Shown here in pieces: positions 1-47,143 of a stretch of DNA of 47,143 bases. The translations under genes and the position numbers were made by a program. The DNA lies in assembly GCA_017651225.1 (NCBI GenBank), contig JAGCDF010000063.1:1-47143 (forward strand), given 5' to 3'. Source of the stretch: Bacteroidales bacterium. Lineage in GTDB: Bacteria; Bacteroidota; Bacteroidia; Bacteroidales; UBA932. Numbering within the stretch: the first letter of the stretch is position 1; every line of letters starts with the position of its first letter. The notes under the pieces were generated by a model. It was not told the origin of the DNA. It made no database searches and worked only from the letters and a program-made list of their open reading frames with translations.

Positions 1-1
1 C

Positions 2-1687
2 ATCAAGGCCGGCGAGGAGATCCGCGAGAAGGAAGCCGACCTGATCGACTCCCTGCCGATCGAGCAGGTGGAGATCCGTTCGGTGCTCACCTGCGAGAGC
101 CGCAAGGGCGTCTGCGCCAAGTGCTACGGACGCAACCTCGCGACCAGCCGCATGGTCGAGAAGGGCGAAGTGGTCGGCGTCATCGCCGCCCAGTCCATCG
201 GTGAGCCGGGTACGCAGCTGACCCTCCGTACCTTCCACGTCGGTGGTACCGCTTCTTCCTCCGCTGCCGACTCCTCCATCGAGTCCAAGTACGAGGGTGT
301 CCTCAAGTTCGAGGAGCTCCGTACCATCGAGCGCGTCAAGGAAGACGGCGAGATCGAGACCGTGGTCGTCAGCCGCATGGCCGAACTCCGCATCCTCGAC
401 GAGAACACCGGCATCACCTACTCCCAGTACGATGTGCCTTACGGCGCCGTGCTCTACAAGAAGGACGGTGACAAGGTGACCAAGGGCGACCTGATCTGCG
501 AGTGGGATGCCTACAACGCTACCACCATCGTCGAGTCCGCCGGTACGGTCCGCTTCGAGAACATGATCGAAGGATCCACCTTCCAGAAGGATTCCGCCGA
601 CGAGTTCTCCATCAGCACCGACAAGGTCATCATCGAATCCAAGGACAAGACCAAGAGCCCGGTCATGCACATTGTGGCCGAGGACGGCAAGACCATCCTC
701 CGTTCGCTGAACCTCCCGGTCGGCGCCCACATCATGGCCGAGAACGGCAGCACCGTCAAGGTGGGTGACGTCATCATGAAGATCCCGCGCGCCATCGGCA
801 AGGCCAGTGATATCACCGGCGGTCTGCCGCGTGTCACCGAGCTCTTCGAGGCCCGCAACCCGTCCAGCCCCGCCATCCTCTCCGAGATCAACGGTGAGGT
901 CAAGCTGGGTTCGGTCAAGCGCGGTAACCGTGAGATCACCGTCACCAACAAGTCCGGTGCGAAGAAGTCCTACCTCGTCCCCCTGACCAAGCAGATCCTC
1001 GTCCAGGACAACGACTATGTCCGCGCAGGCTTCCCGCTGTCCGACGGCGGTGTGTCCCCGAGCGACATCCTCTCCATCCTCGGACCGGTCAAGGCTCAGG
1101 AGTACATCGTCAACGAGGTCCAGGCCGTGTACCGTCTGCAGGGCGTGAAGATCAACGATAAGCACTTCGAGATCATCGTCCGCCAGATGATGCGCAAGGT
1201 CGAGATCACCTTCCCGGGCGACACCGAGTTCCTCGCTGAGGAAATGGTGGACAAGTGGCGCTTCATGGATGTCAACGACCAGATCTACGGCAAGTACTAT
1301 GTCGAAGATCCCGGCGACTCCCAGAAGTTCGAGCAGGGCGACATCATCGGCGCCCGCGAGATGCGCAGCGAGAACGCCTCGCTCGAGCGTCAGGGCCTCC
1401 GCGCCCTCGTCGCCCGTCCGACGCGTCCCGCTACGGCCCGCCTGATCCTCCAGGGTATCACCCGCGCCGCCCTCAAGACCGACAGCTTCATCTCCGCCGC
1501 CTCCTTCCAGGAGACCACGAAGGTGCTCAGCGAGGCCGCCATCCGCGGCCGTGTCGACCACCTCGAGGGCCTCAAGGAGAACGTCATCTGCGGTCACCTG
1601 ATTCCGGCCGGTACCGGTCTGAAGAACTACCAGGATATCATCGTCGGCCGCAAGGACGAGATGACCCAGGAGCTCAACGAACTGTAA
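2..1687 (+). CDS. rpoC: DNA-directed RNA polymerase beta' subunit, C-terminal part
   Basis: C-terminal 561 residues of the beta' subunit of RNA polymerase; the gene begins before the window and the frame is open from base 2. Visible landmarks are the zinc-site segment TCESRKGVCAKCYG near the start (C...CxxC), the trigger-loop region GVIAAQSIGEPGTQLTLRTFH, and the conserved C-terminal segment with ARPTRPATARLILQGITRAALKTDSFISAASFQETTKVL split across residues of the last third, ending in a GRVDHLEGLKENVICGHLIPAGTG-type motif. These are near-invariant in bacterial RpoC. The reading frame ends in TAA followed by an intrinsic terminator, so rpoC is the last gene of its operon here. Identification is certain; only the 5' part is missing. 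Confidence 0.98.
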   Translation: MKAGEEIREKEADLIDSLPIEQVEIRSVLTCESRKGVCAKCYGRNLATSRMVEKGEVVGVIAAQSIGEPGTQLTLRTFHVGGTASSSAADSSIESKYEGVLKFEELRTIERVKEDGEIETVVVSRMAELRILDENTGITYSQYDVPYGAVLYKKDGDKVTKGDLICEWDAYNATTIVESAGTVRFENMIEGSTFQKDSADEFSISTDKVIIESKDKTKSPVMHIVAEDGKTILRSLNLPVGAHIMAENGSTVKVGDVIMKIPRAIGKASDITGGLPRVTELFEARNPSSPAILSEINGEVKLGSVKRGNREITVTNKSGAKKSYLVPLTKQILVQDNDYVRAGFPLSDGGVSPSDILSILGPVKAQEYIVNEVQAVYRLQGVKINDKHFEIIVRQMMRKVEITFPGDTEFLAEEMVDKWRFMDVNDQIYGKYYVEDPGDSQKFEQGDIIGAREMRSENASLERQGLRALVARPTRPATARLILQGITRAALKTDSFISAASFQETTKVLSEAAIRGRVDHLEGLKENVICGHLIPAGTGLKNYQDIIVGRKDEMTQELNEL

Positions 1688-1707
1688 GGTTTACCTCTCT
1701 ATAGAAG

Positions 1708-1737
1708 AAAGCCGACCCATCCGGGCCGGCTTTTTTT
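1708..1737 (+). terminator. Intrinsic terminator of rpoC
   Basis: An 11-bp stem (AAAGCCGACCC with GGGCCGGCTTT, one A-C mismatch) closes a 4-nt loop and runs into seven T residues. It begins 20 bp after the rpoC stop, and its T-tract overlaps the stop codon of the convergent Lrp-type gene. Confidence 0.92.
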
Positions 1738-2200
1738 ATCGTACCGGGACGGCGTGGGTGTTCTTGACTTCGCCCATCACGAAAGTGCTGTTCAGGCCGC
1801 CGATGCAGTCGAGTTCGCCCAGGATCCTCAGCACGAACTGCTGGTACTCCTTCATGCTGGAGACATAGACTTTCAGCAGAAAGTCGTAGTCGCCGGAGAT
1901 GTTGTAGCATTCCCCGACTTCTTCCATATTCTGCACCGCCTCCATCAGGCGGCTGGCGTTCTCGAAAGTGTGCTGCTTCATCTTGATGTAGCAGAAGGCG
2001 ATGAAGGAGCAGTCCAGCTTCTCCGCATCGAGCACGGCCACGTAGCCCTTGATGTAACCCTGCTCACGCAGGCGCTTGATGCGCTCGAAGACAGGCGTAG
2101 GGGATAAATGTACGCGCGCGGCGACCTGTTTGTTGGTCAGCGCGGCGTCTTCCTGCAGGATGCGCAGGATGGCAAGATCGGTGGCGTCAAGTCCGCTCAT
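1736..2200 (-). CDS. Lrp/AsnC family transcriptional regulator
   Basis: 154-residue protein of the usual Lrp/AsnC length. Residues 1-60 form the N-terminal winged helix-turn-helix (start MSGLDATDLAILRILQEDA, then a recognition helix around SPTPVFERIKRLREQGYIKGY). Residues about 65-150 form the RAM/AsnC ligand-binding domain with the typical GDYDFLLKVYV segment. Such proteins assemble as dimers to octamers that bind DNA and sense amino acids. The gene is divergent from metY with a 171-bp intergenic region containing an AT-rich inverted repeat over the metY promoter. I infer control of metY/cysK and itself by an amino acid such as methionine, but the ligand cannot be read from sequence. Confidence 0.93.
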   Translation of the reverse strand: MSGLDATDLAILRILQEDAALTNKQVAARVHLSPTPVFERIKRLREQGYIKGYVAVLDAEKLDCSFIAFCYIKMKQHTFENASRLMEAVQNMEEVGECYNISGDYDFLLKVYVSSMKEYQQFVLRILGELDCIGGLNSTFVMGEVKNTHAVPVR

Positions 2201-2284
2201 AGGGTCAAAAGTGTTTTATTCTTTCCGCCCCGCATAACTGCGCGCTTCGCGGAATGTTCGTTCTGTTTATACGGCAAATTTAGC

Positions 2285-2323
2285 AATATTCTCCAATTTT
2301 TAAAAAGTCTTTGGAAGAATATT
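2285..2323. promoter_or_regulatory. Candidate Lrp-family operator
   Basis: Inverted repeat AATATTCTCCAA (2285-2296) against TTGGAAGAATATT (2311-2323), with a single-base insertion in the right arm, around a TTTTTAAAAA core (2297-2306). It is strikingly AT-rich in a GC-rich genome, lies between the Lrp-type gene and metY, and overlaps the -33 box of the metY promoter. Symmetric AT-rich sites like this are typical Lrp/AsnC targets. The assignment to this regulator is inferred. Confidence 0.6.
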
Positions 2324-2341
2324 CTAAACTCCCGACCTTTG
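2310..2341 (+). promoter_or_regulatory. metY promoter (Bacteroidota type)
   Basis: TTTG at 2310-2313, then a 20-bp spacer and GACCTTTG at 2334-2341, close to the Bacteroidota consensus TTTG-N19/20-TAnnTTTG. Transcription should start near 2347, giving a leader of about 25 nt before the ATG at 2372. Confidence 0.6.
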
Positions 2342-2371
2342 CAACAGACAAACGACAAAAACAAGAAGAAT

Positions 2372-3655
2372 ATGAGCACGAAAAATTACCATGTTGAGAC
2401 GCTGGCCATCCATGTCGGCCAGGAGACCCCGGACCCCGCATCTGATTCCCGCGCAGTTCCTATTTATCAGACGACTTCTTATGTTTTCCGCAACTCCCAG
2501 CACGCGGCCGACCGTTTCGGCCTGCGCGACCCGGGTAATATTTACGGCCGACTGACCAACTCCACCCAGGGTGTGTTCGAGGAGCGCGTCGCCGCCCTCG
2601 AGGGTGGTGTGGCCGGTCTGGCGGTCGCCTCCGGCGCCGCCGCCATCACCTACGCCCTGCAGAACGTCCTGCAGAACGGTGACCATATCATCGCCGCCGA
2701 CAACCTCTACGGCGGTTCCTACAACCTGATCACCCACACCCTCACCACGCAGGGTGTCGAGAATACCATCTTGAATGTCAATGATCTGAAAGCCCTCGAG
2801 GCTGCCATCCGGCCCAACACCAAAGTGATCTATGCCGAGACCTTCGGCAACCCGAACTCTGATGTGGCCGACTTCGAAGGCATTGCTGCCGTGGCCCACC
2901 GGCACGGGATCGTGTTTATCGTGGACAACACCTTTGCCCCTATCGTCATCCGACCGCTCGAGCATGGCGCCGACATCGTTGTCCACTCCGCGACCAAATT
3001 CATCGGCGGCCACGGCAGCTCCCTCGGTGGCGTGATCGTCGACGGCGGCAAGTTCGACTGGAAGGCGAACGCCGACAAGTATCCGACGCTCGCGAAACCC
3101 GATCCCAGCTACCACGGCGCCGTCTTCGCCGACGTGGCCGGCCCCGCCGCCTTCGTGACGCGCATCCGTGCCGTCATCCTGCGCGACACCGGCGCTGCCA
3201 TCAGTCCCTTCAACGCGTGGATTCTCCTCCAGGGCGTCGAGTCCCTGCCGCTGCGCATCGAGCGCCACACGGAGAACGCCCTCAAGGTCATTGAATACCT
3301 CTCCAAGCACCCGAAGGTGGCGAAGGTCAACCACCCCGCCCTGCCGGGCCACCGCGACCACGCGCTCTACTCCCGTTATTTCCCGAAGGGAGCCGGCTCC
3401 ATCTTCACCTTTGAGATCAAGGGCACGCAGGAAGACGCCTGGCGCTTCATCGACAACCTGAAGATCTTCTCCCTGCTGGCCAACGTGGCCGATGTCAAGA
3501 GCCTGGTCATCCATCCTTACACCACCACCCACTCCCAGCTCAGCCCGGAAGAACTCGCCGAGCAGCACATCACCCCGACGACCATTCGCCTGTCCATCGG
3601 TGTGGAGCATGTGGACGACATCATTGCAGATCTCGAGCAGGCATTCAATGCTTAA
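2372..3655 (+). CDS. metY: O-acetylhomoserine sulfhydrylase (aminocarboxypropyltransferase)
   Basis: 427-residue PLP enzyme of the Cys/Met metabolism family; it makes homocysteine directly from O-acetylhomoserine and sulfide. The start was set at MSTKNYHVET because it gives the usual family length and matches the family N-terminus (ETLAIHVGQ); the open frame extends further upstream but without homology. Visible motifs are YGRLTNST (residues 58-65), the PLP-contacting VDNTFAP (184-190) and SATKFIGGHG with the Schiff-base lysine at about K209. The MetY subgroup is favoured over MetB/MetC by the length and the GGVIVDGGKF insertion after the lysine. It is followed 21 bp later by cysK in the same direction. 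Confidence 0.95.
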   Translation: MSTKNYHVETLAIHVGQETPDPASDSRAVPIYQTTSYVFRNSQHAADRFGLRDPGNIYGRLTNSTQGVFEERVAALEGGVAGLAVASGAAAITYALQNVLQNGDHIIAADNLYGGSYNLITHTLTTQGVENTILNVNDLKALEAAIRPNTKVIYAETFGNPNSDVADFEGIAAVAHRHGIVFIVDNTFAPIVIRPLEHGADIVVHSATKFIGGHGSSLGGVIVDGGKFDWKANADKYPTLAKPDPSYHGAVFADVAGPAAFVTRIRAVILRDTGAAISPFNAWILLQGVESLPLRIERHTENALKVIEYLSKHPKVAKVNHPALPGHRDHALYSRYFPKGAGSIFTFEIKGTQEDAWRFIDNLKIFSLLANVADVKSLVIHPYTTTHSQLSPEELAEQHITPTTIRLSIGVEHVDDIIADLEQAFNA

Positions 3656-3662
3656 AAATTAG

Positions 3663-3670
3663 TATCTTTA
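3663..3670 (+). promoter_or_regulatory. cysK -7 box (TATCTTTA), predicted leaderless
   Basis: TATCTTTA matches the Bacteroidota -7 element except for its last base. It ends 6 nt before the cysK ATG, so a transcript from it would begin at or next to the start codon. No clear -33 TTG is visible. Confidence 0.45.
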
Positions 3671-3676
3671 CGCATT

Positions 3677-4594
3677 ATGATCTATCAGAACCTTACCGAC
3701 CTCATCGGGAATACCCCCCTCCTGGAGGTCTCCGGCCTGGAAGGCCAGCAGGCGCGCATCGCGCTCAAACTTGAGAAATACAACCCCGGGGGCAGCGTCA
3801 AGGACCGTATAGCCCTGGCCATGATTGAAGATGCAGAGCAGAGTGGCACCCTCAAACCCGGTGCCACCATCGTGGAGCCCACCAGCGGCAACACCGGCAT
3901 CGGCCTGGCCTGGGTGGCCCGCGCCAAGGGGTACAAAACCATCCTTACCATGCCCGACACGATGAGTGTCGAGCGCCGCAACCTCCTCAAAGCCTTCGGC
4001 GCCGAGATCGAACTCACGCCCGGCGCAGAAGGCATGAAGGGGGCCATCGCCAAAGCAGAAGAAATCCGCCAGAATACTCCGGGCGCCGTGATCCTTGGGC
4101 AATTTACTAACCTGGCCAACCCGGCCGCCCACGAGCGTACCACCGCCCAGGAGATCTGGCGAGACACTGACGGCCAGGTGGACATCTTCGTGGCCGGTAT
4201 CGGCACGGGCGGTACCGTCAGCGGTACCGGCAAGGGCCTGAAGGCCCACAAAGCCAGCGTCCAGGCCATCGGCGTGGAGCCCGCCTCCTCCGCCGTAATC
4301 ACCACGGGCGTCCCCGGCAAGCATAAGATTCAGGGCATCGGCGCAGGCTTCGTCCCGCAGACCTTCTTGAAGGACTATGTCGACAGCGTGCTCACCGTCA
4401 CGGACGACGACGCCTTCGCCGGCGCCCGCCTGCTGGCCGACCGGCTCGGACTGCTCGTCGGCATCTCCTCCGGCGCCGCATTCAGCGCTGCCTACGCCCT
4501 GGCCAAGAAGCCCGAGAACAAGGGCAAGCTCATCGTGGCCCTGCTCCCTGACACGGGCGAGCGCTACCTCTCTACGCCGTTGTTTGAACGCTAA
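3677..4594 (+). CDS. cysK: Cysteine synthase (O-acetylserine sulfhydrylase)
   Basis: 305-residue fold-type II PLP enzyme that makes cysteine from O-acetylserine and sulfide. The frame shows NPGGSVKDR with the PLP lysine at K42, the substrate loop TSGNTG (69-74), the phosphate-binding GTGGT and the late SSGAA motif, all standard for CysK/CysM. Length is typical. It follows metY closely and its substrate is made by CysE, whose gene lies 4.9 kb downstream on the other side of the AT-rich island. This arrangement suggests one ancestral sulfur-assimilation cluster. CysK versus CysM cannot be separated with certainty; the context favours CysK. Confidence 0.95.
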   Translation: MIYQNLTDLIGNTPLLEVSGLEGQQARIALKLEKYNPGGSVKDRIALAMIEDAEQSGTLKPGATIVEPTSGNTGIGLAWVARAKGYKTILTMPDTMSVERRNLLKAFGAEIELTPGAEGMKGAIAKAEEIRQNTPGAVILGQFTNLANPAAHERTTAQEIWRDTDGQVDIFVAGIGTGGTVSGTGKGLKAHKASVQAIGVEPASSAVITTGVPGKHKIQGIGAGFVPQTFLKDYVDSVLTVTDDDAFAGARLLADRLGLLVGISSGAAFSAAYALAKKPENKGKLIVALLPDTGERYLSTPLFER

Positions 4595-4622
4595 GAGATT
4601 CGCCCAATAGAGTATAATCTGC

Positions 4623-4678
4623 AACGAAGAAATCCAGCAAAACGGCAAATACGGGCCGAATAGTTGGATTTCTTCGTT
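4623..4678. terminator. Long inverted repeat, likely bidirectional terminator at island edge
   Basis: Perfect 14-bp arms AACGAAGAAATCCA (4623-4636) and TGGATTTCTTCGTT (4665-4678) enclose a 28-nt loop that contains a smaller CGGC...GCCG pairing. On the plus strand it is followed by a T-rich run. It lies between the convergent stops of cysK and the 102-residue gene, exactly where base composition shifts from GC-rich to AT-rich. It can serve as a terminator for both strands; a role as island boundary is speculative. Confidence 0.6.
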
Positions 4679-4986
4679 TATTTTTCTCTGGGGTTTCGCT
4701 CTTCGTGTGAGACATTTGCCGGGTCGGCTATTGCTGTGGCGATGACGCTGAGGTATTCCAGATCGTCAGTAATATCTCCAAGCACATCTTCGTTATTACC
4801 CAGAATGACATGCCCGTCTTTGACGGAAACCAATCGACCGCCCAAGCCAGATAAACCCAAATGCTTGAGATAGAAGTTCTGGTATTCTACGTAGCACGGG
4901 TTACCATATGATTCGACGGCCTGCCGAATAAACTCGACGGTTTTGTCTTTGAGTTCCTGAAGAGCTGAATCTAAGTCTATCCCCAT
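4678..4986 (-). CDS. Hypothetical protein, third gene of HEPN/MNT operon
   Basis: 102-residue soluble protein without a family I recognise. It has an amphipathic N-terminal helix (MGIDLDSALQELKDKTVEF), a central part with GLSGLGGRLVSVKDGHVILG, and an acidic stretch NNEDVLGDITDDLEYL. No signal peptide or membrane segment is seen. Its ATG overlaps the stop of the HEPN gene by one base (TAATG), which usually means translational coupling, so it belongs to the toxin-antitoxin operon. It could be an accessory or regulatory component, or a passenger; function cannot be stated. Confidence 0.75.
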   Translation of the reverse strand: MGIDLDSALQELKDKTVEFIRQAVESYGNPCYVEYQNFYLKHLGLSGLGGRLVSVKDGHVILGNNEDVLGDITDDLEYLSVIATAIADPANVSHEERNPREK

Positions 4987-5327
4987 TATGATCGTTTAAG
5001 GCGTTCTATTTGTATTTTTAATTGAGGAACATCAATTAGGGCGGTGTGCCAAAGTAGCTCGGGCATAATCGTGGCATAGCCATGAACGAGAACGTGGCGC
5101 ATCTTTATTATGTCATTCCAGGGGATTTCATTATGCGCTTCTTTGAAGGAAAGAGACAACATGTAGGCTGCTTCTCCGATTATTTCTACATTCTTTACGA
5201 CGGCGAAATAACGCAACTTATCATTAGTCAGTTCTTCCAGAGAAAACCCCTCGGTAAACGATGCAATATGATTTGCGGCTTCAATAATATCTGCAAGACG
5301 ACCGTTATCTCGTTCAGGTTCTCTCAT
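4986..5327 (-). CDS. hepT: HEPN domain toxin, HepT/DUF86 family
   Basis: 113-residue all-helical HEPN protein. It carries the diagnostic RX4HXY motif as R77, H82 and Y84 in KMRHVLVHGYA, with EIIGEAA (residues 48-54) upstream, as is typical of DUF86/HepT. In characterised HepT-MntA modules this motif is the RNase site, and MntA blocks the toxin by adding AMP groups to the tyrosine. The start codon lies inside the 3' end of the nucleotidyltransferase gene (14-nt overlap), and the stop overlaps the next gene by one base. All key residues are present, so the toxin is probably functional. The symbol follows the family. Confidence 0.9.
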   Translation of the reverse strand: MREPERDNGRLADIIEAANHIASFTEGFSLEELTNDKLRYFAVVKNVEIIGEAAYMLSLSFKEAHNEIPWNDIIKMRHVLVHGYATIMPELLWHTALIDVPQLKIQIERLKRS

Positions 5328-6084
5328 ATATTAAAATTTTATCATGATTAATACTGTCTAGCGCAAAAGGTTTGATCGTGCTATTCTCCACGAGATCGAC
5401 CTTTTTCCCCAGTCGCGATTCCAGGTCATTGATCATTCCCGCAAATTGGAGAAGTCCAAAAGGCTCGGACCTGTCCAGGTCTATGAGAATATCAATATCA
5501 CTTTCCGGTTTTTCCTCCATTCTGGAGAAGGAACCAAACAGCCATGCCTTTTCTACGGGTTCCTGTTTGAAGAAATCCTGAATGGTGTGGACAATCGCTA
5601 CTCGATGTTGATCAATGAGCTCCACCCGTTTCTGGATTTCTTCCTTTTCTCCTTTTCTGCTGGCATACCTATACAAGCGGGAGGTGTTTACAGGAAACAG
5701 TTCAAAGGCGCGTTGAAACTCTTTCTGGAGAGTTGCTTCAGGAAGATAGACAAATTCCTTGTCGGAGGCGTGGTCAACCAGCAGTTTCTCCAATTCAGGA
5801 ACAGACAGGCCATCTTGCTTGAACAGTGGCGATTCGGAGATGAGCGGCTTAACCAGGATGAAATCATGCAAATCCTCAATAAGAGGATACGCATTTTTAA
5901 TCAAGGCCACATCTCTGAAATGCTTCTTTAGTTCAGCACGAACAGCCTCGCATAGCCCTTTGGGGGTTTCAACAATCAGATTCTCCTTCATTTCGGAGAT
6001 ACAATGATTCATCCCGACGAAAGCCTCCATCAGCAGGTCTTCGACGGCACGCATCTTGGGAGTTATGACCACCTTATAATCCAT
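5314..6084 (-). CDS. Nucleotidyltransferase (MntA-type) with N-terminal AbiEi-like domain
   Basis: 256 residues with start MDYKVVITPK. Residues about 160-256 are a minimal nucleotidyltransferase: GSFS at 184-187, then D196xD198, and a third acidic residue near D230 (KKVDLVE). This is the MntA antitoxin partner of HepT. Residues 1-150 are an extra domain; the segment LEKLLVD (99-105) to SRLYRYASRKGEKEEI (135-150) resembles, from memory, the C-terminal part of AbiEi/DUF6577 antitoxin-type proteins. MntA proteins are normally about 100 residues, so this is a fusion. I rejected an in-frame start 17 codons upstream because it would overlap the promoter (6094-6124). It is the first gene of a three-gene operon. 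Confidence 0.82.
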   Translation of the reverse strand: MDYKVVITPKMRAVEDLLMEAFVGMNHCISEMKENLIVETPKGLCEAVRAELKKHFRDVALIKNAYPLIEDLHDFILVKPLISESPLFKQDGLSVPELEKLLVDHASDKEFVYLPEATLQKEFQRAFELFPVNTSRLYRYASRKGEKEEIQKRVELIDQHRVAIVHTIQDFFKQEPVEKAWLFGSFSRMEEKPESDIDILIDLDRSEPFGLLQFAGMINDLESRLGKKVDLVENSTIKPFALDSINHDKILIYERT

Positions 6085-6093
6085 ATTCGTCGA

Positions 6094-6124
6094 CAAAGAT
6101 AACCCATTTTGGCAATATTTCAAA
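6094..6124 (-). promoter_or_regulatory. Promoter of the HEPN/MNT operon
   Basis: On the minus strand TTTG (6124-6121), exactly 19 bp, then TATCTTTG (6101-6094): a perfect match to the Bacteroidota consensus. The box ends 9 nt before the ATG at 6084, so the mRNA should have almost no leader. This also decides the start codon of the nucleotidyltransferase gene. Confidence 0.8.
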
Positions 6125-6538
6125 TAAAATGCCATATAATGATGGCTACGCAGGATTCTGCAAACGCTTCCTCACCCTCCGTTTTTCTTCGCAAAATCCC
6201 ATCAATGAATGAAAAACATTTTCTATATTTGCCATTGTTCTTCGGGACAAAGACATATTGATGAAAGTGTTTTCGCTTTTATCCTTGCCGGAAATCTGGT
6301 AAATTTTCAACAAGTACAGGGATAGAGCAATGCATTCATCACCTTGTATGGCTATTTGGTGCACTCCGCACCAGTCTCCATACGGGTGTGGGGTATTGTT
6401 TATTTGTACTTGGGCTTACCAGAGCCTCCGGCAGATAAACGAAAAATGCTCCACACTTTCTTTTTTAAGGAGGGGGCTAAGAGACGCCACATATTTGAAA
6501 TAGATAATCGCATGTCAATAGTTTATGACCATCAACAG
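6125..6538. other. Intergenic AT-rich stretch, no supported gene
   Basis: About 410 bp between the MNT promoter and the next plus-strand gene. Open frames exist on both strands (for example 6146-6364 minus) but none has a recognisable protein, a good start or GC-skewed codons. A TATATTTG box (6224-6231, plus), a small hairpin TGGTGC/GCACCA (6357-6373) and a weak CATATTTG (6491-6498, plus) are visible. The last could drive the downstream gene. Confidence 0.5.
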
Positions 6539-7204
6539 ATGAGCAATCTGAAACTTTTGGATTTAAAAGCAGATTATGAGCAGGCATTAGATCAGATTTG
6601 GGAAGAACAGATTCAGAAACACCCGGAAACGGTGGAAGATGAACTGGTTTCTCGAGGCTATGCCGTTGAGAACAAGCTACAAATTGGGGGTGTGCTTTTT
6701 TTAGGGATGAATCCATCTTACTCCCGAACAGATGTGAATAAGGAGGGCCGTTTTTTTTATGACTATAATTTAGATGATACAAATAGGTATTTCAAAGCAT
6801 TTTCAGTTTTCTGCAATATGGTTTTTGAGCAAGTTTATCCGTGTCATCACGATATTTTTTTTATCCGTCATAAAGACCAGAAAACTGTGCTTCAGAGAAG
6901 AACTAGCATTTTATACAAAGAGTTCTTTGAAAAACAACTCTCTTTAAGTAGGGAAATTATTCGAAGAACAGATCCTCGACTGATAGTTGTTCTTAATGCG
7001 GGTATTAGAGACATTTTTCATGAGATATATTCCTTCGACGATGTGAAAGATTTTGATAATTCGTTAGGAGCATATAATCTTTTGATAGAGGGGAAAAAGA
7101 TTCCTGTGATTTTTTCTGGTATGCTGTTCGGACAAAGGGCCTTGGATCGGGGAAGTAAGATGAATTTACAATGGCAAATCAAACATGTTATGCATATGCA
7201 TTAA
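6539..7204 (+). CDS. Hypothetical protein, possible uracil-DNA glycosylase superfamily
   Basis: 221 residues from MSNLKLLDLK; an ATG nine codons upstream (6512) is an alternative because a weak promoter box ends at 6498. The core reads IGGVLFLGMNPSYSR, then RRTDPRLIVVLNAGIRDIF, and a late GMLFGQRALDRGSK segment. GMNP-type first motifs, a central strand ending in an Asn and a late conserved loop recall uracil-DNA glycosylase-like folds, but the usual final motif is not clear and catalytic activity cannot be claimed. No signal peptide. AT-rich codon use matches the surrounding island. It may be a nucleic-acid processing or defence-related protein; this is tentative. Confidence 0.6.
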   Translation: MSNLKLLDLKADYEQALDQIWEEQIQKHPETVEDELVSRGYAVENKLQIGGVLFLGMNPSYSRTDVNKEGRFFYDYNLDDTNRYFKAFSVFCNMVFEQVYPCHHDIFFIRHKDQKTVLQRRTSILYKEFFEKQLSLSREIIRRTDPRLIVVLNAGIRDIFHEIYSFDDVKDFDNSLGAYNLLIEGKKIPVIFSGMLFGQRALDRGSKMNLQWQIKHVMHMH

Positions 7205-7273
7205 AAATGAACACGAGAACGATGTTCAGTTTAATACAGTTTTAGAGACAACTAATTAAAGCTAATCAACACC

Positions 7274-8797
7274 ATGAAGTCGTCACGTCATTTCTTTCTC
7301 CTTTTTACAGCATTTTTAATGATAGGTTTTTCATTAACTGCAAAACCCCGTTTTAAAAAGTTGAACTTTAAAGTGGGTGATGGATACCTTATTTATGAGG
7401 GCTACGCCGAAAAAAAGATACCCATGGGAAAGGGGGTTCTAACTATATATATGAGAGGTACTAGAGATAGAATTAGTGGCATATTCAATGATCAAGAGGT
7501 TTCAGACGCAACCTTGTTGTCCTCGGTTGAATATTTCGATGATTATATTCGTTACAGTACAAAATATAATGGCAGTCTTTCCTTTGATTATTCAGAGAAC
7601 GAGATTAGCTATACCTTGATGGAGGGGAGTTTTGTCTTAAATGAAATAATACTAGCCGATGGATCAACTGCAATCCCGGTAAAGAATCTTATCGTAAAAA
7701 AGACCTGGAATGGTCGAATACTCTCTCCGGAAGAATACAAATTTGAGCAACTGTTTAAACCGCAAATAGAGCCCTTTGGCGAAGAACTAATTGGTTTAAT
7801 CATAAAAATAACTGGAATGCCTCCAAAGGTCACGGAGTGCCGGGAGTATTCTTTTGATCTTGTAAGGAATTCTCTTAAAGGTCCATATCCAGAATACGGG
7901 CATATGTATACTCTTGAGTTTGATGGGTCTGCCTCGGGGAAGTTTACGCCAGAGTATTTGGCAATCCGATGTGATAATGGAGATTCGCTCGTTACTAAAC
8001 ATAATTACACAGATATGCTTCGTCATGTGGGCAATGGGATAATAGAGTATCATGGGGCGAATGATCATAATTTCGAATACACATCCGAGTACTCAGGTGG
8101 CTATCTTATTAGTCCATTAAGGGATGAAATACTAAAGCAGATGCCATTAGAGTACTATTCAATGTTAGATAGCCTTGATAATTTGGGGATAAAAAACCGA
8201 ATTTCTGAACAGTATTATCAGGATTTAATCCCTTGGGAGGAGACGCTCGATAATACGGGAAGTCATGCCGTGGAAGTTACATACTCCAATGGGGATAAAT
8301 ATGTCGGCTCTTTATATTGCCCTCGTGACGTAAAGGATGATAGATATTATCTTTTAAACCTAGATAGTTTGCCAAAAGAAGAGGAGTATTACTGGGGTAT
8401 ATATTCAACAGGGCAGGGGGAGAAAAGATTCTATATTGATGGGTACGCTGCAGATACACTACGAATCAAGTTTGACCAGCGCGTTAGGGAGAAAAGGATT
8501 GCCAAAGAGAAAGAAGAGCAAGAATACCTTGCATCCCGAGCAGCCATTGAAAAAGAATTCTATGAAAAGAAAACTCAACTAGAGAGAAAATACGGAAAGA
8601 AATACGTCGATTCAATATATGATAGTAATGATATATTAATAGGCACGCCTTTAGCGTTATTAGAGGATTATTATTTATTGTTTGCCAGTACTAAAACCCA
8701 GGCTCGAACCAGCTATGAAGTGTATAAGGCCGGTGTTTTTTTACATGTTGTCTGGATAGATAATGCGACTCACAAAGTTGTAAAAGTCGGCTATTAG
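7274..8797 (+). CDS. Secreted hypothetical protein with MORN-like repeats
   Basis: 507 residues with a signal peptide (about residues 1-23, hydrophobic FFLLFTAFLMIGFSLTA). Two segments look like MORN repeats, YEGYAEKKIPMGKGVLTIY near residue 45 and YSNGDKYVGSLY near residue 340. Residues about 400-450 (DQRVREKRIAKEKEEQEYL onward) are predicted coiled coil, followed by a short globular C-terminus. Bacteroidales encode many exported MORN-like proteins of unknown role. Codons are AT-rich and unlike those of the sulfur genes, which supports recent acquisition. The start is 69 bp after the previous stop. No function is proposed beyond a periplasmic or surface location. Confidence 0.7.
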   Translation: MKSSRHFFLLFTAFLMIGFSLTAKPRFKKLNFKVGDGYLIYEGYAEKKIPMGKGVLTIYMRGTRDRISGIFNDQEVSDATLLSSVEYFDDYIRYSTKYNGSLSFDYSENEISYTLMEGSFVLNEIILADGSTAIPVKNLIVKKTWNGRILSPEEYKFEQLFKPQIEPFGEELIGLIIKITGMPPKVTECREYSFDLVRNSLKGPYPEYGHMYTLEFDGSASGKFTPEYLAIRCDNGDSLVTKHNYTDMLRHVGNGIIEYHGANDHNFEYTSEYSGGYLISPLRDEILKQMPLEYYSMLDSLDNLGIKNRISEQYYQDLIPWEETLDNTGSHAVEVTYSNGDKYVGSLYCPRDVKDDRYYLLNLDSLPKEEEYYWGIYSTGQGEKRFYIDGYAADTLRIKFDQRVREKRIAKEKEEQEYLASRAAIEKEFYEKKTQLERKYGKKYVDSIYDSNDILIGTPLALLEDYYLLFASTKTQARTSYEVYKAGVFLHVVWIDNATHKVVKVGY

Positions 8798-9147
8798 TTC
8801 TGGAGAATAGAATGAGTAAAAATACCTGCCCAGCCCATCAAGGGCGCCCTAGCGTCTCGCCTTCGAAGGTCTGGCACTTACGGTATGACGCATCGCCGGA
8901 TAGATCGGGCCGGGACTGATTCCGGAGGGCGTGTCCACCCCCGGACTCTCGGGCAGGGGGGCCCGTCGGATACAAGTTCTTTTCGAAGGAGGAAGACGCA
9001 ATCTCGCTTACTGTCTTCCGACTGAGAAAAGGACGCAGGAGACGATGGGAGGGGCCAGAGTGGAGGGTGCCGAAGGCGACCGGAACGGAGTCCCTCCAGG
9101 GCCAGCTCCCTGCCAGCTCCCGGTGGACGGAATGCCGGCGTCAGGGG

Positions 9148-9277
9148 CAGGTGTCCAGAAAAACGCCATTCTACGCGATATTTCTGGACACCTCTCCCGT
9201 TTTTTGGGCGAAATGCGGTGTTTTCGTGGACAGGTGCCCACTTTTATTGCGCCAGTGGCCGTTTTTCTGGACACCTG
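9148..9277. repeat. Perfect 18-bp inverted repeat with internal copies
   Basis: CAGGTGTCCAGAAAAACG (9148-9165) is repeated in inverse orientation at 9260-9277. A third copy of the core (TTTCTGGACACCT, 9181-9193) forms a 13-bp stem with the left arm, and a degenerate copy TTTTCGTGGACA lies near 9221-9232. The result is one inverted and three direct copies of the same core in 130 bp. Confidence 0.8.
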
Positions 9278-9293
9278 TCTGGCAGGACGGGAG

Positions 9294-9317
9294 ATTCGCC
9301 GGCCGGAGCCGGAGAAT
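9294..9317. repeat. Dispersed palindromic repeat, intergenic copy
   Basis: ATTCGCCGG and CCGGAGAAT pair with one mismatch around a 6-nt loop. The flanks GAG before and GAC after are shared with the copy at 36159-36182, and the palindrome with the copy inside manA (33909-33931). Confidence 0.7.
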
Positions 9318-9327
9318 GACGCTAAGG

Positions 9328-9417
9328 TGCGGTAGACGGTCCATAATTCGGACCGTTACCCGCAAAAACGGCCTAAAATGCGGTAGATGGTCCAGATAAT
9401 GGACATCTACCGCATTT
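9328..9417. repeat. Two related tandem hairpins
   Basis: Both left arms read TGCGGTAGA[C/T]GGTCC. The first (9328-9364) pairs TGCGG with CCGCA and ACGGTCC with GGACCGT around a 7-nt loop. The second (9376-9417) pairs AAATGCGGTAGATG-TCC with GGACATCTACCGCATTT with a single bulged G. No T-tract follows, so they are not ordinary terminators. They could be part of a structured RNA or a mobile-element end. Confidence 0.7.
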
Positions 9418-9451
9418 AAAGCAGGTTTCGGAGCTTTGCGACGCAGGGGGT

Positions 9452-9471
9452 CCGGGGGGTTACCCCCCCGG
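9452..9471 (-). terminator. GC-rich hairpin after cysE
   Basis: CCGGGGGG pairs with CCCCCCGG across a few bases, beginning 6 bp past the cysE stop codon. There is no T-tract on the minus strand, so termination strength is uncertain. Confidence 0.4.
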
Positions 9472-9476
9472 TATTT

Positions 9477-10199
9477 TCAGATGCCGGCGCCGTCGGCGAA
9501 GAGGGGCTGTTCGGTCGCGCGGGACTGCAGGATCCGGGATCGGGGTGCGACATCGTGCGTGAGCCAGACGTTACCGCCGACCACGGTGTCGTGGCCGATC
9601 GTCACGCGCCCGAGAATGGTCGTATTGGCATAGACCGTCACGTTGTCTTCCAGGATAGGATGGCGCGGCACGTCCAGCGGACGCCCGTCAGGATCGTATT
9701 TGAAGTTCTTGGCGCCGAGGGTCACGCCCTGGTAGAGCATCACGTGGTTGCCGATTACGGAGGTGGCGCCGATCACGACGCCGGTGCCGTGGTCGATGGC
9801 GAAGTATTCGCCGATCTGCGCGCCGGGATGGATGTCGATGCCGGTGGCTGAGTGGGCCATTTCCGTGAGCAGGCGCGGCGCCACGGGGACTTCCAGCCGC
9901 AGCAGCTCGTGCGCGGTGCGGTAGTGCAGCATGACCTTGATGCACGGGTAGCAGAGCACCACCTCCGTGCGGTCCTCGACCGCGGGGTCGTTGTCAGCAA
10001 TGGCCTCCACATCCGTGTGGAGCAGGCGGTCGATCTCCGGGATGCGCTCCATGAAGGCGTCGGCCTTCTTGTCGCCCGCGATCTTGCGGACCACGCCCCG
10101 GATGCGCATGAAATCCAGCGCCCGGTCTTCCTGCCCGACGTACTCGGGGAAGACGACGCGGCGCATCAGCACAATCAGTTCAGTCAACAGTTCTTCCAT
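9477..10199 (-). CDS. cysE: Serine O-acetyltransferase
   Basis: 240-residue hexapeptide-repeat acyltransferase that makes O-acetylserine from serine and acetyl-CoA, feeding CysK. Residues 1-110 are the helical SAT N-terminal domain; residues about 115-215 form the left-handed beta helix. The catalytic Asp-His pair lies in GIDIHPGA (D122, H124), followed by IDHGTGVVIG (H137). Length and the SAT N-terminal domain separate it from other hexapeptide transferases. It is divergent from metF; both starts share a 67-bp region, and a TATCTTTG box ends 4 nt before its ATG, predicting a leaderless mRNA. Confidence 0.95.
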   Translation of the reverse strand: MEELLTELIVLMRRVVFPEYVGQEDRALDFMRIRGVVRKIAGDKKADAFMERIPEIDRLLHTDVEAIADNDPAVEDRTEVVLCYPCIKVMLHYRTAHELLRLEVPVAPRLLTEMAHSATGIDIHPGAQIGEYFAIDHGTGVVIGATSVIGNHVMLYQGVTLGAKNFKYDPDGRPLDVPRHPILEDNVTVYANTTILGRVTIGHDTVVGGNVWLTHDVAPRSRILQSRATEQPLFADGAGI

Positions 10200-10203
10200 A
10201 CCC

Positions 10204-10211
10204 CAAAGATA
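10204..10211 (-). promoter_or_regulatory. cysE -7 box (TATCTTTG), predicted leaderless
   Basis: Perfect TATCTTTG on the minus strand with its G only 4 nt before the cysE ATG. The spacing places the transcription start at the start codon. No clear -33 box at the usual distance. Confidence 0.55.
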
Positions 10212-10233
10212 AAAAGTATTGAGAGAAAATCAC

Positions 10234-10241
10234 TATCTTTA
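10234..10241 (+). promoter_or_regulatory. metF-metH -7 box (TATCTTTA)
   Basis: TATCTTTA 25 bp before the metF ATG. It predicts a leader of roughly 19 nt. The -33 region is not recognisable, so the call rests on the -7 box and position. Confidence 0.45.
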
Positions 10242-10266
10242 CCCCCAGAAAGTAGTTATTGCCCCC

Positions 10267-11162
10267 ATGAAGCCGTTTCCCTCGCTAGAAATTGTCCCGC
10301 CCCTGAAGGGCATCACCAAGACCGAGCTCCTGGACAGCATCCGTCCGTTCATGGAGTTCGGGCCGCGCTATATCAACGTGACCTGCCACCGCGACGAGTA
10401 CGAATTCCGCGCGGAGCCGGACGGCGGCTACACGCGCCACCTGCTGCGCAAGCGCATCAGCCAGACCGCCGTCTGCGCGGCCGTGCAGGCGGCATTCCCC
10501 GACGTGGAGGTGGTCCCGCACCTGATTTGCGGCGGCGCCAGCGCCGACCTCATCGAGGCGCAGCTGCAGGACTTCAAGTTCATGGGCATCCGCAACATCC
10601 TCGTCCTGCGCGGCGACGCGCTGCCGGGCGAGAAGCGTTTCACGCCCGAGCCCGGCGGCTACGCGCGCGCCAGCGAGCTGGTCGCGGCCATCCGCCGCTT
10701 CGAGGCGGCGAACGGCGGCAAGCGCCTGTTCGCGCTGGGCGTGGGCGGCTACCCCGAGAAGCATTTCGAGTCTCCCAACCCCGAGACCGACATCCAATAC
10801 CTCAAGGAAAAAGTCGATGCCGGCGCCGACCAGATCATCACCCAGATGTTCTTCGACAACGCCGTCTTCTACGATTTCGTGGCGCGTTGCCGCGCCGCGG
10901 GCATCACCATTCCGATCATCCCCGGCATCAAGCCGCTCTCGTCCGCCCGGCAGGTGGACCTGCTGCCGGAGAGTTTCTCCATCGACATCCCCGTGGCGCT
11001 GACCGCAGAGATCGCCGCCCACCCCGACAAGGCCTATGAGATCGGCCAGGAGTGGTGCAAGGCGCAGTGCCGCGACCTGCTCGCGCACGGGGTCGAAGAA
11101 ATCCATTTTTACACGATGGGACGCAGCGACAACGTCATCAGCGTCCTGAAAGACTGCTTCTG

Positions 11163-11163
<1 letters not shown>
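10267..11163 (+). CDS. metF: 5,10-methylenetetrahydrofolate reductase
   Basis: 298-residue FAD-dependent TIM-barrel enzyme that reduces methylene-THF to methyl-THF, the methyl donor for MetH. The start MKPFPSLEIVPPL gives the normal length and puts the conserved glutamate (E8) in the usual N-terminal strand. Other markers are VTCHRDEYEF, NILVLRGDALPG, GVGGYPEKHFES and the QMFFDN segment, all standard in MetF. A longer open frame starts with TTG upstream but crosses the promoter. The TGA stop overlaps the metH ATG by one base, so the two are translationally coupled and work in consecutive steps. Confidence 0.95.
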
Positions 11164-14668
<3,505 letters not shown>

Positions 14669-14672
<4 letters not shown>

Positions 14673-15925
14673 GCTTCGACCCAGAGAAAGACCTTGTCGC
14701 CGCGGCGGAGTTTGCCGTCGGGACACAGCTCGCAGGGGACGCGCACGGAGCAGCGGCTGCCCTTCGGCGCCAGCTGCACCGGATCGAACTCCAGCCGGAT
14801 GTCCGCGGCCTCGAACTCGACGACGCCCGTCGTGGCGCCGATGACCATCAGCTGATCGCCGCAGCGCAGGTCGGAGGTCTCCACGGAGATCTCCGCCACC
14901 CCGATCCGATCGAACCAGTTGGTCACCTTGCCCAGATACACCTTGCGCCGGGTGGCCTGCGTGCCGTACACGGCGCTCCATTCGCCCAAACGCGCACCCT
15001 GGTAATAGCCGTCCCAGAAGCCCCGGTTGAACACCTCGGCCAGCTCGGCCTTCAGCGCCGACGCAAGCTCCGGCGTGTAGGTGCCGTCGCAGACGGCGTC
15101 GGCCGCCCGCCGGTAGCAGGAGGCGCAGCGCTTGACGTATTCCGCAGAGCGGGCCCGCCCCTCGATCTTGAAGACGCGCACGCCGCTCTCGATGATGCGG
15201 TCCATGAACTCGATGGTGCAGAGGTCCTTCGGGGACATGATGTATTCGTTGTCGATCAGCAGCTCGTTGCCGGTCTCGCGGTCGCGCACCTCGTAGCTGC
15301 GGCGGCAGACCTGGTAGCAGGCGCCGCGGTTCGCGGAGGCGCCGGCGGCGTGGAGCGAGAGGTAGCACTTGCCGCTCACGGCCATGCAGAGCGCCCCGTG
15401 GGCGAACATCTCGATGCGCACCAGCTCGCCCGACGGGCCGCAGATCCGCTCGCGGACGATGGTCTCGTGGATGTCCTTGACCTGGTCAAGCGTCAGCTCG
15501 CGCGCCAGCACCACCACGTCGGCGAACTGCGCGTAGAAGCGCAGCGCCTCCACGTTCGAAATGGACAGTTGCGTGGAAATGTGGACCTCGAGCCCGATCT
15601 GGCGGCAGTACTGGATGGCGGCGATGTCCGACGCGATCACGGCGTCCACCCCGGCCGCCCGGGCGGCGTCCAGCGCTTCGCGCATCGCAGCCAGGTCGTC
15701 CTGGAACAGGGTGATGTTCAGCGTCAGGTAGCTGCGCACCCCCGCCTCGCGGCAGATGCGGACCACCTCCGGCAGGTCTTCCGGCAGGAAATTCGCCGCC
15801 GAGCGGCTGCGCATGTTCAGCCGGCCGATGCCGAAGTAGACGGAGTTCGCGCCGCCCTGAATCGCTGCCTGCAGGCAGTCGAAGCCGCCCGCCGGCGCCA
15901 TGATTTCGAGCTCCTTCCTATCCAT
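14669..15925 (-). CDS. U32 family peptidase-like protein (RNA hydroxylation type)
   Basis: 418 residues starting MDRKELEIMAPAGG, the common U32 N-terminus. The protein has a TIM-barrel-like first part (GANSVYFGIG, RSYLTLNI, HISTQLSISN) and the cysteine-rich signature between about residues 170 and 200 (FAHGALCMAVSGKCYLS, then NRGACYQVCRR). U32 proteins of this size include TrhP, needed for 5-hydroxyuridine in tRNA, and RlhA, which modifies 23S rRNA; the peptidase name is historical. The cysteines probably hold an Fe-S cluster. It is the last gene of the cysS operon, one base after the preceding stop. Its stop overlaps the metH stop through the palindrome TTAA. Confidence 0.9.
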
Positions 15926-15926
15926 C

Positions 15927-16250
15927 CTATTCTTGTTTCCGTCCTCGGTTTGCCTCGGCGAGGAAGGCGGCGAGTTGGGCATTCTTCCGGATCTGTTCCC
16001 GGAAACGTTCGCTGAAACGCTCCGCGAAGGAATCCGGCGTCTGGTTGACGTAGAAGTTTTTGGGGAGGTCTGTCCGGACCGTCCCGCCGCCGTAGTTGCT
16101 GGCGGCCCAACCCGGGGTAAAGACGTCTTCCAGCAGGTACGGTCCTTTGTCCGAGAAGCACAGGGTCAGTTTCGAATACTCGTGGTGCTTCTCGTCTGTG
16201 TGGTCTGCCAGGAAAATGTCGGCATGACGGCTGAGTTCCGCGTAACGCAT
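15927..16250 (-). CDS. Hypothetical protein, short paralogue of the 231-residue neighbour
   Basis: 107 residues from MRYAELSRHADIF. The ATG lies two bases after the cysS stop, which argues for this start over a GTG six codons earlier. The whole protein aligns by eye with the C-terminal half of the protein at 18589-19284: HADIFLADHTDEKHHEYSKL matches HKNIFLAVYRNTEHYESSEI, both share GGGTVRTDL and FYV, and both end in LAAFLAEANR followed by basic residues. No signal peptide or membrane helix. The family is unknown to me. It sits between cysS and the U32 gene in a tight operon. Confidence 0.8.
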   Translation of the reverse strand: MRYAELSRHADIFLADHTDEKHHEYSKLTLCFSDKGPYLLEDVFTPGWAASNYGGGTVRTDLPKNFYVNQTPDSFAERFSERFREQIRKNAQLAAFLAEANRGRKQE

Positions 16251-16252
16251 GG

Positions 16253-17779
16253 CTATTCCAGCGTCCACTCGGCGCCGTCCTTGGTGTCCTTCACCTGGAT
16301 GCCGAGCGCCTTCAGGGCGTCGCGGATGTGGTCGGAGGTCGTCCAGTCCTTGGCGGCCTTGGCGGCGGCGCGCTGCTCGAGGACCATCTGCATCAGGCCG
16401 TCGATCACCTTCATCCCGGTGCCGCCGGCAGCTTCCTCGTCCTTGAGGCCGAGCACGCCGAAGACGATGTCGTCGAAGAGCTGCACGAGCGTGTCGAGGT
16501 CGCCCTTCGAGAGCTGCAGCTGGCCCGCCTTCGCGGAATTGATCAGCTTGACGGCCTCGGAGATGTGTGCGAGCGCGACGGGCGTGTTCATGTCGTCGCA
16601 GAGCGCGTCGTAGATGCCGTCGAAGATGGCTTTCACGGCCTCGCTGTCGGCCGGGCAGCTGTCCGGTGCAATGTGGACGGGCTCCTCGCCGTAGGCGTAC
16701 TGCGGGACCTTGCGACCGGCCATGGCGTAGAGGTCGCGGGCGGCCTGCATCAGGCGGGCGAAGCCCTTTCCGGCGGCCTGCAGGGCCTCGTTGGAGAAGT
16801 CGAGCGTGCCGCGGTAGTGGGCCTGAAGGATGAAGAAGCGCACCGTCATCGGGCTATAGGCCTGGGTGAGCTTCGGGTGGTCGCCGGCGAAGAGCTGCGG
16901 CAGGGTGATGAAGTTGCCCAGAGACTTGCCCATCTTCTGGCCGCCGATGGTGATCATGTTGTTGTGCACCCAGTAGTGCACGCCCTGCGTGCCGCGGGAG
17001 GCCTGGTTCTGCGCGATTTCGCACTCGTGGTGCGGGAACATCAGGTCCATGCCGCCGCCGTGGATGTCGAACTCGCGGCCGAGGTATTTCTCGCCCATGA
17101 CCGAGCACTCGAGGTGCCAGCCCGGGAAGCCCTCACCCCACGGGGACGGCCAGCGCATGATGTGCTCCGGCTCCGCCTTCTTCCAGAGGGCGAAGTCGTA
17201 GGGCGCGCGCTTGTCGCTCTGCCCGTCCAGGCTGCGGGTGCCCTCCAGCGTGTCGTTGAGGTTGCGGCCGGAGAGGATGCCGTAGTGAAAATCTTTGTTG
17301 TATTTCTCGACGTCGAAATAGATGCTGCCGTTGCTCTCGTAGGCGTAGCCGGCCTCGAGGATCTTCTTCACCGCCTCGATCTGCTCGATGATGTGGCCCG
17401 AGGCGCGCGGCTCGATGGAAGGCGGCGCCACGTTGAGCAGGCGCATCGCCTCGTGGTAGCGCAGGGTGTAGGCCTGCACGACCTCCATCGGCTCCAGCTG
17501 CTCCAGGCGGGCCTTCTTCGCGATCTTGTCCTCGCCTTCGTCGGCGTCGTGCTCGAGATGCCCCACGTCCGTGATGTTGCGGACATAGCGCACCTTGTAG
17601 CCGAGGTGGCGCAGGAGCTTGCTCAGGACGTCGTAGGTCACGCCCGGGCGGGCATGGCCGAGGTGGGCGTCGCCGTAGACGGTCGGGCCGCAGACATACA
17701 TGCCCACGTGGCCGGGATGGACCGGCTTGAAGAGCTCCTTGCTGCGGGTCAGGGTGTTGGTGATATAGAATTCGCGCAT
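16253..17779 (-). CDS. cysS: Cysteinyl-tRNA synthetase
   Basis: 508-residue class I aminoacyl-tRNA synthetase that charges tRNA-Cys. Motifs are HLGHARP (HIGH signature, residues 39-45) and KMGKSLGN (KMSKS signature, 282-289). The zinc ligands are C30 in [11 protein letters not shown]225 in HLECSVMG, H250 and E254 in FPHHECEIA. The start [10 protein letters not shown] fits the family; a TTG two codons upstream is unlikely. It is slightly longer than average (about 460-500). It heads an operon with the 107-residue gene and the U32 gene, and is divergent from xthA. Confidence 0.97.
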
Positions 17780-17820
17780 AGTCAATTTATATAAGCAGGC
17801 GAAGATACGAATTTTCTGCG

Positions 17821-17828
17821 TATATTTA
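17821..17828 (+). promoter_or_regulatory. xthA -7 box (TATATTTA), predicted leaderless
   Basis: TATATTTA ends 4 nt before the xthA ATG in the 53-bp region between divergent cysS and xthA. It differs from the consensus at the last base only. No -33 TTG is evident. Confidence 0.4.
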
Positions 17829-17832
17829 CCTT

Positions 17833-18585
17833 ATGAAATTCATTAGTTGGAATGTCAACGGCTTGCGGGCCGTGGCCGGCAAGGGTTTCGCCGAGATCTT
17901 CGAGGCGCTCGACGCCGATTTCTTCTGCCTCCAGGAGACCAAGCTCTCCGCCGGGCAGCTCGACCTCGAGTTCCTCGGCTACCAGTCCTACTGGAACTAC
18001 GCCGACAAGAAGGGCTACTCCGGCACGGCTATCTACACGCGGGAAACGCCGCTGTCCGTCAGCTACGGCATCGGCGTGGACGAGCACGACCACGAAGGGC
18101 GCGTCGTCACGCTGGAGTTGCCGGATTTCTACCTGGTCAATGTGTACGTCCCCAATTCGCAGGACGGCCTGCGCCGCCTGGACTACCGGATGCAGTGGGA
18201 GGACGCGTTCCGCGCCTACGTGAGCGGCCTGGCCGCGAAGAAAGGCGTGGTGATCTGCGGCGACATGAACGTCGCCCACGAGGAGATCGACCTGAAGAAT
18301 CCCGCCACCAACCATTTCAACGCCGGCTTCTCCGACGAGGAGCGGGCCAAGATGAGCGAACTGCTCGCCGCGGGCTTCCGCGACAGCTGGCGCGACGCCC
18401 ATCCGGGCGAGGCGAAATACTCCTGGTGGTCCTACCGCATGGCCGCGCGCGAGCGGAACGTGGGCTGGCGCATCGACTACTTCCTCGTCTCCGAAGGCCT
18501 CGCCCCGCGCATCGCGGGCACGGACATCCACAACGAAATCTTCGGCTCCGACCACTGTCCGGTGGAGCTGGTGCTAGGCGAATAA
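17833..18585 (+). CDS. xthA: Exodeoxyribonuclease III
   Basis: 250-residue Mg-dependent AP endonuclease and 3'-5' exonuclease for base excision repair. Motifs in order: ISWNVNGLRA at the N-terminus, CLQETK (metal-binding Glu), GYSGTAIY, YVPNSQ, ICGDMNVAHEEIDL (catalytic Asp/Asn), NVGWRIDYFLVS, and the late GSDHCPVEL with the catalytic His. Length is standard and there is no signal peptide, so it acts in the cytoplasm. The next gene starts 3 bp after its stop, suggesting co-expression with a hypothetical protein. Confidence 0.96.
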   Translation: MKFISWNVNGLRAVAGKGFAEIFEALDADFFCLQETKLSAGQLDLEFLGYQSYWNYADKKGYSGTAIYTRETPLSVSYGIGVDEHDHEGRVVTLELPDFYLVNVYVPNSQDGLRRLDYRMQWEDAFRAYVSGLAAKKGVVICGDMNVAHEEIDLKNPATNHFNAGFSDEERAKMSELLAAGFRDSWRDAHPGEAKYSWWSYRMAARERNVGWRIDYFLVSEGLAPRIAGTDIHNEIFGSDHCPVELVLGE

Positions 18586-18588
18586 ATC

Positions 18589-19284
18589 ATGGCAATGTAC
18601 TATTCCAGGCACGACGATGACGTGCACTTCAGTGAATTCAATCCGGGTCCCTACACCCTGTACGGCCACAATATCTTTGTCGGGAAAAGCTGGGACTGCA
18701 AGCGCAGGATCAGCGTATGCGTCGAGGATATCGCGTCCAGCGGCCTCAAGCCGGAGGAATACTTTACGCTGGTCATCACGGAGGGCATCAACGGAGTCAA
18801 GCCCGGATTCATCGAGTCGTTCCCGAACCTGCAGGACCTGATCATCGAAGCGAATTTCAGGAAAATCGAATGCACCCCCGCGCTGGAGGCGCTGCTGAAG
18901 AAGAACAACGTCGTCCTGCGGGGCAGCTTCAACTCGCCGGCGGAAAAACTGGCGAAGAAACTGGGGCTGCGTTTCATCCACAAGAACATCTTCCTGGCCG
19001 TTTACCGCAACACGGAGCATTATGAAAGTTCGGAGATCACGCTCTGCTTCCAGGAAGGGGAAGTGCCTTTTATCTGGCGGGACGACAAGACGCAGGGCAT
19101 TTCCGCCGGCAATACCGGCGGCGGAACTGTCCGCACCGACCTCTCCGAGGATTTCTATGTCGGCTACGAGACCGCGGAGGCCTTCGCCGATGACTACGTA
19201 GGCCGCGCCTTCTGGGAGCAAACCAAAGACAATCAGGAACTCGCCGCCTTCCTGGCGGAGGCGAACCGCAGACGGAAACAATAG
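18589..19284 (+). CDS. Hypothetical protein, longer paralogue of the cysS-operon protein
   Basis: 231 residues, no signal peptide or membrane segment. Residues about 1-125 are unique to this copy (GPYTLYGHNIFVGKSW, SFPNLQDLIIEANFRKIEC, the latter faintly like a leucine-rich repeat strand). Residues about 126-231 match the 107-residue protein at 15927-16250 along its full length, including GGGTVRTDL and AAFLAEANRRRKQ. The shorter copy may be a truncated duplicate or a stand-alone domain. The family is unknown to me. The gene starts 3 bp after xthA and is probably co-transcribed with it. Confidence 0.82.
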   Translation: MAMYYSRHDDDVHFSEFNPGPYTLYGHNIFVGKSWDCKRRISVCVEDIASSGLKPEEYFTLVITEGINGVKPGFIESFPNLQDLIIEANFRKIECTPALEALLKKNNVVLRGSFNSPAEKLAKKLGLRFIHKNIFLAVYRNTEHYESSEITLCFQEGEVPFIWRDDKTQGISAGNTGGGTVRTDLSEDFYVGYETAEAFADDYVGRAFWEQTKDNQELAAFLAEANRRRKQ

Positions 19285-19306
19285 AAGAATCATAGCATTT
19301 CAAACC

Positions 19307-20539
19307 ATGAAAAAACACCTGTATCTTGTTATTTCCCTGCTGTTTGGCGCCATGACGCTCCTGCAGGCACAGGCCATCCGGGAGGGTGATCGCTTCTTTG
19401 ACGGGTCCACGCTCTACTCCGTCCGGGAGATCCGGCTGGGCAGCATCATCTATCTGGCGGACGCCCGGGGCGAAGAGGAGCTGACGCTCGAGCAGTGGGG
19501 CGACACGCCCGGGGTCTACCGGCTGCGGCCCAGCCGCAACGCCGACGAGCCGAAATACGGCGCAGAGTTCGGCTGCCGCGTCGAATATATCAGCCAGCTG
19601 GAAAACAAGTTCCTGCGGGTCATCGGCGACAACGATATGATCCTCAAGGACCTGCCGTTCGTGAAGCCGATGGACGACATCGCGGCGGGCAGCCTCTGGT
19701 ACAACGGCTCTCTGGTGTATGACGCCAACCCGAACGAGGATGGCTCCGTCCTGATGAATGCCATGGCCGAAGGCGAGGAGCTCGAGTTCCTGCTGATCCC
19801 GGCCGGGGATGGAACGGACGTATATAAAGTCACGGAAGGCGAGGAGGGCGTGTCGTACCAGTATGATCACGCCCGGTACGCCCGCCGCCTCCGGAAGGAA
19901 GGGCTGGACGTGCTCTGCTTTTACGACTGGCAGAGCCGCTTGACGGACGTGATACAAGCTACGCAGATCTGGGATTCCCAGGCGCTGAACGTGAAGCAGT
20001 GGATGGCGCCGATCTGTGGGAATTACAAGACCGGAGGCGGTAAGGAATTTGTCGTGGATGAAACCTGGTTCGCATACGGGGGTTTTGATTATCCTCTGGA
20101 GCCGGTCACGTTCAACGGGGGGATCACGGGCGTGATCGATTTCGGCGAGGCGGGCCCGTACATCGGGCGGCTGGAGGTGGTCCCGACCGCGGAGGGGCTT
20201 CGGCTCACCGAAGTCAAGATGAACGACGGAGAGCCCTGGTACGAGCGGACCGTTTCATACTACGATTTGACCTGGGCCGGCGAAGGGAGCCGCTTCGGTT
20301 TCGCCAACGAAATCCTGCTGCTCAGCGGGCTGCGCCGCTACGACAAGCCGCTGCTGCGCGTGATGCGCAACGCCATCCTGGCCGCACACGGCTATGTATT
20401 CCAGTCGAAAGACCTGAAAAACTATTTCGAGGCGCAGCCGTGGTATCATCCGGCCGCGAACAACGCTAGGGTAAAACTCTCGCTGCTCGAGCAGCTCAAC
20501 GTCGCCCTGATTCAGGCGGCCGAACGGAATGAAGAATAA
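19307..20539 (+). CDS. Exported YARHG-domain protein
   Basis: 410 residues with a signal peptide (about 1-22, LYLVISLLFGAMTLLQAQA). The C-terminal 80 residues form a YARHG domain, recognised by the pattern LRVMRNAILAAHGYVFQSKDL followed by an aromatic NYFEAQPWY; this domain is found in exported proteins of many bacteria and is thought to act outside the cytoplasm. The N-terminal part has no family I know. The stop overlaps a possible start of the next frame, but the lipoprotein gene more likely starts 17 bp later. The two probably form an operon. Role unknown, envelope location likely. Confidence 0.8.
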   Translation: MKKHLYLVISLLFGAMTLLQAQAIREGDRFFDGSTLYSVREIRLGSIIYLADARGEEELTLEQWGDTPGVYRLRPSRNADEPKYGAEFGCRVEYISQLENKFLRVIGDNDMILKDLPFVKPMDDIAAGSLWYNGSLVYDANPNEDGSVLMNAMAEGEELEFLLIPAGDGTDVYKVTEGEEGVSYQYDHARYARRLRKEGLDVLCFYDWQSRLTDVIQATQIWDSQALNVKQWMAPICGNYKTGGGKEFVVDETWFAYGGFDYPLEPVTFNGGITGVIDFGEAGPYIGRLEVVPTAEGLRLTEVKMNDGEPWYERTVSYYDLTWAGEGSRFGFANEILLLSGLRRYDKPLLRVMRNAILAAHGYVFQSKDLKNYFEAQPWYHPAANNARVKLSLLEQLNVALIQAAERNEE

Positions 20540-20555
20540 ATTAACGAATACAGCC

Positions 20556-21554
20556 ATGAAGAAAGTACTCACCCTTGCGGCGCTGCTTGCCGCACTGAGC
20601 TTCGCCGCCTGCGGCGGCAACACCAAGACGGGCGCACAGACGGCCGAAAAAGCGGACACCCCTTCTGAAGCGGACTTCGCCGCGATGCAGCAACTCTATG
20701 ATGACGCCGAAGACGACCACGGCTGGATGCCTCTCTGCAAGTGGCAGTATGTGGACCTCGACGGCGACGGCATCAACGAAGTCTGGATGCGCGACCGCGC
20801 CGAGGAGTACGGCGCCATGTTCTCCCTCGCCGGCGGGCAGGTCAGCCTGATCGGCATTGAGACGGACCGTTTCCGGGCCTACACCCTGGAGCCGAAGGAC
20901 GGCAAGGGTTACTTCTGCAAGGGCGGTCCCGCCGGCGGTCCGTCATATTATACGGAAGTCATCACCGTGAAGGACAGCCGCGTCGTGGAGCGCTTCAACC
21001 AGCTGCAGGTCTATGATGATATTGACGGGGCGGGCCTCAACGGCGAGGAAATCAGCGCGGATAAAGCCCGCGCCTATATGAAGACCCTGCCGGAAGTCAA
21101 GGAGCTGGAACCCGGCGAGTGGAATCTGCTCGACCTGACGGACTATACGAGGGTCCCCGTCCACGAGAATTCGGCGAAGGACGACAAGCTCATCATGGAT
21201 TTCATCACGGAAATGTACAACAACAGCCTGTACACCGAAGAGGAATTCCTGAAAGAGCACTGCACGCCGCGGATGCTCCAGCAGTTGCTGGACGATTACG
21301 AGTATGACGGCGAGGGCTACGCCTTCTGGGATTTCCGCTCCGAGAGCAACGACGGCTTCAGCGACGAGAACGCGGTCATCAAGATCGAAAAGATCGACGG
21401 ACGCTACTACTATGAGGCGAACGATGCCGGGTACATCTTCCGGAACATCCTCTCCGCCTTCGTCGAGAACGGCAAGGTGATGTTCGACGGCATTACCGTG
21501 GACGCCACCTACGAGGTCTTCGATCCCTTCGCGAACGACGCGGAGGAGTATTAA
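20556..21554 (+). CDS. Hypothetical lipoprotein
   Basis: 332 residues starting MKKVLTLAALLAA with lipobox LSFAAC (lipidated Cys19); this start is preferred over an in-frame ATG 9 codons upstream that spoils the signal peptide. An acidic loop DLDGDGINEVW near residue 65 looks like a calcium-binding or FG-GAP-like repeat often seen in exported proteins. The rest is acidic, with no enzyme motif. It follows the YARHG gene in the same direction and its stop lies 4 bp from the convergent GH31 stop. It is probably a surface or periplasmic lipoprotein. Confidence 0.75.
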   Translation: MKKVLTLAALLAALSFAACGGNTKTGAQTAEKADTPSEADFAAMQQLYDDAEDDHGWMPLCKWQYVDLDGDGINEVWMRDRAEEYGAMFSLAGGQVSLIGIETDRFRAYTLEPKDGKGYFCKGGPAGGPSYYTEVITVKDSRVVERFNQLQVYDDIDGAGLNGEEISADKARAYMKTLPEVKELEPGEWNLLDLTDYTRVPVHENSAKDDKLIMDFITEMYNNSLYTEEEFLKEHCTPRMLQQLLDDYEYDGEGYAFWDFRSESNDGFSDENAVIKIEKIDGRYYYEANDAGYIFRNILSAFVENGKVMFDGITVDATYEVFDPFANDAEEY

Positions 21555-21558
21555 TCCC

Positions 21559-23790
21559 TTATAGCTTCCGGAAGACCGGAATCGCTTCCAGGTCCACGGG
21601 GACGACGGCGTACTGGCCGCCCGCCAGGCGGGCGCCGGTGCGAATGTCTTCCCACCCGGCCTCATGCGCCGGGAGATACACCGTCCAGGTGGCGACGCCG
21701 CCTTCCGTGACCGGGCAGACGAGGTAGTCCGGACCGAACATCCATTCGCAGTTCTGCTTCAGCGCTTCTTCGTCCTGCGGGAAGTCGAAGACGAGCGGAC
21801 GCATCAGCGTGTAATCCTCCTCCCAGACGCGCGCGGCCTGCTCCGTAATGTACGGCAGCATGGCCTCGCGCCGGGCAACGGCGGCCTTGAACAGGCGCTC
21901 CGTCTCCGGGCTGTATTCCCAGGGCTCCGTGCGGCTCTGGTAGCCGTGCACGCGCATGAAGGGCAGCCACTCGGCGGCCTGGATCCAGCGGATCATGCGC
22001 TCCTGATAGTCGGGATCTTTGTATTGGTTGCCGGGGCGGAAGAAGCCGCCGGCGTCGTAGGTCCACCAGGGCAGGCCGGCGGCCATCTGGCCCAGGCCGC
22101 CCGCCAGCTGCCGGCGCAGCGCGTCCCAGTCGTTGCCCACATCGCCGCTCCAGGTCACGGCGCCGTAGCGCTGAATGCCCGGGAAGGCGCTGCGCGTCAG
22201 AATGACCGGCAGGCGGTCGGGCTGGTCGCTCCGCAGGCCCTCATAGACGGTGCGGATGACGTGCAGCGGATAGACGTTGCGGTACCACTCGCCCGGGATC
22301 TGATCGGGGCCGATACGGCGGCCTTTCAGGTCGTCGTTCTCCGGCTCGGTGGCATCCTGCCACCAGGCGTCGATGCCGGTCGGGAGCAGCTTCTCGCTGA
22401 AATTCTTCCAGTAGAAGGCGGCGGCATCCGGCTGGAAGAAATCCACCCATTCCGTGCCCTCGATGTAATACCCGTTCGCCTCGACCTCCTTGCCCAGCTC
22501 GGAGTCGCGCCCGATGCGCGACCACACGGACAGCATCAGGTGCTGGTCCATCGCGTGGAGCTCGTCGGTCATCGCCTTGGGGGCGGGGTATTTGTCTTCG
22601 TCGAAGCGCATCGCGTTCCAGCCGTATTTGCCCCACCACTGCCAGTCCTGCACGATGGTTCCGACGGGAATCTGCTCCTCATGGAGCCTGCGCGCGACGG
22701 TCAGCAGTTCGTCCTGCGTATCGAAGCGCTCACGGCAGTGGATGTAGCGGAAGATCCAGTCCGGCAACGCCGGGACATGGCCGGCCAGGCTGCGGAAGCT
22801 GTGCATCACGGCGTCGGCGCCGCCGGCGAAGACGACATAGTCGAGGCCTGAAGCCACGGGCGAGGAGAAGACGGTCTCGTCCTTCACCGCGCGCCAGAAG
22901 ACGACCGGCGCGTCGCCGAAGGTGCCCTGGACCACCAGCCGGTGCCGGCCGGCGGAGAGCCGCGTCTTGACGGCGGCGGTCGGCGGGAGCCAGGTGTTGG
23001 AGATATCGATGACCGGCTCTCCGTCGACGGCCAGATACTGCCTACGGGCCATGTCGCGGCCCACGTCGAGCAGCAGGGCGTATTCGCCGTCCTCCGGCAA
23101 GTCAATTTCGCCCGTGAAGGTACGGAAGAAGCGCATTTCGCGGCGGTTGCCGGCCGTGCCGGTGGCGTTGACCGTCACCGAACCGCCGTCCTGCGCCGCC
23201 TCCTTCAGTGCAAGGCTGTGGTCGGCGGGGTTGAAGTCCGTAAGGCCGTAGTTGTGCCAGAGCAGGCCCCAGCCGCGGTTGGACAGGATCATCGGCAGGG
23301 CAATCTGCGTGTTGACCTGCGTGAGGCGCCGCGTCAGGCCGCGGATGTCCAGATAGCCGTCCTGGAACTGCCCGGTGCCGTAGAGATGCTCGCCTGCCGG
23401 CGAATCGAAACGCGCGCTCGCCGCCCAGGCAGGCTCGCCCTGCACCTCGGCGGGGACGACGCTGTGGCCGCACTCCCGCAGCAGCAGGTTGTCGTCCGCA
23501 TCGAGGAAGCTGAGCGCCTGCGCCTCGGCGTTCCACACGGCGCTCATCTTCGCCGTGCGGACGATCACGTCGTCGCCGCTGCGTTCCACGGTGTACTTCG
23601 GCGTCTTCGCCTTCTCGGTAAAGATGAGCTCTCCGAGCTCGGGGGCGCCCTCGGGCGTCATCCGTACGCGGATGGCGTCCTCGGCGACGGGTTCGAGGCA
23701 CAGCGTGCCCTGCGGCGTGTCAATCCGCACGACCTTCGGCTGGCAGCCCGCCAGCGCCAGAAGGCAAACTAGAACAGGGAATCTTCTCAT
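21559..23790 (-). CDS. GH31 alpha-glycosidase lipoprotein with PA14 insert
   Basis: 743 residues with lipobox LALAGC (Cys16). N-terminal beta-sandwich (about 20-200), a PA14-like insert (about 210-310: FTGEIDLPEDGEYALLLDVG ... YLAVDGEPVID), then the GH31 barrel. The catalytic nucleophile is probably D479 in WWQDATEPE and the acid/base D550 in WSGDVGND. GH31 lipoproteins with a PA14 insert include alpha-xylosidases from Bacteroides xyloglucan loci, so alpha-xylosidase or alpha-glucosidase activity is likely. No SusC/SusD pair is adjacent, which is unusual for such an enzyme. A TATCTTTG box ends 5 nt before the ATG. Confidence 0.9.
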   Translation of the reverse strand: MRRFPVLVCLLALAGCQPKVVRIDTPQGTLCLEPVAEDAIRVRMTPEGAPELGELIFTEKAKTPKYTVERSGDDVIVRTAKMSAVWNAEAQALSFLDADDNLLLRECGHSVVPAEVQGEPAWAASARFDSPAGEHLYGTGQFQDGYLDIRGLTRRLTQVNTQIALPMILSNRGWGLLWHNYGLTDFNPADHSLALKEAAQDGGSVTVNATGTAGNRREMRFFRTFTGEIDLPEDGEYALLLDVGRDMARRQYLAVDGEPVIDISNTWLPPTAAVKTRLSAGRHRLVVQGTFGDAPVVFWRAVKDETVFSSPVASGLDYVVFAGGADAVMHSFRSLAGHVPALPDWIFRYIHCRERFDTQDELLTVARRLHEEQIPVGTIVQDWQWWGKYGWNAMRFDEDKYPAPKAMTDELHAMDQHLMLSVWSRIGRDSELGKEVEANGYYIEGTEWVDFFQPDAAAFYWKNFSEKLLPTGIDAWWQDATEPENDDLKGRRIGPDQIPGEWYRNVYPLHVIRTVYEGLRSDQPDRLPVILTRSAFPGIQRYGAVTWSGDVGNDWDALRRQLAGGLGQMAAGLPWWTYDAGGFFRPGNQYKDPDYQERMIRWIQAAEWLPFMRVHGYQSRTEPWEYSPETERLFKAAVARREAMLPYITEQAARVWEEDYTLMRPLVFDFPQDEEALKQNCEWMFGPDYLVCPVTEGGVATWTVYLPAHEAGWEDIRTGARLAGGQYAVVPVDLEAIPVFRKL

Positions 23791-23795
23791 ACTTA

Positions 23796-23803
23796 CAAAG
23801 ATA
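23796..23803 (-). promoter_or_regulatory. GH31 gene -7 box (TATCTTTG), predicted leaderless
   Basis: Perfect TATCTTTG on the minus strand, 5 nt before the ATG. It is 22 bp from the opposite-strand box of the divergent gene, so the two promoters are back to back. Confidence 0.55.
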
Positions 23804-23825
23804 AGAGAATCTCCGGAATAATTAC

Positions 23826-23833
23826 TATCTTTG
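23826..23833 (+). promoter_or_regulatory. -7 box (TATCTTTG) of the PH-like gene, predicted leaderless
   Basis: Perfect TATCTTTG 6 nt before the ATG at 23840. It overlaps an upstream TTG codon in the same frame, which argues against that codon as the start. Confidence 0.55.
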
Positions 23834-23839
23834 GCTAAG

Positions 23840-24274
23840 ATGAAAACCGTTTATCACAACACCGACCGGCCGACCCTGATCAAGTGGTTGTGCATCGGGC
23901 TTGGCTCCGCCGGAATCATTTGCTTTATCCTGTATGTCGCCTCTACCGGAGATTGGCTCATGCTCAGTACCTTCTATCTGCTCATTTATTTCGCGATGAT
24001 CTACGGGCAGTACAAGCTGTGCACCTATACCGTTGACGACAAAGAAGATACGATTGTTTCCAGCCAGCAGAAGAAATATCCGCTCCGCCTCTCCGACATC
24101 ACGACCGTGACCTATAATGAGTCAAAGAAGGGCCGCTTCCGCCGCCTGCTGATCCACGACTCCGGCGTCGGCTTCATGCAGATTCGCACCTCCAAGGAGA
24201 ATGCCGACAAGATAACCGCCCAGATCCTCGCCGCCAACCCCGCCGCCGAGGTCAAGCACGCAAGCTTTATTTAA
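23840..24274 (+). CDS. Hypothetical membrane protein, PH-like
   Basis: 144 residues from MKTVYHNTDR. Two adjacent membrane helices lie at about 12-35 (WLCIGLGSAGIICFILYVAS) and 40-58, followed by a soluble beta-rich domain (YTVDDKEDTIVSSQQKKYPL ... ITTVTYNES ... GFMQIRTSKENADKI). Two helices followed by such a domain are the layout of bacterial PH-domain membrane proteins (YdbS-like), but the match is by general shape only. A strong terminator follows. No functional link to its neighbours is visible. Confidence 0.65.
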   Translation: MKTVYHNTDRPTLIKWLCIGLGSAGIICFILYVASTGDWLMLSTFYLLIYFAMIYGQYKLCTYTVDDKEDTIVSSQQKKYPLRLSDITTVTYNESKKGRFRRLLIHDSGVGFMQIRTSKENADKITAQILAANPAAEVKHASFI

Positions 24275-24299
24275 CTCGGAACCGAATGCCCCGAAAATT

Positions 24300-24341
24300 G
24301 GCGCCGACCCCGGTTTTAAAACCCCGGTCGGCGCCGTTTTT
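24300..24341 (+). terminator. Strong intrinsic terminator
   Basis: GGCGCCGACC and GGTCGGCGCC form a 10-bp stem, with an inner GGTTTT/AAAACC stem after a CC/CC internal loop, followed by GTTTTT. It lies 26 bp after the stop of the PH-like gene. Confidence 0.92.
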
Positions 24342-24507
24342 GCCCCTTTTTGGCACCGAGATGTTGTGAGACAAGTATAATTGGCCAGAATTCTTAAAAA
24401 GGAGACTGGCACAACAGCAAAGCAAATCGCACGGGTCGTCCACCTGAAGCTCTCGGAGATCGAACCCATCTTGAATCCTCGAAAAGGTTGAATCCCGGAA
24501 CTTTTAT

Positions 24508-24515
24508 TATCTTTG
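24508..24515 (+). promoter_or_regulatory. ogt promoter
   Basis: TATCTTTG at 24508-24515 with TTG at 24488-24490, 17 bp upstream. The predicted leader is about 50 nt. The stretch from the terminator (24341) to this promoter shows no gene. Confidence 0.5.
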
Positions 24516-24570
24516 CTTAGAAGGCGGAGTTGATAATGCCTGGATATAATCCACGTCCGTAAGGTTGGAA

Positions 24571-25050
24571 ATGATTAATCTTTGGAAATACGAGTCCCCG
24601 CTGGGGCAGATAACGATGGCTGGGGAGGGAGAGGCCTTGGTGGGGCTTTGGCTGGAGGGGCAGAAGCACTTTGCCTCGACGCTGGGGCCCGATGCCACAG
24701 AGGGCTGGCTTCCGGTCTTCGATGAGGTTAAACGCTGGCTGGATATCTTTTTTAGCGGCACCGAACCAGGGTTCACGCCCCGGCTGGATCTTCGTGGCAC
24801 GTCATTTCGTCAAGCAGTCTGGAAGGAGTTGCTTACAATCCCTTATGGAGAAACCGTCAGTTACGGAGAGCTTGCTCGGCGGGTTGGGACGTCGCCTCGG
24901 GCCATTGGCGGGGCCGTGGGGCATAATCCCGTTTCTATAATTGTTCCCTGCCACCGGGTTATCGGTGCGGATGACAGCCTGACCGGCTATGCCGGTGGTC
25001 TTGATTTCAAGGCCCGCCTCCTTCAGTTGGAAAATAGGGCCGACCGATAA
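24571..25050 (+). CDS. ogt: Methylated-DNA--protein-cysteine methyltransferase
   Basis: 159-residue suicide repair protein that removes alkyl groups from O6-alkylguanine. The active site is IIVPCHRVIG with the acceptor C127; the DNA-binding segment reads GTSFRQAVWKELLTIPYGETVSYGELA and the Asn hinge lies in GGAVGHNPVS. ATG at 24571 was preferred over the TTG two codons upstream. Codons are less GC-biased than in the neighbours (many GGG, GAG and TTG), which may reflect transfer or weak selection. The stop lies 4 bp from the convergent rdgB stop. Confidence 0.94.
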   Translation: MINLWKYESPLGQITMAGEGEALVGLWLEGQKHFASTLGPDATEGWLPVFDEVKRWLDIFFSGTEPGFTPRLDLRGTSFRQAVWKELLTIPYGETVSYGELARRVGTSPRAIGGAVGHNPVSIIVPCHRVIGADDSLTGYAGGLDFKARLLQLENRADR

Positions 25051-25054
25051 CGGG

Positions 25055-25654
25055 TTACCGGGATTTCAGCCACTGGCTCAGGGCCCGCATGGCGTTACCC
25101 CGGTGGGAGACGGCGTTCTTCTCCTCCTCCGAGACTTCGGCGAGGGTGCGGCCCGGGTAGGCGTCGGGCAGGAAGACGGGGTCGTAGCCGAAGCCGCCGT
25201 TGCCGCGCTTTTCGGTGGCGATACGGCCTTCGCAGCGGCCCTCGAAGAAGTGGGGCGTCCCGTCGGCGAGGATGAGCGTGACCACGGTCCGGAACCGTGC
25301 CCGGCGGGATGCCGGATCGCCATCCGGAACGGCTTTGGAGAGTTCTTCGAGCAATTTATCCATGTTCGCCTGGTGGTCATGGTTCGGCCCGGCGTAGCGC
25401 GCCGAGTAGATGCCGGGTGCGCCGCCGAGGGCGTCGACCTCCAGGCCGGTGTCGTCAGCGAAGACCGGCAGGCCGGTGCGCTCGAAGATGTACTGGGCCT
25501 TCTGCAGGGAGTTCTCCTGCAGGGTCGAACCCGTCTCGGGGATATCCTCGGTGATGCCCAGCGAAGCGGGCGAAACGATCTCGTAGTCCGGGCCGAGGAC
25601 CTCTGCGGCCTCGCGGAGCTTGCCTTGATTGCCTGTGGCGAAAATGATCTTCAT
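25055..25654 (-). CDS. rdgB: XTP/dITP diphosphatase (HAM1/RdgB)
   Basis: 199-residue nucleotide house-cleaning enzyme that hydrolyses XTP, dITP and ITP, keeping deaminated purines out of DNA and RNA. Conserved segments are FATGNQGKLREA (N-terminal), SLQKAQY, FADDTGLEVDALGGAPGIYSARYAG split around the active-site Asp pair, the FEGRCEGRI strand, GGFGYDPVFLPD, and the C-terminal SHRGNA. The start codon follows TAACTTTG by 8 nt, so the mRNA leader should be minimal. It is divergent from the prenyl synthase gene. Confidence 0.96.
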   Translation of the reverse strand: MKIIFATGNQGKLREAAEVLGPDYEIVSPASLGITEDIPETGSTLQENSLQKAQYIFERTGLPVFADDTGLEVDALGGAPGIYSARYAGPNHDHQANMDKLLEELSKAVPDGDPASRRARFRTVVTLILADGTPHFFEGRCEGRIATEKRGNGGFGYDPVFLPDAYPGRTLAEVSEEEKNAVSHRGNAMRALSQWLKSR

Positions 25655-25662
25655 AACGGAAA

Positions 25663-25670
25663 CAAAGTTA
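25663..25670 (-). promoter_or_regulatory. rdgB -7 box (TAACTTTG)
   Basis: Consensus TAnnTTTG on the minus strand, 8 nt before the rdgB ATG, predicting a leader of 0-2 nt. Confidence 0.55.
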
Positions 25671-25694
25671 GCACGAAAAGATGAAAATATGTGC

Positions 25695-25702
25695 TATCTT
25701 TG
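25695..25702 (+). promoter_or_regulatory. Prenyl synthase -7 box (TATCTTTG)
   Basis: Perfect TATCTTTG 7 nt before the ATG at 25710, predicting a leaderless mRNA. It is 24 bp from the divergent rdgB box. Confidence 0.55.
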
Positions 25703-25709
25703 TCTGACT

Positions 25710-26690
25710 ATGCTGAAAGAAACGGATATCAACCAGCTTGTCGAACGGATGTTCGACGAGATCGAATTCACCCGCGAGCCCGCGGGCCTCTACGACCCGC
25801 TGCGCTATATGATCGAGATCGGCGGCAAGCGCATCCGCCCACGTCTCTGCCTGACGACGTATTCCTTATTCTCCGACGAGGTTGACAATGGGATCCTCGC
25901 GCCTGCGTCGGCGCTGGAGGTCTTCCATTCCTTCACCCTGATGCACGACGACATCATGGACCGCTCGCCCCTGCGGCGCGGCGTGCCGACCGTCTGGAAG
26001 AAGTGGAACGAGGACACCGCCATCCTTTCCGGCGACGTGATGCTGATTGACGCGTACAACCGGATCGCCCAGGCGCCGCGCCCCGTGCTATCCCGCGCTT
26101 TCGCGCTGTTCTCCCGCACGGCCGCCCAGGTCTGCGACGGACAGCAGTACGACATGGATTTCGAATCGCTGGAGGAGGTCCCGATGGCCGATTACGATAA
26201 GATGATCGGCCTCAAGACGGCCGTCCTGCTGGCCTGCTCGGCCGCGATGGGCGCCATCATCGGCGGCGCTTCCGAGGCGGAATGCGACGCGCTCTACAAC
26301 TACGGCTACGAGCTCGGCATGGCATTCCAGGTGGCGGACGACTACCTCGACGCCTTCGGTGACGAGAAGGTGTTCGGCAAGCCCATCGGCGGGGACATTG
26401 TCAACGGCAAGAAGAGCTGGCTGACCGTCCGCACGCTCGAAAAGACGGCCGACAAGGCGGCCTTCCTGCGCGCCTTTGCCCTGCCGGCGGACACGCCGGA
26501 ACAGAAGGCGGCCAAGATTGCCGCCGTCAAGGAGATTTACCTGCAGTACGGCGTGGACCGCGACGCCAAGGACGAGATTGTCCGTTTCACGGACCGGGCC
26601 CTCGACGCTGTCGCGGAGCTCGGTCTCGGGCCGGTCAAGATGGAGGTGCTGCGCCGTTTCGCGGAGCGGCTGGTCGGCCGCGCCAAATAG
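25710..26690 (+). CDS. Polyprenyl diphosphate synthase
   Basis: 326-residue all-helical prenyltransferase that extends allylic diphosphates with isopentenyl diphosphate. The first aspartate-rich motif is DDIMD (80-84) with the following RRGVPT, the second is QVADDYLDAFGDE; GGKRIRPRL lies at 38-46. The start follows the -7 box; the open frame extends further upstream without homology. Product chain length (farnesyl, geranylgeranyl or a longer quinone side chain) cannot be assigned safely. rsgA follows after 3 bp, so the two are probably co-transcribed. Confidence 0.92.
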   Translation: MLKETDINQLVERMFDEIEFTREPAGLYDPLRYMIEIGGKRIRPRLCLTTYSLFSDEVDNGILAPASALEVFHSFTLMHDDIMDRSPLRRGVPTVWKKWNEDTAILSGDVMLIDAYNRIAQAPRPVLSRAFALFSRTAAQVCDGQQYDMDFESLEEVPMADYDKMIGLKTAVLLACSAAMGAIIGGASEAECDALYNYGYELGMAFQVADDYLDAFGDEKVFGKPIGGDIVNGKKSWLTVRTLEKTADKAAFLRAFALPADTPEQKAAKIAAVKEIYLQYGVDRDAKDEIVRFTDRALDAVAELGLGPVKMEVLRRFAERLVGRAK

Positions 26691-26693
26691 CCT

Positions 26694-27632
26694 ATGGAAG
26701 AGGTCGCGACAGTCGTCAAGAATGCCGGTAGCCATTACGAGCTGAGCGCGTTGCCCGCCTGGGAGCTGTTCCCGGCAGTGCTGCGCGGCAAGGTGCGCCT
26801 GGAGCGCAGCGGGGCCACGAACCCCGTGGCCGTGGGCGACCGTGTTCGCTACGAGCTGGACGGCCCGGCCGACGAGGAGCACCCCGCCGTCATCACGGAA
26901 ATCCTGCCCCGCGACAACTACATCATCCGCCGCTCGACCAATCTCTCCCGGCAGTCGCATGTCATCGCGGCGAACCTCGACCAGGCGGTCATCGTCGTCA
27001 GCCTGCTCTTCCCGGAGATCAAGCTGCCTTTCCTCGACCGCATCCTCGTGACCTGCGAAGTCTATAAGATCCCGGTGCTGATCGCCCTCAACAAAGTGGA
27101 CCTCTACCGGGAGGATTTCCCGGACCTGGTGGCCGCTTTCCGGAACATCTATGAAGGCGCCGGCTATCCTGTGCTGGAGGTCAGTGCGCGCACCGGCGAG
27201 GGCGTCGACGTCCTGCGAGAGCGCTGCCAGGGTCGGATCAACCTCTTCTCCGGCGAGTCCGGCGCCGGCAAGTCCAGCCTCATCAAGGCGCTCGACCCCA
27301 CGCTCAATCCTAAGATCGGCAAGATCTCCGCGGCGCACCTGCAGGGCAAGCATACTACTTCGCTCTACGAGATGTACCGCCTCGCCTCCGGCGGCTTCGT
27401 GATCGACACGCCCGGCCTGCGCGGCTTCGGCCTCGTGGACCTGGAGAAGGAGGAGATTTCCAAGTATTTCCCGGAAATGCTCCGGGAGATGGACAACTGC
27501 CGCTTCGTGCCCTGCACGCACACCCACGAGCCCGGCTGCGCCGTCAAAGCGGCTGTGGACGCGGGCCGGATCAGCCCCGAACGCTACAATTCCTACCTCG
27601 GCATGCTCGAGGAAGACCAGAAATTCCGATGA
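26694..27632 (+). CDS. rsgA: Ribosome small-subunit-dependent GTPase A
   Basis: 312-residue circularly permuted GTPase that checks late 30S assembly. The order is OB domain (about 1-85), then G4 NKVD (133-136), G1 GESGAGKSS (187-195) and G3 DTPG, the inversion that defines this family, followed by the zinc motif NCRFVPCTHTHEPGCAV in the C-terminal helical part. The stop overlaps the MATE gene start by 4 bases (ATGA). Confidence 0.96.
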   Translation: MEEVATVVKNAGSHYELSALPAWELFPAVLRGKVRLERSGATNPVAVGDRVRYELDGPADEEHPAVITEILPRDNYIIRRSTNLSRQSHVIAANLDQAVIVVSLLFPEIKLPFLDRILVTCEVYKIPVLIALNKVDLYREDFPDLVAAFRNIYEGAGYPVLEVSARTGEGVDVLRERCQGRINLFSGESGAGKSSLIKALDPTLNPKIGKISAAHLQGKHTTSLYEMYRLASGGFVIDTPGLRGFGLVDLEKEEISKYFPEMLREMDNCRFVPCTHTHEPGCAVKAAVDAGRISPERYNSYLGMLEEDQKFR

Positions 27633-28987
27633 ACAAATCCCTCAACCGCGAGATTCTGCGGCTGTCGGTGCCCAGCATCCTAGCCGGGATCACCGTGCCC
27701 CTGGTGGGCATGGTGGACACCGCCGTGGCGGGCCACCTGAGCGGCGACACGGCGGCGCAGATCGGCGCCATCTCCGTGGGCTCGATGGTGCTCTCGCTGC
27801 TGTACTGGACCTTCGGTTTTCTGCGCACCGGAACGGGCGGGCTCACGGCCCAGGCCTTCGGCCGGGGCGATTTCGCGGAGTGCGGGCGCATCTTCCTGCG
27901 CGGCACGGGGCTCGCCCTGCTGGCCGCCTTCTTCGCCCTGGCGCTCCAGTGGCCCTTCTTCAAGGGCGTGATGCTGATCCCGGACGCGACGCACGGGGTG
28001 CGCGTCCTGGCGGAACGATACTTCTTCATCCGCATCTGGGCGGCACCCGCGACGATGACCCTGATGACCCTGCGGGGCTGGTTCGTGGGAATGCAGAACT
28101 CCGTAAACCCGATGTGGATGGACCTGATCATCAATGCCGTGAACATCGGCGCGAGCATCCTGCTCGCCTTCGGCGTCGGCCCCTGGCCGGGGCTCGGCTT
28201 CGCGGGCATCCCGCTCGGCACCGTGATCGCCCAGTACTGCGGCCTGCTCTATGGCCTGCTGGTCTGCCGCTTCAAATACGGGCGGAGCGTGTTCTCCCTG
28301 CTGCAGCGCAGCGACTTCGCGGGCCTGCTGCACGACGGCTCCATGGGCCGCTTCTTCCGCATGAACCTGGACCTGCTCGGCCGCTCGTTCTTCTTCATCC
28401 TGATCTATATCGGCTTCACGATGATCGCCGCCGGCTGCGGCGACGTGATGCTGGCCGCCAGCTCCATCCTGATGCAGCTGCTGATGTTCTTCAGCTATTT
28501 CACCGACGGCTTTGCCTATGCCGGCGAGGCCCTCGCGGGCCGCTTCATCGGCGCCCGCGACGGGGCGATGCTGCGCCAGTCCGTGCGCTATGTCTTCGGC
28601 TGGAGCATGGTCCTCGCGGTGTTCTTCGCTGTCCTTTACGCCGTTGCCGGCTCGCCGGTGATCCGGCTGCTGACCAGCGACGAGACCGTCGTCCAGGCCT
28701 GCCGGCTGTTCCTGCCCTGGCTGCTGCTGATGCCGCCGCTTGGCTGCGCTGCCTTCACCTGGGATGGCATCTTCCTGGGCGCTACGGCCTCCCGGGGCCT
28801 GATGACATCCATGGCCGGCGCCGCGGCCGCTTTCTTCGCCGTCTGGTATACCGGCAGATGGCTGCTGCAGCCCGCAGGTGCAACAGCCATCCACATTCTT
28901 TTTGCCGCTTACTTCGCCCACCTCGCCTTCCGGACGCTCTGGCTCACGCTCCGCTACCGGAAAGAGGTGCTGGGGACGGTCGGCTAG
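27629..28987 (+). CDS. MATE family efflux transporter, DinF-like
   Basis: 452-residue inner-membrane protein with about 12 hydrophobic helices, the MATE size. The N-terminal segment PSILAGITVPLVGMVDTAVAG and the GGLTAQAFGRGD motif of helix 2 are typical of the DinF branch, whose members export drugs or other organic cations using Na+ or H+ gradients. The start is set by the 4-base overlap with rsgA. It ends tail to tail with the NCS2 permease gene, sharing the palindrome CTAG as both stop codons. Confidence 0.92.
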   Translation: MNKSLNREILRLSVPSILAGITVPLVGMVDTAVAGHLSGDTAAQIGAISVGSMVLSLLYWTFGFLRTGTGGLTAQAFGRGDFAECGRIFLRGTGLALLAAFFALALQWPFFKGVMLIPDATHGVRVLAERYFFIRIWAAPATMTLMTLRGWFVGMQNSVNPMWMDLIINAVNIGASILLAFGVGPWPGLGFAGIPLGTVIAQYCGLLYGLLVCRFKYGRSVFSLLQRSDFAGLLHDGSMGRFFRMNLDLLGRSFFFILIYIGFTMIAAGCGDVMLAASSILMQLLMFFSYFTDGFAYAGEALAGRFIGARDGAMLRQSVRYVFGWSMVLAVFFAVLYAVAGSPVIRLLTSDETVVQACRLFLPWLLLMPPLGCAAFTWDGIFLGATASRGLMTSMAGAAAAFFAVWYTGRWLLQPAGATAIHILFAAYFAHLAFRTLWLTLRYRKEVLGTVG

Positions 28988-30336
28988 ATAAAGATATACC
29001 GCAGGACGAAGAGGACCGAGAGGACCCACATCGGGACGGAGATCTCTTTGAAGCGGCCGGCGATGGCGTGGGTGACCACGTAGGAGATCACGCCGATCAG
29101 GATACCGTCGGAAATGCTGTAGGCCACCGGCATCATGACAATCGTGATGAAGGCCGGGATGCTCTTGCAGTAATCTTCCCAGTGGATGCGCTTGATGGAA
29201 GGCATCATCATCACGCCGACCATGATCAGGGCCGGGGCCGTGGCGGCACTCGGGATGGACAGGAAGATCGGCGAGAAGAAGAGGGCCAGGGCAAAGCAGA
29301 CCGCGGTAGAGAAGGCGGTGAGGCCGGTACGGCCACCCTCACCCACGCCAGCGGCGCTCTCGACATAGGTCGTGGTGGTGGAGGTGCCCAGGCAGGCGCC
29401 CGCCACGGTGGCGATGGAGTCGGCCAGGAACATCTTCTCGGCGCCGGGGACGTTGTCGCGCGGACCGTCGTCCGGGATAAGGCCGGCACCCTGATGGACA
29501 CCGATGATCGTACCCATCGTATCGAACATATCGACAAAGAGGAAGGTGAACACAACCACCAGCATGTCCCAGCTGAAGAGCTGACCAAATTCGAATTTGC
29601 AGAAGATCGGGGAGACGCTCTGCGGCAGCGACAAGAGCTGCACGGCACCGGTGTCGGTGCGGGTCAGCTGCGTCACGGCGCTGCCCGTGGCGGGATCCTT
29701 GACGACCAGGCCGATCAGCGTGGTGACGATAATGCCGATGAGGATACCGCCGCGCACCTTCAGCATAACCAGGCCGGAGGTGACCATCAAGCCGATGAAG
29801 GCCACGAGGGCCGTGCCCTCCGTGATTTTGCCGAGGGTCACCAGCGTGGAGTCGGAATTGACGATGATGCCGGCGTTCTGGAAGCCGATGAAGGCGATGA
29901 AGAAGCCGATACCGGCGCCGATGGCCTTCTTGAGCGTGCCCGGGATGGAGTTCAGCAGCAGGGTACGGATCTTCGTCACCGTCATGATGATGAAGAGGAT
30001 ACCTTCCAGGAACACGGCCGTCAGGGCGAACTGCCAGGAGTAGCCCATCGTGAGGCAGACCGTGTAGACGAAGAACGCATTCAGGCCCATGCCCGGAGCC
30101 AGGGCGAAGGGCTTCTTGGCGTAGATCGCCATGACCAGGGTACCCACGATAGCCGCCAGTGCGGTGGCCGTGAATACGGCGCCGCCGGGCATGCCGTCCA
30201 GGGCGCTGAAGATGCTGGGGTTGACGGCCAGGATATAGGCCATCGTCAGGAAGGTGGTGATGCCGGCGACAATCTCGGTCCGGACGTTGTGCTTGTCAGC
30301 CTCGAAGCCGAAAGCCTTATTCAGGAAATTCGCCAT
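28984..30336 (-). CDS. NCS2 family purine permease (AzgA-like)
   Basis: 450-residue inner-membrane permease with about 12-14 helices. Markers are GFEADKHNVRTEIVAGITTFLTMAYI at the N-terminus (AzgA/PbuG type), FALAPGMGLNAFF, the central DMFDTMGT motif and GACLGTSTTTTYVESAAGV. Characterised AzgA/GhxP relatives import adenine, guanine or hypoxanthine with protons. The gene follows the DUF5020 porin gene after 12 bp and lies in the same direction as apt, forming an import and salvage unit for purine bases. Confidence 0.92.
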   Translation of the reverse strand: MANFLNKAFGFEADKHNVRTEIVAGITTFLTMAYILAVNPSIFSALDGMPGGAVFTATALAAIVGTLVMAIYAKKPFALAPGMGLNAFFVYTVCLTMGYSWQFALTAVFLEGILFIIMTVTKIRTLLLNSIPGTLKKAIGAGIGFFIAFIGFQNAGIIVNSDSTLVTLGKITEGTALVAFIGLMVTSGLVMLKVRGGILIGIIVTTLIGLVVKDPATGSAVTQLTRTDTGAVQLLSLPQSVSPIFCKFEFGQLFSWDMLVVVFTFLFVDMFDTMGTIIGVHQGAGLIPDDGPRDNVPGAEKMFLADSIATVAGACLGTSTTTTYVESAAGVGEGGRTGLTAFSTAVCFALALFFSPIFLSIPSAATAPALIMVGVMMMPSIKRIHWEDYCKSIPAFITIVMMPVAYSISDGILIGVISYVVTHAIAGRFKEISVPMWVLSVLFVLRYIFI

Positions 30337-30348
30337 GGTGTCCGAAGA

Positions 30349-31098
30349 CTAGAAGACCCACTTGATACCGGCGCAGGGACGGCACCAGAAACCTCTGGCC
30401 GTACCGAAATCGTAGGAGAGCTCAATCTCACCGCCGATGTTGAGGTTGTCGCAACCGAAGTGCTGGCCCACGTTGTACCAGAGCTGAGGCTCGGAAATGA
30501 ACACGGTGTGGGACGTCTCAGGAAGAATGGTGCCGTTGTGGTCGGTGAAGAGCGTGTGGTCCTCCCACCAGAAATCGGCGAAGCCGCTGAAGCGCAGACC
30601 CTGCACGCCGAAGAGGTCCTGCAGGCCCCACACGAAGGTGAGCTGCACCGGAGCTTTCTGGGTGGTGTAGGTGATCTTCTTGTAGAGCACCTTGAAGTTG
30701 AAGGTGTTCTTGAAGTCCACGCTGTGCAGGAAGTAATCCACACCCACGAGGAAGGCGCTGTTGATGGTGAAGCCGTTGTAGACGCCGCCGTTGTACTCGA
30801 CCTGGAGGCTCAGCGGAGCGATTGCGCTGTTCTGCCAGAAATTGAGGCAGCGGGCGATTTCAAAGTAGGTGCCACTCGGCGCATAGACCTGGTTCTTGGT
30901 GTCCCGCGTATTGAAGTCGTGGTCAATGAAGAAGAAGGTGTTGCCCCAGTTGTCGTTGTAGAAGCCTTCGAGGGTCGTCGTCACATGCTGACGGTCCGGG
31001 CCGAAGTCATAGAAAATCTGGAGATTGGTCTGCGCCTTTGCTCCTTGAGCAAAAAGCAACGCGGCGGAAGCGACCGCCATCAGGAACACTTTTTTCAT
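30349..31098 (-). CDS. DUF5020 outer-membrane protein, Tsx-like nucleoside channel
   Basis: 249 residues starting MKKVFLMAVASAA with a signal peptide cleaved after QGAKA (about residue 21). The rest alternates hydrophobic and polar residues with many Tyr, Phe and Trp, as in an outer-membrane barrel, and ends in a terminal aromatic (WVF). The start LQIFYDFGPDRQHVTTTLE and the segment FGVQGLRFSGFADFWWEDH match what I know as DUF5020, related to the Tsx nucleoside channel. Between apt and an NCS2 permease, a role as outer-membrane pore for nucleosides or bases is a reasonable inference. Confidence 0.83.
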   Translation of the reverse strand: MKKVFLMAVASAALLFAQGAKAQTNLQIFYDFGPDRQHVTTTLEGFYNDNWGNTFFFIDHDFNTRDTKNQVYAPSGTYFEIARCLNFWQNSAIAPLSLQVEYNGGVYNGFTINSAFLVGVDYFLHSVDFKNTFNFKVLYKKITYTTQKAPVQLTFVWGLQDLFGVQGLRFSGFADFWWEDHTLFTDHNGTILPETSHTVFISEPQLWYNVGQHFGCDNLNIGGEIELSYDFGTARGFWCRPCAGIKWVF

Positions 31099-31121
31099 TG
31101 TATTAAGAATGATATGATTCG

Positions 31122-31646
31122 TCAAACTTTCAGGACCGAAGTCACCTCGACACCCTCCGGCAGGGTATCCCGCCCCGGAAGGCCTTCAATCTCAATGTTG
31201 AAGTTGATGTAGATCGCCTTGGGGTTGAATTTTTGAACGAGCTTGTACGCTGCCCCCATCGTACCGCCCGTGGCGAGCAGGTCGTCGTGGATCAGCACCA
31301 CGTCGTCGGGGGTGATGGCGTCGGTGTGGATCTCGATCGTATCGCGGCCATACTCCTTGACGTAGGTCTGGCTGATCACCTCGGCGGGGAGCTTGCCCGG
31401 CTTGCGCGCCATCACGAAGCCGGCGCCCAGGCGGATGGCCAGGGCCGGGCCCATGATGAAGCCGCGGGACTCAAGACCGACGACCTTGGTAATGCCTTTG
31501 TCTTTGTAAAGTTCGTAAAGAGCGTCTTCGAGCTCCCGCAGGGCTGTGGCGTCTTTGAACATAGTCGTGACATCCCAGAAGAGGATGCCTTTTTTCGGAA
31601 AATCCGGAATGGTCCGGAGACTCGATTTTAGGCTTTCTAAACTCAT
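31122..31646 (-). CDS. apt: Adenine phosphoribosyltransferase
   Basis: 174-residue type I phosphoribosyltransferase that converts adenine and PRPP to AMP. Motifs are IPDFPKKGILFWDVT at the N-terminus, VVGLESRGFIMG, and the PRPP loop VVLIHDDLLATGGT (121-129 for DDLLATGGT). The start MSLESLKSSL gives the usual length; the open frame continues far upstream opposite RNase R but that part is not coding. It is the first gene of the apt-DUF5020-NCS2 run and divergent from the RNase R gene. Confidence 0.96.
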   Translation of the reverse strand: MSLESLKSSLRTIPDFPKKGILFWDVTTMFKDATALRELEDALYELYKDKGITKVVGLESRGFIMGPALAIRLGAGFVMARKPGKLPAEVISQTYVKEYGRDTIEIHTDAITPDDVVLIHDDLLATGGTMGAAYKLVQKFNPKAIYINFNIEIEGLPGRDTLPEGVEVTSVLKV

Positions 31647-31664
31647 AGTGTAACTAACGACACA

Positions 31665-31672
31665 CGAAGGTA
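31665..31672 (-). promoter_or_regulatory. apt -7 box (TACCTTCG)
   Basis: One mismatch to TAnnTTTG, on the minus strand 18 nt before the apt ATG; it predicts a leader of about 12 nt. Confidence 0.35.
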
Positions 31673-31694
31673 CGGAATTTCCGCGAGAATTCGT

Positions 31695-31702
31695 TACCTT
31701 TG
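31695..31702 (+). promoter_or_regulatory. rnr -7 box (TACCTTTG)
   Basis: Consensus TAnnTTTG 16 nt before the rnr ATG; predicted leader about 10 nt. Confidence 0.5.
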
Positions 31703-31718
31703 TCTTGATAATTTGATT

Positions 31719-33818
31719 ATGCAGAAAAGAAGTGGAAAAGGCCGGAAACCGTTCGGCAAAAAGAGGTCCGGCGAGCGCCGCGGGAAAGAGCTTCCGCAGT
31801 TCGTCGGCAAGGTTCAGATGACCCGTGAAGGGTTTATTTTCGTGATTGTTGAAGGCCAGGAGGACGATATTTTCGTCAAGGCCTCCAAGACGCGCCACGC
31901 CCTGCAGGGCGACCTCGTGCGCGTGGCTGTGACGCGCCAGAAGGGCGGTGACAATCGCCGCCGCGAGGGCGAAGTCGTGGAGATTCTCGAACGCTCCGCG
32001 CGCCCCTTCGTGGGATTTTACCATACCGTCGGGGCCCAGGCCTGGGTCCTGATGCAGAGCAAGACGATGCCGTACGACATCCAGGTGGACGCCGAAGCGG
32101 CGGCCGCCATGGGCGCGCAGGCGGGCATGAAGGTCGCCGCGGTCGTGGACCGCTGGGAGCGCCGCGAACCGGGCCCCTGGGGCCACGTGGTGGATGTGCT
32201 CGGCCAGCCGGGCGAGAACGACACGGAGATGCACGCCATCCTGGCGGAGTTCAATCTTCCCTACCGTTTCTCCCCCGAGGTGGAGAACGCCGCCGACCAG
32301 ATTTCGGACGCGATCACGGCCGAGGATCTGAAGGGCCGCAAGGATTTCCGCGACACGTTCACATTCACCATCGACCCGTCCGACGCGAAGGATTTCGACG
32401 ACGCGCTGTCGTTCAAGCCGCTCGCGAACGGTAATTATGAGGTCGGCGTGCACATCGCCGACGTGTCCTGGTACGTCCGTCCCGGCTCGCTGGTCGACAA
32501 GGAGGCCCGCGAGCGCGGCACCTCCGTCTACCTGGTGGACCGCACGGTCCCGATGCTCCCGGAGAAGCTCTGCAACAAGCTCTGCTCGCTCCGCCCGCAC
32601 GAGGAGAAGCTGACCTTCTCGGCTGTCTTCGAGATGACGCCGAAGGCCGAAATCCGCTCCCGCTGGATCGGCCGCACGGTCATCGACTCCAACCACCGTC
32701 TCGACTACGACCAGGCGCAGGCCATTATCGAAGAGAAAGACACCACCAGCGAACCGACCCTCATCGAAGCCATCACCACCCTCAACAAGCTGGCCTCCAT
32801 CATGAAGGAGAACGAGCGGAAGGCGGGGGCGATCGATTTCGACCGGCCGGAGATGAAGGTCGAGGTGGACGAGAAGGGCAAACCGATCCGCGTCTACCAG
32901 AAGATCTCCAAGGAGGCCAACTGGCTGATCGAGGAGTTCATGCTGCTGGCGAACCGCACGGTCGCGGAGTTCGTGGCCACGGGCGGACAGATGAACGGCG
33001 TGGCGCAGAAGAACGCCAAGACCTTCGTCTACCGTATCCACGGCGAGCCCAACGAGATCAAGCTTGAGAACCTCTACACCTTCGCCAAGGGCTTCGGCCA
33101 CAAGATTCCGACCGACCAGCACGGCAATATCCGCGCGACGGCCAAGGCCCTCAACGCGCTGCTGGACAGCGCGAAAGGCAAGCCCGAGTTCGCCGCCATG
33201 GAGAACCTCGCCCTGCGGGCGATGGCCAAGGCCTGCTACAGCACCGACAACATCGGTCACTACGGCCTCGCATTCAAGTTCTACACGCACTTCACCTCCC
33301 CGATCCGCCGCTACCCTGACCTGATGGTCCACCGCCTGCTGGCCCGCTACCTGGACAACGGCGAGGGTGCGAAGAAGGACAAATTCGAAGAGGAATGCCG
33401 CTACGCCTCCGAGCGCGAGCTCGTGGCCGCGGACGCCGAGCGCACCTCCATCAAATACAAACTCGTCGAGTTCATGATGGACAAGATCGGCGAGGAGTAC
33501 GACGGCCACGTGTCCGGCATCACCGAGTGGGGCATGTACGTGGAGATCGAGCCGACCAAGATCGAGGGCATGGTGTCCGTCCGGGACATCCGGTCCGACT
33601 TCTACGAGTTCGACGAGCCGCGCTACCGCCTGGTCGGCAAGCGCCGCCACCACCAGTTCTGCCTGGGCGACCCCGTACGCATCCGCGTCAAGAGCGCCAA
33701 CCTGGAGCAGCGGCTGCTGGACTATGAATTGGTGGAAGAGCCTACGGATGCGTCGTCAGCATCCGAAGACCGTCCGGCCCCGGTTGAACGGAAACGGAGC
33801 CGTCGGAAGCCGGAATAA
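31719..33818 (+). CDS. rnr: Ribonuclease R
   Basis: 699-residue 3'-5' exoribonuclease for structured RNA. A basic N-terminus (KGRKPFGKKRSGERRGKE) precedes two cold-shock domains (about 25-165), the RNB catalytic domain (about 205-560; active-site cluster IDPSDAKDFDDA with D219, D225, D227, D228), an S1 domain (about 605-690) and a short basic tail (ERKRSRRKPE). Chosen start is the ATG at 31719 rather than a TTG two codons earlier. The last 77 bp overlap the 3' end of the convergent manA gene; the overlap encodes the non-conserved tail. Confidence 0.96.
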   Translation: MQKRSGKGRKPFGKKRSGERRGKELPQFVGKVQMTREGFIFVIVEGQEDDIFVKASKTRHALQGDLVRVAVTRQKGGDNRRREGEVVEILERSARPFVGFYHTVGAQAWVLMQSKTMPYDIQVDAEAAAAMGAQAGMKVAAVVDRWERREPGPWGHVVDVLGQPGENDTEMHAILAEFNLPYRFSPEVENAADQISDAITAEDLKGRKDFRDTFTFTIDPSDAKDFDDALSFKPLANGNYEVGVHIADVSWYVRPGSLVDKEARERGTSVYLVDRTVPMLPEKLCNKLCSLRPHEEKLTFSAVFEMTPKAEIRSRWIGRTVIDSNHRLDYDQAQAIIEEKDTTSEPTLIEAITTLNKLASIMKENERKAGAIDFDRPEMKVEVDEKGKPIRVYQKISKEANWLIEEFMLLANRTVAEFVATGGQMNGVAQKNAKTFVYRIHGEPNEIKLENLYTFAKGFGHKIPTDQHGNIRATAKALNALLDSAKGKPEFAAMENLALRAMAKACYSTDNIGHYGLAFKFYTHFTSPIRRYPDLMVHRLLARYLDNGEGAKKDKFEEECRYASERELVAADAERTSIKYKLVEFMMDKIGEEYDGHVSGITEWGMYVEIEPTKIEGMVSVRDIRSDFYEFDEPRYRLVGKRRHHQFCLGDPVRIRVKSANLEQRLLDYELVEEPTDASSASEDRPAPVERKRSRRKPE

Positions 33819-34602
33819 GCACCGCCTCGCCGGGCGAGAGCGTCGTCTCGTCCTGTCCCGTGCGCAGTACGCCGGAGCCTTGCAGGCCGATGGCGATGAG
33901 GAATTGAGATTCGCCGGTCAAGCCGGCGAATGGCGACTTCAAATCATAGAGCGTCGTGGTGAAGTGCGGACACTTCACCAGTTCGACGGGCGCATTCTGC
34001 TTCCGGACATACGGCGTCCGGTACTCCGGATACACCTCGTAATCAATCGCATCCTTCGCCTCCTGCGTGTGCAGCTGGCGCGGCTTGCCGTCCAATCCGG
34101 GACGGTTGTAGTCGTAGATGCGGTAGGTGATGTCGGAAGTCTGCTGAATCTCCGCGAGGAAGCAGCCGCCGCCGATGGAATGGATGCGGCCGGAGGGCAG
34201 GAAGAAGACGTCGCCGGGGGCGACGGCATGCTCCGCCAGCACCTCGGTGATGCGGTCCTCCGCCACCAGGCGGACGTAGTCGTCAGGTGTGATCCGCTCC
34301 TTGAGGCCGGAAATCAGTTTCGCGCCGGGTTCGGCGTCGATCACGTACCACATCTCCGTCTTGCCGCTGCAGCCGTGGCGCTGCGCGGCCAGCTCGTTGT
34401 CCGGATGGACCTGGATGCTGAGGTCGCGCTTCGCGTCGATGAATTTAATCAGCAGCGGGAAGGTCCCGGGATAGATGTCCGTGATCTTCTTGCCCGCTTC
34501 GGGGCCTTCAGCCACTACCGATTCGCTGCCCGGGACACCGGAGAGCACCCAGCTCTCCGTGCCCCAGACCAGCGTCTTGAGAATCGGCGTGAACTTGTAC
34601 AT
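33742..34602 (-). CDS. manA: Mannose-6-phosphate isomerase, class I
   Basis: 286-residue cupin enzyme interconverting mannose-6-P and fructose-6-P. Metal ligands lie in SIQVHPDNE (Gln, His, Glu), followed by GKTEMWYVIDAEPGA, FFLPSGRIHSIGGG with another His, and the AEIQQTSDITYRIYDYNR block of this short bacterial subgroup. It is about 35 residues shorter than relatives I know; the gap lies near the N-terminus between TLVWG and ESWVLSG. A palindromic repeat is read in frame as SPFAGLTGES near residue 225. The 3' end overlaps rnr by 77 bp on the other strand. It follows gpmI by 7 bp. Confidence 0.93.
   Translation of the reverse strand: MYKFTPILKTLVWGTESWVLSGVPGSESVVAEGPEAGKKITDIYPGTFPLLIKFIDAKRDLSIQVHPDNELAAQRHGCSGKTEMWYVIDAEPGAKLISGLKERITPDDYVRLVAEDRITEVLAEHAVAPGDVFFLPSGRIHSIGGGCFLAEIQQTSDITYRIYDYNRPGLDGKPRQLHTQEAKDAIDYEVYPEYRTPYVRKQNAPVELVKCPHFTTTLYDLKSPFAGLTGESQFLIAIGLQGSGVLRTGQDETTLSPGEAVLIPASDGSVSVQPGPDGLRMLTTHP
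33909..33931. repeat. Palindromic repeat inside manA
   Basis: ATTCGCCGG and CCGGCGAAT form a perfect 9-bp stem with a 5-nt loop, preceded by GAG as in the intergenic copies at 9294 and 36159. It is translated in frame in manA as part of SPFAGLTGESQF, in a region that varies between relatives. Confidence 0.75.
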
Positions 34603-34609
34603 AGGATCC

Positions 34610-36133
34610 TTAGATCAGCGGCTCGGCCGTCATCGCGGCCGGCTGCGGGATACCCATGAGCTTGAGGATGGTCGGCGCCACGTTGCACAGGGCGCCGTCC
34701 TTGACCGTCTTCACGGCATCGCCGGCGTTCATCACGACGAACTGCACCGTGTTCAGGGAGTGGGCCGTGTTCGGCGTGCCGTCGGGGTTCACCTCGAAGT
34801 CGGCGTTGCCGTGGTCGGCCGTCAGCAGGACCACGTAGTCGTGGGCGATGGCCGCCTCGACCACCTTGCCGACGAGCTTGTCGATGCACTCGACCGTCTT
34901 GGTGACGGCGGTGTAGACGCCCGTGTGGCCCACCATATCGCCGTTGGCGAAATTCAGGATGATGAGGTCCTCCTTGTCGGAGTTGATGGCGTCGATCAGT
35001 TTCTCGGCCACCTCGGGGGCGCTCATCTGCGGCAGCAGGTCGTAGGTCGGCACCTTCGGGGAATTCACCAGGATGCGGTCTTCGTTCTCGAACTGCAGCT
35101 CGCGGCCGCCGTTGAAGAAGAAGGTCACGTGGGCGTATTTCTCCGTCTCGGCGATGCGCAGCTGACGCTTGCCGGCCTTGGAGACCGTCTCACCAAGGGT
35201 ATCGTTCACCAGCTCCTTGTCGAAGAGGATGTGCACGCCGGTGAAGGAGGCGTCGTACGGAGTCAGGCAGCAGTAGTACAGCGGCAGGGTGTGCATCCCC
35301 TCTTCCGGCATGTCCTTCTGCGTGAGCACGGCCGTCAGCTCGCGGGCGCGGTCGTTGCGGAAGTTGTAGAAGATGATGGCGTCGCCCTCCTCGACCTTCG
35401 CGAGCGGAGCGCCCGCGGCGTCGGTGATGACGATCGGCTTGACGAACTCGTCGGTCACGTCGGCGTCGTAGGACGCCTGGATGCCCTCCAGCGCGGACTT
35501 GAAGGCCGCACCCTTACCCTCGACCAGCAGGTCGTAGGCTTCCTTGACGCGGGCCCAGCGCTTGTCGCGATCCATCGCGTAGAAGCGACCGCACACGGAA
35601 GCGATCTTGCCCGTGGTCTCGGCCATTTTCTGCTCGAGCTCCTCGAGGAAGCCCTTGCCGCTGCGCGGATCGGTGTCGCGGCCGTCCATGAAGGCGTGGA
35701 CGTAGACCTTGTCCAGGCCGTACTCCTTCGCCACGCGGAGGAATTCGTACACGTGCTCCAGGGAGGAGTGCACGCCGCCGTGGGAGGTGAGGCCCATCAG
35801 GTGGAGTTTCTTGCCGGAGTTCTTGACATAGTCGTAGACCGCCTTGATCTCCGCGTTCTCGAGGAACTTGTGGTCGCGGACGGCCATGTTGATCTTGACG
35901 AGGTCCTGGTAGACCACGCGGCCGGCGCCCAGGTTCATGTGACCGACCTCAGAGTTGCCCATCTGTCCGTCCGGCAGGCCGACGTATTCGCCGCAGGCCT
36001 GCAGGTGGCCGGAAGGATATTTCGCACGCAGGCCGTCGATGACCGGCGTGCCCTGCGCCCAGATGGCGTTGGAATAATCGTGTTTGCCCTCGCCCCAACC
36101 GTCGAGGATCATCAGAAGTACTTTTCTATTCAT
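34610..36133 (-). CDS. gpmI: 2,3-bisphosphoglycerate-independent phosphoglycerate mutase
   Basis: 507-residue two-domain metalloenzyme of glycolysis interconverting 3- and 2-phosphoglycerate. The alkaline-phosphatase-like domain shows LMILDGWG with metal ligand D11, the catalytic serine S61 in [14 protein letters not shown], and the late TADHGNAD metal site; the insert domain has [11 protein letters not shown] and FMDGRDTDP. Length is typical. It is the promoter-proximal gene of a gpmI-manA pair; TAGATTTA ends 5 nt before its ATG, again predicting a leaderless mRNA. Confidence 0.97.
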
Positions 36134-36138
36134 ATCTT

Positions 36139-36146
36139 TAAATCTA
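36139..36146 (-). promoter_or_regulatory. gpmI -7 box (TAGATTTA), predicted leaderless
   Basis: TAnnTTTA on the minus strand, 5 nt before the gpmI ATG; one mismatch to the consensus at the last base. Confidence 0.4.
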
Positions 36147-36158
36147 TATCTGTTTGAG

Positions 36159-36182
36159 ATTCGCCGATCGGGGTCGGCGAAT
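36159..36182. repeat. Dispersed palindromic repeat, intergenic copy
   Basis: ATTCGCCGA and TCGGCGAAT form a perfect 9-bp stem with a 6-nt loop, flanked by GAG and GACG. It fills the 59-bp gap between the M3 peptidase stop and gpmI, where it could act as a transcript-end hairpin. Confidence 0.75.
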
Positions 36183-36192
36183 GACGAAAGGT

Positions 36193-38193
36193 TTAGTCGA
36201 TCAAACCGCGGCCGCGGAGCATGGCCTGGGAATCCGGCTCGCGGCCGGCGAAGGCCTTGTAGAGCGTCATCGGCTCCTCGCTGCCACCCTTCTCCAGGAA
36301 GGTCTCCTTGAACTTCTTCGCAAGCTCGAGGTCGTACGGACCGGCCGGGGAGGCGGCGAAGAGGCTGAAGGCGTCCTTGTCGAGAACCTCGGCCCAGAGG
36401 TAGCCGTAGTAACCGGCGGCGTAGCCGCTGGAGAAGATATGGTTGAAGTAGGTCGAGCGGTAGCGGAAGGTGATCTCCGGGATCAGGCCGATCTCCTCGG
36501 CGATCTTCTGCTCGAAAGCGTCGATGTCCACGCCCTTCGTGCTCTCCAGCTCATGCCAGCGCATGTCGAGGATGGAGGCAGCACAGAGCTCGGTGGTCAT
36601 GAAGCCCTGGTTGAACTTCTTGGCGTTCAGGATCTTCTGCACCAGCTCGGCCGGGATGGGCTCGCCGGCGGCGTTCTTCGCGTACTGCGCGAGCAGGCTG
36701 GGCTGGAAGGCCCAGTTCTCGTTGAACTGGGAGAACATTTCGACGAAGTCGCGGGTCACGTTCGTGCCGCTCACGGAGGAGTAGTGGCACTGAGTCAGCA
36801 GGCCGTGCAGGGCGTGGCCGAACTCGTGGAAGGCGGTCTCCACCTCGTCGATGGAGAGGTAGTCGTCGGAGAAGTTGCAGACGTTCACGATGATCGGGCG
36901 GACCTCGGTGCCGTCAGCCTTGACGTACTGCTCGCGGACGTTGTTCATCCACGCGCCGCCGCGCTTGCTCGGGCGCGGCTTGTAGTCGGTCGTGAAGATG
37001 CCCAGCAGGGAGCCGTCGGCAGCCGTGACCTTGTAGGCGCGGACCTGCGGGTTGTACACGGGGACATCTTTCAGCTCCTCGAAGTTCACGCCGTAGAGGA
37101 TGTGGGCGTTGGTGAAGATGCCGTTCACGACGTTGTCGACGTGGAAATACGGCTTCGTGAGGGCCTCGTCGAGGTCATACTTGGCCTTGCGGACCTTCTC
37201 GGCGTAGTACCACCAGTCCCAGGGCTCGATCTTCGAGCCGGCCGGCAGCTTACCCTCGCGGACCTCCTGGTCCATCACGGCCTGCATATCAGCCAGTTCC
37301 GTCTTGGCGCGGGCCACGGCGGCCTGCATGATGCCGTTGAGGAAGTTGTCGACGGTCTTGGTGTCGCCCGCCATCTTGTTGGCGAGGATGTAGGCGGCGG
37401 CGTTCGGGTAGCCGAGGATCTTCGCCTTCTCGGCGCGCAGGTCGAGCACCTCCAGCAGGAGCTGGCGGTTGTCGTACTCATTCCCGCGGTGGCCGCGGGC
37501 GGTGTAGGCCTCGTTGTACTGGCGGCGCAGCTCGCGGTCCTCCGTGGAGGTCATCTTGTCGGGATAGGCGGCCACGCTGAAGCCGAATTTCTCGAGGAAA
37601 TCGTTCGACTCGGCGAGGATGTTGTTGCCGATCTTCTGCGTCTTGGCGGCGATGTCGGCGTTAATCTGGCGCAGGCGCGCCTGCTGTTCCTCGGGCAGGC
37701 CGATACCTTCACGCTCGAAGGCGTCGAAGTGCTTTTTCAGCACCATCTGCTGCTCGCGGGTCAGGCCACTCTGGTCGCCGTTGTAGACGGCGGCCACGCG
37801 GTTGTAGAGCGCCTTGTTGAAGGACATGTTGTTCTCATGCTCGCTCATCAGGGAGATGATGTCCTCCTCGATGGCGGACAGCGCGTCGGTGCGGTCAGTC
37901 TCGGTGATGTTGTAGAACACGCCGACAACCTTGGAAAGGATCTCGCCGGAGAGCTCCAGCGGAGCGATGGTGTTCTCGAAGGTCGGCGCGTCGGGATTGG
38001 CCACGATGGCGTCGATTTCTGCGTTCTGCTGCTCGATGCCCGCCTGGACGGCGGGGATGAAGTCAGCGGGCTGGATCTTATCGAAGGGCGGAATGCCGTA
38101 GGGGGTGTCCCATTCCGTCAGGAAGGGGTTCACGCGGGTGTTGCAGGCTGTCATGGCGACACAAAGGGCTGCGATAGCGAAAACTTTTTTCAT
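36193..38193 (-). CDS. M3 family metallopeptidase lipoprotein (Dcp-like)
   Basis: 666 residues; lipobox AMTAC with lipidated Cys17. It is a mostly helical zinc peptidase of the M3 family with the site FHEFGHALH (HEFGH, 456-460) and the downstream third ligand in the [14 protein letters not shown] region. Length and the N-terminal [16 protein letters not shown] segment match peptidyl-dipeptidase Dcp, which trims dipeptides from C-termini; in Bacteroidales these are often exported lipoproteins. It abuts the EEP gene with no gap (TAA then ATG), so it is the last gene of that operon. Confidence 0.93.
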
Positions 38194-39270
38194 TTATTGA
38201 CTGATTACTATGTACGTGGGATAATGGTCGGAGTAGCCGTTGATGAACTGCCCGCCGGAGAAGGTCCGGAAGGGCGTGCCGGCGTAGCGGCCTTCCTGCT
38301 GGACCAGGAAGGGCGGGTTGAAGACGTAACCGTAGTGCGTGTCATCGCTCTTGAGGATGTGCAGGCTGCCCTGCGCGTCGGTGTCCACCAGGCAGCGGTT
38401 CACGAAGATGCAGTCGAAGATGTTCCACTCGCCGTGGTACTCCTCCGTGCCGAAGCCGTCCTTGTGCATGCGCAGGAACGGGGAGAAGAGCTCGCCCTCG
38501 GCCATCTCTTCGATGGTCTCGCGTCCGCGCAGGTAGTCCGTCATGCAGACGTCCTCCGGGTTGTCGTTCATGTCGCCCATCACGACGATGTTGATGTCCT
38601 CATAGCGATGCTCGAGCGTGAAGATGTCCTCCCGGACAATCTCCGCGGCGCGGCAGCGCAGGTCGCTGCCCTTGTTGCCCGTGCGGGACGGCCAGTGGCA
38701 CACGTAGACCGCGAACACCTCGCCGGCCAGCACGCCACGCACGCAAAGCACGTCGCGCGTCTTGAACTCGGCCTGCTCCTCGGGGGTCTTCTCGAAGACG
38801 ATGCCGCTCGCGCTGTTGAAATCATAGGGCAGCGCGCGGACGTCCACCACCTTGAACTCGTCCGGCCGGTAGAGCAGCGCGCAGTCGATGCCGCGCACGT
38901 CCGGGCCCTCCACGTGGACGAACTTGTAGCCCGCCTCGGCAATCTCCGGGCGCGCCACGAGGTCCGCGAGCACACGGTCGTTCTCGACCTCGGCGAGACC
39001 CAGCAGCGTGTGCCAGCGGCCGTTCTTCTCAGCCATCGCAGCGATTACGGACGCGATGTTGGCGAGCTTCTGCTCATATTTCTCGGGCGTCCAGGCGTTC
39101 TCCCCCTCCGGGGTGAAGGCCAGGTCGTTCTTGTCCTCGTCGTGCTCCGTGTCGAAGAGGTTCTCGACATTGTAGAAGCCGACCACGTAGGCGTCTTTGG
39201 GAAGATTCTGCCCGCAGGCCCCCAGCAGGACCAGCGAAACGAGCAGCGCAAGGATTCGGTTCATTTTCAT
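38194..39270 (-). CDS. Endonuclease/exonuclease/phosphatase family lipoprotein
   Basis: 358 residues with lipobox LLGAC (Cys19). The DNase I-like EEP fold shows FYNVENLFD at the start of the domain, the metal-binding Glu in LGLAEVEND, CHWPSR, the catalytic GDMNDNP, and the late SDHYPTYIV with the active-site His. EEP enzymes cut DNA, RNA, nucleotides, phospholipids or inositol phosphates; sequence alone does not fix the substrate. Downstream of a nuclease gene, nucleic-acid fragments or nucleotides are the likely choice. Its ATG overlaps the preceding stop by 4 bases. Confidence 0.88.
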   Translation of the reverse strand: MKMNRILALLVSLVLLGACGQNLPKDAYVVGFYNVENLFDTEHDEDKNDLAFTPEGENAWTPEKYEQKLANIASVIAAMAEKNGRWHTLLGLAEVENDRVLADLVARPEIAEAGYKFVHVEGPDVRGIDCALLYRPDEFKVVDVRALPYDFNSASGIVFEKTPEEQAEFKTRDVLCVRGVLAGEVFAVYVCHWPSRTGNKGSDLRCRAAEIVREDIFTLEHRYEDINIVVMGDMNDNPEDVCMTDYLRGRETIEEMAEGELFSPFLRMHKDGFGTEEYHGEWNIFDCIFVNRCLVDTDAQGSLHILKSDDTHYGYVFNPPFLVQQEGRYAGTPFRTFSGGQFINGYSDHYPTYIVISQ

Positions 39271-39713
39271 TCTTCAGGAAGGATCTTGTAGCCCTGCACA
39301 AAGTTGTTGAAGAGGACGTAGATCTGGCGGGTGCCGTCTTCGTGGGTGCAGTCCCGGACACGGCAAAGCGTGGTTCCGTTCTCCAACGCCAGGTGGTCCA
39401 CGTAGCTCCAGCCATTCTTATCCTTGTAGGTATAGCTCTCCGTCAGGAGATCGTAGGAAATCTCCTTGCGGGGCATGCGCACGGTGACTTTCTTTCCGTC
39501 CAGATCCAGGACGAGCTCGCCATGCGTCTTGCGCCAGCGGTGCACGTCCAGGGAGGTCATGGGCGTGCTCGTAGGGGTCATGCCGGCAATCACAATACCA
39601 CTCTCCGGCCGGCCCCAGCCGGCGTTCGTAATCGTGAAGCGCTCGGTCTGCGCAAGCGCGGTGCCGCCTGCCAGAAGCAGGACGGAGGCAAGGATGACGA
39701 TGATCTTTTTCAT
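39267..39713 (-). CDS. Small exported hypothetical protein
   Basis: 148 residues from MKKIIVILASVLL with a signal peptide ending near GGTALA (residue 21). The mature part is beta-rich (TERFTITNAGWGRPESGIVI, ELVLDLDGKKVTVRMPRKE, ending with YVLFNNFVQGYKI) and contains two cysteines in LCRVRDCTH that might form a disulfide. No family recognised. It sits 8 bp after the BACON/OB nuclease stop and overlaps the EEP gene by 4 bases, so it is co-translated with two probable hydrolases. Confidence 0.75.
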   Translation of the reverse strand: MKKIIVILASVLLLAGGTALAQTERFTITNAGWGRPESGIVIAGMTPTSTPMTSLDVHRWRKTHGELVLDLDGKKVTVRMPRKEISYDLLTESYTYKDKNGWSYVDHLALENGTTLCRVRDCTHEDGTRQIYVLFNNFVQGYKILPEE

Positions 39714-39721
39714 ATGCTTAC

Positions 39722-41155
39722 TTAGTTGCTCCACCACCAGGTGGTTTGGGTAGGATCTGCGGATTCAACGGTTTTCTGCGTGTCGGCGTCGAGGTTCACG
39801 AAGAAATCCACGCCCACCTTCTTCTCCAGCTCATCGACGCTCATCGCCTTCGTCTTCGGGATGCTGGTGGACTTGTCCGGGGCGTTTTCGAACCAGAAGG
39901 CATTGGCGCTGTATTCGCCCTTCGACAGGCGCAGGAGGGCCTTGTAGTAGCCCACAGGGACAGTGATCTGCTTGTTGTCGGAGTCGAGGGCGTATTTGTC
40001 GCTGCCCTGCGTCACGCAGCCCGTGACCACATAGAGCGTGTCGGACTTCTTCGCCCAGTCGCGGACCTTGCTCTCCAGCACCGCCCAGGCCTCGGCGTTG
40101 AGTTCGTTCACCTGCGGGGTCATGTTGGTGGCGAAGAAGGTCTCGATGTTGACGCGCCAGTCCAGCCGGTCGGCCGAAGGAATCTGGTGGCCGCGGTCGA
40201 ACTTGCCCGCATTGCCCTCACGATAGGTGCCGGGCAGATAGGCCTGCTGGCTGCGCGGAAGCAGCGGATCCAGGCAGAATTTGTCCGTGCGCCCGCCGGA
40301 GCCGATATTGCCCGCGCAGAGCGGGTAAGCCACCCAGCTGGACACGAAGTTGCCGTAGTCGTAATAGGCGGAATAGCTGCGCTGCCCGTCCGGGAAATAA
40401 TGGATCAGCAGGTCCTGCTTGTCGTCGGCGGACGTGGCGGGGAGCTCCATCCAGCCGGCCTTCGTGGAGGCGACTTTCCGGCCGAGCCGGTACGTGCCTT
40501 CCTCCTTGCCGAGGAAGTAGGCCGGCGTCTGGCCGCCTGCTTCAATGGTGCCGTTGTACTCGCTGCGCAAGGTCATCATCGTGACCTTGTCGCCCGGCTT
40601 CAGGCCCAGCGTGGAGAAGGACTCGTCGTTGCCGCCCATCGGCCGCTGCGTCGCGCAAAGACCGTAGACATAGACGTAGCCCGTCTCGTCGAAGATGATG
40701 AAGTTGCCGTATTCCTCGTTCTCGATGGCGGCGATTTCGCCCGTCAGCTCATACCAGGTGGTCCCGTCCACTTTCTTGTCACGGAATTCGCTGATGGTCA
40801 TCCGCGGCGTTTCCTCCCGGGCGGCCTGCTTCACACTGATCTGGCCGGACTTGTCCCCGGCCGTCACGGTGACGGTCGCCGTCCGCTCGGACGTCGTCGG
40901 ATTCGCGGCCACGGTGAGGGTCACCTTCTGGTTGTCAGACGCGATGCCGGAGATGGGCAGCGTGGTCACCCAGTCCGAATCGGAGTGGATGGACCAGTTC
41001 TGGTTGGTCTTGAAGTAGACGTCCGCCTTACCGCCTTCGGCCGCCACGGAAACGCTGGTATTGAACAGGTTCAGCTCTGCGACAACCGGTTTGTCGCATG
41101 CGGTGGCTGTGGCCACCAGCGCAAAGAGTATCGGAAAAATCTTCTTCAGTTTCAT
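39722..41155 (-). CDS. BACON/OB-fold lipoprotein with DNA/RNA non-specific endonuclease domain
   Basis: 477 residues with lipobox TATAC (Cys20). Domains: BACON (about 25-112, with NQNWSIHSDSDWV), an OB-like domain (about 117-215, WYELTGEIAAIENEEYGNF), and a NUC1-type DNA/RNA non-specific endonuclease (about 235-460). The catalytic motif is DRGH (320-323) in KFDRGHQIPSADRL, followed by the metal-binding Asn region FFATNMTPQVNELN. This predicts a surface or periplasmic nuclease with a nucleic-acid-binding or carbohydrate-binding front end. A terminator and a TAACTTCG box lie just upstream, so it probably starts its own transcript. Confidence 0.9.
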   Translation of the reverse strand: MKLKKIFPILFALVATATACDKPVVAELNLFNTSVSVAAEGGKADVYFKTNQNWSIHSDSDWVTTLPISGIASDNQKVTLTVAANPTTSERTATVTVTAGDKSGQISVKQAAREETPRMTISEFRDKKVDGTTWYELTGEIAAIENEEYGNFIIFDETGYVYVYGLCATQRPMGGNDESFSTLGLKPGDKVTMMTLRSEYNGTIEAGGQTPAYFLGKEEGTYRLGRKVASTKAGWMELPATSADDKQDLLIHYFPDGQRSYSAYYDYGNFVSSWVAYPLCAGNIGSGGRTDKFCLDPLLPRSQQAYLPGTYREGNAGKFDRGHQIPSADRLDWRVNIETFFATNMTPQVNELNAEAWAVLESKVRDWAKKSDTLYVVTGCVTQGSDKYALDSDNKQITVPVGYYKALLRLSKGEYSANAFWFENAPDKSTSIPKTKAMSVDELEKKVGVDFFVNLDADTQKTVESADPTQTTWWWSN

Positions 41156-41161
41156 AACCTA

Positions 41162-41169
41162 CGAAGTTA
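41162..41169 (-). promoter_or_regulatory. Nuclease operon -7 box (TAACTTCG), predicted leaderless
   Basis: One mismatch to TAnnTTTG on the minus strand, 6 nt before the nuclease ATG and downstream of the terminator at 41191-41223. Confidence 0.4.
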
Positions 41170-41190
41170 AGGATTTTCGCGCAAGAAAGC

Positions 41191-41223
41191 AAAAAAGAGG
41201 GCCGACCCGCAGGCCGGCCCTCT
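41191..41223 (-). terminator. Intrinsic terminator after the BACON/OB lipoprotein gene
   Basis: AGAGGGCCG and CGGCCCTCT form a 9-bp stem with a 10-nt loop; on the minus strand it runs into a stretch of six T. It separates the receptor/OB unit from the nuclease unit. Confidence 0.9.
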
Positions 41224-41241
41224 CGGAACTATAGATAAAGA

Positions 41242-42819
41242 TTACTCGTTGGCTTTCTTGAAGGAGAAGCAAACGCCCTTGTTCAGCTGCGGAACATCGT
41301 TGTAGGAGGACTTGGTGGCGATGATGGAGATCTGGTCACCCACCTCCAGGTTGTTGTCCCGGACAAGGTACTTGCGGGCGTCACCGGTTGCGCCCCAACC
41401 GGGGTAGCAGCCATAGACATAGACCGTGCTGGTGCCGTCCGAGATGTACATATTGCCGTAGTCGTTATCATTGCCCTTGTCGTCTTTCAGGGAAGTGATC
41501 GTACCGGTCACCAGGTAGTAGATGTCCTTGCTGTCGGGCTTGGTAAGGAAGTCGCTGACGCTGACCTCTTCCACGAGGGCCACGATGGTCTCGATATGGC
41601 CGTTGACCATCTGGGGAGAACCCTTGTAGTCACCGCGCTTGCCGACCACGTGAACGACATCACCGAGCTCGAGAGCCGACTCCACGAAGTTGTCCGTCTT
41701 GTAAACGAGCACCTCACCGGACCAGTCCTGGATGTAGAAGCTCTCGCCGCTCTTGTCGCTGGAATAGCCGCGGGTGATGACACCGGTCAGGCGGAACGGC
41801 GTGCTGCTGCCGGACTCGGCGGCGATGAACTCGGCCACGGTGACATCGAGGATGGCACCCATCTGGGTGATGGTCTGCTGGGTGGAGTATTCCTTGGTGC
41901 CGTCGGTGGTCTTGAAGACAACCGTGGCCTGACGGTCGCCACCGTCGTTGGCAGCTGCGCTGAAGGTCACCTTGTTGCCGGCCACGGCAGCGATGCTCAG
42001 CCAGGAAGCGTCCTCAGGGGCCTCGACATAGAGACCGTTGCCCTTGTTCTTCAGGGTCACGGTGACCTTGCCGCCTTCAGCCTCGATGGAAGCATCCTCG
42101 GGATCGACGGAATCGACGGAGATGAGGGACTTCTCGATGGCCACGACATAGGCGGTCTTCTCCTTCGTCTCGGGCGTGCCCTTGTAGCTCATGAGCTCGC
42201 CCATGATGGTCAGCTCATCGCCGACGGCGAACTCGTCGCCCGTCTTGAACGCAGCACCGTTGAGCCAGGCACCGCGGTAAACCTCGAGCCAGTTCTCGTG
42301 CTTGCCGTCATCGGAAAGGTAGTAGGTGGCGTTGCCGTAGCTCGGGCTGATCTCGTCAATCTTGGAGACGATACCCTTCACGCAGTACTCGCCGTCCAGG
42401 TTGTAGGTCGTGCCCGCTTCGCCGCCCGCCTTGATGAGAGCGAGCGCGCTGGCGACGGAGATGATCTTGACCTCACCCTTCGCGGCGTACTGGATCACGC
42501 TGATATACTGGGTCTTGCCACCGCAGAGGAGGTGGACCTCAGCATTGTTCGTGTTCTTGGTCTTGGCGGCCGTGAACGTGATATTGGTGCTGCCGGCAGG
42601 GCCGGACATAGGATTGATGGTCAGCCAGGCAGGGACCGTTGCTGCATCGATCTCCCAGGCAGAGGACGTCAACACACCGACGGAGGTGCTGCCTCCCTCG
42701 ACGTTGATGGAAACATAAGACTCCGAAAGCTGAACCTCGGAAAGCGTGCCGATCGGCTCCTGCTGGCAGGAAGCTGCCAGAAGGACGGAGAGGGCTGCAA
42801 GAATATATCTGAATTTCAT
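41242..42819 (-). CDS. BACON/OB-fold surface lipoprotein
   Basis: 525 residues, lipobox LLAASC (Cys18), no catalytic motif. Domain order: BACON (about 25-113, SSAWEIDAATVPAWLTI), OB-like (about 115-232, YCVKGIVSKIDEISPSYGNA), second BACON (about 236-325, EDASWLSIAAVAGNKV), and two more OB-like domains (about 330-425 and 427-520). The last OB aligns with the OB of the nuclease: YLVTGTITSL ... YGNMYISD ... VYVYG against YELTGEIAAI ... YGNFIIFD ... VYVYG. It lies 16 bp after the TonB receptor gene, the place where polysaccharide loci carry SusD. I infer a surface binding protein, with nucleic acid as one plausible ligand. Confidence 0.85.
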   Translation of the reverse strand: MKFRYILAALSVLLAASCQQEPIGTLSEVQLSESYVSINVEGGSTSVGVLTSSAWEIDAATVPAWLTINPMSGPAGSTNITFTAAKTKNTNNAEVHLLCGGKTQYISVIQYAAKGEVKIISVASALALIKAGGEAGTTYNLDGEYCVKGIVSKIDEISPSYGNATYYLSDDGKHENWLEVYRGAWLNGAAFKTGDEFAVGDELTIMGELMSYKGTPETKEKTAYVVAIEKSLISVDSVDPEDASIEAEGGKVTVTLKNKGNGLYVEAPEDASWLSIAAVAGNKVTFSAAANDGGDRQATVVFKTTDGTKEYSTQQTITQMGAILDVTVAEFIAAESGSSTPFRLTGVITRGYSSDKSGESFYIQDWSGEVLVYKTDNFVESALELGDVVHVVGKRGDYKGSPQMVNGHIETIVALVEEVSVSDFLTKPDSKDIYYLVTGTITSLKDDKGNDNDYGNMYISDGTSTVYVYGCYPGWGATGDARKYLVRDNNLEVGDQISIIATKSSYNDVPQLNKGVCFSFKKANE

Positions 42820-42835
42820 ATTCGTAAGGAGTCAA

Positions 42836-45800
42836 TTAGTTGAACATATACTTAAGACCGATGGAAGCATACCAGCACTGGCCAATAGCGGTGTTGTACT
42901 GCCAGATTTCGGTATTCTTGTTGACGGCGGCCGGGGTGGAGAAGGTCGGATAACCATCGGCATCCACGCCCTCGTACTGGAGGATACGGCCGGAGTTGAG
43001 ATCAGGATTCATGTACTTGCTCACGCCCCAGCTGGAGTTGAAGATGTTCAGCAGGTTCTTGATGTCCACGCTGAGCTGCAGGGTGTTGCGGGTGTTGCCG
43101 ATCTTCAGCACGAAGTCATGCTTGTAGCTGAAGTCCACGCGGTGCACCCACGGGTTGTACACGCTGTAACCCTCGGCATACTGGCCCTGGTGCTTGCTCA
43201 GGTACTCGTCCTTGTGGACGAAGTCCATGAAGCGGGTGGCATCGTCGTTGGACACGAAGCGGAACTCGCCCTTGGCCACCTGGTCGTCGGTCGGGATGAA
43301 CAGGGAGTCGTACTTGTAGTTGTCGCCGTTCATGTCGTTGGTCAGCATGTAGGAGTAGTTGTAGCCGCCACGCCAGGCCTCATAGATGAAGCTGAAGTGG
43401 TTGCCGCTGCGGTCGTTGTGGGTCACGGAAGCCACGACGCGGTCCGGAGTCAGGTTGGAAGCGGAGTGCAGGGTCGTGTAGTTCGGGCCCGCCACGGTCG
43501 GCACGTAGTTGAAGATGGATGCAGGGTCGGAACCCGGCAGGGAGGTGAGCTCCTTGGCCACGGTGTGGGTGTAGGCCGCCATGATGTTGAGACCCTCGAC
43601 CGGGCTCATGTTCAGGGTGACGTTACCGGAGTAGGTGTAGCCGAGGTGCGTGTTGGTCAGCACGTAGGCCGGGGAGTTCGTGTACTTGTAGTTGGCAGGA
43701 TAGACCGGGCGGTTGTCAACGCCGTTGAAGCGGGCGAAGCCGTCCACCGGAATCATGTTCCAGTCTTCCATCGTGGAGGCGTTGATGTTCTGGTTGAACA
43801 TACCCTCGACGGTGATGGAGAACGGGAAGGAGGTCGGGAAAGCGTAGTCCACGGCCAGGGCGGTCTTCCAGACCTGCGGCATCTTGAAGTTCGGATCCAC
43901 AGCGGCGAGCTTGGAAGGAATCTTACCGTCAGACTCGGAAATCTCCTGCGGGAAGCCGAGGCCATACCACTTCTGGCGCATCTGCTCGCGGTCGACGATC
44001 AGGTCGCCGGCGAACTGCTCGAGGAGCGGGTTGGGGTTCGCGACACCATCCTTGTAGGTGGTGGTGATGATACCTGCATACTGGTTCATGGAGGAGTTGG
44101 ACGGCATGTTCGTGAGGAACACGAGCGGAATACGGCCGGTGAAGAAGCCGGTACCACCGCGGACCTTCAGGCTCTTGTCGCCGAGGACATCCCAGGTGAA
44201 ACCGATACGCGGCGAGAACAGAGGAATGGCTTTCGGCCACTTGCCGGTGTCAATGTGACGCTCGTTGCCGTTGGCGTCCGGATAGGTCAGCGCGAGGACG
44301 GCGTTGTTCGTGATGATGTTGCTGTTATCGAAGAAGAAGTCGTCGATACGCAGACCGGCGGTCAGCTTGAAGCGGTCGGTGACATCCCACTCATCCTGGA
44401 CATAGAGGCTGGCCTTGTGGTACATAACACGGCTGGCGGGGTTGTCACGCATCAGGTTCTCGTAACCGTAGGTGAAGTTCACCGTCTCCGGGGTGGCGCC
44501 GGTCAGGAAGTCCTGCAGGGAGTTGTAGCGGTAGTAACCGGTACCGTTACGCAGGTAGGCGTTGTCAGCCATCTGGTACTCGTAAGCGAGACCGGCGGTG
44601 ATCTTGTGGTCACCCGTATAGTAGGTGAAGTCGTCCTTGATGTTGATAACGTCGTTGTGGTAACCGTTCTGCCAGGTGAAGAGCTCGTAACCGAGGGACA
44701 TGTACGGAGTGATCGTGCCGGTGCCATCGAGGATATCGATGAACGGGAAGTAGGAAGAATCCGTACCGCGGGTGGTATCGAGCTTGGAATACGTGGCCAG
44801 GAACTGGTTCGTCATGTTGTCGGCGAAGCGGCTGTTCAGGTCCAGAGAGAAGGAGTGGACCAGGTTGTTCATGGTGTAGAACGCGTTCGAGAAGGACATG
44901 GAGTACTGGGACAGACGGGCCTCGGTGGTACGCTGACCGCAGTCGGAAGACGAAGCGTTGGTGAAGTTGCACTCCTTGGAGATGGTGTAGTTGTAGCGCA
45001 GGGCCAGCTTGTGCTTGTCATTGATGTTCCAGTCAATGCGGGCCAGGGCCTTCATGTTCATCTCGTTGCCGCTGAAGTCGGTGTAGGAACCCGGATCGTA
45101 GCCATACTTGTTCATGACATAATCCTTGACCTTCTGCATGTCGGACTCGGTGGTGCGGGAGATGTAGAGGGAAGGGTTGGCCACGCCGTCCTTGGAAGCG
45201 CGCCAGCGGGAGGTCTCCTCCGGATGGGGGATGTACTCGAAGTTGACGAAGAAGAAGAGTTTGTTCTTCACGATCGGGCCGCCGAAGGTCATACCGTAGG
45301 TGGTCGTGCGCTCCTTGTTGCGCTCGCCCAGCTCGAGGCCGGCGACATTGTTGCCGCGCATGAACTCGTTGCGGTGGTAGATGTAGGCGCTGCCCTTGAA
45401 GGTGTTGGTACCGGACTTGGTGATGGCGTTGACGCCGCCGCCGATGAAGTTGGTCTGGCGGACATCGAACGGGGAGATCACGACCTGCATTTCCTCGATG
45501 GCATCCAGGGAAACCGGGTTGCCGCCGCCGGGGAGGTCACCGGAAAGGCCGAAGTTGTTGTTGAAGTTGGCACCGTCGATGGTGAAGTTGGAGGAACGGT
45601 CGTCAGCACCCATGAAGGTCATACCGTTACCACCGTACGGGGACAGACGCGTCACATCGGTGAGGTTGCGGCTGACCGTCGGGAGGGCGGTGATCTGGGC
45701 GTTGTTGATGTTCGTCGCGGCACCGGTCTTCTCGGTCGAGAACTTGGTCGCGGCCTCAGAGATCACGATGGCCTCTTTCAGCATCTCTGTGTCGTCGCTC

Positions 45801-46129
45801 ATCGAGGCGAGGAGCGCGTAAGCTTCACCGAGCTTGAGGGTGATGTCCGTATAGGTCACGGTGTTGTAACCCAGGCAGCTGATCTCGACGGAGTAAGGAC
45901 CGCCGGTACGCATACCCTTGATGGAGAAGCGGCCTTCGGCGTTGGCCACAGCGTAGTACTGGGTGCCGGAAGGCGTGTGCACTGCCACGACCGTGGCGCC
46001 GGGGACACCTTCGCCGTGCTGATCGGACACTTTACCGTTCAGCTCGGAGGTCGTCACCTGCGCGGCGGCAGACACGACAAAAAGCATCGCTGCGAAAGAC
46101 AGCAATACACTCTTGAATGCTTGTTTCAT
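42836..46129 (-). CDS. TonB-dependent receptor with carboxypeptidase-like N-terminal domain
   Basis: 1097 residues from MKQAFKSVLLSFAAM, signal peptide ending at VSAAAQ (about 24). Residues about 25-110 are a carboxypeptidase-regulatory-like domain (LNGKVSDQHGEGVPGATVVA ... GRFSIKGMRTGGPYSVEIS), followed by the plug (FTIDGANFNNNFGLSG, IEEMQVVISPFDVRQTNFIGGGVNAITKSGTN) and a long outer-membrane barrel ending KYMFN. The SPFDVRQ/GGVNAITKSGTN pattern recalls Oar-like receptors rather than classical SusC. It imports a large or scarce ligand using TonB energy. No SusD follows; the BACON/OB lipoprotein takes that position. The upstream in-frame ATG 10 codons earlier lacks a signal peptide fit. Confidence 0.92.
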   Translation of the reverse strand: MKQAFKSVLLSFAAMLFVVSAAAQVTTSELNGKVSDQHGEGVPGATVVAVHTPSGTQYYAVANAEGRFSIKGMRTGGPYSVEISCLGYNTVTYTDITLKLGEAYALLASMSDDTEMLKEAIVISEAATKFSTEKTGAATNINNAQITALPTVSRNLTDVTRLSPYGGNGMTFMGADDRSSNFTIDGANFNNNFGLSGDLPGGGNPVSLDAIEEMQVVISPFDVRQTNFIGGGVNAITKSGTNTFKGSAYIYHRNEFMRGNNVAGLELGERNKERTTTYGMTFGGPIVKNKLFFFVNFEYIPHPEETSRWRASKDGVANPSLYISRTTESDMQKVKDYVMNKYGYDPGSYTDFSGNEMNMKALARIDWNINDKHKLALRYNYTISKECNFTNASSSDCGQRTTEARLSQYSMSFSNAFYTMNNLVHSFSLDLNSRFADNMTNQFLATYSKLDTTRGTDSSYFPFIDILDGTGTITPYMSLGYELFTWQNGYHNDVINIKDDFTYYTGDHKITAGLAYEYQMADNAYLRNGTGYYRYNSLQDFLTGATPETVNFTYGYENLMRDNPASRVMYHKASLYVQDEWDVTDRFKLTAGLRIDDFFFDNSNIITNNAVLALTYPDANGNERHIDTGKWPKAIPLFSPRIGFTWDVLGDKSLKVRGGTGFFTGRIPLVFLTNMPSNSSMNQYAGIITTTYKDGVANPNPLLEQFAGDLIVDREQMRQKWYGLGFPQEISESDGKIPSKLAAVDPNFKMPQVWKTALAVDYAFPTSFPFSITVEGMFNQNINASTMEDWNMIPVDGFARFNGVDNRPVYPANYKYTNSPAYVLTNTHLGYTYSGNVTLNMSPVEGLNIMAAYTHTVAKELTSLPGSDPASIFNYVPTVAGPNYTTLHSASNLTPDRVVASVTHNDRSGNHFSFIYEAWRGGYNYSYMLTNDMNGDNYKYDSLFIPTDDQVAKGEFRFVSNDDATRFMDFVHKDEYLSKHQGQYAEGYSVYNPWVHRVDFSYKHDFVLKIGNTRNTLQLSVDIKNLLNIFNSSWGVSKYMNPDLNSGRILQYEGVDADGYPTFSTPAAVNKNTEIWQYNTAIGQCWYASIGLKYMFN

Positions 46130-46198
46130 AATGTTGATAATATGGTAAAATTGAATCACTTATATGCCTATTACCTATAAGCGGGTTCTCCCGCGCCG

Positions 46199-46229
46199 CA
46201 AAGATAGTTTACGAATTTGAATCAGCCAA
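46199..46229 (-). promoter_or_regulatory. Promoter of the TonB receptor operon
   Basis: On the minus strand TTG (46229-46227), 20 bp, then TATCTTTG (46206-46199). Transcription should begin near 46193, so the leader is about 63 nt and opens with a small hairpin GCGGG/CCCGC (46181-46194). Confidence 0.7.
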
Positions 46230-46262
46230 GTTCTTTCACGATTTTTTATCAACAATTATTGC

Positions 46263-46270
46263 TATCTTTG
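46263..46270 (+). promoter_or_regulatory. metK -7 box (TATCTTTG)
   Basis: Perfect TATCTTTG; transcription should start near 46277, just upstream of the SAM-II element. No clear -33 TTG at the usual distance. Confidence 0.55.
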
Positions 46271-46291
46271 CGCCGAATTATTAACAAACCC

Positions 46292-46340
46292 AACGAGGAC
46301 AGATTTGACTGCTTGCAACCTCGTCAAAAATGCTAAAAAG
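46292..46340 (+). promoter_or_regulatory. SAM-II type riboswitch upstream of metK
   Basis: P1 stem CGAGG (46294-46298) with CCTCG (46319-46323) encloses a 20-nt loop with the conserved GATTTG and CTTGCA blocks. An A-rich segment and the conserved GCTAAAAAG (46332-46340) follow, ending at the ATG. This order and these blocks are the SAM-II (SAM-alpha) signature. In this class, SAM binding forms a pseudoknot with the tail and hides the ribosome binding region, so high SAM should switch off metK translation. The pseudoknot pairing is not fully clear by eye. Confidence 0.85.

Positions 46341-47143
<803 letters not shown>

Follow-up and report, generated by a model that had tools for sequence, protein, structure and literature searches.

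We analysed a 47,143-nt window of contig JAGCDF010000063.1 (assembly GCA_017651225.1), derived from a Bacteroidales bacterium of the UBA932 lineage whose genome is a MAG that is 79% complete. The ORF check revealed six minus-strand genes at 36193..46229, an interval that extended some 100 bp further upstream than the start of the receptor gene. Together with Pfam searches, these ORFs bore out the composition proposed in the initial annotation, namely a receptor, a BACON/OB binder, a nuclease, a small exported protein, an EEP hydrolase and an M3 peptidase:

42836..46129, minus strand: Oar-type TonB-dependent receptor, 1097 aa (signal peptide, CarboxypepD_reg, plug, barrel; Pfam PF25183/PF13620/PF00593)
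41242..42819, minus strand: binder lipoprotein, BACON-OB-BACON-OB-OB, 525 aa (Pfam, alignment of 21 sequences; lipobox AASC followed by QQEPIG)
42490..42744, minus strand: BACON 1 of the binder, residues about 26-110 (Pfam and direct comparison)
42124..42477, minus strand: OB-like domain 1 of the binder, residues about 115-232 (YGN motif in the alignment; no Pfam match above cut-off)
41854..42102, minus strand: BACON 2 of the binder, residues about 240-322 (PF13004, best stretch 266-319)
41584..41844, minus strand: OB domain 2 of the binder, residues about 326-412 (PF01336 at residues 360-411, 28.9 bits, cut-off 27)
41260..41580, minus strand: OB-like domain 3 of the binder, residues about 414-520 (matches the nuclease OB, E 3e-7)
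39722..41155, minus strand: nuclease lipoprotein, BACON-OB-Endonuclease_NS, 477 aa (BACON and Endonuclease_NS in Pfam, the latter with 123.7 bits; Serratia nuclease 1ql0, E 1e-17)
39785..40378, minus strand: Endonuclease_NS catalytic domain, residues 260-457 (DRGH at 40187-40198)
39267..39713, minus strand: small Sec-exported protein, 148 aa (no Pfam family)
38194..39270, minus strand: EEP-superfamily hydrolase, a lipoprotein in this lineage (PF19580, 290.7 bits)
36193..38193, minus strand: M3 metallopeptidase (Dcp-like) lipoprotein with an HEFGH motif (Peptidase_M3, 396 bits)

From the receptor on, the genes were separated by 16, 86 and 8 bp, followed by a 4-base overlap and a gap of 0 bp, a spacing as in an operon. 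A Bacteroidales-type promoter pattern had one match in the window (0.12 expected), at 6094-6124, and none upstream of the receptor, where bases 46100-46420 were inspected.

In the receptor, the TonB-dependent barrel PF00593 scored above its Pfam cut-off and the Plug PF07715 below it, and the receptor family profile matched the plug region of the colicin I receptor 2hdf (E 3.8e-7), so that both the plug and the barrel of a TonB-dependent receptor were present. It matched no SusC NCBIfam model, its barrel being of the Oar type (PF25183). Receptor homologues were found at E 1e-30 in 159 of 199 genomes, and the wider family was common, beside metK, in genomes with neither binder nor nuclease nearby; therefore, the receptor alone was uninformative on the substrate.

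The binder contained the two BACON and three OB-like domains attributed to it initially, with only the middle OB passing the Pfam threshold (one of three in the binder, and none in the nuclease). The remaining OB-like domains rested on a common YGN...D alignment pattern and on direct comparison. When the binder family profile was compared with solved structures, 13 rows were obtained: two of BACON type, five to RPA32 (E 4e-4 to 1e-3), weak matches to RPA2, two to YhaM, one to STN1, and two unrelated. OB domain 2 accounted for the RPA32 matches and for the weak ones to RPA2 and YhaM. A search of solved structures with the single binder sequence returned no OB protein, and the OB assignment came from the family profile and the one marginal Pfam match. 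The initial annotation had made its reading depend on OB domains from nucleic-acid-binding families, and to this extent the profile matches were in its favour. The binder was acidic (pI 4.57, with its OB domains at 4.3-4.8), which spoke against a nucleic-acid ligand. It was also narrowly spread, being found in 7 of 295 Bacteroidales genomes at E 1e-10 with partial matches included, and in 1 of 247 genomes across the phylum (the window's own) when its profile was used at 1e-15; a scan of genome contigs yielded five relatives. Descent of the binder from DUF5689 was considered and is not claimed here: hhalign against a DUF5689 alignment gave a probability of 34%, and the aligned part lay outside the first DUF5689 row.

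In direct comparison, BACON plus OB of the nuclease aligned with BACON 2 plus OB 2 of the binder (E 4e-9). The nuclease OB also resembled the last binder OB (E 3e-7), as had been noticed at the outset. The DRGH motif was indeed intact, and so were two Asn and a Glu: R321, G322, H323, N344, N353 and E361 were invariant in 15 aligned nuclease sequences. DRGH and the metal-binding Asn and Glu form the catalytic signature of the NUC1 nucleases. Since this signature was kept, cleavage of DNA or RNA can be predicted. The catalytic domain and its residues were common to the DNA-RNA non-specific nucleases of Serratia and Anabaena; unlike these enzymes, the window nuclease was a lipoprotein with N-terminal BACON and OB domains, encoded in a receptor operon.

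The association of these three genes was surveyed in relatives, using gene calls that shortened some starts, that of the window's binder among them. The window's receptor fell in a clade of 30 with 98% support in which every member had a BACON/OB lipoprotein gene directly 3', and for 29 of these lipoproteins the match extended beyond the first BACON (the match of L130 covered the first BACON only, though this protein also had an OB match). Seven of the 30 receptors (L016-L019 and L121-L123) came from binder searches and the window was an eighth, leaving 22 free of that choice. Among the matches listed, and with a limit of 8 kb chosen after the distances had been seen, a nuclease lay near the binder-clade receptor in 25 of 45 genomes (not near the pair in the other 20) vs 3 of 89 distant receptors. 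The ratios became 27/49 when the partial receptors of G453, G455, G472 and G484 were added back (a second copy in G298 being left out), and 4/97 for distant receptors once eight at 49-53% had been included; some other distant matches, partial or unlisted, stayed outside this count. The few distant receptors near a nuclease were second receptors of the same clusters. The cases with a nuclease near the pair came from genera g1, g195, g196 and g202, and Fisher values for these counts take no account of common ancestry.

The linkage was kept in several orders, with the nuclease fused to DUF5689/BACON upstream, the nuclease downstream, or nuclease-EEP downstream. Thus, the expected co-occurrence of receptor, binder and nuclease was found in relatives, while a fixed gene order was not. 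In L018 the binder was followed by Endonuclease I, which is unrelated to Endonuclease_NS, and in L020 a relative of binder residues 310-519 (the OB domains, 63% identity) was fused to Endonuclease I. In L122 and L123, the profiles of the nuclease, the EEP and Endonuclease I gave no match beside the pair, L123 having a phosphodiesterase and a peptidase there; the L121 contig ended too near the pair to judge its neighbours. No grouping of the receptor with peptide or polysaccharide transporters was seen, which had been named as a possible objection. Since the receptor-binder pair was fixed and the nuclease adjoined it, was fused, or was swapped for Endonuclease I, nucleic acid is likely to be the substrate of the locus, and the domains and catalytic residues supported this initial proposal as well.

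The small exported protein had a homologue in L016 (52% identical) and none was called in L017; the idea that it acts as a nuclease inhibitor was without support, as no Pfam match was obtained. The EEP protein of 358 aa covered only part of the PF19580 model. It was weakly similar to the ExeM/NucH-type extracellular EEP nucleases (31.5 bits against a cut-off of 300) and lay outside that group. In our tree, it was nested among the EEPs of a nuclease-EEP-C13 operon, placing it in the same clade as the PF19580 proteins of the EEP-C13-DUF5689 module. C13 was an outer-membrane protein family in which Pfam showed CarboxypepD_reg only (its member L124 had no family at all), and hhalign matched it to the CarboxypepD_reg and plug part of the Oar receptor (E 4.4e-7, probability 93%).

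The order nuclease-EEP-C13-DUF5689 was found in 20 of 20 family loci, which were chosen from C13 matches after the nuclease and EEP neighbours had already been noticed. M3 directly followed DUF5689 in seven, followed after a gap in one more, and was missing from 12 stretches (the L143 contig ended just past DUF5689). Within two genes of C13, EEP was present in 19 and DUF5689 in all of 20 Bacteroidales loci, and in 17 and 19, respectively, of 20 loci from a phylum draw; both sets were taken from listed match rows rather than at random, and L168 and L169 of the phylum draw belonged to the same order. Besides its recurrence in Bacteroidales, EEP-C13-DUF5689 turned up in four further families of the class.

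It has been reported that two outer-membrane genes of Riemerella anatipestifer, RA0C_RS04915 and RA0C_RS04920, are essential for natural transformation, as judged by deletion (PMC8459023). According to that study, they came from a transposon screen, had no homology to well-characterised transformation proteins, and encode an outer-membrane protein with CarboxypepD_reg (RS04915) and a DUF5689/choice-of-anchor J protein (RS04920). By domains and order, C13-DUF5689 resembled this pair and may correspond to it, and natural transformation is the only known phenotype of the EEP-C13-DUF5689 neighbourhood. Neither C13 nor DUF5689 had any match in the window genome (G000), bearing in mind its completeness of 79%. 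Judging by the tree and synteny, nuclease-EEP-M3 apparently descends from the family operon nuclease-EEP-C13-DUF5689-(M3), an older neighbourhood than receptor-binder, and the receptor-binder pair apparently stands in place of C13-DUF5689 in the window lineage. This origin is new here and was missed by the initial annotation. The window and the Riemerella genes had in common the pairing of a CarboxypepD_reg outer-membrane protein with an adjacent lipoprotein, and the window EEP was kin to the EEPs adjoining Riemerella-type pairs in relatives. Unlike the Riemerella pair, the window had an Oar-type receptor, BACON/OB domains instead of DUF5689, and an additional nuclease, peptidase and small protein.

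Taken together, we propose with a probability of about 0.72 that the locus encodes an outer-membrane TonB-dependent system for nucleic-acid acquisition, probably nutritional, that arose when a DNA-uptake module had its outer-membrane pair swapped. Next to the receptor at the cell surface, the binder would use its OB domains to capture DNA or RNA. The nuclease, having a BACON/OB module in common with the binder and the catalytic residues described above, would cut the captured nucleic acid. The Oar-type receptor would then carry the fragments across the outer membrane, and the EEP hydrolase and M3 peptidase, from families without surface tails, may complete the periplasmic breakdown of the nucleic acid and of any peptide attached to it. 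Such material would most likely serve as a source of phosphate, nucleosides and nucleobases. The nuclease, EEP and M3 genes would be inherited from the older operon, with the receptor-binder pair replacing C13-DUF5689. The division into binding and cutting outside and finishing in the periplasm, as originally suggested, held as a family tendency: 17 of 30 binders had an acidic export-type tail after the lipobox, as did 13 of 35 nucleases, and no such tail was present in any of 5 EEP and 10 M3 lipoproteins. It did not hold for the window's own binder and nuclease, whose tails failed the acidic-tail criterion, that of the nuclease having no net acidic charge.

The strongest competing explanation, although an unlikely one, was natural transformation, in which the locus would be a variant competence outer-membrane module and receptor-binder would import long DNA for ComEC. 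EndA of pneumococcus, from the same nuclease family, serves DNA uptake. Deletion of tonBA or tonBB is reported to lower transformation in R. anatipestifer, and C13-DUF5689, which in relatives adjoins EEPs of the window type, resembled the essential pair of that species. A Competence-domain (ComEC) match was also present in the window genome, as it was in 10 of 14 control genomes; however, this stretch contained one TGA, possibly an assembly error. Moreover, the C13-DUF5689 pair was not found in this incomplete genome, and the added nuclease and peptidase of the window lineage fit digestion better.

We considered it quite improbable that the receptor imports peptides which M3 trims, the nucleases only clearing DNA off a nucleoprotein substrate. 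The M3 protein would fit a peptide substrate equally well, and its gene was part of the window operon and of seven family operons. However, the majority of family stretches lacked it whereas nuclease and EEP were present in all 20, and the binder modules were common to the nuclease. Slightly less probable still was a shield, formed by a surface nuclease that happens to lie beside a receptor and acts on DNA traps, phage DNA or the DNA of biofilms: going by the title of a 2022 study by Bechon, an extracellular DNase of B. thetaiotaomicron reportedly acts in biofilm, but the fixed receptor-binder pair, the fusions and the EEP-C13-DUF5689 linkage would be left unexplained. Polysaccharide or mucin utilisation with an incidental nuclease was the least credible reading, since, although BACON domains are generally taken to bind carbohydrate or mucin and their solved matches were a GH16 enzyme, a sulfatase and a GH5 enzyme, the locus had no glycosidase, SusD or SusC-family match and the nuclease linkage recurred in several genera, also with an unrelated nuclease family.

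Accepting nucleic-acid acquisition as the preferred reading, the locus can be compared with known systems. As in SusCD-type PULs, a single operon encoded a TonB-dependent receptor, a lipoprotein next to it and secreted hydrolases, but the PUL-like layout seen initially held only in a loose sense. Unlike those loci, none of its six proteins was a SusD/RagB member (Pfam/NCBIfam), a SusC-family match or a carbohydrate-active enzyme, the hydrolases being the nuclease, EEP and peptidase; with its Oar-type receptor, it was not a SusCD-type locus. The Rus ribose/nucleoside locus of B. thetaiotaomicron (BT2803-2809) is likewise an example of gut Bacteroidales scavenging nucleic-acid parts, but no nuclease or BACON/OB binder is named in the available description of it. 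Secreted endonuclease- and NUC-type nucleases, a few of them outer-membrane-bound, have been reported in wastewater MAGs, mainly of Bacteroidota (PMC11495043); this was a survey of secreted proteins, and its accessible part, unlike our analysis, describes no receptor-binder-nuclease locus. No account of the present gene arrangement was found in the literature searched, whose scope excluded most subscription papers and all preprints.

More tentatively, and with somewhat less than even odds, outer-membrane passage of DNA in Bacteroidota may proceed via TonB-dependent-type receptors and OB-type lipoproteins rather than a pilus secretin. EEP-C13-DUF5689 would be the older form, used in Riemerella transformation; gut lineages would have added a surface nuclease and a peptidase for feeding, and in the window an Oar-type receptor together with its BACON/OB binder would have replaced the pair as a whole. 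The present analysis ties the Riemerella-type transformation genes to a nuclease-superfamily partner (EEP) adjoining them in many families, and presents an alternative receptor-lipoprotein pair that apparently stands in for them. If our reading is true, gut bacteria would have dedicated TonB-dependent loci for nucleic acid as they do for polysaccharide and peptide, and DNA feeding and gene uptake would share one machine.

Six closely spaced ORFs were located on the minus strand of the window sequence, where the initial annotation had put them. They encoded an Oar-type TonB-dependent receptor, a BACON/OB lipoprotein (the binder), a NUC1 nuclease, a small exported protein, an EEP-family protein and an M3 peptidase. 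Pfam agreed with the domains that had been named from the sequence, apart from the OB-like ones, of which a single one scored above its cut-off. The nuclease motif proved intact, with the Serratia residues (DRGH, two Asn and Glu) kept; every one of these but the Asp was invariant in 15 aligned sequences. By alignment, the BACON and OB domains of the nuclease corresponded to OB regions 2 and 3 of the binder. The small exported protein between nuclease and EEP (39267-39713, minus strand, 148 aa) had no family assigned; it was present in L016, one of the two closest relatives, and was not called in the other, L017. We considered it likely, at a probability of roughly 0.72, that the locus acts in nucleic-acid acquisition. 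No description of the six-gene arrangement was found in the literature searched, outside which lay most subscription papers and all preprints.

The search for homologues covered 199 genomes from the window's family, 295 from its order and 247 from its phylum, and stretches of up to 20 kb were inspected as neighbourhoods. Of 64 receptors placed in a tree, 30 formed one clade (98% SH-aLRT) drawn from the window's family, families f72 and f111, and one Prevotella MAG. All 30 were directly followed at the 3' side by a BACON/OB lipoprotein, and in 29 of them the match reached past the first BACON. Such a lipoprotein also lay beside three receptors of another subgroup (L125, L120, L129). Receptors outside the clade often held the same position beside metK with binder and nuclease absent, so the receptor family at large was not tied to nucleic acid. 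At the metK start, divergent from the window's receptor, there was a SAM-II long-loop riboswitch (RF01726, 58.1 bits; 46289-46346, plus strand).

The proposed co-occurrence of receptor, binder and nuclease recurred in relatives, in arrangements that differed by genus. Among the matches listed, a nuclease lay within 8 kb of the receptor in 25/45 genomes with receptors of at least 56% identity versus 3/89 for distant receptors, and those three were second receptors within the same clusters; with formerly omitted rows added, the counts were 27/49 versus 4/97. The nuclease was upstream and fused to DUF5689/BACON domains in genera g196 and g202 (domains verified in L089), immediately downstream in g195, and downstream together with EEP in g1 and L019. 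In L018 the binder was followed by Endonuclease I, a nuclease family unrelated to NUC1, and a single ORF (L020:2-1717) joined OB domains with 63% identity to the window's binder to Endonuclease I. This recurring linkage, the fusion and the swap for a different nuclease were the strongest evidence for nucleic acid as the substrate. Against it stood L122 and L123, where the pair was present and the nuclease, EEP and Endonuclease I profiles had no match in the inspected stretch. In L123 (10867-14000, f111), the genes after the pair encoded a type I phosphodiesterase/nucleotide pyrophosphatase and an X-Pro peptidase.

A profile of the binder returned 13 rows among solved proteins. Its OB matches were RPA32 in five rows (E 4e-4 to 1e-3) and, weakly, RPA2, YhaM (two rows) and STN1; of the rest, two were BACON-type proteins and two were unrelated. 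A single binder sequence as the query retrieved no OB protein among solved structures. The binder and its OB domains were acidic (pI 4.3-4.8, compared with a median of 5.62 over 924 called proteins and 4.1-5.9 in 19 relatives), which counted against simple charge-driven DNA binding. Two further ORFs of the window's genome, L002 (G000:C47; E 9e-9) and L004 (G000:C63; E 1e-5), weakly resembled the binder over its N-terminal half.

Localisation was approached through a lipobox pattern devised for this analysis, an acidic tail being two or more net acidic charges after it. No lipobox was found in 1/31 binders, 8/43 nucleases, 6/37 DUF5689 proteins, 50/55 EEP and 2/12 M3 proteins. Acidic tails occurred in 17/30 binders, 13/35 nucleases and 21/31 DUF5689 lipoproteins, and in 0/5 EEP and 0/10 M3 lipoproteins (Fisher 4e-5). 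Judged from these tails, the family pattern would fit cutting outside and finishing inside, although the window's own proteins fell short of the threshold, with one net acidic charge in the binder (QQEPIG) and none in the nuclease (DKPVVA).

Genes for the nuclease, EEP and M3 also occurred in another module, built on C13, a CarboxypepD_reg outer-membrane protein of about 900 aa, and C28, a DUF5689 lipoprotein by Pfam in the members checked. In 20/20 family loci, which were chosen from C13 matches, the order was nuclease-EEP-C13-C28, and M3 came directly after C28 in seven of them and in L125. C13 was present in 88/199 family genomes (E 1e-20) and 140/295 Bacteroidales genomes (E 1e-60). The phylum draw gave matches in 77/247 genomes, with just 36 rows above 490 bits, all from the same order or four families of the same class (f122-f125); matches in other classes were partial and at paralogue level only. 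Within two genes of C13, EEP was found in 19/20 order loci and 17/20 phylum-draw loci, and C28 in 20/20 and 19/20; in these two sets EEP was mostly divergent and the NUC1 nuclease occurred in just 1/20 and 2/20. Pfam-checked Endonuclease I lay near C13-C28 in 4/20 order loci (L184, L190, L191, L194). In L190 (6241-11917, minus strand), Endonuclease I, DUF4493, C13 and a double-DUF5689 protein shared one orientation, a case of the C13 module being joined by an independent nuclease. In its C-terminal part, a DUF5689-type protein in L165 (11595-13001) resembled the extracellular exonuclease ExeM, with a score of 43 bits that lay well under the cut-off.

A tree of 74 EEPs placed those of the window, L016 and L017 together (100/100), nested among those from the nuclease-C13 operon (97/95 on adding L155, 99/98 for the 14 rows after it). 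Neither C13 nor DUF5689 was matched in the window's own genome, a MAG of 79% completeness. A nuclease near the receptor and the presence of C13 tended to exclude each other: C13 was present in 2/25 genomes with the nuclease near versus 11/20 with it far (Fisher 8e-4, shared ancestry ignored). In the simplest history, the window lineage would have lost C13-DUF5689 and acquired the receptor-binder pair upstream.

One run of genes near the locus was likely a nucleobase import/salvage operon:

28984-31643, minus strand: adenine phosphoribosyltransferase, DUF5020 protein and xanthine/uracil-type permease (Xan_ur_permease)

By contig number, the genomes of L016 and L017 also carried the permease some 6-7 kb beyond M3, a kept position that may be simple synteny.

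Transformation was the other use considered. According to one report, markerless deletion of RA0C_RS04915 or RA0C_RS04920 in Riemerella anatipestifer left no detectable transformation; the former is a CarboxypepD_reg outer-membrane protein, the latter carries DUF5689, DUF5017 and choice-of-anchor J, and F. columnare has a DUF5017 gene at the corresponding place (PMC8459023). In L161, a DUF5017 gene lay between C13 and DUF5689 (29.9 bits, cut-off 28.8). Flavobacterial-type C28 proteins matched choice-of-anchor J and also the NCBIfam 'M949_1556 family lipoprotein', for which L156 and L157 passed the cut-off and nine further matches fell short of it; M949 is presumably a Riemerella tag. By domains, adjacency and these DUF5017, M949_1556 and choice-of-anchor J matches, C13-C28 would be the counterpart of the Riemerella pair. 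C13 aligned with the Oar receptor across CarboxypepD_reg and plug, so that both pairs resembled a lipoprotein partnered with a TonB-type barrel. In a second report, deletion of tonBA or tonBB reduced R. anatipestifer transformation, the tonBB effect being ascribed by its authors to iron (PMC8383284). The window's genome held a Competence (ComEC) domain with one in-frame TGA (L180; G000:C12:31204-31938, minus strand), either a pseudogene or an assembly error. We favoured nutrition over transformation as the use of the locus. Its parts were ordinary, and it rested on a widespread module; for the outer-membrane pair of that module, a DNA-uptake phenotype has been published in another genus.
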